Of a DNA stretch of 64,000 nt, positions 1-64,000 are shown piece after piece (within the stretch, counting starts at the first letter, position 1; each line of letters starts with the position of its first letter). Origin of the DNA: Brevibacterium oceani (GTDB lineage Bacteria > Actinomycetota > Actinomycetes > Actinomycetales > Brevibacteriaceae); assembly GCF_013623835.1 (NCBI RefSeq), contig NZ_JABKDE010000005.1, forward strand, positions 186,001 through 250,000, written 5' to 3'. The position numbers and the translations under genes are program-made. The notes beneath the pieces are model-generated. The model worked only from the letters and a program-made list of their open reading frames with translations. It was not told the origin of the DNA and made no database searches.

Positions 1-1
1 G

Positions 2-655
2 GTCATCATCGGCGTCCGCTTCGGCTGGCTGCTGCTTGGCACCATCCTCAGCCGTCGGCACACCGAGGACGACCCGGATGCCGCCCCGCTCAACCTCCGC
101 GATGCCACGCTGATGACCTGGGGCGGAATGCGCGGACTCGCCACGATCGCCCTGGCCCTGTCGATTCCGGCGACCACCGACACCGGAGAGATCTTCCCCG
201 GACGGTCCTACATCCTCGTCGCTGCCGCCATCATCCTGCTCGTCACCCTCGTCCTGGCGGGGCTGACCTTCCCCGCCGTCGTCGACGGCCTCGGCATCGA
301 CGACGAGGCGGAGCGGGAACGCCAAGCAACGAAGGACATCGCACTGCGTGCCTACAAGGCCGCGATCCGACAGATCAAGAACGATGACAGCCTCCCCGAC
401 GAGGTGGCCGAACCCCTGCGCGCCCGGTTCAAGGCCCTCCACGCTCAGCTGCTCGGCACGACGGATGACCAGGCGAGTTCCGAACAGGCGACCGCGTTCA
501 AGGAGCACCGGGAGCAGATGCTCACGGTGCAGAAGAAGGCGATGCAGTCCGCCCGCGCCGAGGTGCTCCGCGCCCGCCGCGAGCGAGGCACCGATCCGGA
601 GATCGCCGACAAGGTCCTCCGCCGCTTCGACCTCCAGTCCGTGCTCATGCGGTAG
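2..655 (+). CDS. Na+/H+ antiporter, CPA1 (NhaP-like) family, C-terminal part
   Basis: The reading frame is open from the first bases, so the gene starts upstream of the window and only about 217 residues are present. The visible part has hydrophobic segments around TWGGMRGLATIALALSIP, a signature of CPA1 Na+/H+ antiporters, and a last membrane helix (SYILVAAAIILLVTLVLAGL). A charged cytoplasmic tail of about 130 residues rich in Arg, Glu and Lys follows. The family exchanges monovalent cations for protons across the cell membrane and supports pH and salt homeostasis. The stop is TAG at 653-655. Ion specificity cannot be judged from this fragment. Confidence 0.85.
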   Translation, partial: VIIGVRFGWLLLGTILSRRHTEDDPDAAPLNLRDATLMTWGGMRGLATIALALSIPATTDTGEIFPGRSYILVAAAIILLVTLVLAGLTFPAVVDGLGIDDEAERERQATKDIALRAYKAAIRQIKNDDSLPDEVAEPLRARFKALHAQLLGTTDDQASSEQATAFKEHREQMLTVQKKAMQSARAEVLRARRERGTDPEIADKVLRRFDLQSVLMR

Positions 656-775
656 GTGCGGGGCGGGCGAGCGCCCGCACCCGCGCCAGGGCCGGCACTC
701 GGGTCCGCGCACAGGACCGCGCGCGTGTCCGCGCCCGGGTCCGGGCCAGGGTCCGCGCACGCACGAGACGACGAG

Positions 776-785
776 CCGCCTCGGC
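776..785 (-). repeat. Copy of the dispersed 10-mer GCCGAGGYGG
   Basis: This is one intergenic example of a 10-mer (GCCGAGGYGG, reverse CCRCCTCGGC) that recurs throughout the window. Other exact intergenic copies start at 10809, 10932, 34296, 38709, 43317, 43855, 57610, 59510 and 60231. Coding copies include 6917, 13383, 16271, 50349 and 52089. Function unknown; see findings. Confidence 0.7.
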
Positions 786-821
786 GGGGGATCTCCTCGA
801 AATTCTGCTTCGGAATCAAGA

Positions 822-840
822 TTGAGTGGAATAGACTCAA
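822..840 (+). promoter_or_regulatory. HAIR operator (HspR-binding inverted repeat) of clpB
   Basis: TTGAGT, seven bases, then ACTCAA: a perfect match to the core of the HspR-associated inverted repeat (consensus CTTGAGT-N7-ACTCAAG). It lies about 65 bp before the clpB start. HspR represses heat-shock genes in actinobacteria, with DnaK as co-repressor, so clpB here is probably released by heat or protein damage. Confidence 0.85.
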
Positions 841-905
841 CTTTGTCGATGTTGTTCTTTTCGAGAGCTGTAATCAGCACAGAACTTTGAGAAGGAGATG
901 CGTAA

Positions 906-3512
<2,607 letters not shown>

Positions 3513-3522
3513 CGCTCCGGGG

Positions 3523-3578
3523 CACATTCTGCGCTGGGCAGCCCAGTTTCGGAACTGGGCCGCCCAGCGCAGAGTGTG
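3523..3578. terminator. Long hairpin between convergent genes, likely bidirectional terminator
   Basis: Two 17-bp arms (3523-3539 and 3562-3578, one mismatch that would be a G-U pair in RNA) enclose a second perfect hairpin, GCCCAGTT-TCGG-AACTGGGC. It sits in the 100-bp gap between clpB and the convergent HTTM gene. No T-tract follows, so termination is inferred from position and stem strength. Confidence 0.6.
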
Positions 3579-3612
3579 GAGAACCGGAATCTGCTCAGCG
3601 AAAGGAGACGGC

Positions 3613-4914
3613 TCAGGCGCGCGACTTCGCTGCGGAACTCGACTTCCCACCCGCCTTCGCACCGGAACCCGCCTTTGCACCGGGAGCACCCGCGGCTCCA
3701 CCCGCGGGTCCACCCGCGGCCCGCGGCGCGGTCGACGTCCACCAGTGCCTGAGATATGCGGCAAGCTTCGCGAACGACCGGTCGCGGATGAAGATCGCGT
3801 CGACGGCGATCATCGTCAGGGAGAACCACGGCAGGCCCATGAGCAGCGCGATGCCGAGGTGGAAGGACAGGATGCCGAGCAGCGCGACGATCCGGGTGTA
3901 GCGGTTGAAGAGCATGAAGGGGAACGCGCACTGGAAGAGGATCGACCCCCACGAGATCGCGACCACCATCGGCCCCCACGCCGTCATCAGGTCCGAGAGC
4001 ACCGGCCAAGTCCCGAACTGCTGCGTGTGCAGCGGGTTGTAGACGGCGAAGCCGTGCTGCCATGCGCTACCGCCGGCCTTGTACAGGCCGCCGGACATGT
4101 AGATCGCACATACCTGGAAGGCGAGCACGACGATGGCGAGGTTGTTCGCCATGACGAGCGCCCACCGCCACGAGCCTCCGTCGGCCTCGGGGTCCCGCCC
4201 GGCCCGTGCCCGCCGCCTGGCATCGAGCGACCACCTCCGGGTTGTGTCCGCGAAGAGGAGGGCGATCATGAACATGCGGTAGGCGTTGTCGCCCTGGTCG
4301 CCGGCCCCGTCGTTGAGCTCGATGAAGCTCACCCACAGCACGAGGTAGAACGGCAGGACGATCCGCGTCCGCCACCCGAGGATGATCACCACGGCCAGGA
4401 CCGCCAGACCGAGCATCATCGCCGTGAACAGCGGCGGCACCGTCACCGCCCGGTGGAAGAGGGAGAAGAGCCAGATGTTCGGGAAGTCGCTCTTGGGTTC
4501 GGCGATCTCGCCGTTCCAGGCCGCCCCCACGCCGAACGTGTAGTGCCGTGCGTTGAAGTTCGTGAGGATGAGGCCGAGCCCGGTGATCCCGATGAGTATC
4601 CGCGTCACCGCGAGCCCGTAGGTCGCGTGATAGCGGCCGGTGAGCATCTCCTCGAGCCAATTCCAGCCGTTCGCGATCTTCGTCCGCACGAGCGTCGTCA
4701 GCGGAACGAGTCCGACCGCGCCGACTCCGTCGTCACCGTGATCCCGCGCCGAGGCGGCCGTTCCGTCATCGCGCACCGCGTCGTCACCGTGAACCGTTCC
4801 GTCATCGCGCACCGCAGAGTCCTTCGCCCGCTCCTTCGCCGAGGTGGCCGTGTCCTCCTCGTAGATCGGCACCTTCCCTGCCCCGTCCTTCGGGGTCGTC
4901 TTATCACTGTTCAC
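3613..4914 (-). CDS. HTTM domain membrane protein
   Basis: 433 aa. The first 85 residues are hydrophilic and acidic, with repeated RDDG segments. A membrane domain then begins near WNWLEEMLTGRYHATYGLAV and has several hydrophobic helices, consistent with the HTTM family (related to the membrane part of vitamin-K-dependent gamma-carboxylase). A short Ala/Gly/Lys-rich tail ends the protein. The bacterial role of the family is not established. It overlaps the preceding DUF5819 gene by 11 nt, so the two are probably translated together and may form a complex, as such pairs are common neighbours in actinobacteria. Confidence 0.8.
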   Translation of the reverse strand: MNSDKTTPKDGAGKVPIYEEDTATSAKERAKDSAVRDDGTVHGDDAVRDDGTAASARDHGDDGVGAVGLVPLTTLVRTKIANGWNWLEEMLTGRYHATYGLAVTRILIGITGLGLILTNFNARHYTFGVGAAWNGEIAEPKSDFPNIWLFSLFHRAVTVPPLFTAMMLGLAVLAVVIILGWRTRIVLPFYLVLWVSFIELNDGAGDQGDNAYRMFMIALLFADTTRRWSLDARRRARAGRDPEADGGSWRWALVMANNLAIVVLAFQVCAIYMSGGLYKAGGSAWQHGFAVYNPLHTQQFGTWPVLSDLMTAWGPMVVAISWGSILFQCAFPFMLFNRYTRIVALLGILSFHLGIALLMGLPWFSLTMIAVDAIFIRDRSFAKLAAYLRHWWTSTAPRAAGGPAGGAAGAPGAKAGSGAKAGGKSSSAAKSRA

Positions 4915-5692
4915 CGACGCACCTCACTTCGTCGGAGGAGCAGAAGTACTTCGTGAACTCCTCTTGGGACTGATGCTTCTCGGTCACCAGCGCACGCCAT
5001 CCCACCGGCACCGGCTGGATGTCCGGACGTTCGGCGTTCTTGTCGTTGCGGTCGGCGAAGGGCACGACGTTCCGGCGGGCCGCCTGATACTGCACTCGCT
5101 GCACGTCATCACCCCAGATCGCCTTCGCCACCTGCGTCGCATAGGCCGTGGCGGTGTGCTCGCTCTCGAGGTAGGACGACACCGTGTTCTTCGGATCGTC
5201 GTACTCCCCCAGCTTCGTCTCCAACCGGTCGACCGAGTCATCGCCCTTGAAGTAGTCGAGCTTGACGATCGCCTTCTGATCGTCGGGCAGGTCCTCCCAC
5301 GAGCCTTTGATGTCCGAGGCCACACCAATGCCCAGCCCTGCCGACCGCGGCGGGAACAGCTTGTACGTCGAGTGGTCGAGCTCGACGTCGGTGGCCCTGA
5401 CCCACTGGGTGATCTCCTCGCCCTTATCGGTCTTGATCACCGCACGGACATCGAAGTAGTAGTCGCCGTTGATCGGCTCGGGTGCGAACACGCTCCAGGA
5501 CTGGCCCCACATCGGGATCATGTACTTCGACAGCAGGTCTCCGGGTATGACCTCTCTCAACGTCGAGGAGGGGGCGATCCACAGGAAGCTGGCGAAGAGG
5601 TGGAAGCCGGTGATCGCCATGGCGATCACCATCAGGGTCCGCTTCACCACCGAACGTGGCCGAGGCGTGTCCTCGGTCGGCTTGTTGTCCAT
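4904..5692 (-). CDS. DUF5819 family protein, partner of HTTM protein
   Basis: 262 aa. It has one N-terminal membrane helix (about residues 16-38, VKRTLMVIAMAITGFHLFAS), then a soluble, probably extracytoplasmic domain with the conserved MWGQSWSVFAPEP stretch typical of DUF5819. Two cysteines close to the C-terminus (CSSDEVRC) could form a disulfide. The gene is first in a two-gene unit and overlaps the HTTM gene. No catalytic function is known for the family, and I do not assign one. Confidence 0.8.
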   Translation of the reverse strand: MDNKPTEDTPRPRSVVKRTLMVIAMAITGFHLFASFLWIAPSSTLREVIPGDLLSKYMIPMWGQSWSVFAPEPINGDYYFDVRAVIKTDKGEEITQWVRATDVELDHSTYKLFPPRSAGLGIGVASDIKGSWEDLPDDQKAIVKLDYFKGDDSVDRLETKLGEYDDPKNTVSSYLESEHTATAYATQVAKAIWGDDVQRVQYQAARRNVVPFADRNDKNAERPDIQPVPVGWRALVTEKHQSQEEFTKYFCSSDEVRCVGEQ

Positions 5693-5703
5693 CTCGGTTC
5701 CAA

Positions 5704-5719
5704 ATTCTCTTAAGCGAAT
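5704..5719. promoter_or_regulatory. 16-bp palindrome before the DUF5819/HTTM unit
   Basis: ATTCTCTTAAGCGAAT is an imperfect palindrome (one mismatched pair) 12 bp before the ATG at 5692. Its position would suit a repressor site or a leader structure. No regulator is identified. Confidence 0.25.
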
Positions 5720-5933
5720 ACTCGTGCCGGCACCGGATCAGGGGCCCGTCCGGGCCGCTTTCCGACGCCCGTGGTGACGGCACACAGTCATTAGGGTACT
5801 TCAGCCGTGGCTATGATTGCCCTGCTCGGCGGACATCTCTGCCCTGACGACTGCGGCAGAATCCCTGGTCGAACGATCATTCCACCACCTCGCCGGACCC
5901 GTTCTTCCGCACCGCCCAGGGCGCCAAGCAGCC

Positions 5934-7109
5934 TTACCGCAGCGAGCGCAGCCAGCCCTTGACCGCCTCGGTGCTCTCCCCCAGACGCGGCGGCGCCAGC
6001 TCATAGCTGGCGGGCGTCTGCGAGAGTCGGATCGGGTTGGCGACGGTGGGGATGACACGGTCGCCGGCACCCGCCTCGGCGACGGGGTCGAGCCCCAGCG
6101 ACGATGCCAGGTCCACGCCTTCGGCGATCGAGTTGATCGGTGCGCAGGGCAGCCCCGCCTCGGTGAGGATGTCGAACCACTCCTGGTTCGTCTTCTCACT
6201 CAGCGCCGCGATCAGCCCGGGCTCGAGCTCGGCTCGGTGGACGTTGCGGTCGGCGAAGTTCGCGAACCGCTCGTCCTCGGCCCATTCGGGGTGGCCGAGC
6301 ACCTCGGCGAGGCGGACGAACTGTTTGTCGTTGCCACAGGCGATGATGATCTGGCCCTCGGCAGTGGGCATCGGCTGGTACGGGTAGAGGCTCGGATGCT
6401 CGTTGCCCATCGCCTGCGGCACCACTCCGCCGGCCACATATGCCGAGGTCTGATTCGCCAGGCCCGACAGCGCCGAGGACAGCAGATTCGTCTCGACGAG
6501 TTGGCCGAATCCGGTGTCCTTCCGGTGGTTCAGCGCACCGAGGATGCCGACCGCCGTGTGCAGTCCGGTGATCACGTCGACGACGGCGACACCAGCCTTG
6601 ACCGGGCCCGATTCCGTCGAGCCGGTGACGGACATGAACCCGGACAGGCCCTGGATGAGCAGGTCGTACCCGGGCATCGGATTGTCCCGGCCGAACCCGG
6701 TCACCGACGCGTAGACGATGCCCGGATTGACGGCTGAGACCGTGTCGTAGTCGAGGCCGTACTTCGCCAGTCCCCCGGCCTTGAAGTTCTCGACGAGGAC
6801 GTCGGAGCGTGCCGCCAGCTGCTGCGCGAATGCGAGATCGTCGTCAGCCTTGAAGTCGAGCACGACCGAATGCTTGTTCCGATTCGCCGTGAGGAAGTAC
6901 GTGGCATCGTCCCCTCGCCGAGGCGGCGCCCAGTGCCGTGTGTCGTCCCCGGTCTTGCCCTCCACCTTGATGACCGTGGCCCCGAGGTCCGCGAGCATCA
7001 TCGTCGCGTAGGGTCCGGCGAGCACCCGGGAGAAGTCGGCGACGAGCGTTCCGGCCAGCGGACCCGTCCCCTGCCGGCCGAACGACTCGTGCTGATCCTG
7101 CTCTTCCAC
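5934..7109 (-). CDS. CaiB/BaiF (family III) CoA-transferase
   Basis: About 391 aa from the GTG at 7109, which is preceded by GGAGG with a 6-nt gap; codons further upstream lack a ribosome site and read as low-quality sequence. The N-terminal motif LVADFSRVLAGPYATMMLADLGA and the segment NRNKHSVVLDFK are typical of the family, with the catalytic Asp expected in the VVDVITGLHTAVGIL region. Family III enzymes move CoA between carboxylic acids, often a dicarboxylic or aromatic acid. Neighbours do not reveal the substrate: agmatine deiminase is divergent and the 3' neighbour is unrelated. Confidence 0.88.
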   Translation of the reverse strand: MEEQDQHESFGRQGTGPLAGTLVADFSRVLAGPYATMMLADLGATVIKVEGKTGDDTRHWAPPRRGDDATYFLTANRNKHSVVLDFKADDDLAFAQQLAARSDVLVENFKAGGLAKYGLDYDTVSAVNPGIVYASVTGFGRDNPMPGYDLLIQGLSGFMSVTGSTESGPVKAGVAVVDVITGLHTAVGILGALNHRKDTGFGQLVETNLLSSALSGLANQTSAYVAGGVVPQAMGNEHPSLYPYQPMPTAEGQIIIACGNDKQFVRLAEVLGHPEWAEDERFANFADRNVHRAELEPGLIAALSEKTNQEWFDILTEAGLPCAPINSIAEGVDLASSLGLDPVAEAGAGDRVIPTVANPIRLSQTPASYELAPPRLGESTEAVKGWLRSLR

Positions 7110-7320
7110 TTCCTGCCTCCTTCGGCACCTGCGAACACTGACTGCGCGCCAGGTCATTGACTCCACGCCAGACTATACGGACTCCCGAACACGCCCACTG
7201 CCCCGGTCTCGGCACTGTGCTTCGGCGGATGTGCGGCACCGGGCGGAGGTACGGAATCCGTCGCGCCCGAACGCTGCGAAATCGCTAGACTCGAGCCAAG
7301 CTCCACCGTCGAAGGGACCG

Positions 7321-8358
7321 ATGATGACCGTGCACATGCCTGCCGAGACCGCCGCCCAGGACCGCGTCTGGATGGCGTTCCCGTCCTCCGGCTACGCACT
7401 CGGCGATACGGAGGCCGAGGCCGAGGCGGCCCGCGCCACCTGGGCGGCCGTCGCCCGCGCCACGAGCGAGTTCACCCCCGTTACGGTCGTCGTCACGAGT
7501 GCACAGGCGGACCAGGCCAAGCGCCACCTCGGCGAGGGGACGAATCATCCGATCGAGATCGTCACTGCCGATCTCGACGATGCGTGGATGCGCGACATCG
7601 GGCCGAGTTTCGTCGTCGACGACGAGGGCGGGCTGCGCGCTGTGGACTGGGTGTTCAACGGCTGGGGTGCGCAGGAGTGGGCGAAGTGGGACCACGATGA
7701 GCACATCGGACGATTCGTCGCGGAGCTCGCCGGGACTCCCGTCATCGACTCGCAGCTGCGCAACGAAGGCGGAGGATTCCATGTCGACGGCCGGGGCACA
7801 GTGCTGGCCACGCGCAGCGTCCAGCTCGACCCGGGCCGCAATCCGGGAATGACCGAGGCCGAGGTCGAGGCGGAGTTCGCACGCACGATCGGGGCGAAGA
7901 AGGTCATCTGGCTCGACCGCGGACTGCACCGGGACAATCAGACCTTCGGCACCCGCGGCCATGTCGACATCGTCGCCACGATGCCCAGCCCCGGAGTCGT
8001 ACTCGTCCACGATCAGCGCAATCCTGAACACCCGGACTTCGAATTCAGTCGGGCGCTGAAGGAGCAGTTCGCCGCCGAGACCACCGCCGACGGTGTGCCC
8101 TTCGAAGTGGTGCCGATCCCCGCACCCGAGGTGCTGCGCGACGAGGAGGGGTGGGTCGACTACTCCTACGTCAACCACCTGGTGACGAACGGCGGAGTCA
8201 TCGCGTGCACCTTCGATGATCCGATGGACGCCGAGGCGGCCGCGATCCTCGAACGCGTGTACCCCGGGCGGACGGTCGTCGGGGTCGATGCGCGTGAGCT
8301 CTACGCCCGCGGCGGCGGGATCCACTGCATCACCCAGCAGCAGCCGAGCGTGGGTTGA
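7321..8358 (+). CDS. aguA: Agmatine deiminase
   Basis: 345 aa from the ATG at 7321, which follows AAGGGA; a second ATG is the next codon. It belongs to the guanidine-modifying (PPAD) fold: WMRDIGPSFVVDD, NEGGGFHVDGRGTVLATR, RDNQTFGTRGHVDIVA and the C-terminal GGGIHCITQQQP, where Cys is the nucleophile. The enzyme converts agmatine to N-carbamoylputrescine and ammonia in polyamine or arginine-derived amine catabolism. No N-carbamoylputrescine amidase or putrescine carbamoyltransferase is adjacent, so the next step must be encoded elsewhere. The gene is divergent from the CoA-transferase gene. Confidence 0.92.
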   Translation: MMTVHMPAETAAQDRVWMAFPSSGYALGDTEAEAEAARATWAAVARATSEFTPVTVVVTSAQADQAKRHLGEGTNHPIEIVTADLDDAWMRDIGPSFVVDDEGGLRAVDWVFNGWGAQEWAKWDHDEHIGRFVAELAGTPVIDSQLRNEGGGFHVDGRGTVLATRSVQLDPGRNPGMTEAEVEAEFARTIGAKKVIWLDRGLHRDNQTFGTRGHVDIVATMPSPGVVLVHDQRNPEHPDFEFSRALKEQFAAETTADGVPFEVVPIPAPEVLRDEEGWVDYSYVNHLVTNGGVIACTFDDPMDAEAAAILERVYPGRTVVGVDARELYARGGGIHCITQQQPSVG

Positions 8359-8525
8359 GCGCGGATTCGGCATGGACGTGTCTAACAGCAAGCCTCACGC
8401 AGCCCCCACGGTATAAGCTGGTGAGCAAGGACACAGTGCACGTGCGCTGATCACACCGAAGTCCGGATCTGTGTCCCGCAGCAGTGCGGGCCACAGCGAC
8501 AGCAAGTTGCGAAGAGGAGCAGACA

Positions 8526-8999
8526 ATGAAGAAGAGATTGATTCTCCTGGCCGGTCTCGGAGTCGGATTCATTCTCGGATCACGCACCGGTCGCCAGAGC
8601 TATGAACGGCTCAAGGCGCAGGCTCAGGATCTGTGGACCGACCCGCGTGTCCAGGACACCGTCGAGAAGGCCAACCAGTCCATCCGCGAGAAGTCCCCGG
8701 CCGTCGCCGACGCCGTGCAGACCGCCGCGGACAAGGTCAACGCCGCAGCGGCAACGGACTCCCCCGTCTCCGGATTCGACGGCGACGATGACGGTTCGGC
8801 CGCCTCGGCGAGCTCATCGGGCGGTGCGACGAAGAGCGCCTCGACGGGTTCGACCGCCTCGACGGCTTCAGCCGGCGGAGCGAAGAGCACTCCGAAGACC
8901 GCGTCCAAGAGCGCTCACGAGAAGACGCACGACTCGATCGGCGACCCCGAGCGTCACCTCGACGACGAAGGGCCCGCCGGACTCTCCGACGACGACTGA
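8526..8999 (+). CDS. YtxH-like small membrane protein
   Basis: 157 aa. One N-terminal membrane segment (MKKRLILLAGLGVGFILGS) carries the short Gly-rich YtxH-type motif followed by RTGRQSYERL. A helical region (about 25-75) and a Ser/Ala/Thr/Gly-rich, disordered, acidic tail complete it. Its start has a GAGGAG ribosome site. YtxH proteins are small stress- or envelope-linked proteins without known enzymatic function. The monocistronic setting gives no further clue. Confidence 0.7.
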   Translation: MKKRLILLAGLGVGFILGSRTGRQSYERLKAQAQDLWTDPRVQDTVEKANQSIREKSPAVADAVQTAADKVNAAAATDSPVSGFDGDDDGSAASASSSGGATKSASTGSTASTASAGGAKSTPKTASKSAHEKTHDSIGDPERHLDDEGPAGLSDDD

Positions 9000-9154
9000 G
9001 CCGCAGCCGATGCGCATTCGACTGTGAATGCTTGAGAGTGAAAGGGCGGCGGAACTGGTCACGGTTCCGCCGCCCTTCGCTGTCCCCGCCGACGCCCCGC
9101 GCACCCGTCCGTGTGAACGCATGCCTGACCGTTCCCGCCGCGCGCGGCCGGCGT

Positions 9155-10651
9155 CTACAACAGCGAACTCGTCAGCCGCGCGACGTTCTCCACGTATTTC
9201 CTCAGCAGCGGCCGGTTCGCCCATTCCTCGGCGTCGAGTTCGACGGAGTTCGGGGCGTAGCGTTCGGCCTCGAGGTCGTACATGCGCTGAGTGAACTCCT
9301 TGTTGACGATGAACATCGTGGCCTCGAGGTTCATCGCGAACGACCTCTCGTCCATGTTCGAGGAGCCGACGATCGAGACCTCGTCATCGATGATGAGGAA
9401 CTTCGAGTGCAGCACCGTCGGCGCGTGGTACATGAAGATCCGCACCCCTGCCCGGACGAGGTCGTCATAGTAGGACTGCTGGGCCTTGTGCGTGAGCCAA
9501 TGGTCGCTGGTCTCACCCACGTACAGGCGCACATCGACACCCGACCGGGCCTCGGTGGTCAGGGCGTGGAGCAGCGACTCGTCGGGCACGAAGTACGGGG
9601 AGCACACGACGACGGTGCGGTTCGCGTTGTAGATGAGGTGGTTGAACAGGCGCAGGTTGTTCTCGTCCTCGAACCCCGGCCCCGAGGGCACCACCTGAGC
9701 CTGGATGCCGCCGGACTCGGGTGCCTCGAGGTCGAAGCTGTCGGGTTCGTCGATGATCTCGTTCGTCTCCGAATACCAGTCGGTGACGAACACGGCATCG
9801 AGCTCCTCGACGACCGGTCCTCGGCACTCGAGCGACAGGTCCTTCCACTGGAAGCCCTTCCGCAGATTCCGCCGCTTGTTGTAGGAGCGGTCGATGATGT
9901 TCTGCGAACCGGTGAACGCCACGTCTCCGTCGACGACGAGGATCTTGCGATGATTGCGCAGGTCGGGCCGCTGGTACTCGCCTCGCCAAGGCCGAATCGG
10001 CAGCGCCCGCCGCCAGCTCACTCCCGAAACGTCGAGGCGCTTGACCAGCTCCGAATAGCCCGGGTATCCCAACGAGCCGACGTGATCGATGAGTATCCGC
10101 ACCCGCACCCCGCGCTTATGCGCGGCCAGCAGCGATTCGAGCAGCCGCCTCGTCGTGTCGTCGATCGCGACGATGTAGAACTCGAAGTGCACGTACCTCT
10201 CAGCCCGGTCGACGGCGTCGGCCATCGCGTCCATACATGCGTGGTTGTCCACGTGCAGGTCGAAGGCGTTGCCGTGGGTCATCGGCAGCGCTCCGAGGTC
10301 GAAGTTCAGCTGCGCGGCGGTGCTCAGCGGCTCGGGCATGTGGGCATGTTCGCCGATGATCGCCCGGTTGCGCAGCTGGTCGCGGATGAGGTCGTTGATC
10401 TGTGACTGCTTGTCCCGCCGCCGCTTCGGCAGTTTCGCCGAGCCGAGCAGCAGGAACGCGAGGATGCCCACATAGGGGATGAGGAAGATCGCCAGCAGCC
10501 AGCCGAGCGCGACCGAGGGTTTGCGGTTGTGCGGGATCCACCCGAGCGCGATGATGCGGATCACGAGGTCGATGAGCAGGAGGACGAAGATCAGCCAGTT
10601 CGGCCACGCCTGATCGATCGTGATGAACGGATAGATCCCGAAGTTGTTCAT
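9155..10651 (-). CDS. cls: Cardiolipin synthase (phospholipase D superfamily)
   Basis: 498 aa. Two N-terminal membrane helices (about 15-35 and 48-70, WLIFVLLLIDLVIRIIALGW and VALGWLLAIFLIPYVGILAF) precede two PLD domains. Each carries an HKD motif: NHRKILVVDGDVAFTGSQN and LHSKFLIIDDEVSIVGSSN. The enzyme joins phosphatidylglycerol units, or phosphatidylglycerol with CDP-diacylglycerol, to make cardiolipin at the inner leaflet. Length and order match bacterial ClsA-type enzymes. It is transcribed alone, divergent from the Nudix gene. Confidence 0.92.
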   Translation of the reverse strand: MNNFGIYPFITIDQAWPNWLIFVLLLIDLVIRIIALGWIPHNRKPSVALGWLLAIFLIPYVGILAFLLLGSAKLPKRRRDKQSQINDLIRDQLRNRAIIGEHAHMPEPLSTAAQLNFDLGALPMTHGNAFDLHVDNHACMDAMADAVDRAERYVHFEFYIVAIDDTTRRLLESLLAAHKRGVRVRILIDHVGSLGYPGYSELVKRLDVSGVSWRRALPIRPWRGEYQRPDLRNHRKILVVDGDVAFTGSQNIIDRSYNKRRNLRKGFQWKDLSLECRGPVVEELDAVFVTDWYSETNEIIDEPDSFDLEAPESGGIQAQVVPSGPGFEDENNLRLFNHLIYNANRTVVVCSPYFVPDESLLHALTTEARSGVDVRLYVGETSDHWLTHKAQQSYYDDLVRAGVRIFMYHAPTVLHSKFLIIDDEVSIVGSSNMDERSFAMNLEATMFIVNKEFTQRMYDLEAERYAPNSVELDAEEWANRPLLRKYVENVARLTSSLL

Positions 10652-10966
10652 AAATTGCCCGTTCAGCCCCGCCCTGGTTCGTCAACGGATGGGTTCCGCG
10701 CCTCGCCGGGAGGCTGTCGCTTCGCCTCCCATCGTATCGTGGCGTCTCTTCCGTTCACACGAGGCCATCCCCTCTGACCATGGAAATCATCCGTCTCCCA
10801 CTGTCGGGCCACCTCGGCGAGGATGCCCAGCGCCGCGTCGGGGAACGTGGAAGGATCAGCCCCGCGGCACGGCCACACGACCGCCCCGCACCGAGGTGGG
10901 AAACGTGAACGGAACCGCCCCGCCGTCCCTCGCCGAGGCGGGGGTGGGCATACTGGGAGGTGACGT
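10652..10966. other. Divergent intergenic region, cls / Nudix
   Basis: These 315 bp hold no convincing gene. Two exact copies of the dispersed 10-mer lie here in opposite orientations (10809-10818 and 10932-10941). The GGGAGG ribosome site of the Nudix gene is at 10955-10960. Confidence 0.6.
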
Positions 10967-11695
10967 GTGCAGGCGAGAGCGAGGGTGCTGAGAGTGATCC
11001 GAGACATCAATCCCGAGGGTTCCGACCGTTCGGACATGGCCGACGCCGCCAGCCGCGGTCCCGACGTCACCGATCCCGAGGCGGTGCCGGTTCGGCCCGC
11101 CGTGAGCGTCCTCATGCTCCGCGACGGGGCCGAGGGTCTCGAGGTCTTCGTCCAGCACCGGGTCTCGACGATGGACTTCGCGGCCGGCGTCGTCGTCTTC
11201 CCCGGCGGACGAGTCGATCCCGTCGACCGGGAGTCCTCCCGGACCATCACCGTGTCCGATCCGCACGTGCACACCTCCGCGTGGTCGCAGTCGACCATCG
11301 CCGAGGAGGCCGAAGGGTGGCGGGTCCTGCTTGCCACCGCCGTGCGCGAGGTCGAGGAGGAGACGGGTGCGGTGCTCGATCCCAGCGGGCTGGCTCCGTG
11401 GGCGAACTGGGTGACCCCCATCGGTCGGCCCAAGCGCTTCGACACCTACTTCTATGTGACCGCCGCGCACGAGCTGGCCACCGCCCACCATCAGACGACG
11501 GAGGCGCACACGAGCGAGTGGCTTCCCGTCGCCGGAATCCTCGAGTCCGAGGGCCAGGGGGCGCTCAAGCTCATGCGTCCGACATTCGTTCTGCTGCGTG
11601 AGCTGTCCGGGTTCGCGAACGTCGCCGAGGTGCTCGGAGCGCAGCGGGTCATCGATCCCGTCCGCCCGGACTTCCCCTCCAACCGCGGGTCCTGA
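10967..11695 (+). CDS. Nudix hydrolase, NUDT19-like with split Nudix box
   Basis: 242 aa from GTG 10967, which follows GGGAGG with a 6-nt gap. The Nudix box is interrupted: VVVFPGGRVDPVD is separated from AVREVEEETGAVL by about 40 residues. This layout is known from the NUDT19 branch, whose mammalian member hydrolyses CoA and acyl-CoA. The REVEEETG core keeps the metal-binding glutamates. The downstream, convergent crotonase gene fits an acyl-CoA context loosely. Substrate is inferred and other nucleoside diphosphate derivatives are possible. Confidence 0.8.
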   Translation: MQARARVLRVIRDINPEGSDRSDMADAASRGPDVTDPEAVPVRPAVSVLMLRDGAEGLEVFVQHRVSTMDFAAGVVVFPGGRVDPVDRESSRTITVSDPHVHTSAWSQSTIAEEAEGWRVLLATAVREVEEETGAVLDPSGLAPWANWVTPIGRPKRFDTYFYVTAAHELATAHHQTTEAHTSEWLPVAGILESEGQGALKLMRPTFVLLRELSGFANVAEVLGAQRVIDPVRPDFPSNRGS

Positions 11696-11726
11696 GCCGG
11701 GGCTGCCGCACTGCGGCCGATTCTGG

Positions 11727-12710
11727 TCAACCCTTCGCGCGTGCCTTCATGGCCGCGAGGCGCTCGGCGACGACCTGCTGCTGTTCCTCGGTGCCGAGCA
11801 GCGAGGCCAGGGCCTCCTGTTCGGCGTCGAGCCCGCTGCTGAGATCGGAGTCGTAGGAGAGATCGACGAGCCGCTTGGCCCACACGAGCGCCGAACGCGA
11901 CTGTCCGGCGATCTGCGCGGCGAGTTCGAGGGCGCGGACGATCGGATCCTCGGCGACCTCATCGACGAGGCCGATGCGGAACGCTTCATCCGCGCCGATC
12001 GTGTCGGCGGTGACGATGAGCTTCTTCGCCTGTGCCGGTCCGACGAGGCGCGGCAGCAGCTGGGTGCCGCACATGTCGGGGATGATGCCCCACTTGAGCT
12101 CCATGAGGGAGAGCTTCACATCGGGGGCGGCCACTCTCATGTCCGCGCCGAGGGCGATCTGGAATCCGCCGCCGAGCGCGGCTCCGCGGACCGCGGCGAT
12201 GACCGGCACCTCGACGAGCGACCAGATGTGCACGGCCTTCTGTGCCAGTGCCCGAGCCGAGCCGAGGCGGGTGCCGACCTGGACCACCGTGGCCAGGGAG
12301 TCGCCGGAGTCCCCGGAATCGCGGGGGTCCCCGGACTCCGCTGTGCCAGCGGCACCGTCTCTCGCCTCGGAGGTGGACGCGGCCCCCTCCTCTTCACGAG
12401 CCGAGCGAGCTTCCTCGTCTTCGCTGGCCGGGCCAGTCCCCTCCTCTTCCGCGGCCGAGCGGGTCGCGGCTCCGGACTTCGCGATCCGGGCCATTTCGGT
12501 GAAGTCGAGTCCGGCGCTGAAGGCCCGACCCCGGCCGGACAGGACCACGGCCTTGACCTCGGTCGACTCCCTGATCGCCAGTCCCGCCTCGACGAGGTCT
12601 TCGAAGACCTCGCGGGTCAGGGAGTTGAGCTTTTCGGCACGGTCGATCTCGACGTGGGCGACGCCGTCGCTGAGGCTGTAGACGACGGTCTCGTTCGCGG
12701 TCTGGGGCAT
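11727..12710 (-). CDS. Enoyl-CoA hydratase/isomerase (crotonase) family with low-complexity insertion
   Basis: 327 aa against roughly 260-270 for typical family members. The crotonase core is clear: GRAFSAGLDFTEM forms the first oxyanion-hole region, and VIAAVRGAALGGGFQIALGA the second. Between them, residues about 79-138 are an insertion rich in Glu, Ser, Ala, Gly and Asp that ends in SGDPRDSGDSGDS, sits in a loop that differs among crotonases, and explains the extra length. The LMELKWGIIPDMCGTQLLPR segment is the active-site glutamate region. It probably hydrates or isomerises an unsaturated acyl-CoA. The MFS gene upstream on the same strand is 100 bp away. Confidence 0.85.
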   Translation of the reverse strand: MPQTANETVVYSLSDGVAHVEIDRAEKLNSLTREVFEDLVEAGLAIRESTEVKAVVLSGRGRAFSAGLDFTEMARIAKSGAATRSAAEEEGTGPASEDEEARSAREEEGAASTSEARDGAAGTAESGDPRDSGDSGDSLATVVQVGTRLGSARALAQKAVHIWSLVEVPVIAAVRGAALGGGFQIALGADMRVAAPDVKLSLMELKWGIIPDMCGTQLLPRLVGPAQAKKLIVTADTIGADEAFRIGLVDEVAEDPIVRALELAAQIAGQSRSALVWAKRLVDLSYDSDLSSGLDAEQEALASLLGTEEQQQVVAERLAAMKARAKG

Positions 12711-12810
12711 GGCGGACCTTTCGGTGACGGGCCGGACTCTGCGGATTCCGGCATCGGCGTGATGATGACCGCCGGACCGGGCGGGGACTCCGTCAGCCCT
12801 GAACGATCGA

Positions 12811-14100
12811 TCAGTTGCGTTTCCTGAAGCCTATCGGAGCTCCGGTCAGCGTCAAGACCAGCACCGCGATGAGGGAGGTCGCGCACATCGCGACGACGCC
12901 GGGCCAGGCGAAGTCGGTGAACAGGACCGCCGACAGCCAGGCACCGAGGCTCGTGCCGAGGTAGTAGACGGTGAGGTAGATGGCAGCCGAGCGGGTTGAG
13001 TCGACCCCGGGGCGGGCGGCGCTGGCAGCCGCGGAGGCGCCGGTGTGTCCGATGAAGAACCCGGCGGTGAGCAGGGACATGCCGAGGACGATGACGACGA
13101 GCGAGTCGACGAGGGTCAGGCCCGCGCCGGCGAGCGCGATGACCATGCCGATGAGTGTCAGCCGGGTCCGCGAGAATTTCGTGGCCAGTCGCCCATAGTA
13201 GGTGGTCACGACGGTGCCGACGAGGTAGATGAGGAAGAACAGGGCGACCGCGCCCTCGCTGAGGTTCCACGGATCCTGCTGCAGCCGGGTGCCGAGCATG
13301 GTGAACGATCCGCCGAAGACGATCATGCACAGGAATCCGGTGAGGTAGATCCGCCACAGTCCCCCGCGGAGGGGAATCGCCCGCCGAGGCGGCTCCGGGT
13401 CGGCCGTGCCACGATCAGGGTCGGCGGTCCCACCGCCAGGGTCGGCAACCTCGGCGGGGATGGGGTCAGTGTCATGGCCGAGGGGATCACGGTCATGGGC
13501 GGCGCGGTTGCGTGCGGTGGAGAACAGGTCGTGGCGCAGCAGCCAGACGACGATGAGGCCGAAGAGCAGCGAGATCCCAGCGGTGAAGGCCAGGCCACCG
13601 TGCCAGCCGAGGAACTCGGAGGCCAGACCGGTGAGCAGGCGCGAGCACAGACCGCCGATCGTGTTGCCGGCGATGTAGACCCCGATCGCACCGGGCAGGG
13701 CCTGTGGCGGCAGACGCAGGGAGAGGTAGGCCATGGCCGTCGCCGGCACCGAGGCGATCGCCACCCCCTGGAGGAACCGGACGGCGATGAGCAGCTCGGG
13801 AGTCGGAGTGAAGGGCAGGATGAGGGCGAGGATCGCGGCGACGATGACGCCGGCGCCGATCTGCCGGGCGTGGCCGATGCAGGGGGCCAGGGCCGAGAAC
13901 GGGATGAGGAAGACCGCCATGGCCACGTTCGTCGCCGAGACGGTCAGGCTCGCCGTCGGTCCGTCGATGCCGTAGGCATCGCGGATGGCCGGCAGCAGTC
14001 CCTGGGTCTCGTAGAGGATGAGAAAGACGGAGACACCGGCGAGGAAGACCGCCGCTACGGTTCGCCGAGTGCTTGTCGGACTCGGCTCACCAGTGCTCAT
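12811..14100 (-). CDS. MFS transporter (YnfM-like drug/metabolite exporter)
   Basis: 429 aa with 12 predicted membrane helices in two halves. The N-terminal half starts with AVFLAGVSVFLILYETQGLLPAI and has the LLIAVRFLQGVAIASVPATAM helix typical of the YnfM/CynX side of the major facilitator superfamily. The central cytoplasmic loop (about 205-250) is long and holds imperfect PDRGTADPE-type repeats. Substrate cannot be inferred. It starts at ATG 14100 and may be cotranscribed with the crotonase gene 100 bp downstream. Confidence 0.85.
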   Translation of the reverse strand: MSTGEPSPTSTRRTVAAVFLAGVSVFLILYETQGLLPAIRDAYGIDGPTASLTVSATNVAMAVFLIPFSALAPCIGHARQIGAGVIVAAILALILPFTPTPELLIAVRFLQGVAIASVPATAMAYLSLRLPPQALPGAIGVYIAGNTIGGLCSRLLTGLASEFLGWHGGLAFTAGISLLFGLIVVWLLRHDLFSTARNRAAHDRDPLGHDTDPIPAEVADPGGGTADPDRGTADPEPPRRAIPLRGGLWRIYLTGFLCMIVFGGSFTMLGTRLQQDPWNLSEGAVALFFLIYLVGTVVTTYYGRLATKFSRTRLTLIGMVIALAGAGLTLVDSLVVIVLGMSLLTAGFFIGHTGASAAASAARPGVDSTRSAAIYLTVYYLGTSLGAWLSAVLFTDFAWPGVVAMCATSLIAVLVLTLTGAPIGFRKRN

Positions 14101-14306
14101 GGATCCAACGCTATGCTTGTCCAGAGCATTGCCCCAAACGATTCCGGGGTGCGGACCATGTGAGAACGGACACCGCCGGGTCGGACGCGGAGGATAACCC
14201 CATCGCCGAGACGGCCCCCGCCTTCTAGGCTGAAGTCAGACCTTGAGACGACGGTGAGCTCCGCTCGTCGGCGCACGCACCGCAGATGAGCGAATGGGAG
14301 AACAGG

Positions 14307-14786
14307 ATGTCCGCGACCACCGAGATTCCCGTGACCTCGCCCTGCCCCATACCCGACACCGACGCCGGCAACGCTCCCGACACCACCAGCGCCGCACCCA
14401 CCTCCTCCCCGGCCATCGACGCAGCGCTCGTCTCACCGCTGGCCGATGGCGCCGGTGCCACCGACACCGAAACGCGTGGGAACCGGTCCTTCGTCATCAC
14501 GTGGATCCTGTCCCTCTTATTGGGATTCCTCGGTCTCGATCGGTTCTACACCGGGCGATACCGCACGGGCGCACTCAAGCTGCTCAGCCTCGGCGGGTGG
14601 GGGATCTGGTGGATCATCGATCTCGTCACGGTCCTCGCCGGCGGACTTCGCTATGATTCGCGGCCGCTGCGCGGGTTCGGTCAGGACAAGGAGATCGCGT
14701 GGATCGCGACGGGTCTGACGATCATCGTCGCTTACTCGATGCAGGTCGATGAGCTGCTTCTCGCGCTGCTGACTCGTCTCGGCTGA
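14307..14786 (+). CDS. TM2 domain protein
   Basis: 159 aa from ATG 14307, chosen because GGGAG lies 6 nt before it; an upstream in-frame ATG at 14286 has no ribosome site. A Pro/Thr/Ala-rich, disordered first half precedes a TM2 domain: FVITWILSLLLGFLGLDRFY, then TGRYRTGALKLLSLGGWGIW and a third helix. The DRFY turn is the family hallmark. TM2 proteins are small membrane proteins of unclear function. The gene stands alone, 128 bp before the glutamate-synthase-like gene. Confidence 0.85.
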   Translation: MSATTEIPVTSPCPIPDTDAGNAPDTTSAAPTSSPAIDAALVSPLADGAGATDTETRGNRSFVITWILSLLLGFLGLDRFYTGRYRTGALKLLSLGGWGIWWIIDLVTVLAGGLRYDSRPLRGFGQDKEIAWIATGLTIIVAYSMQVDELLLALLTRLG

Positions 14787-14914
14787 TTCTGCACCGCCCG
14801 GCCCGGCTCTCCCACCTCCTCATCCCGGTCCTGAACGCTTTCTCAGGTCTGCCTTTCCTGAAATCCCCGCGCCCTGGGGATAGTCTCGGAAACAGGACAG
14901 TTCAAGGAGGCACG

Positions 14915-16498
14915 ATGAAACGGCAGTTCCCTACCGTCCGGATGGCGGGCGGCGACTCGACAGGCAAGGCTTTTGCGGGGTGGGCGGCGGCCGCCTCGGC
15001 GCTCGGGCTCGGTGCACTCGCAGCGTGGGACCTCACGCAGAAACGACATTCGATCCTGCGCAACTACCCCATTGCCGGGCACGCCCGATTCCTGCTGGAG
15101 TCGATCCGGCCGGAGATCCAGCAGTACTTCATCGAACGCAACTGGGACGGGCGTCCCTTCAACCGCGACACCCGCACCACGATCTACGAACGTGCCAAAG
15201 GCACCCACTCCGAGCACGCATTCGGCACTGAACACGACGTCGACCGGCCCGGCTACGAAGCGCTCATGCACTCGAATCTGCCGATCGCCAACTCTCCTCG
15301 CCCGCCGCGCGTGCGCATCGGCGGCGACGAATGCACCCAGCCGTATGACATCTCGCTGCTCAACGTCTCGGCGATGAGCTTCGGTTCGCTGAGCAACAAC
15401 GCCGTGCGGGCGCTGAACAAGGGCGCGGCGATGGGCGGGTTCGCCCATGACACCGGCGAAGGGTCGATCTCTCCCTACCACCGCGAATTCGGCGGCGACC
15501 TCATCTGGGAGCTCGGCACCGCCTACTTCGGCGCCCGCACCTCCGACGGCCACTTCGATCCTGACGTCTTCGCCGAGAAGTCGCAGGATCCGCAGGTGAA
15601 GATGGTCTCCCTCAAACTCTCCCAGGGCGCGAAGCCGGGCATCGGCGGCGTCCTCCCCGGAGCCAAGGTCACCGAGGAGATCGCCGAGATCCGCGGCATC
15701 CCCGTCGGTCAGACGTGCATCAGCCCTCCCGGTCACAGCGTGTTCTCGACCCCGATCGAGCTGCTCCAGTTCATCCGGACGATGCGCGAACTCTCGGGAG
15801 GCAAACCCGCAGGCTTCAAGCTCTGCGTCGGCTCCCGCACCGAGTTCCTCTCGATCGTCAAGGCCATGGTCGAGACCGAGATCCTGCCGGACTTCATCAT
15901 CGTCGACGGCTCCGAGGGCGGCACCGGTGCCGCTCCGCTGGAGTTCGAGGACAACATGGGACTGCCGCTGACGCAGGGGCTGATGATCGTGCACAACGCA
16001 CTCGTCGGCGCCGGCCTGCGCACCAAGATCAAAATCGGTGCCTCGGGAAAGATCGCCACCGGCACCGACATCGTCAAGCGCCTCATCCAGGGCGCGGACT
16101 TCACGAATTCGGCGCGGGCGATGATGATGGCCGTCGGCTGCATCCAGGCCCAGGCCTGCCACACGGGAAAGTGCCCGGTGGGCGTGGCCACGCAGAATCC
16201 CCGACGAGCGCGAGCCATCGACGTGCCCGACAAGTCCGAGCGTGTGAAGAACTATCACGATGCCGTCGTCGCCGAGGCGGCCCGCCTCATGGCGTCCATG
16301 GGCGCGGCCGCCCCGGAGGACCTAGAACCGACGATGCTGCGCCGCAACGTCTCGGTGTCCGATTCGTGGTCGTATGCCCGTCTCTACGAGTGGCTGGAAC
16401 CCGGTCAGCTGCTCAAGGACGCACCCCAGGCGTGGGCCGATGACTGGGCGACGGCCCGCGCGGACTCCTTCGCCATCCCCCACGGCCACAGCCGCTGA
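14915..16498 (+). CDS. FMN-binding glutamate synthase-like protein (GltB central domain)
   Basis: 527 aa. A single N-terminal membrane segment (about 20-42, GWAAAASALGLGALAAWDL) precedes a glutamate-synthase FMN/Fe-S barrel: LLNVSAMSFGSLSNNAVRAL, GEGSISPYHREFGGDLIWEL, VDGSEGGTGAAPLEF. A cysteine cluster follows, CIQAQACHTGKCPVGVATQ, equivalent to the 3Fe-4S ligands of GltB. It lacks the glutaminase domain and the C-terminal GXGXG domain, so it is not a complete glutamate synthase. Such stand-alone proteins are widespread but their electron donor and substrate are not established. The ATG follows AAGGAGG. Confidence 0.88.
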   Translation: MKRQFPTVRMAGGDSTGKAFAGWAAAASALGLGALAAWDLTQKRHSILRNYPIAGHARFLLESIRPEIQQYFIERNWDGRPFNRDTRTTIYERAKGTHSEHAFGTEHDVDRPGYEALMHSNLPIANSPRPPRVRIGGDECTQPYDISLLNVSAMSFGSLSNNAVRALNKGAAMGGFAHDTGEGSISPYHREFGGDLIWELGTAYFGARTSDGHFDPDVFAEKSQDPQVKMVSLKLSQGAKPGIGGVLPGAKVTEEIAEIRGIPVGQTCISPPGHSVFSTPIELLQFIRTMRELSGGKPAGFKLCVGSRTEFLSIVKAMVETEILPDFIIVDGSEGGTGAAPLEFEDNMGLPLTQGLMIVHNALVGAGLRTKIKIGASGKIATGTDIVKRLIQGADFTNSARAMMMAVGCIQAQACHTGKCPVGVATQNPRRARAIDVPDKSERVKNYHDAVVAEAARLMASMGAAAPEDLEPTMLRRNVSVSDSWSYARLYEWLEPGQLLKDAPQAWADDWATARADSFAIPHGHSR

Positions 16499-16544
16499 GC
16501 GTTCCAGCCGTGCCGGTCCACGGCTCCTGTCGAGAGGAATCCTC

Positions 16545-17132
16545 ATGAGCACCCTCGTTCTGCTGCACTCCGCTCTGGGCCGCACACCCGGCATGGAGGG
16601 CATCGCCGAACGCTTCACCGCGGCCGGTCACACCGTTCATATCCCGGACTTCTACGAAGGCCGGACCTTCACCACCGCCGAGGCGGGCGTGGGTCATGCG
16701 CAGGAGGTCGGATTCTCGACACTGGTCGACCGCGTGAGTGCCGCCTGTGAGGGTCTCGGCGACGAGCTCGTGTTCGCTGGGCTCTCGTTGGGCGCCGCCA
16801 TCGCCCAGCAGATGGGCAAGAACGACACCCGGGCCCGCGGCGTTCTGCTCTTCCACGGCGGAGGCTTCCCGAAGCCGACCCGCTGGCAGGAGCAGGTTCC
16901 GGTGCAGGCCAACTTCGCCGTCGATGACGAATGGCGCACTCCCGGCACCATCGAGACCCTCATGGAATCGGCCACACGTGCAGGAGCGCAGGCCGAGCAC
17001 TTCCTCTACCCCGGCAGCACGCACCTGTTCAGCGACCCCACACTGCTGGACTACCGCGAGGAGGCCGCCGACCTTCTCTACTCGCGAGCCCTGGCCTTCC
17101 TCGACCGCGCCCAAGATTCCGGCCGGCCCTGA
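16545..17132 (+). CDS. Dienelactone hydrolase-like alpha/beta hydrolase
   Basis: 195 aa. ATG 16545 is preceded by GAGAGGAA; sequence upstream in frame is the neighbour's tail. The alpha/beta-hydrolase order is visible: LVLLHSALGRTPGM, nucleophile elbow GLSLGAA with Ser where classical dienelactone hydrolase has Cys, an Asp in FAVDDEWRTPG and the catalytic His in PGSTHLF. It starts 46 bp after the glutamate-synthase-like gene, so the two may form an operon. Its last 48 bp (17085-17132) and the next 70 bp recur at 18906-19023. Confidence 0.82.
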   Translation: MSTLVLLHSALGRTPGMEGIAERFTAAGHTVHIPDFYEGRTFTTAEAGVGHAQEVGFSTLVDRVSAACEGLGDELVFAGLSLGAAIAQQMGKNDTRARGVLLFHGGGFPKPTRWQEQVPVQANFAVDDEWRTPGTIETLMESATRAGAQAEHFLYPGSTHLFSDPTLLDYREEAADLLYSRALAFLDRAQDSGRP

Positions 17133-17202
17133 TGCCGGGTGCCGCCGGCGACTGATGCCGCTGCTGCTGGGGACCGCTGATGCCGGGCAGACAGGCGGCC
17201 TC
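17085..17202 (+). repeat. 118-bp direct repeat, copy 1 (hydrolase 3' end)
   Basis: Aligns without gaps to 18906-19023 with about 10 mismatches in 118 positions by eye. It covers the last codons of the hydrolase gene (RALAFLDRA), the stop and the following CTGATGCCG-rich sequence. Together with copy 2 it brackets the AbiEi/DUF559-like gene. Confidence 0.85.
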
Positions 17203-17248
17203 CCCGCTGAGCACCGGCCTCCCTCATCCATTGTCGATACCGCTGACC

Positions 17249-17331
17249 TCGCCGACCGCCCACTTCACAGCCGGCTTCTTCACCGACCGCTCAGCTTGAC
17301 GCCCACCGCTCACATTAGCGACGGCTTCTTC
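17249..17331. repeat. Degenerate tandem arms next to the left palindromic element
   Basis: Three weaker copies of the arm motif GCCGACCGCTCAAGTTAGCG occur here: near 17249, 17282 and 17301. They are separated by repeated CGGCTTCTTC segments (around 17270 and 17322). They look like decayed tandem copies of half of the adjacent palindrome. Confidence 0.6.
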
Positions 17332-17403
17332 GCCGACCGCTCAAGTTAGCGCCCACCGCTCGCCGCATAGCTTGATACAGCGTCGTTAACTCGAGCGGTC
17401 GGC
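17332..17403. repeat. Left 72-bp palindromic element
   Basis: Arms 17332-17351 (GCCGACCGCTCAAGTTAGCG) and 17384-17403 are inverted repeats matching at 18 of 20 positions. The 32-bp centre contains GCTCGCCGCATAGCTTG (17358-17374), which occurs perfectly inverted at 18715-18731 in the right element. Confidence 0.8.
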
Positions 17404-17688
17404 AGATGCTGCCCACAGGAGGCCGCTCTCATCCCTGCCGTCTCGTACAGACTTCGCTATCCAGTCCACCCAACAAGCACCTCTCTCCCTCGCGGCTTGA
17501 TACTGCCCACCTCGTCCACAACTGCGCTCAACAGCCTCAGCCCCACGATCCCGTACCCCACGGCACAGTCTGTGTCTCACACACTCGTGTGCCGCCAGCC
17601 CATGCACTCAAGTAGCCCGTCATGGTCATTTGTGGCTATTTGATATTTAATATTGATTTTTAATGAACTTTAATACACCATTTATGTC
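17404..17688. other. Non-coding approach to the DUF559-like gene, A/T-rich end
   Basis: No gene is supported here. The last 65 bp (17625-17688) are strikingly A/T-rich for this chromosome and hold several TTTAAT/TAATAT runs that could serve as a -10 element for 17689. There is no Shine-Dalgarno sequence before that ATG. The base composition marks this stretch as foreign to its surroundings. Confidence 0.55.
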
Positions 17689-18657
17689 ATGGTGACAGTC
17701 TTCAGCACCAGCAAGCTTCGCGACTTCGGGTTTGCGGACAGAGACATCCGCTCCGCTCTGAATTGTTGCCTTGAGAAAGTGCGGCGGGGTAAGTTCACTC
17801 TCCTCGAAGAGTGCGCGACCGAGTCTCACGCGATATTGCATGCGGTGCATGCTGCGTCGAACACGTCCTACCCGAAGACCTTTGGGGATATGCGAGACAA
17901 GTCCGAGAGGCTCAAGAAGCTCATTCGGTCCTATGCCGACGACCTGCTGCCCGGCGCGGCCTACTCTCATGTCTCCGCAGCACTCCTGCACGGACTCGAT
18001 CTGCCCTACACTCCAGTCAAACAATGTGAGATGCTCAGGGCCGACACCCGCCGCAGCACTCCGACTCTGCATATCCGCGACCGCAAGGTTTCACCGGACG
18101 ACATCGCCACCATCGGAGGTCTGCCTGTCACGTCCCTTGTCAGAACGCTCATAGACATAGCCCGCGACTACGAACTCGAGTTCTCTGTTCCCCTCCTCTC
18201 AGAGGCGCTCCGCAGCAAGAAGATCGACAAGTCGGAGCTGCTCGACGCACTCACCCCGGCCAGCAGAGGCTGTCGATCCGCCGCCCTGGCTATCGAACTC
18301 TCCGACGAGAGGCATGACTCGGCGGCCGAGTCGATCTGCGCGGTCAAATTCTTCCGTTTCGGAATCACTGGGATGGTTCCACAGGTCACGACTGTCGACA
18401 GTGACGGTCGTTTCATCGGAATCAACGACTTCCGCCATGAGAGATACATGCTGATCGTCGAATGCCATGGGGTGGGCAAATATTTCATGGGTCGCAACAG
18501 CCCCGATGCGGCGAGCAAGAAGAACCACGAGCGGCATATGAGACTCCTTAACGAAGGTTTCCGAGTCTTCAACCTCGTATGGGCAGACCTTTTTCAGCCG
18601 CGCGAGTTCATAAAGATCAAGGCTGCTCTCGATACCCTGTCCAGTCGCGACCACTGA
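17689..18657 (+). CDS. AbiEi-like / DUF559 (Vsr-fold nuclease-like) protein
   Basis: 322 aa. The N-terminal part (about 5-55) resembles the winged-helix of AbiEi-type antitoxins: TSKLRDFGFADRDIRSAL, then VRRGKFTLLEE. The middle carries the family pattern YSHVSAALLHGLDLP and IGGLPVTSLVRTLIDIAR. The C-terminal part (about 210-322) resembles DUF559: SAAESICAVKFF, GINDFRH, then VECHGVGKYF, giving an E-D-ExxG-K array like PD-(D/E)XK nucleases. Such proteins are common in actinobacteria, often as orphans without an AbiEii toxin, and none is visible here. GC is lower than in neighbouring genes, and repeats flank it on both sides, which together suggest transfer. The role is unproven; defence or DNA repair is possible. 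Confidence 0.65.
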   Translation: MVTVFSTSKLRDFGFADRDIRSALNCCLEKVRRGKFTLLEECATESHAILHAVHAASNTSYPKTFGDMRDKSERLKKLIRSYADDLLPGAAYSHVSAALLHGLDLPYTPVKQCEMLRADTRRSTPTLHIRDRKVSPDDIATIGGLPVTSLVRTLIDIARDYELEFSVPLLSEALRSKKIDKSELLDALTPASRGCRSAALAIELSDERHDSAAESICAVKFFRFGITGMVPQVTTVDSDGRFIGINDFRHERYMLIVECHGVGKYFMGRNSPDAASKKNHERHMRLLNEGFRVFNLVWADLFQPREFIKIKAALDTLSSRDH

Positions 18658-18905
18658 GAGGACCGAGTGCAACCGCGGCCCTTTCACCCACCGCGCACCT
18701 TAGCAACTCTGTACCAAGCTATGCGGCGAGCAGTTGTCGCTAACTTGTGCGGTGGCGGGGTGGCAACAGGCTAAGACGCGCGGTCGACCGTAACTTGTAC
18801 GGTCAGCGAAACAACGCTGGCGGACGTGACAGATTGTCGGCGAAACGGAAGTGGACCGGGACAGCGCTTTCCACCTCCGGGCACCGGGCCCAAGGCAGCC
18901 GATTC
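18658..18905. other. Non-coding right half of the island
   Basis: Apart from the palindromic element at 18686-18757, another degenerate arm (GACCGTAACTTGTACGGTCAGC, around 18785-18806, itself an inverted pair) is present. No gene is supported. Confidence 0.5.
18686..18757. repeat. Right 72-bp palindromic element, inverted relative to the left one
   Basis: Aligned to the reverse complement of 17332-17403 it shares the perfect 17-mer CAAGCTATGCGGCGAGC (18715-18731) and the arm CGCTAACTTGTGCGGTGG; the outer left arm is more diverged. The pair therefore acts as terminal inverted repeats around the gene at 17689-18657. Confidence 0.75.
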
Positions 18906-19023
18906 CGAGCCCTGGCCTTCCTCGACCGCGCCTGAGACTCCGGCCGGCCCTGATGCCGGGTGCCGCCGGCAACTGATGCCGCTGCTGCCGGGTGCCACTG
19001 ACTCCGGGCAGACAGGCGGCCTC
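18906..19023 (+). pseudogene. 118-bp direct repeat, copy 2: fragment of hydrolase 3' end
   Basis: Copy of 17085-17202, including the codons for RALAFLDRA and a stop, but without the rest of the hydrolase gene. It ends 25 bp before the SDR stop codon. It is a gene remnant left by duplication or by the event that placed the island here. Confidence 0.75.
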
Positions 19024-19048
19024 GCCCACCACTGATGCCGGGGTTGGC

Positions 19049-19852
19049 TCAGTTCATGACGAGGCCGTTGTCGACGATGAGGTTCTGGCCCGTGATCGCA
19101 CGTGAGGCGGGAGAGGCGAAGAACACCACCGCCGAGGCGAACTCCTCGGGTGTGGTCACACGTCGCAGCGCACTCGCGGCAGCGATCTGGTCGAAGACCT
19201 CCTCCGGGGTGGCCGAGGACGCATCGGTGGTGCGAAGCAGACCTCCGGAAACCATGTTCACGCGCACTCCGACCGGGCCGAGGTCCTTCGCGAAGGTCCT
19301 GGTCAGCGACAGCAGGGCCGCCTTGGCCGCGGTGTAGTCGTGGTACGGCACGACGGGATCCTGGAACAGATTGGTCCCGATGTTGATGACGCGACCGGAA
19401 CCGATCTCGCGGAAACCATGCATCGCAGCCTGGATGGTGTTGACCGCTCCCTCGACCGTCCCCTGGAACTGGTCGGCGAAGTCCGAATAGTCGATCTCAT
19501 CGGCCGGTTGCCGATCCTCGCCGTTGAACGAGAAGTCAGCGAGCGCATTGTTGACCACCGTCGACACGGGAGACCCGAACTCGGCGGCCGCGGCCTCGAA
19601 CATCGCGTCGACCTCACGCGATTCGGAGACGTCGGCCTCGATGGCCACGGCGCGTCCACCGCGAGCGCGGACCGCCTCGGCGAGTTCCTCTGCGGCTCCG
19701 AAGGAATAGCGGTAATTGATGACGAGCGCGGCACCTTCGGGGGCGAAGGCCTTCGCGATCGCTGCGCCCAGGCCGCGCCCGGCCCCGGTGACGAGGACGA
19801 CCTGCTCATTCAACGGCAGAGCCTCGGAAGTGAAAGCCTGGGCATTGCTCAT
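19049..19852 (-). CDS. Short-chain dehydrogenase/reductase (FabG-like)
   Basis: 267 aa from ATG 19852; an upstream in-frame ATG would add 20 residues without a ribosome site. The Rossmann motif is VTGAGRGLGAAIA, Asn of VVNNA is present and the active-site tyrosine/lysine are in YTAAKAAL. The position of the catalytic serine, 13 residues before Tyr, holds Thr in VINIGTNLF, an unusual exchange that may still support catalysis. The end RAITGQNLIVDNGLVMN is typical for classical SDRs. It probably reduces a keto group with NAD(P)H. It is convergent with the island and divergent from the ole region. Confidence 0.88.
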   Translation of the reverse strand: MSNAQAFTSEALPLNEQVVLVTGAGRGLGAAIAKAFAPEGAALVINYRYSFGAAEELAEAVRARGGRAVAIEADVSESREVDAMFEAAAAEFGSPVSTVVNNALADFSFNGEDRQPADEIDYSDFADQFQGTVEGAVNTIQAAMHGFREIGSGRVINIGTNLFQDPVVPYHDYTAAKAALLSLTRTFAKDLGPVGVRVNMVSGGLLRTTDASSATPEEVFDQIAAASALRRVTTPEEFASAVVFFASPASRAITGQNLIVDNGLVMN

Positions 19853-20204
19853 CGGGTTTCTCTTTCGAATGTCGGTGGGCGGACCTGGCGGACCTGTTCC
19901 CACCCTACCCATGAACCGCAGATGCCGGGTCCGGAAGGCGCCGAGGCTACGAAGCGAGCGGCCGGAAGCGCCAGGGCGAACGGCGCCAGGGCGGAGACCC
20001 TGCGCCGCTCGACCTGCCGGGCTTGGAAGACTCCGGGCAACTGTTTGGTCGATCCACCACGTTCACCGCCAGCCGAAACCACGGTGGATCGACCAGTAAA
20101 CCGCCTCCGAACCGCGCGCACAGGCGACAGAACGTGCCACGCACGGCAAGAGTCCATAGACTTACACGAACGACCACCATCGTCCATCCCAGGAAGTCAC
20201 CCCT
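19853..20204. other. Divergent intergenic region with long hairpin
   Basis: No gene is supported in these 352 bp. They contain the hairpin at 20046-20095 and a possible -10 element TAGACT (20157-20162) for the membrane-protein gene starting at 20205. Confidence 0.5.
20046..20095. repeat. Long hairpin with GATCCACC/GGTGGATC core
   Basis: Perfect 13-bp arms TGGTCGATCCACC (20046-20058) and GGTGGATCGACCA (20083-20095) around a 24-nt spacer. The inner eight bases match the hairpin at 57526-57583. It lies between divergent genes, so a terminator role is not obvious. Confidence 0.7.
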
Positions 20205-21251
20205 ATGAACGAGCTCGGCGCCGGCATCTCCATCGGAGTCCTCGCAGCACTCGTCGTCTTCGTCATCTACATCATCGGTGCGAAGCTCGGACGATGGCAG
20301 CCACGGTCGGCATCCAGCAGACCGACCACTCAGGGCGGCTACAACCAGGGTGGGTACAGCCAAAGCGGCTACCAGCAGGGCGGGTACCAGCAGAACGGGT
20401 ACAACCAGCCCACGCGTGCCTACAGCAGCGAGGACGAAACCCGCGTCCTGCCGAACAACTCCGGCTACGGCACCGGCTACGACAATTCCCGCGACGACGA
20501 AGCCGACGAACCCCGAGCCACCAAGGCCGAACTCGCCGCGAACATCCAGCACTCCGGTCAGATGGTCGAAGCGAACCGCCGAGCCGCGACCGCCTCGAAC
20601 GGTGACACCTTTGCCGTGTTCACCTATATCTTCGGTGCCGCGCTCATCGCCGTCGTCGCCTTCGTCTTCTTCAACAACCTCCTGCTGCCGGCCACCATCG
20701 GCGCGCTCACCGGCGCCATCATCTGCGTGGCACTGTCGGCGACCTACACGCTGAAGCACCTGGATTTCTGGCCGGACAACGCCACGATCACGATCATCAA
20801 CCTCATCGTCGCCCTGGCGGCCTCGATCTTCATGTACATCGGCTCGGTGCAGACCCAGCGCGACAACGTCAGCCTCGGCACGATCACCGACTCCTTCGAC
20901 GCACTGCCCTTCAGCGACGGATTCTCCGCCTTCGCCCTGGCCATCGGCGACCGCGTTGTGACCTTCTTCAAAGACTTCGGGTTCTTCGGCTTCGTGTTCC
21001 TGCTGTTCATGGGCATCGGCTGCATCATCGTCTTCACGCTGGCCGCGAAGTCCCTCGTCGACGTCATGGACTGGCGGATCTTCGCCCAGTTCGGGCATTT
21101 CGTCACCGATCGGCCGATGTCGTACTCGCGTGCCGTGCGCTTCCAGACGAACAAGGTCTCACACACCGTGACCTCGATCGTTCTTGCGATCGTCGCCGTC
21201 CTCGCCGCCACCGGAACCCTCTACGACGCCTTCACGTGGTTCACACGCTGA
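20205..21251 (+). CDS. Membrane protein with Gly-Tyr-Gln repeat tail segment, function unknown
   Basis: 348 aa. One N-terminal helix (about 8-27) is followed by a disordered stretch (about 40-70) built of repeated GGYNQ/GGYQQ units, then a charged region. At least four further helices lie between about 140 and 348 (TYIFGAALIAVVAFVFF, ATIGALTGAIICVALSA, ITIINLIVALAASIFMYI, FGFVFLLFMGIGCIIVF). ATG follows AGGAAG. I do not recognise the family. It lies 123 bp before oleA on the same strand; a role in olefin biology is only a positional suggestion. Confidence 0.75.
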   Translation: MNELGAGISIGVLAALVVFVIYIIGAKLGRWQPRSASSRPTTQGGYNQGGYSQSGYQQGGYQQNGYNQPTRAYSSEDETRVLPNNSGYGTGYDNSRDDEADEPRATKAELAANIQHSGQMVEANRRAATASNGDTFAVFTYIFGAALIAVVAFVFFNNLLLPATIGALTGAIICVALSATYTLKHLDFWPDNATITIINLIVALAASIFMYIGSVQTQRDNVSLGTITDSFDALPFSDGFSAFALAIGDRVVTFFKDFGFFGFVFLLFMGIGCIIVFTLAAKSLVDVMDWRIFAQFGHFVTDRPMSYSRAVRFQTNKVSHTVTSIVLAIVAVLAATGTLYDAFTWFTR

Positions 21252-21280
21252 TGAACATCTCAGAAACTGGGCGGTAAGAT
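21252..21280 (+). promoter_or_regulatory. Candidate promoter of the ole operon
   Basis: TGAACA and TAAGAT (21275-21280) with an 18-nt gap, about 95 bp before the oleA start. The -10 is good; the -35 is weak. Confidence 0.35.
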
Positions 21281-21374
21281 AGACCCGGACTTCCCCCGTC
21301 GTGCCGCGCCACGCGCGCGTCTCAGCGGCCCAGACCGACCCGACGAACGACCCGAAAAGGGATGAGTACCTCAA

Positions 21375-22403
21375 TTGGCGAACGGCAACGCAACATTTCG
21401 GCACTCGAACGTGGCCCTGCTCGGCCTGACCGAGACACTGGCCCCGAACGAAGTGACCTCACAGGAATTCGACGAACGCCTCGCCGATACTCTCAAGACC
21501 CTCAGCCTGCCGCAGGGCCTGCTCCAGCGGGTCGCCGGCGTCTACGCTCGCCGCAATTGGGACCAGCCCCATCAGTTCGCCGAGGGCGCGATCACTGCGG
21601 GCAAGAAGGCCCTCGCCGAGGCCGATGTCCCGGCCCAGGCCATCGGACTCATGGTCAACACCTCGGTCACCCGTGAGCACCTGGAGCCGTCGGTGGCCGT
21701 CGGCGTCCACGCCGGCATCGGTCTGGGCCCACAGGCGATGAACTTCGACATCGCCAACGCCTGTCTCGGCTTCGTCAACGGCATGACTCTGGCCGCGAAC
21801 ATGATCGACGCCGGGCAGATCGAATACGCCCTCGTCGTCGCCGGCGAAGACGCCTCCCGGGTCCAGGAGGCCACACTGCGCCGCCTCAACCGCCCGGAGA
21901 TCACCCGCGAGGAATACCTCAACGAATTCGCCTCGCTGACACTGGGTTCGGGAGCCGCCGCCGCCGTCCTCGGACCGGCCGACAGACATCCGGAAGGCCA
22001 CCGCATCCTCGGCGGGATCACCCGTGCCGCCACCCAGCACCACGAACTGTGCGTCGGTGACCACAACGGCATGTTCACCGACACCAAGGGCCTGCTCGCT
22101 GGGGGCATGGAACTCGTCGTCGCCGCGTGGGAGGAAGCCCACAACGACGGCTGGGACTGGCAGGAGATGGACCGCTATGTCATGCACCAGGTCTCCGATG
22201 TGCACACGAATTCGATCACGAAGGCCGCGAACCTCGACCCCGACCGGATCCCCGTGACCTATCCGGAACTGGGCAACGTCGGCCCGGCCTCCCTGCCCAT
22301 CACCCTTGCCCGCGAGGCCGACAACCTGCAGCCCGGCGACCGCATCCTGTGCATGGGCGTCGGGTCCGGCCTCAACACCGCCATGACCGAGATCGAGTGG
22401 TAG
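21375..22403 (+). CDS. oleA: OleA, acyl-CoA head-to-head condensing enzyme (thiolase superfamily)
   Basis: 342 aa. OleA joins two fatty acyl-CoAs in a non-decarboxylative Claisen reaction to give a beta-keto acid, the first step to long-chain olefins. The thiolase-fold residues are in place: Cys130 in NFDIANACLGF, Glu104 in EHLEPS (26 residues earlier, as in Xanthomonas OleA), His271 in VMHQVSDVH and Asn301 in GNVGPASLP. The first codon must be TTG 21375, because an in-frame TGA lies at 21363 and no ATG or GTG falls between. AAAAGGG upstream is the only ribosome-site-like sequence. Followed after 7 nt by oleBC. Confidence 0.9.
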   Translation: MANGNATFRHSNVALLGLTETLAPNEVTSQEFDERLADTLKTLSLPQGLLQRVAGVYARRNWDQPHQFAEGAITAGKKALAEADVPAQAIGLMVNTSVTREHLEPSVAVGVHAGIGLGPQAMNFDIANACLGFVNGMTLAANMIDAGQIEYALVVAGEDASRVQEATLRRLNRPEITREEYLNEFASLTLGSGAAAAVLGPADRHPEGHRILGGITRAATQHHELCVGDHNGMFTDTKGLLAGGMELVVAAWEEAHNDGWDWQEMDRYVMHQVSDVHTNSITKAANLDPDRIPVTYPELGNVGPASLPITLAREADNLQPGDRILCMGVGSGLNTAMTEIEW

Positions 22404-22410
22404 AGATTTC

Positions 22411-25137
22411 ATGAAGTTCCCTGCACGGCCGGCTCAGATTCCCCCGCAGCTGCCCGAGTGGGACCCCTCCTGGTCCCGGATCGTCGAGGCCGCGACTCCG
22501 GATGGGACACACGAGTTCCACGTCCTCGACACCCTGCCCGTTCTGCGTGCGGCCGGCCTCGAACCCGAGGGCACGATCCTCGCCCTCCACGGCAATCCGA
22601 CCTGGTCGTATCTGTGGCGCAGGCTCGCCCGCGCTACCGTCGAGACCGCCCGTGCCGGTGGCCGCGTCTGGCGGCTCATCGCCCCCGACCAGCTCGAGAT
22701 GGGCTTCTCCGAACGGTTCGCCCACGAGGCGATGCCGACCCCGAAATCCGACGAGGTGCGCCGGATCGCTGATCGTCTCAATGATTTCGACGCCGTCGTC
22801 ACGACGCTGATCGCCGAGGTGGCCGGCAGCGGATCCGCCGCCCACCCGATCGTGACGATCGGTCACGATTGGGGCGGTGTGCTCTCGCTCGGTTGGGCCG
22901 CGCGCAACAGCGACATCGTCTCCGCGGCGATCAGCCTCAACACCGCCGTCCACCAGCCCGAGGACACCCCGATCCCGGCACCTCTGCGCGCCACGCTCGC
23001 GGGACCCATGCTGCCGACGGCCACCGTGCTCACCGACTGGTTCCTCAGGGTGACGATGAGCCTCGGCGATCTGTCCGCCGAGACCAAGTCCGCGTTCAGC
23101 GCCCCGTACCGGAGTGCGGCCGACCGGTGGGCGATCGGCAATTTCGTCGCCGACATCCCCGTCGATGCGAACCATCCTTCGGACCCCGAACTGCAGCGCA
23201 TCGGTAAGGACATCGCCGCCTTCGACAAGCCTGCGCTGCTCGTCTGGGGGCCGAAGGATCCGGTCTTCCTCGAACGCTATCTGCGGGATCTGCGCTCCCG
23301 CCTGCCGCAGGCCGATCTGCACCGGTTCGAAACCGCCTCCCACCTCGTCAGCGAAGACCACGCCGTCCCCGGCCTCGTCCTCGACTGGCTGGACGCACAG
23401 TTCGGCACGGCCGCAGCAGCCTCGGCGAAGGAATCGACAACGGGCGCCGACGACGACCCCGCAGCCACCGCCGCGCCCGCTCGTGCGGTCACCGCGATCC
23501 TCGATGCGCGCCGCGACGACGAGGCGATCGCCTCGGTCGACTTCGCGCAGAACCCCGCACAGCAGATCAGCTGGCGCCACCTGTGGCACGTGACGACCTC
23601 GATCGCGAACGGCCTGCTCGGCCTCGGCGTCAAGCCGGGTGACCGGGTGTCGATGCTCGTCCCGCCCGGCAACAATCTCACCGCCGCGCTCTACGCGTGC
23701 CTGAAGATCGGCGCGGTCGCCGTCGTCGCCGATGCCGGCCTCGGCCCGAAGGGGATGACGCGGGCGATCACCTCGGCGGACCCGCAGTGGATCATCGGCG
23801 AGCTGCCCGGACTCACCTTGGCCCGTGCCTTCGGCTGGCCCGGCAGGCGGATCTCCGTCACCCCGCTCGGCCCCGTCCGCTCCCGCCTGTTCAAGGCAGA
23901 GACGAGCCTGACCGCGCTCTCCCGCACCGAGCACCGAGCCGAACTGCCGGCACCGGCCGCCGGCGACGATGCGGCGATCCTGTTCACCTCCGGCTCGACG
24001 GGCCCGGCGAAGGGTGTGCGCTACACGCATGCGAACATCTCCGCGCTGGCAGCGGTGCTGACCAGGGTCTTCGACGTCCGTGAGGGCACCGGGCTGGTCG
24101 CCGGGTTCCCGCCCTTCGCACTGTTGGGACCGGCTATCGGGGCCACCTCGGTGACGCCGGACATGTCCGTGACGAAGCCGAAGACGCTTACGGCGAGCGC
24201 GATCGCCGATGCGATCATCGCCGGTCGGGCGACGATGGTCTTCGCCTCCCCCGCCGCGTACCGGAACGTCGCCGCGACCGCAGGGCAACTCGATGCGCAA
24301 CAGCGTGCCGCGTGTGCACGGGTCGAACTCGTACTCTCCGCTGGCGCACCCGTGCCGCTGGAGCTCATGGACGCCATCGCCGAGGTGTTCCCGAACGCAT
24401 CCATCCACTCCCCCTACGGCATGACCGAGGGACTCCTGCTCACCGACATCGACCGAGCAGGAGTGGCCGAGGCGGACGCGACCGGTGGGCTCGGCGTGTG
24501 CGTGGGTCGGCCCATCGACGGCGTCGAGCTCGCGCTGGCACCGATCGATGATGCCGGGAACTCCGCCGAAGAGCTGCTGCAGGGAGAGGCCTCGCGGGGC
24601 CGCCTCGGCGAGTTCGTCGTCAGTGCCGCGCACATCAAGTCCGGCTACGACAATCTCTGGCGCACCACAGCGGATTCGGCTCGCGATGGCATGCACGGTC
24701 TGACCTGGCATCGGACGAACGACATCGGCCACATCGACGACGCAGGTCGGGTGTGGCTCGAGGGTCGCCTGCAGCACGTCGTCACGACTGCCCGGGGACC
24801 GGTCGGACCGGGCGGCCTCGAGGCGCTCGTCGACACCGACGCACAGGTCAGCCGCAGCGCCGTCGTCGGCATCGGTCCGGTCGGCACGCAGGCGCTCGTC
24901 GTCGTGCTCGATGCCGAGGGCACCGCGCTCTCACCCGGCGTCGCGCCGCTCGACCTGACCGCCCGACTGCGGGAGCAGATCGCAGGGGTCGGCGGTCACG
25001 ATCTCGCCGCCGTGCTCGTGGCCCCGGAATTCCCCACCGACATCCGCCATAATTCGAAGATCGACCGGTCCCGACTGGCGGCCTGGGCCGACCGTGTCCT
25101 GGCCGGCGGTCCGGTGCGCGGAAGGATCAGAGGATGA
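22411..25137 (+). CDS. oleBC: OleBC fusion: beta-lactone decarboxylase and beta-lactone synthetase
   Basis: 908 aa in one uninterrupted frame. Residues 1 to about 335 are OleB, a haloalkane-dehalogenase-like alpha/beta hydrolase: HGNPTWSYLWRRL, then GHDWGG with nucleophile Asp153, and SHLVSEDH near its end. An Ala/Ser/Thr/Asp-rich linker (about 335-370) leads to OleC, an AMP-dependent enzyme: ILFTSGSTGPAKG (about 523-535) and SPYGMTEG. OleC turns the beta-hydroxy acid into a beta-lactone, and OleB removes CO2 to leave the internal alkene. The fusion is the form known from Micrococcus; Gram-negative clusters have separate genes. Fusion may channel the reactive lactone. Start ATG 22411 is 7 nt after oleA. 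Confidence 0.9.
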   Translation: MKFPARPAQIPPQLPEWDPSWSRIVEAATPDGTHEFHVLDTLPVLRAAGLEPEGTILALHGNPTWSYLWRRLARATVETARAGGRVWRLIAPDQLEMGFSERFAHEAMPTPKSDEVRRIADRLNDFDAVVTTLIAEVAGSGSAAHPIVTIGHDWGGVLSLGWAARNSDIVSAAISLNTAVHQPEDTPIPAPLRATLAGPMLPTATVLTDWFLRVTMSLGDLSAETKSAFSAPYRSAADRWAIGNFVADIPVDANHPSDPELQRIGKDIAAFDKPALLVWGPKDPVFLERYLRDLRSRLPQADLHRFETASHLVSEDHAVPGLVLDWLDAQFGTAAAASAKESTTGADDDPAATAAPARAVTAILDARRDDEAIASVDFAQNPAQQISWRHLWHVTTSIANGLLGLGVKPGDRVSMLVPPGNNLTAALYACLKIGAVAVVADAGLGPKGMTRAITSADPQWIIGELPGLTLARAFGWPGRRISVTPLGPVRSRLFKAETSLTALSRTEHRAELPAPAAGDDAAILFTSGSTGPAKGVRYTHANISALAAVLTRVFDVREGTGLVAGFPPFALLGPAIGATSVTPDMSVTKPKTLTASAIADAIIAGRATMVFASPAAYRNVAATAGQLDAQQRAACARVELVLSAGAPVPLELMDAIAEVFPNASIHSPYGMTEGLLLTDIDRAGVAEADATGGLGVCVGRPIDGVELALAPIDDAGNSAEELLQGEASRGRLGEFVVSAAHIKSGYDNLWRTTADSARDGMHGLTWHRTNDIGHIDDAGRVWLEGRLQHVVTTARGPVGPGGLEALVDTDAQVSRSAVVGIGPVGTQALVVVLDAEGTALSPGVAPLDLTARLREQIAGVGGHDLAAVLVAPEFPTDIRHNSKIDRSRLAAWADRVLAGGPVRGRIRG

Positions 25138-25138
25138 A

Positions 25139-26104
25139 ATGAGAATCACCGTCACCGGAGCCTCCGGGCTGCTCGGTTCATCCGTCGCCCGCGCTCTCGT
25201 CACGTCAGGTCATGAGGTCACGACCCTGCAGCGCCGTCCCTCCGGAGTCGACGGGGCTGCGGATGTGCTGGGGTCGGTGACCGATGCGAAATCGGTCGAG
25301 CATGCCGTCACCGGCGCCGAGGCGGTCGTGCACTTGGCCGCGAAGGTGTCCATGATGGGTGATCCCAAGGAGTTCGAGGCCGTGAACATCGGCGGCACCC
25401 GCACCCTCGTCGACGCGGCGCGGACCGCCGGCGTGCCCCGTCTGGTGCACATCTCCTCACCGTCGGTGGCGCATACGGGCGATTCGATCATCGGCGACGG
25501 CGCCGAGGCGGCGACTCCCGAGTTCGCCCGCGGCGAGTATGCGCGGACGAAGGGCGCCGGTGAGCGCATCGCCCTGGGCGCCGATTCCCCGGATTTCCGT
25601 GTGCTCGTCCTCCGGCCGCACCTCATGTGGGGTCCCGGGGACACGCAGCTGACCGAAAGGATCATCGACCGTGCGCGGGCCGGGCGGATGCCGGTGCTCG
25701 GTTCGGGTGCGGCGCTCGTCGACACTCTCTTCGTCGACAATGCCGTCGAGGCGATCGTCGCTGCGGTCTCCGCTGTCGACACCACTCACGGCGAGTCACT
25801 CGTGGTGACGAACGGTCAGCCACGGGCGATCGGCGAGCTGATGTCACGCATCGCGATCGCCGGTGGTGCCGGGGAGCCGAAGCTGCGCATTCCCGTGGCT
25901 CCGGCGCTGGCGGCCGGATCCGTGGTCGAGAAGGTGTGGGCGCTCGGTGAGCATGATGATGAGCCTCCGCTGACGAGGTTCCTCGCCGAGCAGCTGTCGA
26001 CCGCGCACTGGTTCGACCAGCGGCGCACGCAGGAGGTGCTGGGCTGGACTCCTCGAGTCAGCATCGAAGAGGGCATGGAGATCCTCGCCGCGCACTACGC
26101 GTAA
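25139..26104 (+). CDS. oleD: OleD, NADPH-dependent 2-alkyl-3-ketoalkanoic acid reductase
   Basis: 321 aa from ATG 25139, which sits one base after the oleBC stop, with AGAGG inside the end of oleBC as ribosome site. An extended SDR: cofactor motif VTGASGLLGSSVA, ISSPSVA and catalytic Tyr/Lys in GEYARTKGAGE. It reduces the OleA product to the beta-hydroxy acid used by OleC. Gene order A-BC-D is complete, so the window encodes the whole head-to-head hydrocarbon pathway from acyl-CoA. The 27-bp convergent gap after it leaves little room for a terminator. Confidence 0.9.
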   Translation: MRITVTGASGLLGSSVARALVTSGHEVTTLQRRPSGVDGAADVLGSVTDAKSVEHAVTGAEAVVHLAAKVSMMGDPKEFEAVNIGGTRTLVDAARTAGVPRLVHISSPSVAHTGDSIIGDGAEAATPEFARGEYARTKGAGERIALGADSPDFRVLVLRPHLMWGPGDTQLTERIIDRARAGRMPVLGSGAALVDTLFVDNAVEAIVAAVSAVDTTHGESLVVTNGQPRAIGELMSRIAIAGGAGEPKLRIPVAPALAAGSVVEKVWALGEHDDEPPLTRFLAEQLSTAHWFDQRRTQEVLGWTPRVSIEEGMEILAAHYA

Positions 26105-26131
26105 TCGGCTCTGGCCGGCGGGGCCGCCCGA

Positions 26132-27601
26132 TCAGAGGCGGTACTGGTTGTTCTCCTCCGCCGAGGGCCCTCTGCGGGTGGCCTGTTCGTCGTCTTCGGT
26201 CTCATCGGCTTCGTCATCGCCCGAGTCGTCGGACTCCGGTTCGGTTCCGGCGAGGGCACCGGCCGACATCCCCGGTTCGCCGGCCGGTGGGTTCTCGAGC
26301 GAGGAGCCGCCGGCTGACTCGTCGAAGTCCTCCGGATCGAGCGTGGGTGTGTCCTCGTCTGCGGTCGGGGGAACCTCGGTCTTCTCCGCATCCGTCTCGC
26401 CGGACTCTGCTTCAGCGGCCTTGTCGGCGCTGATCCCGGCGGTCTCCGGAGCGGCGCCCTCTGAGGGCTGCGCGGTGGTGTCCTCGGCAGGGGGTGTCGT
26501 CGGCGTGGTCGGATCCTCGGCCTTCACCGATGGTGCCGCGTCGGGCATCGGCGGTGCCGCGGGAGTGGGATCAGCCTTCGGCGCGGCAGATTCGCTGTCG
26601 GCGGCAGCCGCGTGCGGGGCGGTGTCAGGTCGGGCGGGGAATGCCGGCGGCATCGGCGGGGGCGCCGGCAGGTCGGACTTCTCGGACGACTCCGCTTGCG
26701 GCATCGCCGGGGCAGGACGCGGCGAGTCTGCGTCGTCGTCTCCTGAACTCTCGATGGACGACTTCTCATCGCTGTCGACTGCCGATTCCGACTCCGGAGC
26801 CGTGTCTTCTGACTGCTCTCCTGCCTCGGAAGTCGGCGCAGCCGAACCGTCCGGGTCGGCACTGTGCCTGCCTCGGGCACGCCTGGGTGATTCGGTATCG
26901 ACAGCGGTTTCGCCGACCGGTTCCGCGGCACCGTCGAAATCAGAGGTCTCTGTCTCGGCGGAGTCGACCGTCGACGTCGCCCCTGCAGAAGACTCAAGGT
27001 CGTCCGAGGAGTTCGAGTCCTCTCCGCTTCCGGCTTCCAGTGACGAACCAGTGTTGTCGGATGCGTCGGTCGCCTCGGCCGACTCATCGCCGGAAGAGGC
27101 CGCGTCGCCGTCACCGTCGCCGGGCCGGACACCGATCGCTGTCGTCTCGTCGGAACCATCCTGGCTCCGGGTCGCAGCCTCGTCAACGGAGGCAGCTGTC
27201 CTGTCCTCGTTGTCTGAAGCAGCCGTGCCGTCCTCACCTGAGCCCGCAGCCTCGCCCGAACCGGCCGTGTCACCGGGCTTCGCCGACGAACCGGGCAGGG
27301 CACCGTCGATTCCCTCGAGGCTCACCCCCGCCTCTGCAGCCAGACGTGCGCGTCGTTCGGCACGTGCCTGAGCACGTTCCTCTTCGCTCTTCTGAGCCTT
27401 CGCCTTGGCCTTCGCCGACTCCCCCTTGGGCTGGGTCGGGCGGACGGCCTCCCAGACGAGGAGGACGATGAGCATCGTGACGCCGACTGTCAGTCCCATG
27501 AAGATCGACATCCAGGGCTGGTCCATCGAGAAGAAGTCCACGAATACGTTGAGTCCGAACAGGACGCCGAAGCCGAGGATCAGTGCAACCAGGAATCTCA
27601 T
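26132..27601 (-). CDS. Membrane-anchored, highly acidic disordered protein, unknown
   Basis: 489 aa. Two N-terminal helices (about 3-24 and 30-50) are followed by a basic Lys/Arg/Ala stretch (about 60-90, likely helical) and then some 390 residues of low-complexity Ser, Asp, Glu, Ala, Pro and Thr, including a Pro-rich part (PAPPPMPPAFPARPD). No enzyme motif is visible. It starts with ATG after GGGG, 69 bp downstream of the PII gene on the same strand, so it may end that operon. The two-helix head and the acidic tail suggest a cytoplasmic scaffold or crowding domain, which is speculation. I do not recognise the family. Confidence 0.65.
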   Translation of the reverse strand: MRFLVALILGFGVLFGLNVFVDFFSMDQPWMSIFMGLTVGVTMLIVLLVWEAVRPTQPKGESAKAKAKAQKSEEERAQARAERRARLAAEAGVSLEGIDGALPGSSAKPGDTAGSGEAAGSGEDGTAASDNEDRTAASVDEAATRSQDGSDETTAIGVRPGDGDGDAASSGDESAEATDASDNTGSSLEAGSGEDSNSSDDLESSAGATSTVDSAETETSDFDGAAEPVGETAVDTESPRRARGRHSADPDGSAAPTSEAGEQSEDTAPESESAVDSDEKSSIESSGDDDADSPRPAPAMPQAESSEKSDLPAPPPMPPAFPARPDTAPHAAAADSESAAPKADPTPAAPPMPDAAPSVKAEDPTTPTTPPAEDTTAQPSEGAAPETAGISADKAAEAESGETDAEKTEVPPTADEDTPTLDPEDFDESAGGSSLENPPAGEPGMSAGALAGTEPESDDSGDDEADETEDDEQATRRGPSAEENNQYRL

Positions 27602-27670
27602 ATCCCCATTGTGCCTTGTCCGCCCTCGCTTGCCGGGGAAGACCCCGAATCTTTCACCGAGGCAGGCATC

Positions 27671-28009
27671 TCAGACGGCGTCTTCGTCGGTCTCTCCCGT
27701 ACGGACACGGATGACACGGGAGACCTCTGAGACCCAGATCTTCCCATCACCGATCTGGCCGGTATGGGCGCCTTCGCTGATCGCCGTAAGCGCGGCATCG
27801 AGCGTTGCGTCGGTGACGATGACCTCGATCGAGATCTTCGGCAGGAACTCGACGAGGATCTTCTGCGAACGATAGACCTCGACCTTTCCCGCCTGCGCCC
27901 CGTGGCCTTTGGCCTCATAGACGGTCATTCCGGTGATTCCCGCCTCGGCGAGCGCCGCTTTGACCGGGGCGAGCGCGCTGGGCTGGAGGACGGCGGTGAT
28001 GAGCTTCAT
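27671..28009 (-). CDS. glnK: PII signal-transduction protein (GlnK-type) without the T-loop Tyr51
   Basis: 112 aa from ATG 28009, with AAGGGA upstream. PII trimers sense 2-oxoglutarate, ATP and ADP and control ammonium uptake and nitrogen genes. The fold signatures ALAEAGITGMTV, FLPKISIEVIV and HTGQIGDGKIWV are present and the length is normal. In the T-loop the sequence reads VEVYRSQKILVEF: the tyrosine modified by uridylylation or adenylylation (position 51) is Ile. Covalent control by GlnD would then be lost while effector binding may remain. Its place directly behind amtB (69 bp) is the classical amtB-glnK pairing, so the protein probably plugs the AmtB pore. Confidence 0.92.
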   Translation of the reverse strand: MKLITAVLQPSALAPVKAALAEAGITGMTVYEAKGHGAQAGKVEVYRSQKILVEFLPKISIEVIVTDATLDAALTAISEGAHTGQIGDGKIWVSEVSRVIRVRTGETDEDAV

Positions 28010-28078
28010 GTCGTAGTTCCCTTCTCGGAGATCATGCGTCTCCGGCCTTGGCGCCGAAGACATCTTGCGGTGGTGGCG

Positions 28079-29350
28079 TCAGGAGCGGATGTCGTCGACC
28101 TCATAGGCGGTCTCGGCGTGGATGCTCGTGTCGAGGCCCGCTCTCTCCTGCGTCTCGGACGCCCGCAGACCGATCGTCGTCTTGAGCACCCAGGCGATGA
28201 GCGCGGTGACGGCGAAAGTGTAGACGAAGACCGCTGCCACGGCGAGGACCTGAGCGCCCAGGAGTCCGAGCCCACCACCGTAGAGGAGGCCGGCGGCCCC
28301 GGCCGGTGACGAGGGGTCGGCGAGGACGGCGATCGCGAGGGTGCCGAAGATGCCGGGGAACATGTGGATGGCCACGGCGTCGAGGGCGTCGTCGTAGCCG
28401 AAGCGCTCCTTGAGCCCGAGCGTGAAGAAGGCGATCATTCCGGCGACGAGACCGATGACGACCGCACCGACCGGCGACACGGAGTTCGCGGCAGGTGTGA
28501 TTCCCACCAGTCCGCCGAGGACTCCGGAGATCGCGCCGAGGGAGGTGGCAGAGCCGCGGCGAAGACGTTCGACGATCAGCCATCCCAGCAGCCCCGAACA
28601 GGCGGCGATGAGCGTGTTCGTCAGCGCGACACCGGCACTCTCATCGATTCCTCCCGAGGAGCCGCCGTTGAACCCGTACCACCCGACCATGAGCAGACCA
28701 CCGCCGAGGATGGCGATGGGAAGGTTCCCCGGTCGCCCCACAGCGGGGAAGTCACGCCGTCTGCCGAGGAAGACGGCGAGCACCAGCGCGGCGACACCGG
28801 CGTTCATGTGCACAGCGGTGCCGCCCGCGAAGTCGAGCGCGCCGACGCGATTGGCGATCCATCCGCCGACCGTCGATCCGTCGTCGGAATCGAAGGCGAA
28901 CACCCAGTGGGCGACCGGGAAGTAGACCAGGGTGGCCCACAGTCCGGAGAAGATCAGCCAGGCAGAGAACTTCATCCGCCCCTCGACCGCACCGCCGATG
29001 ATGCCGACGGTGAGTCCGGCGAAGACGAGTTGGAAGACGGCGATGAGGATCGCCGGCACGGCGCCCTCCGGTGTCGGCGCACCCATCAGGGACGTCAGGC
29101 CGAAGAGTCCCGACGGGTTGCCGATGATGCCGGCTCCACCGGCCGAGTCGCCCAGTGTCAGGCCATAGCCGTAGAGCACCCACAGCACGGCGGTGACGGC
29201 GAATCCGCCGAAGACGACCATGACGGTGTTGAGGATGTTCTTCGTGCGCGACAGCCCGCCGTAGTAGAGCGCGAGGCCCGGGAGCATGAAGGTCACAGCG
29301 ACCGTGGCGGTGAGCATCCAGCCGGTGTTGACCTGTGAGGTGATGTCCAT
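28079..29350 (-). CDS. amtB: Ammonium transporter AmtB
   Basis: 423 aa from ATG 29350, chosen because AAGGA precedes it and MDITSQVNTGWMLTATVAV is the usual beginning; the frame stays open upstream without a good start. There are eleven predicted helices, with conserved LPGLALYYGGLSRTKN, the first pore histidine in AGGTAVHMNAGVAAL, the second in VAIHMFPGIFG, and GGSSGGIDESAGVALTNT. It is a trimeric channel for NH4+/NH3 uptake under nitrogen limitation, gated by PII. It follows the oxidase-amidohydrolase gene by only 56 bp, which suggests cotranscription with amine-degrading enzymes that release ammonia. Confidence 0.94.
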   Translation of the reverse strand: MDITSQVNTGWMLTATVAVTFMLPGLALYYGGLSRTKNILNTVMVVFGGFAVTAVLWVLYGYGLTLGDSAGGAGIIGNPSGLFGLTSLMGAPTPEGAVPAILIAVFQLVFAGLTVGIIGGAVEGRMKFSAWLIFSGLWATLVYFPVAHWVFAFDSDDGSTVGGWIANRVGALDFAGGTAVHMNAGVAALVLAVFLGRRRDFPAVGRPGNLPIAILGGGLLMVGWYGFNGGSSGGIDESAGVALTNTLIAACSGLLGWLIVERLRRGSATSLGAISGVLGGLVGITPAANSVSPVGAVVIGLVAGMIAFFTLGLKERFGYDDALDAVAIHMFPGIFGTLAIAVLADPSSPAGAAGLLYGGGLGLLGAQVLAVAAVFVYTFAVTALIAWVLKTTIGLRASETQERAGLDTSIHAETAYEVDDIRS

Positions 29351-29406
29351 CGTGTTGTCCTTCGTCGGTGGTTGGTAGAGGGTGAGAGGAGGTCCGTCGC
29401 GGTCGA

Positions 29407-31896
29407 TCAGCCGACGAGGAGCTCTTCGAGGACGTCGGCGAGGGCGTGCTGCCCCGCCAGAACGTCCTCGGGGGCTACTGTCTCCGTCGGTGCGTGCGAG
29501 GTGCCGGTCGGGTTGCGGACGAAGAGCATCGCCGCCGGAACGGCCTCGGCGAGCGCCGCGGCATCGTGGCCCGCCCCGGAGTCGAGGACGGGAGCATCGG
29601 GCAGCACGGTCTGCAGGCGAGTCCGCAGCCCCTCGTCGAAGTCGACTTCGGGAGCGAACGATTCCTCGACGAGCGTGGCCGAGCATCCCTCGTCCGCGGC
29701 GAGCGCAGTGAGCGCCGCGGCGATCTTCGCGACGATGCTCCGCACTACTGCCTCGTCTCGATGGCGCACGTCGAGCCATAGGTCAACCGTCGCGGCGATG
29801 ACGTTCGTCCCACCGGGCGTGACCTGGAGACGACCGACGGTGCCGCGGGCGTCCTCGTACCCGAGCACCTCGGCGCGCAGCTGCGTGATGATCTGCGAGG
29901 CGACGACCATCGGGTCGTGTCGGCCCTGCATCGTCGTGGTGCCCGCATGGTCAGGGGACCCGGCGATCCGGATGTGCCACCGTCCGTGGGCGAGGATCGC
30001 ACCGGCCAGCGCCACCGGCTGACCGAGGTCGACCAGCCCCTTGCCCTGTTCGACGTGGAGTTCGACGAAGGCGCCGATCTGGTCGAGCCGGTCGGGGGTC
30101 GGTCCGATCCGGGAAGGATCGAACCCAGCCGCGGCCGCCACCTCGGCGTAGGACCGGCCCGCGTCATCGCACAGATCACGCACGGTCTCGGCCGAGACCT
30201 GACCGGTCATCAGACGTGATCCGAGGCAGGCAACGCCGAAACGCGATCCCTCCTCCTCGGGGAAGACAGTGATGGCGAAGGGGCGGGCAGCCGGAAGCAC
30301 ACCTCGCGAGCGGAGGTCGTCGAAGGCCGCGAGCGCACTGGCGACTCCCAGCGGACCATCGAAGCCTCCTCCGCCGGGAACCGAATCGAGGTGCGAACCG
30401 GTGACGATCGCCTGCGGCGGCAGCTCGCGGTCTCCGTCGACCACATCCGGTCCGGCGGCATTGCTTCCCTTGCCGCCGGTCGGGACCGCGGCCCGCTCCT
30501 CGCACCAGGCCCAGATCACACCGTTCTCGTCCGTCGTCGTGTCGAGACCGCGGGCGAGGGCGGCGTCGATGAACCACCGGCGCAGTTCGAGCTCGGCGTG
30601 GGAGAACACCGGGCGGGTGTATCCTCCTCGCTCTTCGTCGACGCCGATCTCAGAGATCTCGTCGAGGAGTTCGGTCGCCGTCGCGACAGCGGGAGCCGCC
30701 GTGTCCGAGGACTCTCCTCCGTCGAAGCGCTGCCCGGTAGCTCGGAACTGACGGTGCGGACGTTCGGAGCGCAGGACGAGGTCGACGACGAGGTCACCGA
30801 GCAGCGGCGCGAACTTGGCTCCCTGCCCCGAGCAGGGCGAGACGACGGTGATCCCCTCGGCGCGATCGATGATCATGTCGTCGTCGGGCACGTTCGTGAA
30901 CAGGCAGGTCGTCTCCGCGTAGGCCTCTGGCGCGAGTCCCGGCAGCGTCCGCTCGACGAATCCGGTGACTCGGCGACGATGGTCCGGGTCGATGATTCCG
31001 TCCTGTTCGTAGCCTGAGTGGATGACGCGTCCGCCGTTGTACTCCGCGACCTTCTGTCCGCGGTAGTCGGCGTCCCGTCCCCCGGGCAGCCCGTAGACCT
31101 GCATCTGCGGACCCTTGTAGATGAACGTCGGCCAGGACGTCGGTCGCCCAGGCTCCGCCTGCCCGAGGTCGCGCGGATCGCGGTAGGGGAAGTGGAACGC
31201 CGTTTCCTGACGGACCTGGAACTGAGGCATCCGAGCCCGGAAGTCGGCGGGCATGTCGAGACCTTCGAGCAGCGCCGGCAGGAACGGTCCGGCGGCCACG
31301 ACCACCTGCTCACATTCGACGCTGCGGCCGTCGAACGCGGTCACGGTGTAGCCGGAGCCTGTGGCAGAGCCGCCTCGGTGGACTCGGGCGACCTCCCAGT
31401 TCGACAGGATGCGAGCGCCGGCCGTTACCGCACTCTCGAGCATCGCGGCCACGGCCGCCTCAGCATCGATGACACCGGCGTCCGGGTGCCAGAGCACATC
31501 GGTGTCGAAGTCCAGCTGCGGCCACCGCTCCGCTGCGGCCTGACGGTCGAGGAGTTCGCAGTCGATCCCCTCCGCCTCGAGCACCCTGGCCAAGCCGTGC
31601 GGATCGCGGACGGCCCCGAAATCGAGGGCGCCGCTGGGTGTGATGAGCTTCCTGCCGCATCGGGCCTCGAGTCCCGTCCACCCGCTGCGCGACTCGGCGA
31701 CCAGTCGGGTCAGCGCCCGAGACGGGTAGGCGTAGCGGAAGATGCGGGCCGAACCGTGCGAACTGCCCAGCTCCGAAGCGGGCCGGTCGCGTTCGAGGAC
31801 GAGCACCTCGGCGCCGGCCTCGGCGAGCCTCCAGGCGGCTGCCGCACCCGAGAGGCCCGCCCCGATGACGACGATCTGCGATGTTTCTGTTGTCAC
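29407..31896 (-). CDS. Fusion: FAD amine oxidase (sarcosine/N-methyl-amino-acid oxidase type) plus M20 amidohydrolase
   Basis: 829 aa in a single frame. Residues 1 to about 395 form a monomeric sarcosine oxidase/SolA-type flavoprotein: GAGLSG (12-17), ELGSSHGSARIFRY, and TTCLFTNVPDDDMIID near residue 330, where Cys is the expected covalent FAD ligand. Residues about 410-829 form an allantoate amidohydrolase/N-carbamoyl-L-amino-acid hydrolase: GSHLDSVPGGGGFDGPLGV, FPEEEGSRFG, FVELHVEQG and TSHAPTE carry the metal ligands. Normally these are two proteins. The order could let an N-carbamoyl compound lose CO2 and NH3 and the resulting N-alkyl amino acid be oxidised. GTG 31896 starts the gene; the ribosome site is weak. 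Substrates are inferred. Confidence 0.85.
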   Translation of the reverse strand: MTTETSQIVVIGAGLSGAAAAWRLAEAGAEVLVLERDRPASELGSSHGSARIFRYAYPSRALTRLVAESRSGWTGLEARCGRKLITPSGALDFGAVRDPHGLARVLEAEGIDCELLDRQAAAERWPQLDFDTDVLWHPDAGVIDAEAAVAAMLESAVTAGARILSNWEVARVHRGGSATGSGYTVTAFDGRSVECEQVVVAAGPFLPALLEGLDMPADFRARMPQFQVRQETAFHFPYRDPRDLGQAEPGRPTSWPTFIYKGPQMQVYGLPGGRDADYRGQKVAEYNGGRVIHSGYEQDGIIDPDHRRRVTGFVERTLPGLAPEAYAETTCLFTNVPDDDMIIDRAEGITVVSPCSGQGAKFAPLLGDLVVDLVLRSERPHRQFRATGQRFDGGESSDTAAPAVATATELLDEISEIGVDEERGGYTRPVFSHAELELRRWFIDAALARGLDTTTDENGVIWAWCEERAAVPTGGKGSNAAGPDVVDGDRELPPQAIVTGSHLDSVPGGGGFDGPLGVASALAAFDDLRSRGVLPAARPFAITVFPEEEGSRFGVACLGSRLMTGQVSAETVRDLCDDAGRSYAEVAAAAGFDPSRIGPTPDRLDQIGAFVELHVEQGKGLVDLGQPVALAGAILAHGRWHIRIAGSPDHAGTTTMQGRHDPMVVASQIITQLRAEVLGYEDARGTVGRLQVTPGGTNVIAATVDLWLDVRHRDEAVVRSIVAKIAAALTALAADEGCSATLVEESFAPEVDFDEGLRTRLQTVLPDAPVLDSGAGHDAAALAEAVPAAMLFVRNPTGTSHAPTETVAPEDVLAGQHALADVLEELLVG

Positions 31897-31978
31897 TGCT
31901 ATCCGATCTTCAGTGCCCCGGTTGGGGCGCGAACGATGAGGTGCACGACGTGCGGGCGTGATTGCCCGCGGTACGAGG

Positions 31979-33169
31979 TCACGCGAGGTCGGGAGTCTTC
32001 CATAGGTTGAGCGCAGTGCCGAGACCCGCTTTCACGGCGTTCTCGTAGACCGTCTTTCCCCAGGCGACGTCTTCGACACCCATGCCGCCGACGCTGAAGA
32101 GGATGGGCTGGTCATCGAATTCGCGTCCCGGGGCCTTGCCGGAGAAGACGTCGCCGATGTTGACGACGCGGCTCTCGTCGAGTGCGCCGTCGTCGATGAG
32201 GTCCTGCCAGTAGAGTCCGATCATCCCGAAGGCGGTCTCATGGGATGGGGCAGGGTACTCCTCGGACCAGGCCTCATAGATCTTCTTCGCGTCGACGAGC
32301 AGTCGGGCCCGGCCCGAGAGCGTGTAGTCCTTATCCATCCGCAGGTTCGCAGGCAGGCTGAGGAAGGCGCCCGGTTTGATCCAGTCGCCGTCGATGTAGG
32401 GGTAGTTCTCCGATCCGACGAGCCCGGTGACGGCCTCGGAGACGATGTCGCAGTCGCGCACCGCACCTTCGACACTGTCGCTGATCTCGATCGTCGTGAA
32501 CTGCGGATAGTTCGCGCGGACGTAGTCGGCGAAGGACTCCGAGGTGCTGTGGCGGCGGCCGTGGATGACGATCTCGGAGAGACTCGGGCGGGCGAGGGTC
32601 ATCGCGTGCAGGGCCGACTTATTCATCGCCCCGGGACCGATGATGCCCAATCGCGCGGCATCGACGGGGGCCAGCTTCTTCGCAGCGGCTCCGGGCACGG
32701 CTGCGGTGCGGTACGCGCTTTCGAGGTTGCCCGACATGATCGCGAAAGGGGCGCCGGTCTCCTTGTCGTTGAGCACGATGAGGTGGATGGAGCGCGGCAG
32801 GCCCTTGTCACGGTTGTCGACGTTCGATCCGTACCATTTCACTCCGGCGGTGTCGAAGCGTCCGCCGAGGTAGGCGGCCATGGCCATGAACCGGCGGTCG
32901 GAGGCGTCGAGCGGCATCGTGGGGAACGGGCTGGTGGCGGGGAAGGAGATCTGGGCGCCGTGTGAGTTCGCGGAGTTCCCGGCCATCCGGTAGTCGCCCT
33001 CGGCGACGAGGATGAGGACCTCCTCCATCACCTCCATGCAGGATTCCATGTCCTTGACGCCGGCGACGATCATCTGCGGTTCGTCGAGGTAGAGCATGTC
33101 GATCGTGGTGCCGGTCGGTGCGGTCGTCGGGGCGGTGTCGGCGGTGGGGATCATGGTGTCTGCGCTCAT
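31979..33169 (-). CDS. Ornithine cyclodeaminase/mu-crystallin family protein (tyramine oxidase subunit B-like)
   Basis: 396 aa, starting at ATG 33169 after AAGGAG. After a disordered Thr/Pro/Ala head (about 25 residues), the protein shows the pattern of the group usually named tyramine oxidase subunit B: IDMLYLDEPQMIVAGVKDM, MAMAAYLGGRFDTAGVKWYG, LPRSIHLIVLNDKETGAP, AYRTAAVPG, and an NAD-fold with GIIGPGAMNKSALHA. The C-terminal SVGGMGVEDVAWG is also conserved. The name rests on family tradition; an NAD-dependent dehydrogenase or deaminase acting on an imino or amino acid is the safer reading. It is first in the probable operon leading to amtB, 82 bp before the oxidase fusion, and divergent from a LysR gene. 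Confidence 0.82.
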   Translation of the reverse strand: MSADTMIPTADTAPTTAPTGTTIDMLYLDEPQMIVAGVKDMESCMEVMEEVLILVAEGDYRMAGNSANSHGAQISFPATSPFPTMPLDASDRRFMAMAAYLGGRFDTAGVKWYGSNVDNRDKGLPRSIHLIVLNDKETGAPFAIMSGNLESAYRTAAVPGAAAKKLAPVDAARLGIIGPGAMNKSALHAMTLARPSLSEIVIHGRRHSTSESFADYVRANYPQFTTIEISDSVEGAVRDCDIVSEAVTGLVGSENYPYIDGDWIKPGAFLSLPANLRMDKDYTLSGRARLLVDAKKIYEAWSEEYPAPSHETAFGMIGLYWQDLIDDGALDESRVVNIGDVFSGKAPGREFDDQPILFSVGGMGVEDVAWGKTVYENAVKAGLGTALNLWKTPDLA

Positions 33170-33255
33170 GGCTGCTCCTTGCGGTGGGGGTCGGTCCTTT
33201 TCCAGACAACCCCGGGCAGCAGACCGGCGTCCAATACATTTTCAGGGCCGACTGT

Positions 33256-33268
33256 GAGCGAATCGCTC
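33256..33268. promoter_or_regulatory. Candidate LysR operator between divergent genes
   Basis: GAGCG-AAT-CGCTC is a short inverted repeat placed midway between the cyclodeaminase-like gene (start 33169, minus) and the LysR gene (start 33353, plus), as expected for a LysR-controlled divergent promoter. The assignment is positional. Confidence 0.4.
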
Positions 33269-33340
33269 TCAATCTGACCAGGCAGAACGCCCGAAATATT
33301 GCGGAAACAACAGAGAAATCTCCGCTCCACAGCGACTGGC

Positions 33341-33346
33341 TATCGT
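33341..33346 (+). promoter_or_regulatory. -10 element of leaderless lysR transcript
   Basis: TATCGT lies 6 nt before the ATG at 33353 and there is no ribosome site, so transcription probably starts at the A of the start codon. Confidence 0.6.
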
Positions 33347-33352
33347 AGCCCC

Positions 33353-34294
33353 ATGGAACTTCGACAGCTGCGGTACTTCATCGCCGTCGCAGACGAGCTG
33401 CACTTCGGCCGCGCCGCAGAGAAGCTGCATATGTCGCAGCCGCCGCTGAGCCTCCATGTGGGCAAGCTCGAACGCGAGCTCGGGGTCAAGCTCTTCGACC
33501 GCAGCACCCGCAGCGTCTCTCTCACTCCGGCGGGTTCCCGGTTCCTCGACAACGCCTCGCGCCTCCTCGGTGACCTCGATCATGCGGTGGAGGAGCTGCG
33601 CGACTTCTCCGACGGCAGGGCTGGTCGGCTCACCGTGGGATTCGTCAGCTCGGCCGGATATACGTTCCTTCCCGAGGTCGTCACGATGTTTCGACAGAGC
33701 CGCCCTCGGGTCACCCTCGATCTCGTGCCCTTGGCCTCCGGTGAGCAGCTCGATCGGCTGTCTGCCGGTCAACTCGACGTGGGGATCGTCCGCGATGACA
33801 TCTCCACGCTGGCTTCCGAGGCTCGGGCCCCCGACGGCCGTGGCCGGCTGTCGTCCGTGCCCGTCTATGACGAGCGGCTGGTCGCCTGCCTGCCCAAGGG
33901 GCACCGATTGGCGCAGCAGGCGGAGGTGACGGCCCGTCAGATCAGCCGCGTGCCGATGATCGCCTATTCCCGGGATCTCATGCCCGGGTTCGTCGATCGT
34001 GTGTCGATGGCCCTGGGCGAGCACAGCACCGAGGTGACCGTGGTCGAGCAGGTCATCCACCAGGAAACCGCTCTGGGATTCGTGGCGGCCGGAGTCGGCA
34101 CGAGCATCCTCCCCGAATCGATTCGGCACCTGCTGCCACCGTCCATCGTCGCGGTGCCGCTCGCCGCTTCACCCGTCACTCGACTGTTCGCCGTCACCGG
34201 GCCGACCACACAGCCGCCCGCCCTCGTCGAAGGGTTCGTCGACTGCCTGCTCGAGGCGTCGAACATCGGGCTCCGGTCGGCCGCGATCGCCTGA
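33353..34294 (+). CDS. LysR family transcriptional regulator
   Basis: 313 aa. The N-terminal winged HTH is classical: MELRQLRYFIAVADELHFGR, then AAEKLHMSQPPLSLHVGKLE. A linker helix and an effector-binding domain (about 90-300) follow. It is divergent from the cyclodeaminase/oxidase/amtB operon and the most likely regulator of it; the co-inducer would be a pathway amine or amino acid. Its own transcript appears leaderless. A copy of the dispersed 10-mer begins 2 bp after its stop codon (34296). Confidence 0.9.
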   Translation: MELRQLRYFIAVADELHFGRAAEKLHMSQPPLSLHVGKLERELGVKLFDRSTRSVSLTPAGSRFLDNASRLLGDLDHAVEELRDFSDGRAGRLTVGFVSSAGYTFLPEVVTMFRQSRPRVTLDLVPLASGEQLDRLSAGQLDVGIVRDDISTLASEARAPDGRGRLSSVPVYDERLVACLPKGHRLAQQAEVTARQISRVPMIAYSRDLMPGFVDRVSMALGEHSTEVTVVEQVIHQETALGFVAAGVGTSILPESIRHLLPPSIVAVPLAASPVTRLFAVTGPTTQPPALVEGFVDCLLEASNIGLRSAAIA

Positions 34295-34324
34295 CCCACC
34301 TCGGCGCCGCGCTGTGCCGTGCGT

Positions 34325-34330
34325 CACAAT
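34325..34330 (+). promoter_or_regulatory. Possible -10 element of leaderless prpE transcript
   Basis: CACAAT sits 6 nt before the ATG at 34337. The first two bases differ from the TANNNT form seen at other leaderless starts, so this is weaker. Confidence 0.35.
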
Positions 34331-34336
34331 GGGATC

Positions 34337-36268
34337 ATGGACACGAAACCCGACACCACCGCACCCAGCTACGACGACGTCGTCACACGCATCGATTCGG
34401 ACCCCGAGGGCTTCTGGCTCGACCAGGCCGCAACCCTCATCGACTGGGTGAAGGAACCGACCCGCGCCGTCGACGACTCGAACGCCCCGATCTACCGCTG
34501 GTACCCCGACGGCGAACTCAACGTCTGCTACAACGCGCTCGACCGACATGTCGAGAACGGACGCGGCGACCAGACCGCACTCATCTACGACTCGCCGGTC
34601 ACCGACACGGTCCGCTCGATCACGTACGCCGAACTCCTCGACGAGGTCTCCCGCTTCGCCCGCGCCCTGTCGGAGAGGGGCGTGACCAAGGGCGACCGCG
34701 TCGTCATCTACATGCCGATGATCCCCGAGGCGGCCGTGGCCATGCTCGCCTGCGCCCGCCTCGGCGCGATCCACTCAGTCGTCTTCGGCGGCTTCGCCCC
34801 GAACGAGCTGGCCGTGCGCATCGACGACACCGCCCCGAAAGCCATCATCTCGACCTCCTGCGGGGTCGAGAAGAATCGCGTCCTCGAATACAAGCCGATG
34901 CTCAACGAAGCCATCGAGATCGCCGAGAACAGACCCGACTTCACCGTCATCGTCCAACGCGACGAGCACCGCTGCGAACTCGGCGAGGCCGATGTCGACT
35001 ACGCCGAAATCCTCGCCCAAACTCCGGAGGGCATCGCCCCGGTGACCGTCAAGGCCACCGATGAGCTGTACGTCCTCTACACTTCCGGCACCACCGGCAA
35101 ACCGAAGGGCATCGTCCGCGATTCCGGCGGCTACGCCGTGGCCGGCGCATTCTCGATGCCGGCGATCTTCGGCCTCCACCCGGGCGACACCATGTTCACC
35201 GCCTCCGACGTCGGCTGGGTCGTCGGGCACACCTACATCGTCTACGCACCGCTGCTGGCCGGCGTCACCTCTGTGCTCTACGAGGGCAAACCCGTGGGCA
35301 CTCCCGACGCGGGCGCCTTCTTCCGCGCCATCGAGCAGCACGGTGTCAACGTCCACTTCACTGCGCCGACGGCCATGCGTGTGGTGCGCAAGGAGGATCC
35401 GAACGGCGAACTGATGAAGAAGTACGACCTCTCGAGCCTGCGCGCGGAGTTCCTCGCCGGTGAGCGACTCGACCCGGATACGTACGAATGGACGACGAAG
35501 ACCCTCGCCGAGGCGACCGGACGTGACATCCCCGTCGTCGACAATTGGTGGCAGACGGAGACTGGTTGGCCGATCGCGGCGAATCCGCTGGGCCTGACCC
35601 GATTCCCGCTCAAGGCGGGGTCACCGACGAAGCCGGTGCCCGGCTATCAGATCGAGGTCCTCGAACCCGGCGGAACACCCGTCAAGGCCGGTGAGGAGGG
35701 GCTCATCGTCATGAAGCTGCCGCTGCCCCCGGGCACGATGGCCACCGTGTGGGGCGACGACTCCCGGTTCATCTCCTCATATCTCGCCGCCTTCGACGGC
35801 TACTACCTCACCGGCGATTCGGGCTATCTGGACGAGGACGGCTACGTCTACGTCATGGGACGCACCGACGACGTCATCAACGTCGCCGGGCACCGCCTGT
35901 CCACAGGGATCATCGAGGCCGTGGTCGCCTCCCATCCCGCCGTCGCCGAGGCGGCTGTCATCGGCGTCCATGACGACGTCAAAGGTCAGATCCCACGTGC
36001 CCTCGTCGTGCTCGGCGACTCCGCCGAGGCGGCCGATCCCGCGACCGTCACCGACGAACTCGTGGCGCTGGTGCGCAAAGAGATCGGCCCCGTCGCCGCG
36101 TTCAGACAGGTCGACGTCGTAGCGGGACTGCCGAAGACCCGGTCGGGCAAGATCCTGCGCAAGACCATGCGCGAGATCGCCGACGGCGCCGACAATCCGG
36201 CAGTGCCGTCGACGATCGAGGATCGCACGGTGCTCGATGATCTCTCATCGGTGCTTGCGCGAGGGTGA
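34337..36268 (+). CDS. prpE: Propionyl-CoA synthetase (acyl-CoA synthetase, PrpE type)
   Basis: 643 aa from ATG 34337; a GTG six codons upstream is possible. It belongs to the AMP-forming acyl-CoA synthetases: FWLDQAATLIDWVKEPTR at the start, phosphate loop LYTSGTTGKPKGIVRDSGGY, WWQTETGWPI, and LPKTRSGKILRK with the C-terminal catalytic lysine. The stretch SDVGWVVGHTYIVYAPLLAG followed by LYEGKPVGTPDAG is characteristic of PrpE rather than Acs. The enzyme activates propionate, and to some degree acetate, with ATP and CoA. No methylcitrate genes are adjacent. Confidence 0.88.
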   Translation: MDTKPDTTAPSYDDVVTRIDSDPEGFWLDQAATLIDWVKEPTRAVDDSNAPIYRWYPDGELNVCYNALDRHVENGRGDQTALIYDSPVTDTVRSITYAELLDEVSRFARALSERGVTKGDRVVIYMPMIPEAAVAMLACARLGAIHSVVFGGFAPNELAVRIDDTAPKAIISTSCGVEKNRVLEYKPMLNEAIEIAENRPDFTVIVQRDEHRCELGEADVDYAEILAQTPEGIAPVTVKATDELYVLYTSGTTGKPKGIVRDSGGYAVAGAFSMPAIFGLHPGDTMFTASDVGWVVGHTYIVYAPLLAGVTSVLYEGKPVGTPDAGAFFRAIEQHGVNVHFTAPTAMRVVRKEDPNGELMKKYDLSSLRAEFLAGERLDPDTYEWTTKTLAEATGRDIPVVDNWWQTETGWPIAANPLGLTRFPLKAGSPTKPVPGYQIEVLEPGGTPVKAGEEGLIVMKLPLPPGTMATVWGDDSRFISSYLAAFDGYYLTGDSGYLDEDGYVYVMGRTDDVINVAGHRLSTGIIEAVVASHPAVAEAAVIGVHDDVKGQIPRALVVLGDSAEAADPATVTDELVALVRKEIGPVAAFRQVDVVAGLPKTRSGKILRKTMREIADGADNPAVPSTIEDRTVLDDLSSVLARG

Positions 36269-36286
36269 TTCACCTCCGCGGGTGAC

Positions 36287-37366
36287 TCAGGAGTTTCGGC
36301 CCTGTTCGAAGCCGGCTGCGAAGCCGCGTTCGAAGGCGTCCTGGACTTCGCGGTCGTGATCGCGTTCCCGGTCGCGCCGGTCCTCGGCCCAACCGAAGGG
36401 GTCGAATCCTCGGCGTCCGGGACCGAAACCGCCGCCGAAACCGGGACCGAACCCGGGCCCGAAGCCGCGTCGACCGCGACCTCCTCCGCGTCGATCGCCA
36501 TGCCCGGGGCCTCCGCGACCGGGGCCTCCGCGACCGGGGCCGCCGTGCGGACCGTCATGCTCGGCATCGCCGTGATGGTGTCCGCGGGGACCGCTCTCGT
36601 GATCAGGGTGGTCGTCGCGATCATCCCAGCCGCCCCGAGACTCGTGGTCGCCGCGTGCACCACGGCCGCCTCGGCGATGCTCGCCCCAGCGAGAGTCGTC
36701 TCCGCATCGATCAGCCCCGAAGGCGTCGACGATCTTCGACAGCGAAGCCTTGAGGTCCTCGAACTCCTCGGAGGACAGCACGTCTTCGACTTTGTCGCCG
36801 ACGTTGTCGCGCAGGTCGCGCATCCGGCGGCGCAGCTCCTCGGGGTTGACGTCTCCGTTCGGTCCCCAGCCGCGGCGACCGCGGGGCGGCCCGTAGCTGA
36901 CCGGCTCCTCCGGGCCGGGGGCGCCGTCGGCGACCATCTCCTCGTCGTCCCAGTCTCGGCGCCCCCGCCGCATCCGACCGAAGTCACGCGGGTCGAAACC
37001 GCTGTCCTTCGCTGCGGCGCGGAATTCGCGACGCATCACGCGGCTGACCTGGCGGAGCAGCTGCGGAAGGTCGACGTCGGAATCGTCGCGTGCCGTCGAA
37101 TCGCCGGCACCGGCCTCATCACCGTCGGTGTCATCGCCCGTTTCGTCGAGCACGGTCCCGTCGGTCACGTCATCCGCGGCCGAGTCGATCGTGGTCTCAT
37201 CGTCGCCGGCGGTCGGATCGCCCTGCGCGTCGTTCGATCCGTCGTTCGTGGACTCTGACTGGTCGACAGCGTCGGCGCTGGAGTTCGAGTCGACGTTCTC
37301 GTTCACATTCGACGCGGAGCGTTCGACGTCGTCATTGTCATTGCTGAAGTTGTCGTAGGTATTCAT
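36287..37366 (-). CDS. Acidic, Gly/Arg/His-rich protein of unknown function
   Basis: 359 aa from ATG 37366 behind a perfect AAGGAG. Three segments are visible: an Asn/Asp/Ser/Thr-rich acidic head (1-105), a short predicted helical core (about 108-220, DLPQLLRQVSRVMRREF and ELRRRMRDLRDNVGDKVEDV), and a disordered Gly/Arg/His/Pro tail with GPGRGGPGRGGPGHG repeats. The last 40 residues, DRERDHDREVQDAFERGFAA, may be helical. No family is recognised. It is divergent from a MarR regulator that has a similar Gly/Pro/Arg-rich stretch, with shared operators between them. Confidence 0.7.
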   Translation of the reverse strand: MNTYDNFSNDNDDVERSASNVNENVDSNSSADAVDQSESTNDGSNDAQGDPTAGDDETTIDSAADDVTDGTVLDETGDDTDGDEAGAGDSTARDDSDVDLPQLLRQVSRVMRREFRAAAKDSGFDPRDFGRMRRGRRDWDDEEMVADGAPGPEEPVSYGPPRGRRGWGPNGDVNPEELRRRMRDLRDNVGDKVEDVLSSEEFEDLKASLSKIVDAFGADRCGDDSRWGEHRRGGRGARGDHESRGGWDDRDDHPDHESGPRGHHHGDAEHDGPHGGPGRGGPGRGGPGHGDRRGGGRGRRGFGPGFGPGFGGGFGPGRRGFDPFGWAEDRRDRERDHDREVQDAFERGFAAGFEQGRNS

Positions 37367-37388
37367 GTCATCTCCTTTAGTTGTTATC

Positions 37389-37440
37389 TGACATGTATAT
37401 GCAGAATGACATGCATTACAGGAGCATGTCAAGTAACATG
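37389..37440. promoter_or_regulatory. Cluster of TGACATGY operator half-sites
   Basis: TGACATGC (37407-37414) and GCATGTCA (37424-37431) are perfect 8-bp inverted arms with a 9-nt spacer. A further TGACATGT lies at 37389 and TAACATGT at 37434. The cluster covers the promoter of marR and lies 20-70 bp before the divergent gene, suggesting joint repression by the MarR protein. Confidence 0.65.
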
Positions 37441-37446
37441 TAAAAT
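37441..37446 (+). promoter_or_regulatory. -10 element of leaderless marR transcript
   Basis: TAAAAT is 6 nt before the ATG at 37453; there is no ribosome site. It overlaps the operator cluster, which fits autorepression. Confidence 0.65.
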
Positions 37447-37452
37447 GCGGTT

Positions 37453-38052
37453 ATGAGCTCAGACGATGACATCCAGACGATCGCGGAGGCGCTGACGCGC
37501 CTGCAGTGGCGGCGCGGCCCCGGCGGTCCACGTGGCTTCGGGCCTCCGCGGGGGTTCGGCGGGCGAGGCGGTTTCGCCGATCCGTCACACGGTGAGTTCC
37601 CCTTCGGCGGGCGGCACGGCGCAGAAGGCAGAAGCCGGACGGAACATGGTCCCGGCCGCCGCGACGGGCACGGCGATCCTGGATTCGATTGGCGCGAGAA
37701 GTTCAAGGGCCACTTCGGCGGCCGCGCCCAGTGGCAGCTGCTCATCGCCCTGGTGCAGGCGGGCACAGCGCTCGGGGTCAGCGCTCTCGGTGAGGCGATC
37801 GGCGTCGACCAACCGCGCGCGTCCCGGCTCGTCTCTCAAGGAGTCGAGCTCGGGCTGCTGCAGAGGGAAGCAGACCCCGAGGATGCCCGGCGCACCCTCA
37901 TCGCCCTCACCGACAAGGGGCGGGCGATCGTCAATCGATTCCGAGGCGCCCAGCGTGACAGTGTCGATCAGGCACTCAGCGAGTTCACCGCCGATGAGCG
38001 TGCCCTGCTGGCCGAGCTGCTCACGCGCCTGGCCAATGCCTGGCCGAAGTGA
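37453..38052 (+). CDS. MarR family regulator with Gly/Arg-rich N-terminal extension
   Basis: 199 aa. Residues about 20-75 are Gly, Pro, Arg and Phe-rich (GPRGFGPPRGFGGRGGF) and unlike a folded domain. The winged-helix part begins near AQWQLLIALVQAGTALGVSA, with LGEAIGVDQPRASRLVSQGV as HTH and READPEDARRTLIALTDKGR as wing. MarR proteins are dimeric repressors released by small ligands. The insertion is unusual and echoes the composition of the neighbouring divergent protein; the two may interact. The gene is convergent with an SRPBCC gene 12 bp away. Confidence 0.85.
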   Translation: MSSDDDIQTIAEALTRLQWRRGPGGPRGFGPPRGFGGRGGFADPSHGEFPFGGRHGAEGRSRTEHGPGRRDGHGDPGFDWREKFKGHFGGRAQWQLLIALVQAGTALGVSALGEAIGVDQPRASRLVSQGVELGLLQREADPEDARRTLIALTDKGRAIVNRFRGAQRDSVDQALSEFTADERALLAELLTRLANAWPK

Positions 38053-38064
38053 ACCTGAGGTGGC

Positions 38065-38550
38065 TCAGCTTTCGGCGAGCGCCTTGAGCCGCTTGAGCGA
38101 CGCCAACAGGTTCGCTGCCGTCGTCGATTGCGCTCGCGGTAGGCGCTGCGGGTCACGCAGCTCCGTCCAGTCATAGGTGTGGCGAACGAGGCAGGAGTCC
38201 TGGCCTGCCGGTTCGATTTCCCAGATCCATTTCTGTCCGAAGGGTTCTCCCCCGACCTCAGAGGGCTTCCACGCAATGAGGCGGCCCTCGTCGAAGTCGA
38301 CGACGTGATTCTCCCGGTCGACGCCCTTGGTCAGCGTCGCGACGAAGGAGTCGCCGACTCCGTGCACACGCTGATCGGCAACTGCGGATCCGAGGTTCTC
38401 GTTGCCGTCCCATTCGGGCTGCCGGGCAGGGTCGGCGATGAGCTCGAAGACCACCTCGGCGGAAGCGTCGATGTCGATCTCTGCGCTGACGACCTTGAGA
38501 GCGGGGTCGATCGAGTCGAAGACGGAGGGGTCGGAGGTCTGTTCGGTCAT
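38065..38550 (-). CDS. SRPBCC (START/Bet v1-like) family protein
   Basis: 161 aa. The helix-grip fold is suggested by AEIDIDASAEVVFELIADPA near the start, RQPEWDGN, a beta-rich middle and a long C-terminal helix (TTAANLLASLKRLKALAES). Family members bind lipids, polyketides or other hydrophobic ligands or act as cyclases. No partner gene defines the ligand. ATG 38550 follows AAGG. Confidence 0.85.
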   Translation of the reverse strand: MTEQTSDPSVFDSIDPALKVVSAEIDIDASAEVVFELIADPARQPEWDGNENLGSAVADQRVHGVGDSFVATLTKGVDRENHVVDFDEGRLIAWKPSEVGGEPFGQKWIWEIEPAGQDSCLVRHTYDWTELRDPQRLPRAQSTTAANLLASLKRLKALAES

Positions 38551-38725
38551 GCGTCTCTACCTTCTCGTATGCTCCCGGGCCCTGTGATCACGAGTCTGGC
38601 GGCGGGCTCTGCGTCGGCGTGGATCAGACATAGTCAGCATACACAGACCCGACGCGCCGGCCGCCGCCCCTCACCACCCGGGGGCGGCACCACGCGCGCA
38701 CCGCCTGACCGCCTCGGCGCTTCTG

Positions 38726-40195
38726 TCAGTCCTCGAGGGCTCGGTCCTGGCGTTCCGCGCGAAGTGCAGCGGTGCTGAACCGGGTGAACATCCGGGAAGA
38801 ATCGCTCGACAGCGACAGCAGCACGGCGACCTGCATCGCGATCGTCGTCAGCGCATACATGTTCGTCGCCAGGTCGCGGTCGCCGGTGAAGTAGTTCGTC
38901 ATCGACACGATCACCGAGATCGTCGAGAGGGTGAGGATCCACAGTCTCGCGCGGTTGCTGCCGCGGAAGACCCGCGCCGAGGCGATCACCTGCAGGCAGC
39001 CGATGAGGAGGCTGACCCCGATGAGCACTCCCGCCGCGATGCGGGTGGCCGTGTCGTCGCTCAGCGCCGCGATGTCGGAACTGTAGTCGGTGACCTCCGA
39101 GCGCAGTCCGTTCCAGTCCAGAAGCGTGCCGATCACGTCCCAGGCCTGGAAGATCAGCAGCACGAGGACGAGGGCCGCGCCGACGACGGTCTGCAGCGGT
39201 CGCCGCCGCCACAGGGTCTTCGTCACTTCGGCCACCGACCGCGATTCGGAGTAGATCTGGGTGGCGTCGAGCGCGAGTTCCAAGCGTTCGGGGTAGTCAT
39301 CCTCATCGGCGACGACCTCGGCAACATCGACGATCGGCAGGTGTCCGTCGGTGATGATCGCATCCCCACCCCCGTTGCGGGAATGGTAGCCGGTGGAGAA
39401 GTCCTTGATCCGATCCACGGTGATCGAATCGTCGACGGCCGTGACGGTGCTGACGATATGGTCGCGTTCGACGTCGGTGTTCTCTTCGATCTTGTGTGTG
39501 AACTGCAGGGTGAACAGTGAGATCCCGACGGCTTTGTCGTAGGTGCCTGCGGCCAGCCAGTCGGCCTGGTGTCCGCCGGGCATGAGCCAGCCGCTCGGGC
39601 ACTTCCAGAAGCGCACGTGATGCCGCTGGCCCGGGTCGCCGTCGACCTCCTGCTGGTAGGCGAAGTCCTGTCGCCGGCCGAACAGCAGCAGCGGTGACAC
39701 CGGCGCCTGCGGGTAGCTGCGCTTCGTCACCGTCGAGCGGATGATCTCCCAGGTCGACGCGGGCGTGATGCTGTCGGCGAGGATCCATCCGGCCGCTCTC
39801 ATCGCGTGATGGATCTGCGCTTCCTCACCGCGCCAGGCGAGGTTGACCGGGTCTCCGAGCAAGCCGTCGGAGGTGCGGGTGCGGCCGATGAAGTAGTTCG
39901 GCACGTAGATCTGCGAGAGGATGCGGTGCAGCCTGGGCAACGCGAGGTAGGACACGACGCCCCAGAACACGAGCAGGGTCAGCACCTGCCACCACCCGAG
40001 GCTGAAGCCCTTGAGCAGGATCAGCAGCGCCAGCCAGGTCGAAGCCGCCCCGCCGAAGAGGAAGAACAGATAGTCGAGGATACCGGTCGGTGTGAAGTGG
40101 TGACGACGGTAGACGAACGACTGCTTGAGCCGCCTCTTCTGCCCGATCGGCGCATCTGCGGCGCCGGATCCGTCCCCCGCTCCTCCCGAAGTCAT
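38726..40195 (-). CDS. LssY C-terminal domain membrane protein
   Basis: 489 aa from ATG 40195, which follows TAAACT by 7 nt, consistent with a leaderless start. Two helices near residues 40-90 precede a soluble LssY_C-type domain: HHVRFWKCP, ADWLAAGTYDKAVGISLF, and TVERDHIV-like ENTDVERDHIVSTVTAV. The C-terminal part has four or five further helices (VVGAALVLVLLIFQAW, AAGVLIGVSLLIGCLQVIA, ILTLSTISVIVSMTNYF). LssY_C is found in membrane proteins of unknown biochemical role, sometimes fused to PAP2 phosphatases, and no PAP2 motif is visible here. Confidence 0.75.
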   Translation of the reverse strand: MTSGGAGDGSGAADAPIGQKRRLKQSFVYRRHHFTPTGILDYLFFLFGGAASTWLALLILLKGFSLGWWQVLTLLVFWGVVSYLALPRLHRILSQIYVPNYFIGRTRTSDGLLGDPVNLAWRGEEAQIHHAMRAAGWILADSITPASTWEIIRSTVTKRSYPQAPVSPLLLFGRRQDFAYQQEVDGDPGQRHHVRFWKCPSGWLMPGGHQADWLAAGTYDKAVGISLFTLQFTHKIEENTDVERDHIVSTVTAVDDSITVDRIKDFSTGYHSRNGGGDAIITDGHLPIVDVAEVVADEDDYPERLELALDATQIYSESRSVAEVTKTLWRRRPLQTVVGAALVLVLLIFQAWDVIGTLLDWNGLRSEVTDYSSDIAALSDDTATRIAAGVLIGVSLLIGCLQVIASARVFRGSNRARLWILTLSTISVIVSMTNYFTGDRDLATNMYALTTIAMQVAVLLSLSSDSSRMFTRFSTAALRAERQDRALED

Positions 40196-40202
40196 GGGTG
40201 CC

Positions 40203-40208
40203 AGTTTA
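40203..40208 (-). promoter_or_regulatory. -10 element of leaderless LssY_C gene transcript
   Basis: On the minus strand TAAACT is followed by 7 nt and the ATG at 40195. No ribosome site is present. Confidence 0.6.
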
Positions 40209-40219
40209 GACAATCGGAT

Positions 40220-41407
40220 TCAGGCGTCGGAATGCGGAGAACCCGAATTCCCCTCGCCGAGGTTGCCCGACCGTCGTCGCAGCTCCGCGGCCGCCGTTGC
40301 GGCGACCTGTCGATCATCGTCCCCTGCCAAATGTGCGAGCAGCTCTGCCGCCTGCCTCCGATGCGATCTGGCCATGGCACGGCCGGCCTGGTCAATATCG
40401 GCCTGGGCCCTGCCGGCCTGGCCACTGTTGATCCTGTTATCGCCGACCCACTGACGCCCGGCCGGCTCATCGACGATCTCGATGAGGACCTGCAGAGCGC
40501 GGAAGCGCTCATCGGCCCGATGCGAGCGGGCGGCACGGTCCAGCTCGATCATGATGTCGGCGGAGGCCGGTGAACCTGCTGCGACGAAGTCGGAGAGGGC
40601 CTCGGCGGCGTCGATGTCCCGCGGACCGTTCATCGCGATCGTCAGAAGCTCGGGCACCGCAGCGGCATCGCCAAAGCCGGCCAGCGCGAAGGCGCAGAGT
40701 CCTCTCACCTCGTCGTCCTCATCACCCAGGCACGAGCGCAGAGCATCGCGGATGCGATAGGCGGTCTCGTCGCCGAGTTCTTCGCGTGCGGTCGTGCGGC
40801 GGATCTCATCGAGTGCGCGGATCGCTCGGATCCGCACTGCGACAGACGGATCGTCGACTCCGGCCAGGAGTGGCGCAACAGCGGCCGAGCCTGCTTGAGC
40901 GAGAGCCCACCGCATAGCCCCGGCCGCATTGGGTGCGGGTTCGTCGAGAACTGCCGACGAGAGCGCTTCGATCGGCACACTGCCGTCGATCCCTGCTCCC
41001 AACGCCGCCTTGTGCCGTTGGATGACATCGGCGGATTCGAGAGACCGCATGAGATCGACCGTCCACAGCAGCGCCTCGGGATCGGTTCGGCCGAGGCGGT
41101 CGATGCGTTCGAGGTGCCCGAGCAGGCGCTCTTCGGCAGCGATGCGTTCGCGTGTCTCGGCGATGAGGTCGCGAAGCAGCCGCGTCGTGTCGAAGCTGGG
41201 GTCGGCGAGCACCTCTCGAACCTCGGTGAGGCTCATGCCGAGTCGGCGCAGGCCCTCGATATGGAAGATCCGTCCGATGTCGGCGTCCGAATACTCCCGG
41301 TATCCGGCGGAGGTCCGCTCACTGGGTTCGAGCAGACCGATGGATTCGTAGTGCCGGAGCATCCGCGCGCTGACGCCGGAGCGCTGGGCCACCTCGCCGA
41401 TGCGCAT
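40220..41407 (-). CDS. MerR family regulator fused to HEAT repeats
   Basis: 395 aa from ATG 41407, with GAGG upstream and a TATAGT -10 at 41429-41434. Residues 1-70 are a MerR winged HTH: MRIGEVAQRSGVSARMLRHY, ESIGLLEPSERTSAGYREY. A dimerising coiled coil follows (about 75-115). In place of a small ligand domain the protein has about 270 residues of helical repeats with the HEAT pattern (ALAQAGSAAVAPLLAGVDDP, VRIRAIRALDEI, EDDEVRGLCAFALAGFGDAA). The neighbouring gene at 41603 encodes a second HEAT protein behind a MerR-type promoter. The repeats suggest that a protein, not a metal or drug, is sensed. Confidence 0.85.
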   Translation of the reverse strand: MRIGEVAQRSGVSARMLRHYESIGLLEPSERTSAGYREYSDADIGRIFHIEGLRRLGMSLTEVREVLADPSFDTTRLLRDLIAETRERIAAEERLLGHLERIDRLGRTDPEALLWTVDLMRSLESADVIQRHKAALGAGIDGSVPIEALSSAVLDEPAPNAAGAMRWALAQAGSAAVAPLLAGVDDPSVAVRIRAIRALDEIRRTTAREELGDETAYRIRDALRSCLGDEDDEVRGLCAFALAGFGDAAAVPELLTIAMNGPRDIDAAEALSDFVAAGSPASADIMIELDRAARSHRADERFRALQVLIEIVDEPAGRQWVGDNRINSGQAGRAQADIDQAGRAMARSHRRQAAELLAHLAGDDDRQVAATAAAELRRRSGNLGEGNSGSPHSDA

Positions 41408-41520
41408 ATCCACCTCGCTTCCCTTGCCACTATAGGTGCGGACCACGGAGGCGCAATCCGCACAGGCGCGACGAACTGTACCGGCGCAGCCTTGACGGGC
41501 TCGACCCGCGTCCGGAGGAA

Positions 41521-41575
41521 GGAGTCCGAGACTCCGGCCCGGTGTCGTCGAGCTTGCCCCACTCGACGACACCGG
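41521..41575 (-). terminator. Tandem hairpins after the HEAT-repeat gene
   Basis: Perfect 14-bp arms CCGGTGTCGTCGAG (41539-41552) and CTCGACGACACCGG (41562-41575) with a 9-nt loop lie 28 bp after the HEAT gene stop. A second short hairpin, GGAGTC-CGA-GACTCC, follows at 41521-41535. No T-tract; termination is inferred. It would separate the HEAT and MerR transcripts. Confidence 0.65.
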
Positions 41576-41602
41576 ATCGACCGGCACTTCCCTGAAACCG
41601 AT

Positions 41603-42292
41603 CTAGACCGAAGTCTCGGACCCCAGTGCGGCCACCCGCTTGGCTGCGTCCAAGGCGTGAGCGAAGCCGGCGTCCGGGTCATCGAACATGTCCCGGGTCG
41701 CCATGGCGTGAGCCCGCACTGTGTCGTCCTCTGCTCGAAGCCTCTCATCGACCACTGACACGAGATCCTCGCCGAGGGCCACGATCGCCCGACTGAGGCT
41801 CTTATGCATCTCGACATCTCCGCGTCCCAGCTGTGTCACCAGGGTCGATGCCAGATTCTCACGATCCTCACCGGGCACCAGCGCGACGGCGGATCGCCAC
41901 GCACTGCGGGCCACCTCGGTGTCGGGGTGCGCGATGAACCGCGTTCCGACAGCGGCAGGATCCATGGCCTCCCAGGCGCGGGCATCACCGATCTTCGACA
42001 GCGTGTGCAGGGCCTGGCTGAGTCCCTGCGGGTTCGCGGAGTCGAGTTCGGCGATGAGGCGCGGGACCACCTCGTCGGCGGGCAGCCTGGTCAGGGCCCA
42101 GGTGAGCATGTCACGGACGAAGAAGTCCGGTTCGTTCCGGCTCCGGTCGATGAGGACCTCGAGGTCGTGGGGCTCCGCTCGGGTGCCGATCGCCAGGGCG
42201 GCCTGCAGGCGCTGCTGCGGATTCGGTCCCGCCAGCGCTCGAACCACTGGGTCGTCGAGCTTGTGTGTCGGGTGCGTGTGTGGATCTGTCAT
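41603..42292 (-). CDS. HEAT-repeat protein
   Basis: 229 aa from ATG 42292 behind AAGGAGG. After about 20 residues the protein is made of helical repeats: ALAGPNPQQRLQAALAIGTR, DFFVRDMLTWALTRLPADEV, LSQALHTLSKIGDARAWEAM, EVARSAWRSAVALV. No catalytic motif. HEAT proteins are binding scaffolds. The promoter carries a MerR-type 19-bp spacer with a perfect inverted repeat, and the next gene is a MerR-HEAT fusion; the likely model is that MerR-HEAT activates this gene and that the two HEAT proteins sense or bind the same partner. Confidence 0.85.
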   Translation of the reverse strand: MTDPHTHPTHKLDDPVVRALAGPNPQQRLQAALAIGTRAEPHDLEVLIDRSRNEPDFFVRDMLTWALTRLPADEVVPRLIAELDSANPQGLSQALHTLSKIGDARAWEAMDPAAVGTRFIAHPDTEVARSAWRSAVALVPGEDRENLASTLVTQLGRGDVEMHKSLSRAIVALGEDLVSVVDERLRAEDDTVRAHAMATRDMFDDPDAGFAHALDAAKRVAALGSETSV

Positions 42293-42314
42293 GGTCTCCA
42301 CCTCCTTGCCACCC

Positions 42315-42347
42315 AGTGAAGTCCTTGACATCGTGACAAGGTCAAGG
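42315..42347 (-). promoter_or_regulatory. MerR-type promoter and operator of the HEAT gene
   Basis: On the minus strand TTGACC (42340-42345) and TTCACT (42315-42320) are separated by 19 bp, the over-long spacer typical of MerR-activated promoters. The inverted repeat CCTTGAC-N11-GTCAAGG (42323-42347) overlaps the -35 and fills the spacer. Confidence 0.7.
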
Positions 42348-42375
42348 GCGGGGAGGCACGGGGCGACCGCGACCT

Positions 42376-42588
42376 TCAGCCTTCGCCCGACCAGCCGCCC
42401 TCCACCGGTGCGGTCGTGCTCACTGCCGGGGTGCTCCCGTCGTCACCGGAACTCGAGGAATCGACGACCACGAAGAACACGACCACGGCGGTGATGAGCA
42501 CTGTCGTGGTGACCGAAACGAGGACGAAGGCGACGATCAGGCAGCTGACCCACGGAGGGCGCCGGTTGCGCCTCTGGAAGAGATCCAT
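42376..42588 (-). CDS. Small single-helix membrane protein
   Basis: 70 aa. A basic head (MDLFQRRNRRPPW), one membrane helix (about 14-41, VSCLIVAFVLVSVTTTVLIT) and a Ser/Gly/Thr-rich outer tail. The topology rule puts the tail outside. The transcript appears leaderless (TAGGAT, 6 nt, ATG). No family recognised. Confidence 0.6.
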   Translation of the reverse strand: MDLFQRRNRRPPWVSCLIVAFVLVSVTTTVLITAVVVFFVVVDSSSSGDDGSTPAVSTTAPVEGGWSGEG

Positions 42589-42594
42589 GGCCCG

Positions 42595-42600
42595 ATCCTA
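42595..42600 (-). promoter_or_regulatory. -10 element of leaderless small membrane protein gene
   Basis: TAGGAT on the minus strand lies 6 nt before the ATG at 42588. Confidence 0.6.
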
Positions 42601-42711
42601 TGTCGGCTCCGCCACCGCACACCGGCGATACCGCCACTCACCCTCAGCCGCCGTGACCTTCCTGTGACAAAAGGCACGGCGTGGATACATTGCGTCCACA
42701 ATTTGTTGCAT

Positions 42712-42717
42712 TATCGT
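42712..42717 (+). promoter_or_regulatory. -10 element of leaderless lysozyme-like gene
   Basis: TATCGT lies 7 nt before the ATG at 42725, with TTGCGT 16 nt upstream as -35. A GTGGA...TCCAC inverted pair (42681-42699) overlaps the -35 region. Confidence 0.6.
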
Positions 42718-42724
42718 TATATTC

Positions 42725-43312
42725 ATGCCTCGACAGTCACGCCAACGCACGGGCCGCCGGTCCGCCGTTCGTGGTGCCCTGATCGGTCTCGGGGCAGCTG
42801 TGGCGGCACTGGTTCTCGCAACCGTCGTCATCGTCAACTCACCCTTCTCGTTCGGCTCGACGAAGATCAGGCAGATGCAGATGGCCTCGGTCAGTCAGCT
42901 CACCGAGCACCAGATCGACAACGCGCGCCTCATCATCGGTGTCGGTCGCGGCGGCGACTTCAGCGACGAGGCGATCCGCATCGCCCTGATGACCGCGCTC
43001 CAGGAGTCGTCGCTGCGCAACCTCGACTCCGGCGACCGCGATTCCGTCGGCCTCTTCCAGCAGCGCCCCTCGCAGGGCTGGGGCGATCCGACCAAGCTCA
43101 CCGACCCCATCTACGCGGCGAAGGCGTTCTACGGCATCAACCCTGAGGTCGAGAATCCCGGGCTCGAGCAGATCGACGGCTGGACCACGATGTCACCCAC
43201 CGAGGCGGCACAGTCGGTACAGCGATCGGCCCTGCCCGATGCCTACGGACAGTGGGAATCGCTCGCCGATGACCTCCTCGGCACCCAGAACGACGTCGAA
43301 GCCCTGAGCTGA
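42725..43312 (+). CDS. Exported lysozyme-fold (transglycosylase-like) protein
   Basis: 195 aa. A basic head and one hydrophobic segment (about 15-38, RGALIGLGAAVAALVLATVV) form a signal anchor. The rest has a soluble pattern known from many actinobacterial exported proteins: LTEHQIDNARLIIGVGRGG, RIALMTALQESSLRNLDSGD, RDSVGLFQQRPSQGWGDP, and a C-terminal AAQSVQRSALPDAYGQWE. The ALQESSLRN glutamate sits where lytic transglycosylases and goose-type lysozymes have their catalytic acid. Peptidoglycan cleavage is likely but unproven. Transcript leaderless. Confidence 0.7.
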   Translation: MPRQSRQRTGRRSAVRGALIGLGAAVAALVLATVVIVNSPFSFGSTKIRQMQMASVSQLTEHQIDNARLIIGVGRGGDFSDEAIRIALMTALQESSLRNLDSGDRDSVGLFQQRPSQGWGDPTKLTDPIYAAKAFYGINPEVENPGLEQIDGWTTMSPTEAAQSVQRSALPDAYGQWESLADDLLGTQNDVEALS

Positions 43313-43337
43313 CGCACCACCTCGGCGAGGGCGCGTC

Positions 43338-43390
43338 TCACGTCGGGCAACCTCGGCGAGCGTCCGGCCTCACGTCGGGCAACCTCGGCG
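43338..43390. repeat. Two tandem copies of a 21-bp unit, 32 bp apart
   Basis: A 21-bp unit, beginning TCACGTCGGGC and ending AACCTCGGCG, occurs at 43338-43358 and 43370-43390. Each contains a variant of the dispersed 10-mer in the same orientation; an exact copy lies at 43317-43326. Confidence 0.7.
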
Positions 43391-43449
43391 GGAAGTGCCG
43401 GCGTCGCCTCACACCAGCCCGGATGCGGCGGGCGGGCGCGGTTCTCCGG

Positions 43450-43455
43450 TAATCT
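43450..43455 (+). promoter_or_regulatory. -10 element of leaderless arsR-type gene
   Basis: TAATCT lies 6 nt before the ATG at 43462; no ribosome site. Confidence 0.6.
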
Positions 43456-43461
43456 GCACTC

Positions 43462-43821
43462 ATGGCTTCCACAACCGAACCCGAACACGTCGACGACGAG
43501 GTCGAGCAGCTCCTGCTCAATCCCGAGGACAACCTCGAAGCCATCACCGAGACCGCCGACCTGTTCAAGGCACTCGCCACCCCCTCGCGGCTGAAGATGC
43601 TGCTCGTGCTCACCCACGGTGAGGCGACGGTGACGCACATCGTCGAATCGACCGGACTGTCCCAGCCGCTCGTGTCCCAGCACCTGAAGTTCCTTCGCGG
43701 GCTCCACCTCGTCGGCGTCAATCGCATCGGCCGCGAAGCCTACTATTCGCTCAAGGACGACCACGTCGCCCACATCATCATCGACGCCATCGCACACACT
43801 GTCGAGGCCCACGAGCACTGA
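43462..43821 (+). CDS. ArsR/SmtB family metal-sensing repressor
   Basis: 119 aa. Winged HTH: LFKALATPSRLKMLLVLTHG, IVESTGLSQPLVSQHLKFLR, then a wing ending in REAYYSLKDDHV. The last helix carries DDHVAHIIIDAIAHTVEAHE. It reproduces the alpha-5 metal site of CzrA/NmtR (D-x-H-x10-H), but the fourth ligand position (H-x2-H) is Glu, with further His residues just after. A Zn, Ni or Co sensor is likely. No transporter is adjacent; the cation diffusion facilitator gene at 56489-57397 has an ArsR-like operator and is a candidate target. Transcript leaderless. Confidence 0.85.
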   Translation: MASTTEPEHVDDEVEQLLLNPEDNLEAITETADLFKALATPSRLKMLLVLTHGEATVTHIVESTGLSQPLVSQHLKFLRGLHLVGVNRIGREAYYSLKDDHVAHIIIDAIAHTVEAHEH

Positions 43822-43835
43822 TCAGAGATGGGATG

Positions 43836-43862
43836 ACCTCGGCGCACTGACCTCGCCGAGGT
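43836..43862. terminator. Terminator-like hairpin made of two inverted dispersed-motif copies
   Basis: ACCTCGGCG (43836-43844) and CGCCGAGGT (43854-43862) are perfect arms with a 9-nt loop between the convergent arsR-type gene and the broken transporter gene. The right arm is part of an exact GCCGAGGTGG copy. Confidence 0.65.
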
Positions 43863-43909
43863 GGCCCGCCGCAGCGATCACCGCGCGGGGTTCGCCTCCG
43901 CGACCTCAG

Positions 43910-44738
43910 TCAGCGCCGCCTTCGCGTCAGCGCCGCCGGGCCTCCCCCGACGACCCAGACGATCGCGGCGACGATGACCGCACCGATCCACTGGGCCGGC
44001 TGCAGGCGCTCGCCGGCGATGAGCGAACCGAGCACCACGGCCGACAGCGGCTGCAGCAGCATGAGCGCGGCCGTCGTGGGCACCGGAACCAAGGGGCTCG
44101 AGATGCTCAGCAGCACCCAGGACAGGGCCTGCCCGCACACGGCCAGCGCGAGTATCCAGGCCCAGCCATCCCAACCGAGCTCGAAGTCGAGTCCGCCGAG
44201 GACGATCCCGGCTGCCGCCGTCATCACCCCGGCCGCGATGGTGCCGACCTCGACGGGAGCGACGACGTACTGCGGGGCGATCTTCCGGCAGTGATGGATG
44301 CCGAAGATGTAGACGCCGTAGAGGATGCCCGAGAGGATCCCGAAGACCGCGCCCCGTGTCGGGTTCGCCGCGGCGGCATCGACTCCGAAGACTCCCCCGG
44401 TGAGCAGCATGCCGATGATCATGAGTGGAATGCAGCCGATGAACAGCCATCCGGGGCGGTTCCCGCCGAAGATCCAGACCAGCGCCGGAGACTCCGGCGA
44501 TGACCAGAGCCTTCGGCGGAATCTTCCCGTGCCTGCGGATCTCAAGCACGGCCAACGGCGCAAGGACGACGACCGCGATCCAACACCGCAGAAAGGCAGC
44601 GGTGGGGGCGGTCGCCTCGGCGAGGATGACGAACAGACCTGCCGAGCCCAGCAGCACAGCCGCGACGATCACCCCGAGCACCGGCAGGGCGCGTGGGGCA
44701 GGGGTCGGGCCCGGTTCGGTCACCTCGGCGGAACTCAT
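43910..44738 (-). pseudogene. EamA/DMT family transporter, broken by frameshift and internal deletion
   Basis: The start is ATG 44738, overlapping the aminotransferase stop by 4 bp. The first 85 or so residues read as EamA helices 1-3 (LPVLGVIVAAVLLGSAGLFV, FLRCWIAVVVLAPLAVLEI, ALVIAGVSGAG). Near 44490 the meaningful frame changes: the neighbouring frame continues with VWIFGGNRPGWLFIGCIPLM and runs through the second EamA half to the stop at 43910. About 30 residues of the usual fourth-helix region are missing, so this looks like a deletion that also shifts the frame, not a single-base error. Intact members have about 300 aa and export metabolites. Confidence 0.75.
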
Positions 44739-46009
44739 CCCATGTAGTCGAGGATGCGGTCGATGGCCTCGGCGGTGCGGCCGGCACCGACGGCCAGGGA
44801 CAGACGCACCGAGCGGGACCCGTCGACGGAGTCGAAGTCATCGCCCGGCGCCAGGGCCACGCCGGTCGCGTCGAGCACCTGCGCGCACCAATGTCCGGCG
44901 GTGTCGAGTCCCGCCCGGTCGAGGATGTCGTCGATGCGGGCGTACATGTAGAAGGCGCCGTCGGGTGGGGCCATCTCGCCGAAACCGAGATCATCGCGCG
45001 CTTCCAGGACGTGGTCGCGGGCTCCGGCGAAGGACGCCACGGCGGCTTCGCACTCGGCATAGGATTCGTCGGTGAAGCCGGCGACGGCCGCATACTGGGC
45101 GGGCACCGGGGCGCACAGTGACAGGTTTCCCGTGACGTTCTGGGCCGGGGCGATGAGGGACTCGGGCAGGATCGCCCACCCCAGCCGCCATCCGGTCATG
45201 CCCCAGTACTTCGAAAACGAGGAGATGACGATGGCCGTGTCGTCGTGGGCGAGTGCGCATTCGCCGCGGGTGCCGATGTAGCTGATGCCGTGGTAGATCT
45301 CGTCCGAGATCACCTGCACCCCGTTCGCCCGGCACCAGTCGACGATCTCGCCGAGCGCCTCGGGCCCGATCATCGTGCCCGTCGGATTTGCCGGGGAAGC
45401 GAGCATGAGGCCCTTGAGCGGCGCCTCGGCGTGAGCGGCGGCCAGGAGTTCGACGTTGGGTTGGAACCCTTCGTCGGGTCCGCAGTCGAGTTCGACGACC
45501 TCACAGCCGAGTGCGGCGAGGATGTTCTTGTACGCCCCGTACCCGGGCCTGGCCAGAGCCACGCGGTCACCGACGTCGAAGCAGGTGAGGAACGTCGTCT
45601 GGAATGCCCCCGAGGAGCCGGTGGTCACGGCGATGCGTTCGGGTGGGATGTCGAGGCCGTACCAGTCGCGATAGTGTCCGGCGATGGCTTCGCGCAGTTC
45701 GGGGATGCCGAAGATCGGCGAGTAGCCGAGCCCGGTGCCGGCGCGGGCGACCTCGGCGGCACGTGCCAGCACGGGGCTGGGTGCGCCTTGGGTCGGTTCG
45801 CCCAGACACATGGCGATGGTGTCGCGGCCGGCCCGCTGCATCGCATTGACCGTGGCGACGATGCCCATCGCGGCGAAGGGTTGGACGAGTCCGGACCGGG
45901 CGGAGGCGGCGGGGACGGAGGGGACCGAGCTGGAACTGCTGGGGACGGACTTGGTGGGGGCCACCTCGGCGGGGGCGGCTTGGCCTCGGGCGGGGGTGTC
46001 GGCGGTCAT
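44735..46009 (-). CDS. Pyridoxal-phosphate aminotransferase (class I/II)
   Basis: 424 aa from ATG 46009, 4 nt after the stop of the AhpD-like gene. A Ser/Pro/Ala-rich head (about 45 residues) precedes the fold: GLGYSPIFGIPELREAIAGH, TTGSSGAFQTTFLTCFDVGD, ARPGYGAYKNILAALGCEVV, ASPANPTGTMIGPEAL, SDEIYHGI, and SSFSKYWGMTGWRLGWA with the cofactor lysine. The subfamily resembles aspartate/aromatic or valine-pyruvate type enzymes; the amino donor is not predictable. It is the middle gene of a coupled three-gene unit ending in the broken EamA transporter. Confidence 0.9.
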   Translation of the reverse strand: MTADTPARGQAAPAEVAPTKSVPSSSSSVPSVPAASARSGLVQPFAAMGIVATVNAMQRAGRDTIAMCLGEPTQGAPSPVLARAAEVARAGTGLGYSPIFGIPELREAIAGHYRDWYGLDIPPERIAVTTGSSGAFQTTFLTCFDVGDRVALARPGYGAYKNILAALGCEVVELDCGPDEGFQPNVELLAAAHAEAPLKGLMLASPANPTGTMIGPEALGEIVDWCRANGVQVISDEIYHGISYIGTRGECALAHDDTAIVISSFSKYWGMTGWRLGWAILPESLIAPAQNVTGNLSLCAPVPAQYAAVAGFTDESYAECEAAVASFAGARDHVLEARDDLGFGEMAPPDGAFYMYARIDDILDRAGLDTAGHWCAQVLDATGVALAPGDDFDSVDGSRSVRLSLAVGAGRTAEAIDRILDYMG

Positions 46010-46013
46010 CGGT

Positions 46014-46586
46014 TCACTTCTTCTCGCGCGGGACGCGGCCGAGGGTGTAGAACTCCGGGTTCGGGACCATCCCGGAGATGTGGGCCATTCGGTTGGACAG
46101 GCCAAAGAAGCCGGTGATCGCGGCGATGTCCCAAGCGTCCTCGTCGTCGAAGCCGTGCTCGGCAAGTATCGCGTGGTCGGCGTCGCTGACGGCCCAGGGT
46201 TCTTCGCAGACCTTGACGGCGAAGTCGAGCATCGCCTTCTGACGTGCGCTGATGTCTGCCTGGCGGTAGTTCGTGGCGACGACGTCGGCGATGAAGGCGT
46301 CCTTTGCGAAGATCCGCAGCATCGCCCCGTGGGCGACGACGCAGTAGAGGCAGTGATTGATCGCCGAGGTGGCCACGACGATCATCTCCCGATCTGCCTT
46401 GGTGAGGTTCCCCGTCTCCTTCTCCATGAGCGCGTCATAGTAGGCGAAGAAAGCGCGGAATTCGGCGGGGCGACGAGCCAGGGCGAGGAAGACGTTGGGC
46501 ACGAAGCCCGACTTCTCGGCCACCTCGAGGATCTGGGCGCGGATGTCATCGTCGACGTCGTCGATGTCAGCAAGTGGGTATCGCAT
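46014..46586 (-). CDS. Peroxidase-related AhpD-like protein (carboxymuconolactone decarboxylase family)
   Basis: About 190 aa if started at ATG 46586 (7 nt after TAGCAT, leaderless); ATG 46595 would add three residues. The all-helical AhpD/CMD fold is shown by AEKSGFVPNVFLALARRPAE and by the redox motif NHCLYCVVAHGAML, a CxxC followed by His. KADREMIVVATSAIN and NRMAHISGMVPNPEFY are typical of the group called uncharacterised peroxidase-related enzyme. It probably reduces peroxides through the cysteine pair. First gene of the unit with the aminotransferase. Confidence 0.88.
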   Translation of the reverse strand: MRYPLADIDDVDDDIRAQILEVAEKSGFVPNVFLALARRPAEFRAFFAYYDALMEKETGNLTKADREMIVVATSAINHCLYCVVAHGAMLRIFAKDAFIADVVATNYRQADISARQKAMLDFAVKVCEEPWAVSDADHAILAEHGFDDEDAWDIAAITGFFGLSNRMAHISGMVPNPEFYTLGRVPREKK

Positions 46587-46593
46587 ATCCCTC

Positions 46594-46599
46594 ATGCTA
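46594..46599 (-). promoter_or_regulatory. -10 element of leaderless AhpD-like gene
   Basis: TAGCAT on the minus strand is 7 nt before the ATG at 46586 and itself contains the first two bases of the alternative ATG at 46595, which favours the downstream start. Confidence 0.5.
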
Positions 46600-46785
46600 G
46601 CCCGGGAGAGGCGGGCCGCGTCGAGGGGTTCGTTCCCGCACGCAGGTCCGCGGTGAGTGCGACGTGGGGTGCGGCGAGGGGATGCCCAGCGTTCAGCGCG
46701 CGAGCCCGCTCAGCACGAGCGAGCGATACAGTGAGATCGGTACGTTCGTTCACGTGTCCACTCGAGCATCGAAGGAGATCACATC

Positions 46786-47091
46786 ATGGCCGCATGCGAC
46801 GCAGAAGACACCGGATCGACCGGCGAGGTCCAGCTCGACAACGGTGTGTTCCGGGTGACGAGGTGGACGATCAGACCAGACGGGGTCATCCCGATGCACA
46901 AGCATGAGCACGAGTACGTCGTGGTGCCGATGGTCACCGGCACGATGCACGTGCGCAACTTCGACGGCACCGAGATCCACGCCGAACTCGAGGCCGGAGT
47001 CTCCTACACTCGCCCGGCAGGCTCCGAGCACGAGGTCTCGAACCCCGGAGGCAGCACCGACGTCGTCTTCGTCGAGGTCGAGCGCCTCTGA
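46786..47091 (+). CDS. Small cupin-domain protein
   Basis: 101 aa, ATG 46786 after GAAGGAG. A single conserved beta-barrel: RWTIRPDGVIPMHKHEHEYV gives the His-x-His and Glu of the first cupin motif, and YTRPAGSEHEVSNPG gives the second His. It probably binds a divalent metal. Such small cupins are isomerases, dioxygenase-like or sensory proteins, and nothing in the neighbourhood decides between these. It stands alone, convergent with the ligase gene. Confidence 0.85.
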   Translation: MAACDAEDTGSTGEVQLDNGVFRVTRWTIRPDGVIPMHKHEHEYVVVPMVTGTMHVRNFDGTEIHAELEAGVSYTRPAGSEHEVSNPGGSTDVVFVEVERL

Positions 47092-47121
47092 GGGTCTGAC
47101 TCCTCAGCGAGAAGCTGAGCC

Positions 47122-48600
47122 TCAGGCGGGGATCTCCCAGGTGTGGACGGGCTTGCCCGAGGCCTGGTTCGCCAGGTACGCATCCATCATCCCGGCCAGT
47201 CCTTCGCGGCGTTCCGGTGAGTCGTGCCGACTGCCGGGAGCCAGGCTCTCGAGCGTGCGCAGCTGCCAGGTGGCACCGTTGACGCGGCGCTCGGCCCGGC
47301 CCTCGATGATCGACATGTATTCGTCGATGACGTCCTTATCGATGTTCAGCCTCGCCAGACCGCGCCTGGCCTGCGGTGCGAGCACATCGGTGACGAGGTC
47401 GGCGACGCCGATCCGCCCGATCTTCGGCCAGGTCACCCGCGCTTCGATGCCATCCTTGGCGCACGCGAAGAAGTTCTCCTCGGCCTCGGCGAACGACATC
47501 CGCGACCATACTGGACGGTTCTCCCCGACGAGGAATTCGGCCAGCCCGTAGTAGAAGGCGGCATCGGCGACCATGTCGACCGGCGTCGGGCCGGCCGGCA
47601 GCAGCCGGTTCTCGACCCGGATGTGCGCGCCGCTGTCACCCGAGTTGTAGATCGGCCGGTTCCAACGCCATACGGTGCCGTTGTGGAGGTTGAGTTCGAA
47701 GAGCTTCGGGGCGTCGGCGGCGCGGAACTCGACGAAGTCCTTGATCTCGGGCAGCAGCGGCGGGAAGTAGCGGACGTTCTCCTCGAAGAGGTCGAACACG
47801 CTGGTGATCCAACGTTCCCCGAACCACACGCGGGGCCGCACACCCTGATTGACCAGCTCCGGCGTACGCGTGTCGATGGACTGCGAGAACACCGGGATCC
47901 GGGACTCGTGCCACAGCTTCCGCCCGACGAACAGCGGCGAGTTCGCCGCCACCGCCACCTGCGCGGCGGCGATCGCCTGCGAGGCATTCCACGCATCGGC
48001 GAACCGGTTCGGCGCCACCTGCAGGTGCAGCTGCATCGACGTGCAGGAGGCCTCGGGGGCGATATCGGAGAACTCCGCCCGGTACCGCTCCTCGCGGCCG
48101 AGTTCGATCTGCACGTACTCACCGCGCGCATCGATGATCGAGTTGCTCAGCGCCTCGTAGCGGTTCTCCTCGGTCATCCACCTCTCGTCGGTGAGGAATT
48201 CGGTGGTCAGTGTCGGCAGCGTTCCGATCGACACCGCCTTCAGCCCGTCCGCCTCGGCGGCCTTCTGCGCCTTTTCGAGCCGGTGGGCGACACCGGCTTC
48301 GAGGGTCTTGAGTCCGCGTCCGGCGACCTGGAGCACCGGGTGGTTGAGTTCGAGGTTGAACCCGCCGATCTCGGACTGGAACTCGTCGTCGAGGCGGTCG
48401 AGCACCTCCTTGTTGCGCAGGCTCGGCTGGTTCCCGTCGTCGACGAGGTTGAGCTCGAGTTCGAGCCCGATCGTGCCCGCGGATTTGAACTCCGCATGAC
48501 GCAGGTAGGTATCGAAGAGCTCGAGGTTCTCCGCGAGCTTCTCCCGATACAGTGTTCGTTCCTCCGGCGTGTACCGCTTGGAGCTGACTGCCTCACCCAT
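47122..48600 (-). CDS. Glutamate-cysteine ligase family protein (ATP-grasp-like GCS2 type)
   Basis: 492 aa from ATG 48600 (MGEAVSSKRYTPEERTLYRE); upstream codons in the same frame look non-coding. Key stretches: AGTIGLELELNLVDDGNQPS with the metal-binding Glu residues, FNLELNHPVLQVAGRG, SCTSMQLHLQVAPNRFADAW and LFELNLHNGTVWRWNRPIY. The family makes gamma-glutamyl bonds, as in gamma-glutamylcysteine formation. A glutathione synthetase gene is not present, and actinobacteria mostly use mycothiol, so another gamma-glutamyl product is possible. TTTGCT lies 6 nt before the ATG, perhaps a weak leaderless promoter. Confidence 0.8.
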   Translation of the reverse strand: MGEAVSSKRYTPEERTLYREKLAENLELFDTYLRHAEFKSAGTIGLELELNLVDDGNQPSLRNKEVLDRLDDEFQSEIGGFNLELNHPVLQVAGRGLKTLEAGVAHRLEKAQKAAEADGLKAVSIGTLPTLTTEFLTDERWMTEENRYEALSNSIIDARGEYVQIELGREERYRAEFSDIAPEASCTSMQLHLQVAPNRFADAWNASQAIAAAQVAVAANSPLFVGRKLWHESRIPVFSQSIDTRTPELVNQGVRPRVWFGERWITSVFDLFEENVRYFPPLLPEIKDFVEFRAADAPKLFELNLHNGTVWRWNRPIYNSGDSGAHIRVENRLLPAGPTPVDMVADAAFYYGLAEFLVGENRPVWSRMSFAEAEENFFACAKDGIEARVTWPKIGRIGVADLVTDVLAPQARRGLARLNIDKDVIDEYMSIIEGRAERRVNGATWQLRTLESLAPGSRHDSPERREGLAGMMDAYLANQASGKPVHTWEIPA

Positions 48601-48758
48601 AGGACTAGCAAACCACAGACGGCAGGGTTCGCGCGCGGTCCGAACCCGCTGTCGCATCATCCGGACAACACGCGTCGAATGCCCTCGCCCGCTCCGATGA
48701 GTCCGGTCGCTGTCGGTCGCACCATCCGGACACCGCACACCCCGCGAGCCGCCCTCCG

Positions 48759-48764
48759 TAGAAT
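48759..48764 (+). promoter_or_regulatory. -10 element of leaderless M20 peptidase gene
   Basis: TAGAAT lies 6 nt before the ATG at 48771; no independent ribosome site can act on that ATG. Confidence 0.65.
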
Positions 48765-48770
48765 CGGAGC

Positions 48771-49943
48771 ATGACCTCGCTCACTTCATCCGACCTCCAG
48801 CCCGCTGACCTCGTCAATCAGGCCGCAGAGCACCTGCCCGACATCCTCGCCGACATCGAACGCGTGATCACCCTCGAGACCCCGTCGAGCGACAAGAATG
48901 CGGTGGCCGCCGGTGCGCGGGACTTCGCCGCGCTCCTCAAGGACCGCCTCGGCGCCGAGGCGGAGCTGCTCGAGGTCGAAGGCACCACTCATCTGCGTCT
49001 GCGCTTCGGCACCGGCCCCACTCGGGTCGTCCTCCTCAACCACCAGGACACGGTGTGGCCGCACGGCACGCTCGAACGCATCCCGTTCTCCACCGACGAC
49101 GGCATCCTCCGCGGGCCCGGCAGCTTCGACATGCTCACCGGGGCGATCATGAGCGTGCACGCGACCGCGATCCTGCGCGACCGCCTCGGGGATGGTGCTC
49201 TGGACGGTCTGTCGATCCTCGTCACCGGCGATGAGGAGATCGGCTCGCTGACTTCGTCCGATCTCATCCGCGCTGAGGCGGCCGACGCCGGTGCCGTGTT
49301 CGTGATGGAGGCGAGCGCCGGCGGTGCGCTCAAGCTCGAGCGCAAGGGCACGAGCAACTACGTCCTCGTCTTCTCGGGCAAGGCCTCGCATGCGGGGCTC
49401 GAACCGGAGAAGGGGATCAACGCGGGCATGGCGCTGGCGCTGACCCTGCCGCTGGTGGCGGACCTCGCCGACGCCGAGGCGGGGACGACGGTGGTGCCGA
49501 CCGTGATCAGTGCGGGCACGACGTCGAACACGGTGCCCGCCGAAGCGCGGGTGGACATCGATGTGCGCGCCCGGACTGCGGCGGAGCTCGAGCGCGTCGA
49601 TGCGCAGATCCGCGAATTGGCGAAGAATCCGCAGGTGGAGGGCTCGACGACCGAGGTGCTCGGCGGGATCAATCGCCCGCCGTTCGAGCGCGAGCAGTCG
49701 GCGGCGCTGTTCGATCGTGCGAGAGCGCTGGCGGATGAACTCGGGCTGCCTGTTCCTGAAGGCGTGTCCGTGGGCGGGGCCTCGGACGGGAACTTCACGG
49801 CCGGCGACGGCATCCCCACACTCGATGGCCTCGGTGCCGTCGGCGACGGTGCGCACGCCGAACACGAGCATGCCGTCATCGCCGAGATCGCACCGCGCAC
49901 CGCACTCCTCGCCGCCCTCATCGCCGACCAACTGAAGGGCTGA
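48771..49943 (+). CDS. M20 family metallopeptidase (carboxypeptidase G2-like)
   Basis: 390 aa. Zinc ligands and catalytic residues: LLNHQDTVWPHGTL (His, Asp), GPGSFDMLTGAIMS (bridging Asp), VTGDEEIGS (catalytic Glu and ligand Glu), EASAGGALKLERKGTSNY, and HAEHEHAVI near the end (ligand His). The lid/dimer domain (about 185-295) has SHAGLEPEKGINAG. This is the CPG2/ArgE branch, which removes C-terminal glutamate or N-acyl groups. No signal peptide, so cytoplasmic. The gene stands alone and its transcript looks leaderless. Confidence 0.9.
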   Translation: MTSLTSSDLQPADLVNQAAEHLPDILADIERVITLETPSSDKNAVAAGARDFAALLKDRLGAEAELLEVEGTTHLRLRFGTGPTRVVLLNHQDTVWPHGTLERIPFSTDDGILRGPGSFDMLTGAIMSVHATAILRDRLGDGALDGLSILVTGDEEIGSLTSSDLIRAEAADAGAVFVMEASAGGALKLERKGTSNYVLVFSGKASHAGLEPEKGINAGMALALTLPLVADLADAEAGTTVVPTVISAGTTSNTVPAEARVDIDVRARTAAELERVDAQIRELAKNPQVEGSTTEVLGGINRPPFEREQSAALFDRARALADELGLPVPEGVSVGGASDGNFTAGDGIPTLDGLGAVGDGAHAEHEHAVIAEIAPRTALLAALIADQLKG

Positions 49944-50026
49944 GAGGCGGCGGGGCGAGGCGGGCGCCGGCCTTGGCTGGCGTAGCGGTTACGTCAGCAA
50001 GTCGACGATTCCTCACTCACGCCCAC

Positions 50027-50080
50027 AAGTGGGTACAGAATGCCAAAATCCCTCGGAAAATGTGCATTCTGTACCCACTT
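50027..50080. terminator. Perfect 17-bp-arm hairpin between convergent genes
   Basis: AAGTGGGTACAGAATGC (50027-50043) and its exact inverse GCATTCTGTACCCACTT (50064-50080) enclose a 20-nt A/T-richer spacer. It lies between the M20 peptidase and the convergent FkbM gene, so it may stop transcription in both directions. Confidence 0.65.
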
Positions 50081-50204
50081 CCTGGACTCCGGAGCGGTCC
50101 GGGCGACCGCCTCTCGCCAGCGGAATCAACACGAGCCCTGCGCCGACAGACTGGCTGAAGGCCCTCCACTCAGGTTCGGCCTCGGCGCCGACGACGAAAG
50201 CCAG

Positions 50205-51182
50205 CTAATCCACGGGGTATCCGGCGGCGCGCATCTGCTCGGGAGACTTGAGCGTGAACAGCCAGTCACGCAGCCGCGGATCCGGCCTGATCGCCTTCCG
50301 GGCGAGGAGCCGATCCTCGCCGACGAGATAGTAGTGGTAGCCGTGCCCGCCGAGGTGGCCCATGAGTTCGCGTGGCCTCGCCCGGTCCTCGAGGACTTCG
50401 CAGAGGATGTCGGGGTGGAATGTGTCGAGGAATTCCTGCCCGTTGGCGAAGACCTCGTTCTCGCCACCTTCGACGTCGATCTTCACGGTCACCCGAGAGT
50501 GATTCGCAACTGGTGCTGTGTCCCACCCGGGATTCTCCTCCAGCAGTTCGGGAAGGAGGTCGTCGAGGGAGGTGAAGCGCACTTCGGCATCGGAGTCGAA
50601 GTCCATATCGGCGGAGTAGAACGAGGGCAGGGCCGACCCGCCGCTGCCGAGCGGCACCTTCATCCATGTATCGGGGCTGCCGACTCCGGTGGGATGGACG
50701 GTGACCCGGTCGGTGAAACCGTTGCGCTCGAGGTTCTTCTCGATGCCGGCGACCACAGCCGGGATGATCTCGAACGTATGGGCGCGGGTCCGCGGATTCG
50801 CCGCGAGGACGGCCATGGTGAAGACCCCGGTGTAGGCGCCGATGTCGAGGAACACCTCGGCGTCGGAGCTGAGGTCGACCATGAGGTCGAGGGCGAACGC
50901 GTCCTCGGGTTCGGTGCGTCTGCCTCGGCCCCAGTAGAACTCTTTGGCGATCTCGCAGCGGAAGGGTTCGACGAGGTAGAAGTCGGCGCAGCCGGACCGT
51001 CCGCGGACTTCGGTCAGTTCGATCGGAGCGGGCAGGCGGCCGATCTTCAGCCCTTTGACTCGGGGAGCGATCGTGCGCAGCAAAGGGTGGAGGAAAGGCT
51101 GGGCGAGGGCGGCCTTGACCGGGAGTTTGAGGCCGAACCAGGACTGTCTGCGCGCGGCGAGCGTGCGCAGGTAGTCGTTCAT
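50205..51182 (-). CDS. FkbM family methyltransferase
   Basis: 325 aa, ATG 51182 behind GAGGGGG. The SAM-binding start is VFLDIGAYTGVFTMAVLAAN, followed by AHTFEIIPAVVAGIEKNLER and NGFTDRVTVHPTGVG. VTVKIDVEGGENEVFANGQE is the FkbM hallmark. A basic N-terminal part of about 60 residues precedes the domain. Members O-methylate sugars or polyketides; no polysaccharide or polyketide genes are adjacent, so the acceptor is unknown. Confidence 0.88.
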   Translation of the reverse strand: MNDYLRTLAARRQSWFGLKLPVKAALAQPFLHPLLRTIAPRVKGLKIGRLPAPIELTEVRGRSGCADFYLVEPFRCEIAKEFYWGRGRRTEPEDAFALDLMVDLSSDAEVFLDIGAYTGVFTMAVLAANPRTRAHTFEIIPAVVAGIEKNLERNGFTDRVTVHPTGVGSPDTWMKVPLGSGGSALPSFYSADMDFDSDAEVRFTSLDDLLPELLEENPGWDTAPVANHSRVTVKIDVEGGENEVFANGQEFLDTFHPDILCEVLEDRARPRELMGHLGGHGYHYYLVGEDRLLARKAIRPDPRLRDWLFTLKSPEQMRAAGYPVD

Positions 51183-51289
51183 GACGTGGCCCCCTCGCTG
51201 ACAGGAAGACTTTCGTTCACACTATCAATCGCGGGTCCGCTGCTCCAGAGGCTGCTGGCCTAAGCTGGGGGAAAGAACCATCGACCGCA

Positions 51290-51329
51290 TTGCGCAGGAG
51301 CTGCGCAAGGATTGCGCGGTAAATGCGCA
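51290..51329 (+). promoter_or_regulatory. Operator array: four TGCGC(A/G) sites at exact 11-bp period
   Basis: TGCGCA, TGCGCA, TGCGCG and TGCGCA begin at 51291, 51302, 51313 and 51324. The first two also form TTGCGCA-N5-TGCGCAA. The array ends just before the AAGGAG of the enolase-family gene at 51345, so a bound protein would block transcription or translation initiation. The 11-bp period places the sites on one face of the helix. Confidence 0.6.
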
Positions 51330-51344
51330 GAAGGAGCCAGGCTC

Positions 51345-52469
51345 ATGAAGCTGAAGTCAGTCACCCTCCACCAGGTCTCCATCCCCCTGGTCACCCCGTT
51401 CGAGACCTCGTTCATGCGGGAGACCGAGAAGGACTGCTACCTCGTCGAGGCGGTCTTCGACACTCCCAAGGGTGAGATCACCGGATGGGGTGAGTCGGTG
51501 GCGATGATCGCTCCGCTGTACTCCTCGGAGTATGTCGCCGCAGGCATCGACGTCACTCGCCGCTGGCTGGCGCCCATCCTCTTCGACGTCGAAGACCTGA
51601 CCGCCGAGACCGTCGGCTGGCACCTGCGCCACGTCATCGGCCACCCGATGGCGAAGTCCGCACTCGAGATGGCGGTCATCGAAGCCCAGCTGAAACTCCA
51701 CGACCAGTCGTTCAAGGACTACCTCGGCGGGGTCGTCGACTCCGTCCCGTCGGGAGTGTCGGTGGGCATTCAGGACTCCGTCGAGGAGACCGTCAAGGTC
51801 ATCGGCGGATACCTCGAGGAGGGTTACGCCCGGATCAAGCTGAAGATCAAGCCCGGCAAGGACATCGCTCCGGTCGCCGCCGTGCGCAAGGCCTTCGGCG
51901 AAGACTTCGGTTTCCAGGTCGACGCGAATGCCGCCTACACTCTCGTCGATGCCGCACATCTGCGCCGCCTCGACGAATACGGTCTCCTCCTCATCGAACA
52001 GCCCCTCGGCGAGGCCGACATCCGGCAGCATGCGGAACTTGCGAAGCTCATGGACACCCCGATGTGCCTCGACGAATCCATCGTCTCCGCCGAGGCGGCC
52101 GCGGATGCGATCATGCTCGGAGCCACCTCGGTGATCAATATCAAACCCGGACGGGTCGGCGGCTTCATCGAGGCGAAGAAGATCCACGACCTCGCCGCCG
52201 CACACGGGGTCGCCGTGTGGCACGGAGGAATGGTCGAGACCGGACTGGGACGCGCGGCGAACGCTGCCCTGGCCTCGCTGCCGGGCTTCACCCTGCCCGG
52301 CGACATCTCCGGGTCGAACCGGTTCTTCCACGAGGACATCACCGAGGAGATCGTCATGCACGACGGCAAGGTCGACGTCCCCGCAGGGGTCGGCTTCGGC
52401 GTCTCGATCGACCCGGCCAAGCTCGAACGCTTCCGCACCGAATCAGTGGAGCTCCTGCCCGGGCGCTGA
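51345..52469 (+). CDS. Enolase-superfamily enzyme: o-succinylbenzoate synthase / N-acylamino acid racemase type
   Basis: 374 aa from ATG 51345 after AAGGAG. The capping domain starts MKLKSVTLHQVSIPLVTPFE. In the barrel, ARIKLKIKPG has the catalytic Lys-x-Lys, FQVDANAAYTL the first metal Asp, LLIEQPL the Glu, CLDESI the second Asp with its neighbour, and NIKPGRVGG the second catalytic Lys. VWHGGMVETGLGRAANAALA closes the site. This is the MenC type 2/NSAR branch, which does menaquinone ring synthesis, N-acylamino acid racemisation or both. No men genes are near, which favours racemisation or a relocated menC. Preceded by a striking operator array. Confidence 0.88.
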   Translation: MKLKSVTLHQVSIPLVTPFETSFMRETEKDCYLVEAVFDTPKGEITGWGESVAMIAPLYSSEYVAAGIDVTRRWLAPILFDVEDLTAETVGWHLRHVIGHPMAKSALEMAVIEAQLKLHDQSFKDYLGGVVDSVPSGVSVGIQDSVEETVKVIGGYLEEGYARIKLKIKPGKDIAPVAAVRKAFGEDFGFQVDANAAYTLVDAAHLRRLDEYGLLLIEQPLGEADIRQHAELAKLMDTPMCLDESIVSAEAAADAIMLGATSVINIKPGRVGGFIEAKKIHDLAAAHGVAVWHGGMVETGLGRAANAALASLPGFTLPGDISGSNRFFHEDITEEIVMHDGKVDVPAGVGFGVSIDPAKLERFRTESVELLPGR

Positions 52470-52543
52470 TTCTCCCGCGGCGAGGCGAACCGGCACAGTC
52501 TCCTCACGCAGTCGCCGTCGTGGCCCGGGTTGACGGAGTCCGC

Positions 52544-52906
52544 CTAACCCTCTGCCGGGGCGTCTGCGTCCTCCGCTGACGAAGCACCGGATCCCGAGTC
52601 GGAGCCTTCCGACCCCGAGCTGCCCGACTCGTCTCCGGATCGATCTGCCTCATCGCGTTCGGACTGGGACCCGCCCGGCGCGTCGCCTCCGCCCTGCATC
52701 TGGCTCTGCCCAGGGCCTCCGCCTCCGGGCCCGGACTGATTCGGCGCGAACTGCATCACGCCGATTCCTGCGAGACCGCCTGCGAGGAACAGGGCGGCCC
52801 CGCCGAGGATGAGGGTGGTCTTGCGGGAGGTCAGAGGACGTTTCCTGCCTCCTGCCGCGTGCATCGTCTCCTCGTCGGACTCTCTCGGTGTCGGATCGGT
52901 GGTCAT
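52544..52906 (-). CDS. Small membrane-anchored Gly/Ser-rich protein
   Basis: 120 aa, ATG 52906 after AGAGGAA. A charged head of 28 residues, one helix (about 29-52, TTLILGGAALFLAGGLAGIG) and an outer tail of Gly, Ser, Asp and Gln. The tail composition matches the C-terminus of the export adaptor encoded at 55033-56391 (PGGG/GGPGGGQ type). It is the last gene of the ABC-export unit, 109 bp behind the permease. Function unknown. Confidence 0.6.
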   Translation of the reverse strand: MTTDPTPRESDEETMHAAGGRKRPLTSRKTTLILGGAALFLAGGLAGIGVMQFAPNQSGPGGGGPGQSQMQGGGDAPGGSQSERDEADRSGDESGSSGSEGSDSGSGASSAEDADAPAEG

Positions 52907-53015
52907 AGTGCGTTCCTCTCTGCCTTCTCGGTCATTGCCTGTCGTCTCCGTCGGTGTCTGCCCGGTTCGTGCGGATTCGGTGCCCGCTCACCCGCCTCGA
53001 GGGCTCGATCTCGTC

Positions 53016-54230
53016 TCACGAGCTTCTCAGCGCCTCGATGGGCCGCATCGAGGCCGCCCGCCACGCCGGATAGACGCCGAAGAAGATGCCGATGGCCACC
53101 GAGATTCCGAGGGCGATCGGTATCGATGCCGCGACGATGACCGGCTGCGTCCCGCTGATCTCGAAACGCGTGACGACGATAGCGAGAAGAACACCGAGGA
53201 TGCCGCCGGCCAGGGTGAGCAGAGCCGCCTCGACGAGGAACTGCATGAGTATCGCCGGTCGGGCGGCACCGAGCGCCTTCCGGATGCCGATCTCTCGGGT
53301 GCGTTCGGTGACGGTGACGAGCATGATGTTGGTGACTCCGATGCCGCCGACGAGCAGGCTGATCCCCGCGACGGCAGCAAGCAGCACCGTGAAGGTCTGC
53401 GCGGTCTCCTGCTGAGTCTCGAGCAGCTCGGACTGATTGACGATGGAATAGGTCTCGTCGTCCTCATCGTCGATCCCGAGGAGCTGATTGAGACCGATCT
53501 CGAGCTCACCCTCGGCGGCGATCACAGAGTCGGAGTCCGAAGCGAGAACCGTCAGCGAATCGACGGATCCTAATCCGGTCAGACTCGCCTGGACCCTGCT
53601 GATGGGGGCGATGATCGATGAGTTGGGATCGTCCTGACCGGACGAATCCTGCTGACTCATCACCCCGGAGACGGTGTAGCTCGTCCCGTCGATGCCGATG
53701 GTCTGGCCCACGGCGCTCCCGGAGCTGAAGAGGTCGGAGGCAAGGGTGCTGCCGATCACGACGACCTTCTGCGACTGCTCTTCGGCAGAGGCGTCGAAAG
53801 CCGAGCCGGACGACAGGTCGACGTCGCCGACCTCGAAATAGTCTGCCGAGGTGCCGATCACGCTGACATCGTCGCTGCTGAGGCTGTCGGCGGTGACCGT
53901 CGCCGTCGTTGAGACTTCGGGAACGATGAGATCGACATGCCCGAGCTCCATATCTGACAAGCCGGCGGCGGTCTCGGTAGTCAGGTCCGAGGACGCATCC
54001 TGGCCGGACTGCCCCGGCCCCATCCCGCCGCTCGAGCTGCGTACCGTCAGAGTCGAGCTGCCGAGGGTCGAGATCGCGTCATTCACGCTCTGAGCGGAGC
54101 CGTTGCCCACCGCAGTGAGCACGATGACCGCGGCGACACCGATGAGCACGCCCAGCATAGTGAGGATCGAGCGGAGCGGATTGGCAGTGACGCCGCGCAA
54201 CGAGGAGGCCAGCACATCGCTCGGGTTCAC
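53016..54230 (-). CDS. ABC transporter permease, MacB type
   Basis: 404 aa. One helix at the N-terminus (about 18-42, NPLRSILTMLGVLIGVAAVI), a large extracytoplasmic domain (about 50-270, Ser/Asp-rich, with VGQTIGIDGTSYTVSGVM) and three C-terminal helices (AVAGISLLVGGIGVTNIMLV, FLVEAALLTLAGGILGVLLA, IPIALGISVAIGIFFGVYPA). The MacB_PCD and FtsX arrangement and the ERTREIGIRKALGA loop identify the family, which drives mechanotransmission rather than classical membrane passage. It overlaps the ATPase gene by 4 bp. Confidence 0.92.
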   Translation of the reverse strand: MNPSDVLASSLRGVTANPLRSILTMLGVLIGVAAVIVLTAVGNGSAQSVNDAISTLGSSTLTVRSSSGGMGPGQSGQDASSDLTTETAAGLSDMELGHVDLIVPEVSTTATVTADSLSSDDVSVIGTSADYFEVGDVDLSSGSAFDASAEEQSQKVVVIGSTLASDLFSSGSAVGQTIGIDGTSYTVSGVMSQQDSSGQDDPNSSIIAPISRVQASLTGLGSVDSLTVLASDSDSVIAAEGELEIGLNQLLGIDDEDDETYSIVNQSELLETQQETAQTFTVLLAAVAGISLLVGGIGVTNIMLVTVTERTREIGIRKALGAARPAILMQFLVEAALLTLAGGILGVLLAIVVTRFEISGTQPVIVAASIPIALGISVAIGIFFGVYPAWRAASMRPIEALRSS

Positions 54231-55036
54231 CTGCCCTCCCCCTGTCGGACCGGCGCATACTGCGGGAACTCGACGGTGTCGTCGAGGTCTGCGCTATCAT
54301 CTCCGCGGGTTCTCGGTCGATCCTCGACGATCACGCCGTCCGCCAGGGTGACGAGCCTGTCGGCTCGAGCTCCCACTTCGGCCTCATGAGTGATGAGGAC
54401 GATGGTGCGACCGAGCTCGCCGAGGTGTTCGAAGAGCCGAAGTACGTCCTCAGTAGATTCGGCATCGAGGTTGCCCGTCGGTTCGTCCGCCAGCAGCAAC
54501 GCAGGTTCGGTCACCAGCGCACGAGCCACCGCGACCCGCTGCTGCTGACCGCCCGAGAGCTGATGCGGCTGATGCCCGCCGCGCTCGGCCAGACCGACGC
54601 TCTCCAGCGCGGCCAGGGCGCGCTCCCGCCGCTCGCGCCGTGCGATCCCTCCGTAGACGAGCGGCAGCTCGACGTTGGCCAGCGCACTCATCCGTGCAAT
54701 GAGGTTGAATGATTGAAAGACGAATCCGATCCGTCGATTGCGCACTCGTGCCAGTTCGGCCTCACCGAGGTCGCCGACTTCGAGACCGTCGAGCCGGTAG
54801 CGCCCCGATGTCGGCACATCCAGGCATCCGATGAGGTTCATCATCGTCGATTTCCCCGACCCGGAGGGTCCCATGATGGCGACCTGTTCTCCGCTGGCGA
54901 CCGTGAGGTCGATGCCGCGCAGTGCGTGCACCCGCATCTCACCTTTTCCGTAGATCTGTTCGATGCCGGCCAACTCGACTACGGGGGCCTGTCGCCCACT
55001 GTCGTCGGCCACAGGCGGCTGCTCTGGCTGACTCAC
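54227..55036 (-). CDS. ABC transporter ATP-binding protein, MacB/LolD type
   Basis: 269 aa. Walker A GPSGSGKSTMMN, signature LSGGQQQRVAVARAL, Walker B ALLLADEPTGNLD and switch His in VLITHEAE are all intact. The type-specific GCLDVPTSGRYRLDGLEV region matches MacB/LolD ATPases. It overlaps both neighbours by 4 bp (start 55036 with the adaptor stop, stop 54227 with the permease start), so translation is coupled along the unit. Confidence 0.95.
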   Translation of the reverse strand: MSQPEQPPVADDSGRQAPVVELAGIEQIYGKGEMRVHALRGIDLTVASGEQVAIMGPSGSGKSTMMNLIGCLDVPTSGRYRLDGLEVGDLGEAELARVRNRRIGFVFQSFNLIARMSALANVELPLVYGGIARRERRERALAALESVGLAERGGHQPHQLSGGQQQRVAVARALVTEPALLLADEPTGNLDAESTEDVLRLFEHLGELGRTIVLITHEAEVGARADRLVTLADGVIVEDRPRTRGDDSADLDDTVEFPQYAPVRQGEGR

Positions 55037-56391
55037 TGGCCGCCTCCCGGTCCGCCGCCGGCGGGCCCGTCTCCCGGCCCGCCGCCCTGGGAGCTGCCTC
55101 CGGGCATCTGGGCACCGGAACCACCTTCTCCGCCTGACCTCTCGTCGTTGTTCTGTCCGTCGGACGAGTTCTCCGAGTCCTCCCTCACCTGTCCGATCAC
55201 CACCGTCTGCCCCTCCTCGAGACCGTCGGTGATCTCGGTTCCCTCATCTCCGACGACGCCGGTGGTGACTTCGACCTGAGAGGTCTCGCCGTCATCGCCG
55301 ACCACTTCGACACCGCTCGCCCCGTCCGCATCGGTCGAAACAGCGGTCGAGACGACGTAGAGCGAATCCTCGTCGCTGGAATCCGTGACGATTTCGGCCT
55401 CAGCGCTCTGGCCGATCCGCAGGTCGTCGGGAACCTTGTCGAGTTCGATCGTCGTGTCATAGGTGACGACGGAGGACGAGCTGTCAGAGGTCGGAGAGAT
55501 CGCGGTGACGGTCGCCGACTGTTCGACATCCTGAAGTGCCGGGAAGGTCACTGTGGCTTCCTGCTTCTTCGACACCTCGCCGATATCGGCCTCAGGGATC
55601 GCGGCGGTGATCGTCATCGACGAAACGTCCGCGATCGTCATGAAACCGGAGGAGTCCGAGGAACCGGAGGAACTGCCCTCGGTTCCGGACTCGCCTCCCT
55701 CTGCGCCGCTCGAGTCCTCGGCGTCCGAGGAAGTGCTGCCAGAGCTACTGTTCGAGCCGCCGCTGACGGTCGATCCGTCTTCGCCGTTGATGGCGATGAC
55801 CAGGCCGTCGATGGGTGCGGTCAGTGTTGCGGCGGCCAGTTGGTCCTGTGCCTCGGCGAGATCGTCCGTGGCGTCGTCGACGGCGTCCTCCGCAGTGTCG
55901 ACGGTGTCCTCGGACGATCCGCTCTGCCCGGACCCGGAAGACTCCCCGGAACCCGGTGTGCCCTCTGAGCTCCCGGACGTCGTGTCCGCGGATTCGGAGG
56001 AGGCGGCCGCGCTCTGGGCTGCGCTGAGATCGTCTTCGGCCTCGGCGAGCGCCGTCTGCGCATCGGCCACCGCCTGGGACAGATCGGTCGTGTCCAAGCT
56101 CGCCACCGTGTCGCCTTTCTCCACGGTGTCTCCGACCGCCACCGCGACGTCGGAGACCGTGCCCCCGACATCGAAAGCGGCATCGACCTCGCGCTTTGCC
56201 GCGACCGTTCCGCTGGCGGAGATCGTCGAGGACACCGTTCCCCGTTGGACGGTGCCGGTGAGCTGAGTTGCCGAGGCTTCGTCTTCGTCGGACCGCCATG
56301 GTGAGAGGAAGAGCACCAGACACAGGCTCAGAGCGAGCGCACAGGCGATGGCGAGAATGATGTTGAGCACGCGGCGACGACTGGAAGACAT
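55033..56391 (-). CDS. Membrane-fusion (HlyD/MacA-like) adaptor with disordered insertions
   Basis: 452 aa. One N-terminal helix anchors it (about 10-30, ILAIACALALSLCLVLFLSP). The lipoyl half-motifs are visible: SGTVAAKREVDAAFDVGG and, after the hairpin, LTAPIDGLVIAINGEDG. The coiled-coil hairpin (about 105-185) is interrupted by a Ser/Gly-rich stretch, and a second such insertion lies near 215-250 (SGGSNSSSGSTSSDAEDSSG). The C-terminus is Gly/Pro/Gln-rich. In a Gram-positive cell it would link the MacB-type permease to substrate or wall. First gene of the four-gene unit. Confidence 0.9.
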   Translation of the reverse strand: MSSSRRRVLNIILAIACALALSLCLVLFLSPWRSDEDEASATQLTGTVQRGTVSSTISASGTVAAKREVDAAFDVGGTVSDVAVAVGDTVEKGDTVASLDTTDLSQAVADAQTALAEAEDDLSAAQSAAASSESADTTSGSSEGTPGSGESSGSGQSGSSEDTVDTAEDAVDDATDDLAEAQDQLAAATLTAPIDGLVIAINGEDGSTVSGGSNSSSGSTSSDAEDSSGAEGGESGTEGSSSGSSDSSGFMTIADVSSMTITAAIPEADIGEVSKKQEATVTFPALQDVEQSATVTAISPTSDSSSSVVTYDTTIELDKVPDDLRIGQSAEAEIVTDSSDEDSLYVVSTAVSTDADGASGVEVVGDDGETSQVEVTTGVVGDEGTEITDGLEEGQTVVIGQVREDSENSSDGQNNDERSGGEGGSGAQMPGGSSQGGGPGDGPAGGGPGGGQ

Positions 56392-56488
56392 GTCGATACT
56401 CTCGCGTCGGGGTCTATGTGGCTCCTAGCGCCATCCTGTGTGCCGCCTTTGTTTCAGTGTCGACGGCTGCGTCTGCGCCTCGATCGGC

Positions 56489-57397
56489 TCACTCGTGAGT
56501 GTGGGTCTCCTGGGCGGCGTCCTTGGCTCGGTCGAACTGGAATGTCGAATGCTCGATCGCGATTTCGAAGTGCTCGGCCAGGCAATCCTGCAGGGCGACG
56601 AGGATCCGCGGAGCGTGTCCGTCGTAGAAGCATTCGTCGGCGAGGACCACGTGCGCGGTGAGCACGGGCAGGTTCGAATCGATGCGGGTGACGTGCAGAT
56701 CATGGACTTCCCTGACGTGTTCGACCCCTTCGATGTGGGCCTTGACCTTCTCCAGGTCGATCTCCTTCGGCGCTGCCTCGAGGAGGATCGAACCGGTCTC
56801 GCGGAGAATCGCGAAGGCTCGTGGCACGATGAGCGCGGCGATGACGAGCGCGGCGACGGCATCGGCGCGGTCCCAGCCGAAGAGCCAGATCGTCACGGCG
56901 GCGATGATCACCGCGACCGAGCCGAGCGCATCGGCGATGACCTCGAGGAACGCCGCCTTGAGGTTGAGGGAGGCTTCCTTGGAGGAGCTGAGGATGATGA
57001 TGGAGACGATGTTGCCGACCAGACCGATGGCACCGAAGAGGAGCAGGCCGGGCCCGGGCACCTCGGGTGGTACGAAGAAGCGCCGGATGCCCTCGATGAG
57101 GCTGTAGACACCGAGCCCGAGCAGCAGCGTGGCCTGAGCCCCGGCGGCCAGCACCTCCGCTCGGCGGAATCCCCAGGTCTTCTGACCGCCTGCGGGCTTG
57201 TGGACGAGAGTGGCGGCGAAGAGCGCGATGCCGATGCCGATGAGGTCGACGGCGTTGTGCCCGGTGTCGATGAGCAGCGCGAGGCTGCCGGTGACGACGG
57301 AGCCGATGAGCTGGAAGACGAAGATCGCGAAGACGATGGCGAAGACTGCGCCGAGGCGACGCCGCGAACCGGTCGAATGTGCATGATCGTGAGCCAT
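56489..57397 (-). CDS. Cation diffusion facilitator (CzcD/ZnT type)
   Basis: 302 aa, ATG 57397 behind GGAGG. Six helices; the second has GHNAVDLIGIG, giving His and Asp of the transport site, and the fifth has LEVIADALGSVAV, where the usual HxxxD of CzcD reads ExxxD. A His-rich start (MAHDHAHS) and end (THTHE) fit zinc handling. The cytoplasmic C-terminal domain (about 205-300) is ferredoxin-like. It exports Zn2+ or related ions in exchange for protons. The upstream inverted repeat at 57426-57447 resembles a SmtB/CzrA operator. Confidence 0.92.
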   Translation of the reverse strand: MAHDHAHSTGSRRRLGAVFAIVFAIFVFQLIGSVVTGSLALLIDTGHNAVDLIGIGIALFAATLVHKPAGGQKTWGFRRAEVLAAGAQATLLLGLGVYSLIEGIRRFFVPPEVPGPGLLLFGAIGLVGNIVSIIILSSSKEASLNLKAAFLEVIADALGSVAVIIAAVTIWLFGWDRADAVAALVIAALIVPRAFAILRETGSILLEAAPKEIDLEKVKAHIEGVEHVREVHDLHVTRIDSNLPVLTAHVVLADECFYDGHAPRILVALQDCLAEHFEIAIEHSTFQFDRAKDAAQETHTHE

Positions 57398-57425
57398 GGG
57401 AACCTCCTGACCCCATTACATTAAC

Positions 57426-57447
57426 ATATGCACATTTGTTTATGCAT
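57426..57447. promoter_or_regulatory. Metal-ArsR-type operator of the cation exporter gene
   Basis: ATATGCACA-TT-TGTTTATGCAT is an imperfect inverted repeat of the ATATGxxCA...TGxxCATAT type bound by SmtB/CzrA repressors, 29 bp before the ATG. The ArsR-type protein at 43462-43821 is a candidate ligand. Confidence 0.6.
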
Positions 57448-57525
57448 TACTGTGAGACCGATTTTGTGTGGCGAGCGACGACTCGAATGTGCGGTTCTAG
57501 GGCACTTCGGATCGCCGCCCAGCTT

Positions 57526-57583
57526 CCTGCGGGTGGATCCACCTCGATATCGCGCGTGGAATCACGGTGGATCCACCCGCAGG
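57526..57583. terminator. Long hairpin downstream of the flotillin gene
   Basis: Perfect 18-bp arms CCTGCGGGTGGATCCACC (57526-57543) and GGTGGATCCACCCGCAGG (57566-57583) with a 22-nt spacer. It follows the flotillin stop (57703) by 120 bp on the minus strand. The inner GATCCACC/GGTGGATC is shared with the hairpin at 20046-20095. Confidence 0.6.
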
Positions 57584-57702
57584 AGACATGATCGAGAACG
57601 ACAGCGGCCGCCGAGGTGGTCCTCGACGGCCGCTGGATGCGCAGGGCGGGAGCTCTCGAACGGGTGCTACCGCAAGGGCGCCCCCGCACGGACGCGCTGT
57701 GT

Positions 57703-59409
57703 TCAGTCTTCGGAGTTCCGACCGCCCTCGTCGCCTTCGTCAGCGTCGCCGGGCTCCGTCCCGTCGGCATCGCCGCGTCCGGTATCTCCGCTGCCGGTCT
57801 CGCGGCTGCCGCCTTCGTCGAGGCGGCGCTTCGCTTCGTCGATGTAGCCCTGCACGTCGAATCCGGTGGCCTTCTTCACGTCGTCGCCGATCCGGTCGAG
57901 GTCGATGCCGCTCTCGTCGAGGAACGTCTTCGGATCGAAGTTCCCACGGTTCGGCTTCCGTCCGGGACCATCGGAGACGACCCCGTCGACGACCTCTCCC
58001 GAGCCGCCCGTCGAGTTCGCAGAGCCGCCGCCCGTCGAACTTGCGGAGCCGCCGGGCCCGCCCGAATTCTTCGCCTTGGCGACGAGGTCGGTGAGGTCGA
58101 CGCCGGTCGTCCCGCGAACCACTTCGAGGACCTGCGAGAGGTTGTTCGACACCGAGTTCGCGAGCTTCGACTCGCCGTCGGTGGACACGATCGAAAGATC
58201 CTTGATGTTCGCATACGGCGCCACCAGCTCGCCGGCGACGGAGGGCAGCACCTCGAGGACCTTCGACAGCACGGCCGCATCGTTGAACTGTTTGTAGGCC
58301 TCGGCCTGCGCCCGCAGCGCTTCGGCCTCCGCCTCACCGCGGGCCCTGATCGCATCGGCTTCGGCCTCACCTTCGAGTCGGATCGCCTCGGCGTCCTTCG
58401 ACCGGCGGTGCAGTTCGGCGGCGGCCTCGGCGCGACCCTGAGCTTCGATCTCATACGCCCGGGCATCGGCGGCGGCCTGTTGCCGGTAGCGTTCGGCGTC
58501 GGCGGGACGGCGCACCTCGGCGTCGAGCTGCTCGGCACGCAGCTCCGCGGCTTCCTTCGCCACGATCCGGTCCTTCTCGAGCAGCTTCTGCTTCTCGGCC
58601 GCGGCGGCGAGCGGGCCGGCATTGTCCGCGGAGGCCTGTCGCTGGTCGGCCTCTTCCTTCAGGGCGGCTCGGCGCAGGGCGAGCTGCTGCTGCTGTTCGG
58701 CGATCGCCTGGTCGGTCAGCGCCTGCTGCTTCTGGGTCTCCTCGTTCTGCTGGGCTTCCTCGACGGCCGAGGCACGGCCGGCGTTCGCCTCGGCGATGGC
58801 GGCGTTCTTCGCCACCTCGGCGGCCTGCGGACGACCCCAGTCACGCAGGTAGCTGCCCTCGTCCTCGACCGCTGAGATCTGGAACGTGTCGATGATGAGG
58901 CCCTGGTTGTTCATCGAATGCGCGGATTCCTCCTGCACCTGAGCGGCGAAGGAGGCGCGGTCCTGGATGATCTGCTCGACGGTGAGCGTGCCGACGACGG
59001 CGCGCAGGGTGCCGGAGAGGATCTCCTTCGAATAGTGGTCGATCTGGTCCTGCTGGTCGAGGAAGCGCTGCGCGGCCTTGCGCACATCGTCCTCGGTGCC
59101 GCCGACCTTGACCTGCGCGACGCCGCGCAGGCGCAGCGCGATGCCGTTGATCGAGATGCCGTCGATCTCGACGGAGATCTGCCGCGAGGACAGAGAGAGG
59201 ATGAACGCCTTCTGCACGATCGGGTAGACGACCGAACGGCCGCCGATGACGATGCGACCGGTCCCGGATGCTCCCGAGGCGTTCCGGCCGGTGATGATGA
59301 GCGCCTCGGACGGGGACGCGATCTTGTATGACCGGAGGATCACGAACAGAATGATCAGAATGATGAGGACGAGGACGCCGATTCCTCCGACGCCGAAGAG
59401 CAGGTCCAT
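57703..59409 (-). CDS. Flotillin-like SPFH protein
   Basis: 568 aa from ATG 59409 (MDLLFGVGGIGVLVLIILII); earlier in-frame ATGs add unlikely residues. One N-terminal membrane helix, an SPFH domain (about 35-210: SEALIITGRNASGASGTGR, LRLRGVAQVKVGGTEDDVRK), then a long Ala/Glu/Gln/Arg coiled coil (about 215-410) with the flotillin repeat AEAEALRAQAEAY. The tail (about 440-568) is disordered and Gly/Ser/Asp-rich except for a helical FDPKTFLDESGIDLDRIGDD part. Flotillins scaffold membrane microdomains. The NfeD partner often found beside it is missing. Confidence 0.92.
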   Translation of the reverse strand: MDLLFGVGGIGVLVLIILIILFVILRSYKIASPSEALIITGRNASGASGTGRIVIGGRSVVYPIVQKAFILSLSSRQISVEIDGISINGIALRLRGVAQVKVGGTEDDVRKAAQRFLDQQDQIDHYSKEILSGTLRAVVGTLTVEQIIQDRASFAAQVQEESAHSMNNQGLIIDTFQISAVEDEGSYLRDWGRPQAAEVAKNAAIAEANAGRASAVEEAQQNEETQKQQALTDQAIAEQQQQLALRRAALKEEADQRQASADNAGPLAAAAEKQKLLEKDRIVAKEAAELRAEQLDAEVRRPADAERYRQQAAADARAYEIEAQGRAEAAAELHRRSKDAEAIRLEGEAEADAIRARGEAEAEALRAQAEAYKQFNDAAVLSKVLEVLPSVAGELVAPYANIKDLSIVSTDGESKLANSVSNNLSQVLEVVRGTTGVDLTDLVAKAKNSGGPGGSASSTGGGSANSTGGSGEVVDGVVSDGPGRKPNRGNFDPKTFLDESGIDLDRIGDDVKKATGFDVQGYIDEAKRRLDEGGSRETGSGDTGRGDADGTEPGDADEGDEGGRNSED

Positions 59410-59558
59410 CGGTGGGCCTTTCATCGCGGTGGGGTGTGCAGTCGGCCGATGATCGGCCGGTCCCATTCATCCTATGCGAGGCCACGGACACAGAACAGGG
59501 AGGATCTCCGCCGAGGCGGCCGGAGCCTCCCGTACACGCCTTGAGCTCGTCGGGGCGA

Positions 59559-60011
59559 TCAGGATCCGGGAGGGCCGACCGTGAGCAGCACGACGAAGAT
59601 GATGACGACGACGATGAGGCCGACGCCGAGGGCCAGCCACGGCGAGCGCAGCGCCCAGGCGACGAGCTTTTCGAGCGGACCGCGCGGCTCGCGCCCCTCG
59701 GTGCCGAGGCCCCAATCTCCGTCGAGCGCTCCGGCGCGGGCCGAGGCGAGTTCGAAGGGCACGGTGGCGAACGGAACGATCGCGGACACAAGACCCATGA
59801 CGAATCGCTTCCAGCCCCACCGCTGCGATACCCCGACGAGGATGACGGCGAGGACGAAGCAGAGGAACACGAAGCCGTGGATGCCTCCGCCGATGCGCAC
59901 ACCCACCTCGGTGGTCTTGGTGACGTACTTGAGGAACATGCCGATGAGAAGAAGAGCCCAGGTGATGGCCTCGGCCACGGCGAAGAAGTTGAAAAAGCGT
60001 TTGGGAGTCAC
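59559..60011 (-). CDS. DUF3817 family membrane protein
   Basis: 150 aa from GTG 60011 (VTPKRFFNFFAVAEAITWAL). Three helices carry the conserved AEAITWALLLIGMFLKYVTK, TTEVGVRIGGGIHGFVFLCF and VGVSQRWGWKRFVMGLVSAI patterns of DUF3817; a fourth helix ends the protein (LALGVGLIVVVIIFVVLLTV). The segment before GTG in the same frame reads as non-coding. No function is known. It is transcribed toward the flotillin gene, 150 bp upstream of it. Confidence 0.85.
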   Translation of the reverse strand: MTPKRFFNFFAVAEAITWALLLIGMFLKYVTKTTEVGVRIGGGIHGFVFLCFVLAVILVGVSQRWGWKRFVMGLVSAIVPFATVPFELASARAGALDGDWGLGTEGREPRGPLEKLVAWALRSPWLALGVGLIVVVIIFVVLLTVGPPGS

Positions 60012-60259
60012 GGTCAACCATTGTGCCGTGTGCAGGTGGGTGAGCGCTGAACGCCCCCACCCACTGAGCGGGAGTGTCTCAGCACGGTGCGGAGCATGGA
60101 CCCGTGGATAGCGTGAATGGGCTCGCCGAGTGAATGGGCACGCGGGCCGGCGAACTTTCTCAGTCGCCGGCCCGCGTGGATCAGGGCCGCTCCTCAGGGG
60201 CATCGTCCGGGAATCGATCTCGTTGATGCCCCGCCTCGGCGATGGGATCTTTCCGATGC

Positions 60260-62368
60260 TCAGCGCTTGCGGCGGCGTGAGCCCATCGTCATCGCGACAC
60301 CGAGCACGATGAGCGCTCCGGCGGAGATGACCAGCGGCAGGGCCTCATTACCGGTGCGCGGCAGGTCTCCCCCGCCGCCACCGCCTCCGGAGCCGTCCTC
60401 GGCGGCGACGACCTCGAAGGATCCGTTCAGCGGATCTCCGCCGTCACAGTCGACGGTGACGGCGTAGCTGCCGATGTAGGTCTCGGCCTGCGACTCATCG
60501 AGTCCACGGACGCCGAAGCGTGCGGCGGTGTCCTCACCGACCTCGGCGGTCTGTTCGAACTTCTCGATATTGCCGTTGCCAGGGTCGACGGTCATCGTCG
60601 CGGTCGTGTCCGCGGTGCAGCCGGTCGCGGTGACCTGAACACCCTTGTCACCGACGAAATCATCGGCTTCGATCGTGGTCGGATCCACACTGAGAGCTCG
60701 CTCACCTGCGGGAGGATCGGTCGGGTCCGTCGGCGGATCGGTGGGATCCGTCGGCGGGTCCGTCGGCGCATCGACGAGGTCGTAGGCCAGCGTGTGCACC
60801 GCGAAGGCGATCGCAGGAACGAAGATGTCCATCGAGTCCCGGTTGACGTTCTCGATGGTGTCGGTCGCCTGGTGGTAGTTCGTATCGTGCTTCTCACCGA
60901 CCGTGCCGCCGAACATCTCGGCCTCCTCGGCGGTCTTCGTACCGTCGGCGCCGGAGAACAGACCGCTGGAGGGAATGCCGTTGTCGATGAACGCCTGGTA
61001 GTCCGACCGGCCGGAGAAGTCCGTGCCGACGTTGGGCTGATCATTGTCGGCGAAGTAGTCGGTGAAGACCTCTTCGAGCTCGGCGGATCCTTCGGGGACG
61101 TTGACGCCATCGGGGATCGGCACATCGGAGCCGTCTGAGTCGAGCGTGCCGACGATGTAGTTGTCGGAGCCGATCATGTCGAAGTTCATGTATGCCTTGA
61201 TCTTCGACAGCTCAGCCTCATCGAGGCTCTCGACATAGTGGGTCGAACCGACGAGCCCCTCCTCTTCGGCGCCCCACCATCCGAAGCGGATCGCGTTGTC
61301 GACGTCGGTGGGCTGCTTCGCTAGCGCCTCGGCTGAGGCCAGCAGTGCCGCGGAACCCGAACCGTTGTCGTTGACGCCCGGGCCTTCGGCGACGCTGTCG
61401 AGGTGGGCACCGAGCATCTGGACGTTGTCATGATCGCCGGCCTTGGTCTCGGCGATGACGTTCCAGGTCGTCGAGGTGACGTATTGGGTCTCGAGCGTGA
61501 AGTCCGCCGTGAGCGCGGCAGCCGCTGCGGCTTCGTCGTCGGCCGTCGCATCGTCGACTGCCTCGTCGTCTGTCGCCTCGTCGCCGCCGGAGAGTCCTGT
61601 GCTTTTATCTGCGCCGCCGGTCTCGGCGTTTTCCGAGGCACTCTCGGCTTCGGCGGCTTCCTCGACCTTGGACAGGAGGTCCTGGCCGACGTTGTAGGTG
61701 ACCGTCACGGTCGGCGCGCCGTTCTCTATCCGGGCGCCGAGGGTGGCATTGAGCACCTCGTCGGGGTTGGCGGAGTCGTTGTTGTAGATGATGAGCGCGG
61801 CTGCACCGGCGTCGGTGGCGGCCTGGGCCTTCTCACCGAACGAGCACTCTCCGCGAGCGGCGAGGACGAGTGCGCCTTCAGCAGAGTCATCATAGTCGTC
61901 GGCGGAGCAGCCGAGCTGCCCTCCCGCCAGGTCGCTGTTGTCGGCGTCGACCGGCAGCACCACAGGGATGCCGGTCAGCGGCTCTTCGGTTGCTTCGGTG
62001 TAGCTTGCAGTCGTGACATCGACCTTCTCGCCGTCGACGACGACCTCGACGGTGCCGTCCTTCTGCTGTTCGTGCTCGAAGGACTGGCGCTTCACGTCGA
62101 AGGCTCCAGTGGCTTCGAGCGTGTCCTCGACGTACTCGACCGCTTCTTCGTAGCCGGGAGTGCCGAGGGCGCGGAATCCCTCATCCGCGTGGGAGGTGGA
62201 GATGTCGGAGATCTTCTGCAGGTGCTTCATAGCGGCGTCGCCGGTGACGCCCATATCGGTGTGTTCGCTCGGTCCGGTGGTGCCGGCGGCGAGTGCCGGA
62301 CTCACCCCTCCGAGAACCAGTCCGGCTGCGGCAGTGACCGCCAGCCAGCTCTTCGTGCGCAACTTCAT
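60260..62368 (-). CDS. Cell-wall-anchored M28 aminopeptidase with PA domain
   Basis: 702 aa. Signal peptide (about 1-27, ending SPALA-AG), ATG 62368 after AAAGGAA. A PA-type insertion (about 135-235, GCSADDYDDSAEGALVLAAR, AALIIYNNDS) is followed by an acidic Ala/Asp stretch (about 250-285). The M28 zinc site follows: GAHLDSVAEGPGVNDNGSGS (His, Asp), WWGAEEEGLVGS (Glu), MNFDMIGS, GRSDYQAF and a later His. PTDPPTDP repeats form a stalk, then a beta domain and GGGDLPRTGNEALPLVI, an LPXTG sorting signal with C-terminal helix and RRRKR. Sortase should fix it to the wall, where it takes N-terminal residues from peptides. Confidence 0.92.
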   Translation of the reverse strand: MKLRTKSWLAVTAAAGLVLGGVSPALAAGTTGPSEHTDMGVTGDAAMKHLQKISDISTSHADEGFRALGTPGYEEAVEYVEDTLEATGAFDVKRQSFEHEQQKDGTVEVVVDGEKVDVTTASYTEATEEPLTGIPVVLPVDADNSDLAGGQLGCSADDYDDSAEGALVLAARGECSFGEKAQAATDAGAAALIIYNNDSANPDEVLNATLGARIENGAPTVTVTYNVGQDLLSKVEEAAEAESASENAETGGADKSTGLSGGDEATDDEAVDDATADDEAAAAAALTADFTLETQYVTSTTWNVIAETKAGDHDNVQMLGAHLDSVAEGPGVNDNGSGSAALLASAEALAKQPTDVDNAIRFGWWGAEEEGLVGSTHYVESLDEAELSKIKAYMNFDMIGSDNYIVGTLDSDGSDVPIPDGVNVPEGSAELEEVFTDYFADNDQPNVGTDFSGRSDYQAFIDNGIPSSGLFSGADGTKTAEEAEMFGGTVGEKHDTNYHQATDTIENVNRDSMDIFVPAIAFAVHTLAYDLVDAPTDPPTDPTDPPTDPTDPPAGERALSVDPTTIEADDFVGDKGVQVTATGCTADTTATMTVDPGNGNIEKFEQTAEVGEDTAARFGVRGLDESQAETYIGSYAVTVDCDGGDPLNGSFEVVAAEDGSGGGGGGGDLPRTGNEALPLVISAGALIVLGVAMTMGSRRRKR

Positions 62369-62800
62369 GGAGTTCCTTTCGCTCCGTCATGTGCCCCGAG
62401 GAATCTTTGGCTGGGCGCACCGGAATCGACCGTCACGGCATGGTCCTCACGCCGGTTCCGGTCGTTCGACTGCGCTTGCGGGGAAGCTCGATTCTGACGT
62501 TTCGCCGCAATCCGTCGTTGGTAACGAATCACATCTCTCTGTGACGAAACGGTGACACAACTCACATTGGGCTTTAATCTAGCCCACATTCGAGGGGTTT
62601 AATGTCACGAATTGATAACAACCGGTCACTGAATGGTTTCGCGGCCGTGGTGCGATTGCGGTTTCCGTGCGACTGACCTGCGGTGGCGTTGTCCCCACAC
62701 CTAATCGACCCGCGCTCGCGCACCCCCGCCCCACAGGCTCAATCACGGCCTCCCGCCCCGCCCCTGTGCCGGACCCGACCACACGACTAGACTCGGACCA
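62369..62800. other. Long non-coding region between M28 and VIT genes
   Basis: No gene is supported in 432 bp. It holds GTGAC-GAAACG-GTGAC (62541-62556), two half-sites with an 11-bp period of the kind bound by OmpR/PhoB-family regulators such as MtrA, which governs wall-enzyme genes in other actinobacteria. TGGGCT-N7-AGCCCA (62568-62586) is a small inverted repeat. If the M28 promoter lies here, that mRNA has a leader of over 150 nt. Confidence 0.4.
62788..62793 (+). promoter_or_regulatory. -10 element of leaderless ferritin-VIT gene
   Basis: TAGACT lies 7 nt before the GTG at 62801; there is no ribosome site. Confidence 0.65.
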
Positions 62801-63904
62801 GTGACGACCAACGATTCCGCGGGAGGCGCCCAGCCCGCTGCCCCCGACAGACGGACGATCCGCCGCTGGCAGCGCTACCTCGCCAACGAACGGCTCGAGG
62901 AACGGGTGTACCGCGACCTCGCCGAACGCCGCAGGGGCGAGGATCGGGAGATCCTCCTCAGTCTCGCCACCGCCGAATCCCGTCATCAGGAACACTGGAT
63001 CGAGCTCTTGGGCGAGCACGCGGAGAAGCGTCGCTCGGCCGACCTCGTCACCCGCTGCCTGGCCTTCTTCGGCCGCATGTTCGGCTCCGTGTTCGTCCTC
63101 GCGCTCGCGCAGCAGTCGGAGACGAGCTCTCCCTATGAGGACGACGATGCCGCCTCGGCGGAGATGGCCGCCGACGAACGCATCCACGCCGAGGTGGTCC
63201 GGGCACTGGCCGCCCGATCCCGAGCACGCCTGTCGGGGAACTTCCGCGCCGCCGTCTTCGGCGCCAATGACGGACTCGTCTCGAATCTGGCCCTCGTTCT
63301 CGGCGTCGGCGCTGCGGGAGTCTCGAACACCGTCATCCTGCTCACCGGCGCGTCCGGGCTCCTCGCCGGAGCCCTGTCGATGGGTGCCGGCGAGTACATC
63401 TCCGTGCGGTCCCAGCGCGAGCTCCTCGACGCCTCGACCCCGGACCCCGAGTCCCGGCACGCCCTGGCCGATCTCAACATCGACGCCAACGAGCTCGCGC
63501 TCGTCTTCCGTGCCCGCGGTATGGGCACCCGCGAGGCCGAAGCCCGAGCGAATCGCGCGATCGCGGCGGCGAAGAACCAGCAGCCCCCGAAGCTGCCGGC
63601 CATCGACTCGGGAGTCGACCGTGATGAGCTCGGCACGGGCCTCGGTGCCGCACTGTCGAGCTTCTGCTTCTTCTCCTCCGGTGCGCTGATCCCGATCCTG
63701 CCCTACATCTTCGGCATGATCGGGCTGCCCGCAGTGATCCTCTCCGCCGGCCTGGTGGGCATCGCCCTGCTGTTCACCGGCGGCATCGTCGGCCTGCTCT
63801 CGGGCAAATCCCCGGGACCGCGGGCCCTGCGCCAGCTCGGCATCGGCTTCGGCGCCGCCGCCGTGACCTATATCCTCGGCCTGTTCTTCGGAGGCACTGC
63901 ATGA
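62801..63904 (+). CDS. Ferritin-like/VIT1-CCC1 fusion iron transporter (MbfA type)
   Basis: 367 aa from GTG 62801. The first part (about 15-150) is a ferritin-like helical domain: NERLEERVYRDLAERRRGED, ATAESRHQEHWIELLGEHAE with ExxH, and ADERIHAEVVRALAARSRA. From about 150 the VIT1/CCC1 membrane domain begins: FRAAVFGANDGLVSNLALVL, SMGAGEYISVRSQREL, and three C-terminal helices (SSFCFFSSGALIPILPYIFG, VILSAGLVGIALLFTGGIVG, IGFGAAAVTYILGLFFG). The family exports Fe2+ or Mn2+, with the ferritin part likely oxidising or sensing iron. It overlaps the next gene by 4 bp. Confidence 0.9.
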   Translation: MTTNDSAGGAQPAAPDRRTIRRWQRYLANERLEERVYRDLAERRRGEDREILLSLATAESRHQEHWIELLGEHAEKRRSADLVTRCLAFFGRMFGSVFVLALAQQSETSSPYEDDDAASAEMAADERIHAEVVRALAARSRARLSGNFRAAVFGANDGLVSNLALVLGVGAAGVSNTVILLTGASGLLAGALSMGAGEYISVRSQRELLDASTPDPESRHALADLNIDANELALVFRARGMGTREAEARANRAIAAAKNQQPPKLPAIDSGVDRDELGTGLGAALSSFCFFSSGALIPILPYIFGMIGLPAVILSAGLVGIALLFTGGIVGLLSGKSPGPRALRQLGIGFGAAAVTYILGLFFGGTA

Positions 63905-64000
63905 CCGATCCGCTCATCCTCGTCGACCCGACCGATGCGACGTTCGCGCTCACCGAGCTGGCCGCCGCACAGCTGCCGGTCACCGATCTCTCCGCCCATC
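63901..64000 (+). CDS. Unknown protein, N-terminal fragment
   Basis: ATG 63901 overlaps the transporter stop in ATGA, so translation is coupled. Only 33 residues are in the window (MTDPLILVDPTDATFALTEL...), too few to name a family. The coupling suggests a role tied to the iron transporter. Confidence 0.6.
   Translation, partial: MTDPLILVDPTDATFALTELAAAQLPVTDLSAH

Follow-up and report, generated by a model that had tools for sequence, protein, structure and literature searches.

Organisation of the locus

The window analysed here is a stretch of 64,000 nucleotides of Brevibacterium oceani (contig NZ_JABKDE010000005.1). It contains a gene for a protein of 322 amino acids (17689..18657, plus strand), in which an AbiEi-like part and a Vsr/PD-(D/E)XK-type nuclease fold were recognised from the ORF, PADLOC, AlphaFold, Foldseek and residue conservation (hereafter the nuclease gene). 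Its neighbours, both retained in synteny in congeners, are a DLH-family hydrolase gene on the left (16545..17132, plus strand; Pfam PF01738) and an SDR-family dehydrogenase gene on the right (19049..19852, minus strand; PF13561/PF00106). The next gene downstream carries, at 20331-20408, five 15-bp in-frame repeats in a Q/G/Y-rich coding segment.

The nuclease gene is bracketed by two kinds of repeats. The inner ones, detected by repeat search and genome search, are a palindrome designated C16-type (17332..17403, plus strand) and its inverted copy on the right (18686..18757, minus strand). These are the inverted 72-bp elements that had been described from the sequence alone; they align over 67 nt (17336-17402/18687-18753) with 81% complementarity, and each element of about 72 bp is itself an imperfect palindrome (arms 17332-17351/17384-17403, 90%). 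In a whole-genome search the pair was matched with an E-value of 3.5e-11. Two tandem partial copies of a palindrome half, of about 50 bp each (17250..17349, plus strand; repeat family, 76%), form a BIME-like array, the second of which extends into the left palindrome. A search of the palindromes against Rfam gave no match to a known RNA structure. The C16-type palindromes have no GTAG tetranucleotide at one end, and those of another type (C15, described below) carry CTAC/GTAG at both ends.

The outer repeats are direct, and their reported length and identity (118 bp, about 92%) agree well with the 121 nt and 91% measured between 17085-17205 and 18906-19026 (both plus strand; repeat search). 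Copy 1 comprises the 3' end of the DLH gene and the DNA downstream of it. Copy 2 is, as had been proposed, a stranded DLH 3' end, and comparison with relatives showed that it retains the stop codon at their position, where copy 1 has CAA. The DLH gene of the window (17085-17132 vs 18906-18953) has lost this ancestral stop (TGA to CAA) and gained a 6-aa extension. No transposase gene is present between the repeats, in line with the first reading; the ORF list places the nuclease gene alone there, and its product has no Pfam match.

Among the draft genomes compared, the 121-bp repeat is confined to the window genome, and a repeat of this type is absent from the relatives G043 and G019. Direct repeats of host DNA surround the unit in three genomes (121, 59 and 39 bp), while none were found in most; the other two occur in G005 (locus L115), where 59 bp of the SDR 3' end are repeated, and in G026 (L096), where the repeated DNA is 39 bp of intergenic sequence that is single-copy in relatives with an empty site. 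They do not correspond to a target-site duplication of fixed length, and the outer repeat was rejected as an element end, as G043 and G019 lack it and G026 and G005 have different ones. Because these repeats differ in both length and source, they point to one-sided recombination between donor DNA and an allele lacking the unit, not to a transposition signature. The 121-bp repeat is probably a one-off scar of the gain of the unit in the window lineage: a donor carrying the unit would have recombined with an empty DLH-SDR allele, so that the unit was regained and the repeat left behind.

The DLH-SDR site holds a member of the nuclease gene family in 16 of the 32 genomes on the local tree, over which its presence is scattered, and in the remaining genomes the gene is absent, so that the empty sites anticipated by the sequence-only reading do exist. 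Its expectation of different cargo fared less well: in G034 (L118) the place of the nuclease gene is taken by an RpiR-like regulator gene, and a gap of similar size occurs in G042 (L117), but nothing else was seen. In G026, G043 and G019 the site encodes proteins 67–68% identical to that of the window, again with the C16-type palindrome in inverted orientation on either side, and in a second group of species the proteins are 50–54% identical and the flanking palindrome is a different one. Across the genus, the family is found in 52 of 57 Brevibacterium genomes, and the nuclease gene has the character of a resident that is often lost.

The nuclease gene and its product

The description of a single low-GC gene with an A/T-rich promoter was borne out, the gene having a GC content of 57.8% (vs about 65–69% nearby) and the promoter window 49–52%. 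The promoter/operator region (17621..17688, plus strand) was delimited from its sequence and composition and from the upstream regions of homologues, in which TTTGATG-like boxes are repeated.

The AlphaFold model of the protein is confident (pLDDT 91.8), and structural comparison supported, by weak matches, the suggestion of an AbiEi-like part joined to a nuclease fold. PADLOC gave a partial AbiEi match, and in Foldseek the N-terminal part resembled the AbiEi antitoxins 1zel and 6y8q (weak; E-values of the order of 1e-4, at 2e-4 to 5e-4, low TM). The C-terminal part resembled the Vsr-like nucleases 3r3p (I-Bth0305I) and 1vsr (weak; E-values about 0.03–0.04); for 3r3p the TM score, with target normalisation, was 0.68. 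The earlier DUF559 assignment applies to paralogues, of which L127, L130 and L131 exceed the Pfam cut-off for this domain (PF04480), but not to the window protein, which lies below Pfam detection. The C-terminal fold and the D...ExD/HG..K...R core resemble those of I-Bth0305I/Vsr and DUF559; unlike the former, the gene studied here is associated with no intron or intein and has palindromes on both sides.

Among 80 proteins without internal stops, reaching down to about 33% identity or less, E214, D247, E258, G261 and R282 are invariant (80/80) and K264 is kept in 77. Candidate catalytic residues are E214, D247, E258, H260, K264 and R282. The invariance of the nuclease residues argues for a selected and presumably active nuclease.

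The N-terminal matches raise the question of whether the gene is an AbiEi-type regulator or abortive infection determinant, with the palindromes as its operators and the nuclease domain as a fused toxin or defence effector. AbiEi proteins do autoregulate through 23-bp inverted repeats in the promoter (PMC7319586), and both the PADLOC and the fold matches (6y8q/1zel) would fit a kinship to the type IV toxin-antitoxin AbiE (AbiEi; Rv2827c). We consider this explanation unlikely, as no AbiEii/DUF1814 nucleotidyltransferase toxin gene adjoins the nuclease gene, whose neighbours are the DLH and SDR genes, and as the palindromes flank the gene and trail unrelated genes instead of lying mainly in promoters. 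Unlike AbiE, the system also has a nuclease fusion and dispersed palindromes. A defence island or toxin-antitoxin module is likewise disfavoured: there is no partner gene, and the search for carriers among phages and plasmids gave none.

Pairing with palindromes and their dispersal

The association of gene and palindrome was analysed in 83 different members of the family, of which 26 come from Actinomycetes other than Brevibacterium, with the flanks of the same loci shifted outward as controls. A matching element was present in both flanks of 67 genes (at least 35 bits), compared with 0 of 80 shifted controls, and matching elements were seen in 4.5% of mismatched gene pairs. Twenty of the 67 flank pairs are clearly inverted, 12 are clearly direct and 35 are too symmetrical to tell. 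With the threshold lowered to 30 bits, nine of the 83 genes still had no matching pair; one of these is the window-genome paralogue L130 (G000:C18:41930-42901), although its nuclease residues are intact. The palindromes thus belong to the nuclease gene and not to a cargo frame, since they accompany the family in 67 of 83 cases, also at the same DLH-SDR locus.

This bears on the idea, put forward in the sequence-only reading, that the two-layer frame is a single cargo unit, which a partner would move in trans or which repeat recombination would swap for other cargo. It draws on the fluid presence and absence of the gene at one site, on the host-DNA direct repeats of different origin in the three genomes and on a GNAT-like acetyltransferase gene that is enclosed by two C15-type palindromes in G003 (L265, G003:C1:1288202-1289211), where the window genome (G000, L230) has one palindrome; this gene may have been gained or lost by recombination between palindromes. 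However, one gene family tied to its own palindromes at many loci is not arbitrary cargo, and the outer layer, restricted to a single genome and replaced by other repeats elsewhere, fits one-sided homologous or illegitimate recombination with no defined end. The frame as a single unit is not supported, and we regard the cargo explanation as very unlikely.

The palindromes are also dispersed, as established for Brevibacterium, the only genus that the dispersal results cover. A genome search with a 17-mer, recommended in the first reading, yielded only two occurrences, but about ten further, diverged copies of the C16-type palindrome were detected in the window genome (E-values 4e-23 to 2e-8). 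These are solo, intergenic and located beside ordinary genes, and their conservation extends to the unpaired middle. Of six close paralogues checked in this genome, five have matching flank elements, and all five sequences differ. The palindrome of the C15 paralogue (C15-type) is present in about 28–30 dispersed solo copies, and those of the other paralogues in 1–3.

Copy number follows the gene. The C16-type palindrome was counted 12, 11, 14 and 14 times in the four genomes with an orthologue of at least 67% identity and 0–9 times in the others. For the C15-type, at least 19 matches were obtained in all 19 genomes with an orthologue of at least 60% identity and at most 8 in 36 of the 38 without one (Fisher 3e-13, p-values being optimistic since the genomes are phylogenetically related); these counts are not exact, being lower bounds in many genomes (only 16 candidates scored), and a symmetrical palindrome can be counted once on each strand. 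Numerous C15-type copies in the absence of a close orthologue were seen in two genomes, G014 and G017; these are close relatives of carriers and may have lost the gene.

C15-type copies are sited just behind genes, at a median distance of 8 nt from the stop codon, with 27 of 34 at a gene 3' end vs 27% of random positions. This siting may reflect target choice or mere tolerance. Together with the strictly compensated stems, it is what would be expected if the palindromes were transcription terminators or stabilisers of mRNA 3' ends, with the two copies at the nuclease gene serving as insulation and the nuclease having no part in their spread. We hold this to be improbable: the hairpins are followed by no consistent T-tract (mean 2.3 T in 12 nt), and such a role leaves unexplained the near-identical sequence at tens of sites, the different family for each paralogue, the link between copy number and gene and the base-pair swap in G053 described below.

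Concerted evolution of the palindromes and a possible mechanism

The orthologous nuclease genes of G053, G035, G027/G044, G017/G047 and G007 are each flanked, left and right, by a palindrome of their own. The flanking palindromes differ between orthologues on both sides together, and the changes in the stems are strictly compensated. Dispersed copies follow the same pattern, as stem pair 14/43 at seven orthologous sites is C-G in G053 and G-C in the window genome and G003, and the gene-flanking copies of G053 are also C-G at this pair. Identity between the window genome and G053 is the same for copies at the same site (0.839) and at different sites (0.843), and copies within a genome share identities of 0.977 (window genome) and 0.854 (G053). 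Seven independent compensatory swaps are implausible, so the pattern calls for copying from site to site or for repeated insertion; the species-specific swap common to the seven orthologous sites shows that the copies are homogenised within a genome.

Some orthologous palindrome sites are empty in G031 and G012, where flank divergence prevents definition of base-exact ends. No base-exact recent insertion was found when the eight C15-type copies of G048 were compared with very close species, and recent insertion polymorphism was rejected for these copies, since the sites with both flanks matched hold insert-sized gaps. The sole long gap in this comparison, in G035, corresponds to an MFS-type transporter gene. 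As most palindrome sites are common to close species, spread is slow or old.

Palindromes of the REP type occur widely in bacteria, and their spread is ascribed to REP-associated transposases (RAYTs). To our knowledge, RAYTs are the only enzyme family tied to such palindromes. Their transposase domain, Y1_Tnp (PF01797), was found in none of the 57 Brevibacterium genomes, while positive controls were recovered; the palindromes of these genomes are therefore not explained by RAYTs, and a RAYT origin was rejected. The RAYT/REP system nevertheless provides the closest parallel, having inverted REPs around the gene, coevolution of the two, a correlation between gene and repeat abundance and complementary stem changes (Nunvar 2010, PMC2817692). 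Like a REPtron (PMC2817692, PMC8266576), the Brevibacterium system consists of a single-copy resident gene bracketed by cognate palindromes, with dispersed intergenic copies behind genes, repeat abundance that follows gene presence, coevolution and compensated stems. It differs in its unrelated, Vsr/PD-(D/E)XK-type enzyme devoid of an HUH Y1 domain, in longer palindromes (55–75 vs 20–50 bp), in flank copies that can be direct and in the lack of a consistent one-sided GTAG tag.

We conclude that the unit is probably a REPtron-like pair, i.e. a Vsr-like nuclease gene bracketed by its cognate palindromes, with solo copies elsewhere. Judging from the folds, the AbiEi-like part would bind DNA and the C-terminal endonuclease would cut it. 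The protein may bind its own palindrome as a duplex, a cruciform or a single-stranded hairpin, and may nick or cut this palindrome or another target. Repair of the break from another palindrome copy would overwrite existing copies, resulting in concerted evolution, and the same repair could occasionally place a copy where none had been, directly downstream of a gene, the copying route being either single-strand transposition or gene conversion. Such cutting and copying by the cognate nuclease would explain pairing, specificity, dispersal and homogenisation together.

These data suggest that a second enzyme family, unrelated to RAYTs, spreads such palindromes. We propose more tentatively that, across Actinomycetes, independently evolved Vsr-fold nucleases might home in on their own palindromes and rewrite them by gene conversion of the cut-and-copy kind, giving rise to REP-like repeats without an HUH transposase. 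If a non-homologous nuclease family does share the REPtron hallmarks, the association of enzyme and palindrome evolved twice, a function is suggested for many proteins of actinobacteria that carry DUF559-like and AbiEi-like domains, and it becomes possible to test directly, in Brevibacterium, a harmless bacterium of cheese, how these repeats spread and remain uniform. No earlier description of a nuclease-palindrome system was found in the open-access (PMC) literature searched, nor any open-access PMC paper treating DUF559 together with inverted repeats. CGTC-tagged palindromic repeats are REP-like and were reported without associated transposase genes (PMC3733652); they differ in sequence and hosts, have no known enzyme partner and may be a parallel.

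At two sites in the window genome (G000:C13:300817-300965 and C14:355362-355900), C17- and C11-type palindromes adjoin each other, resembling mixed BIMEs or relics of lost genes.
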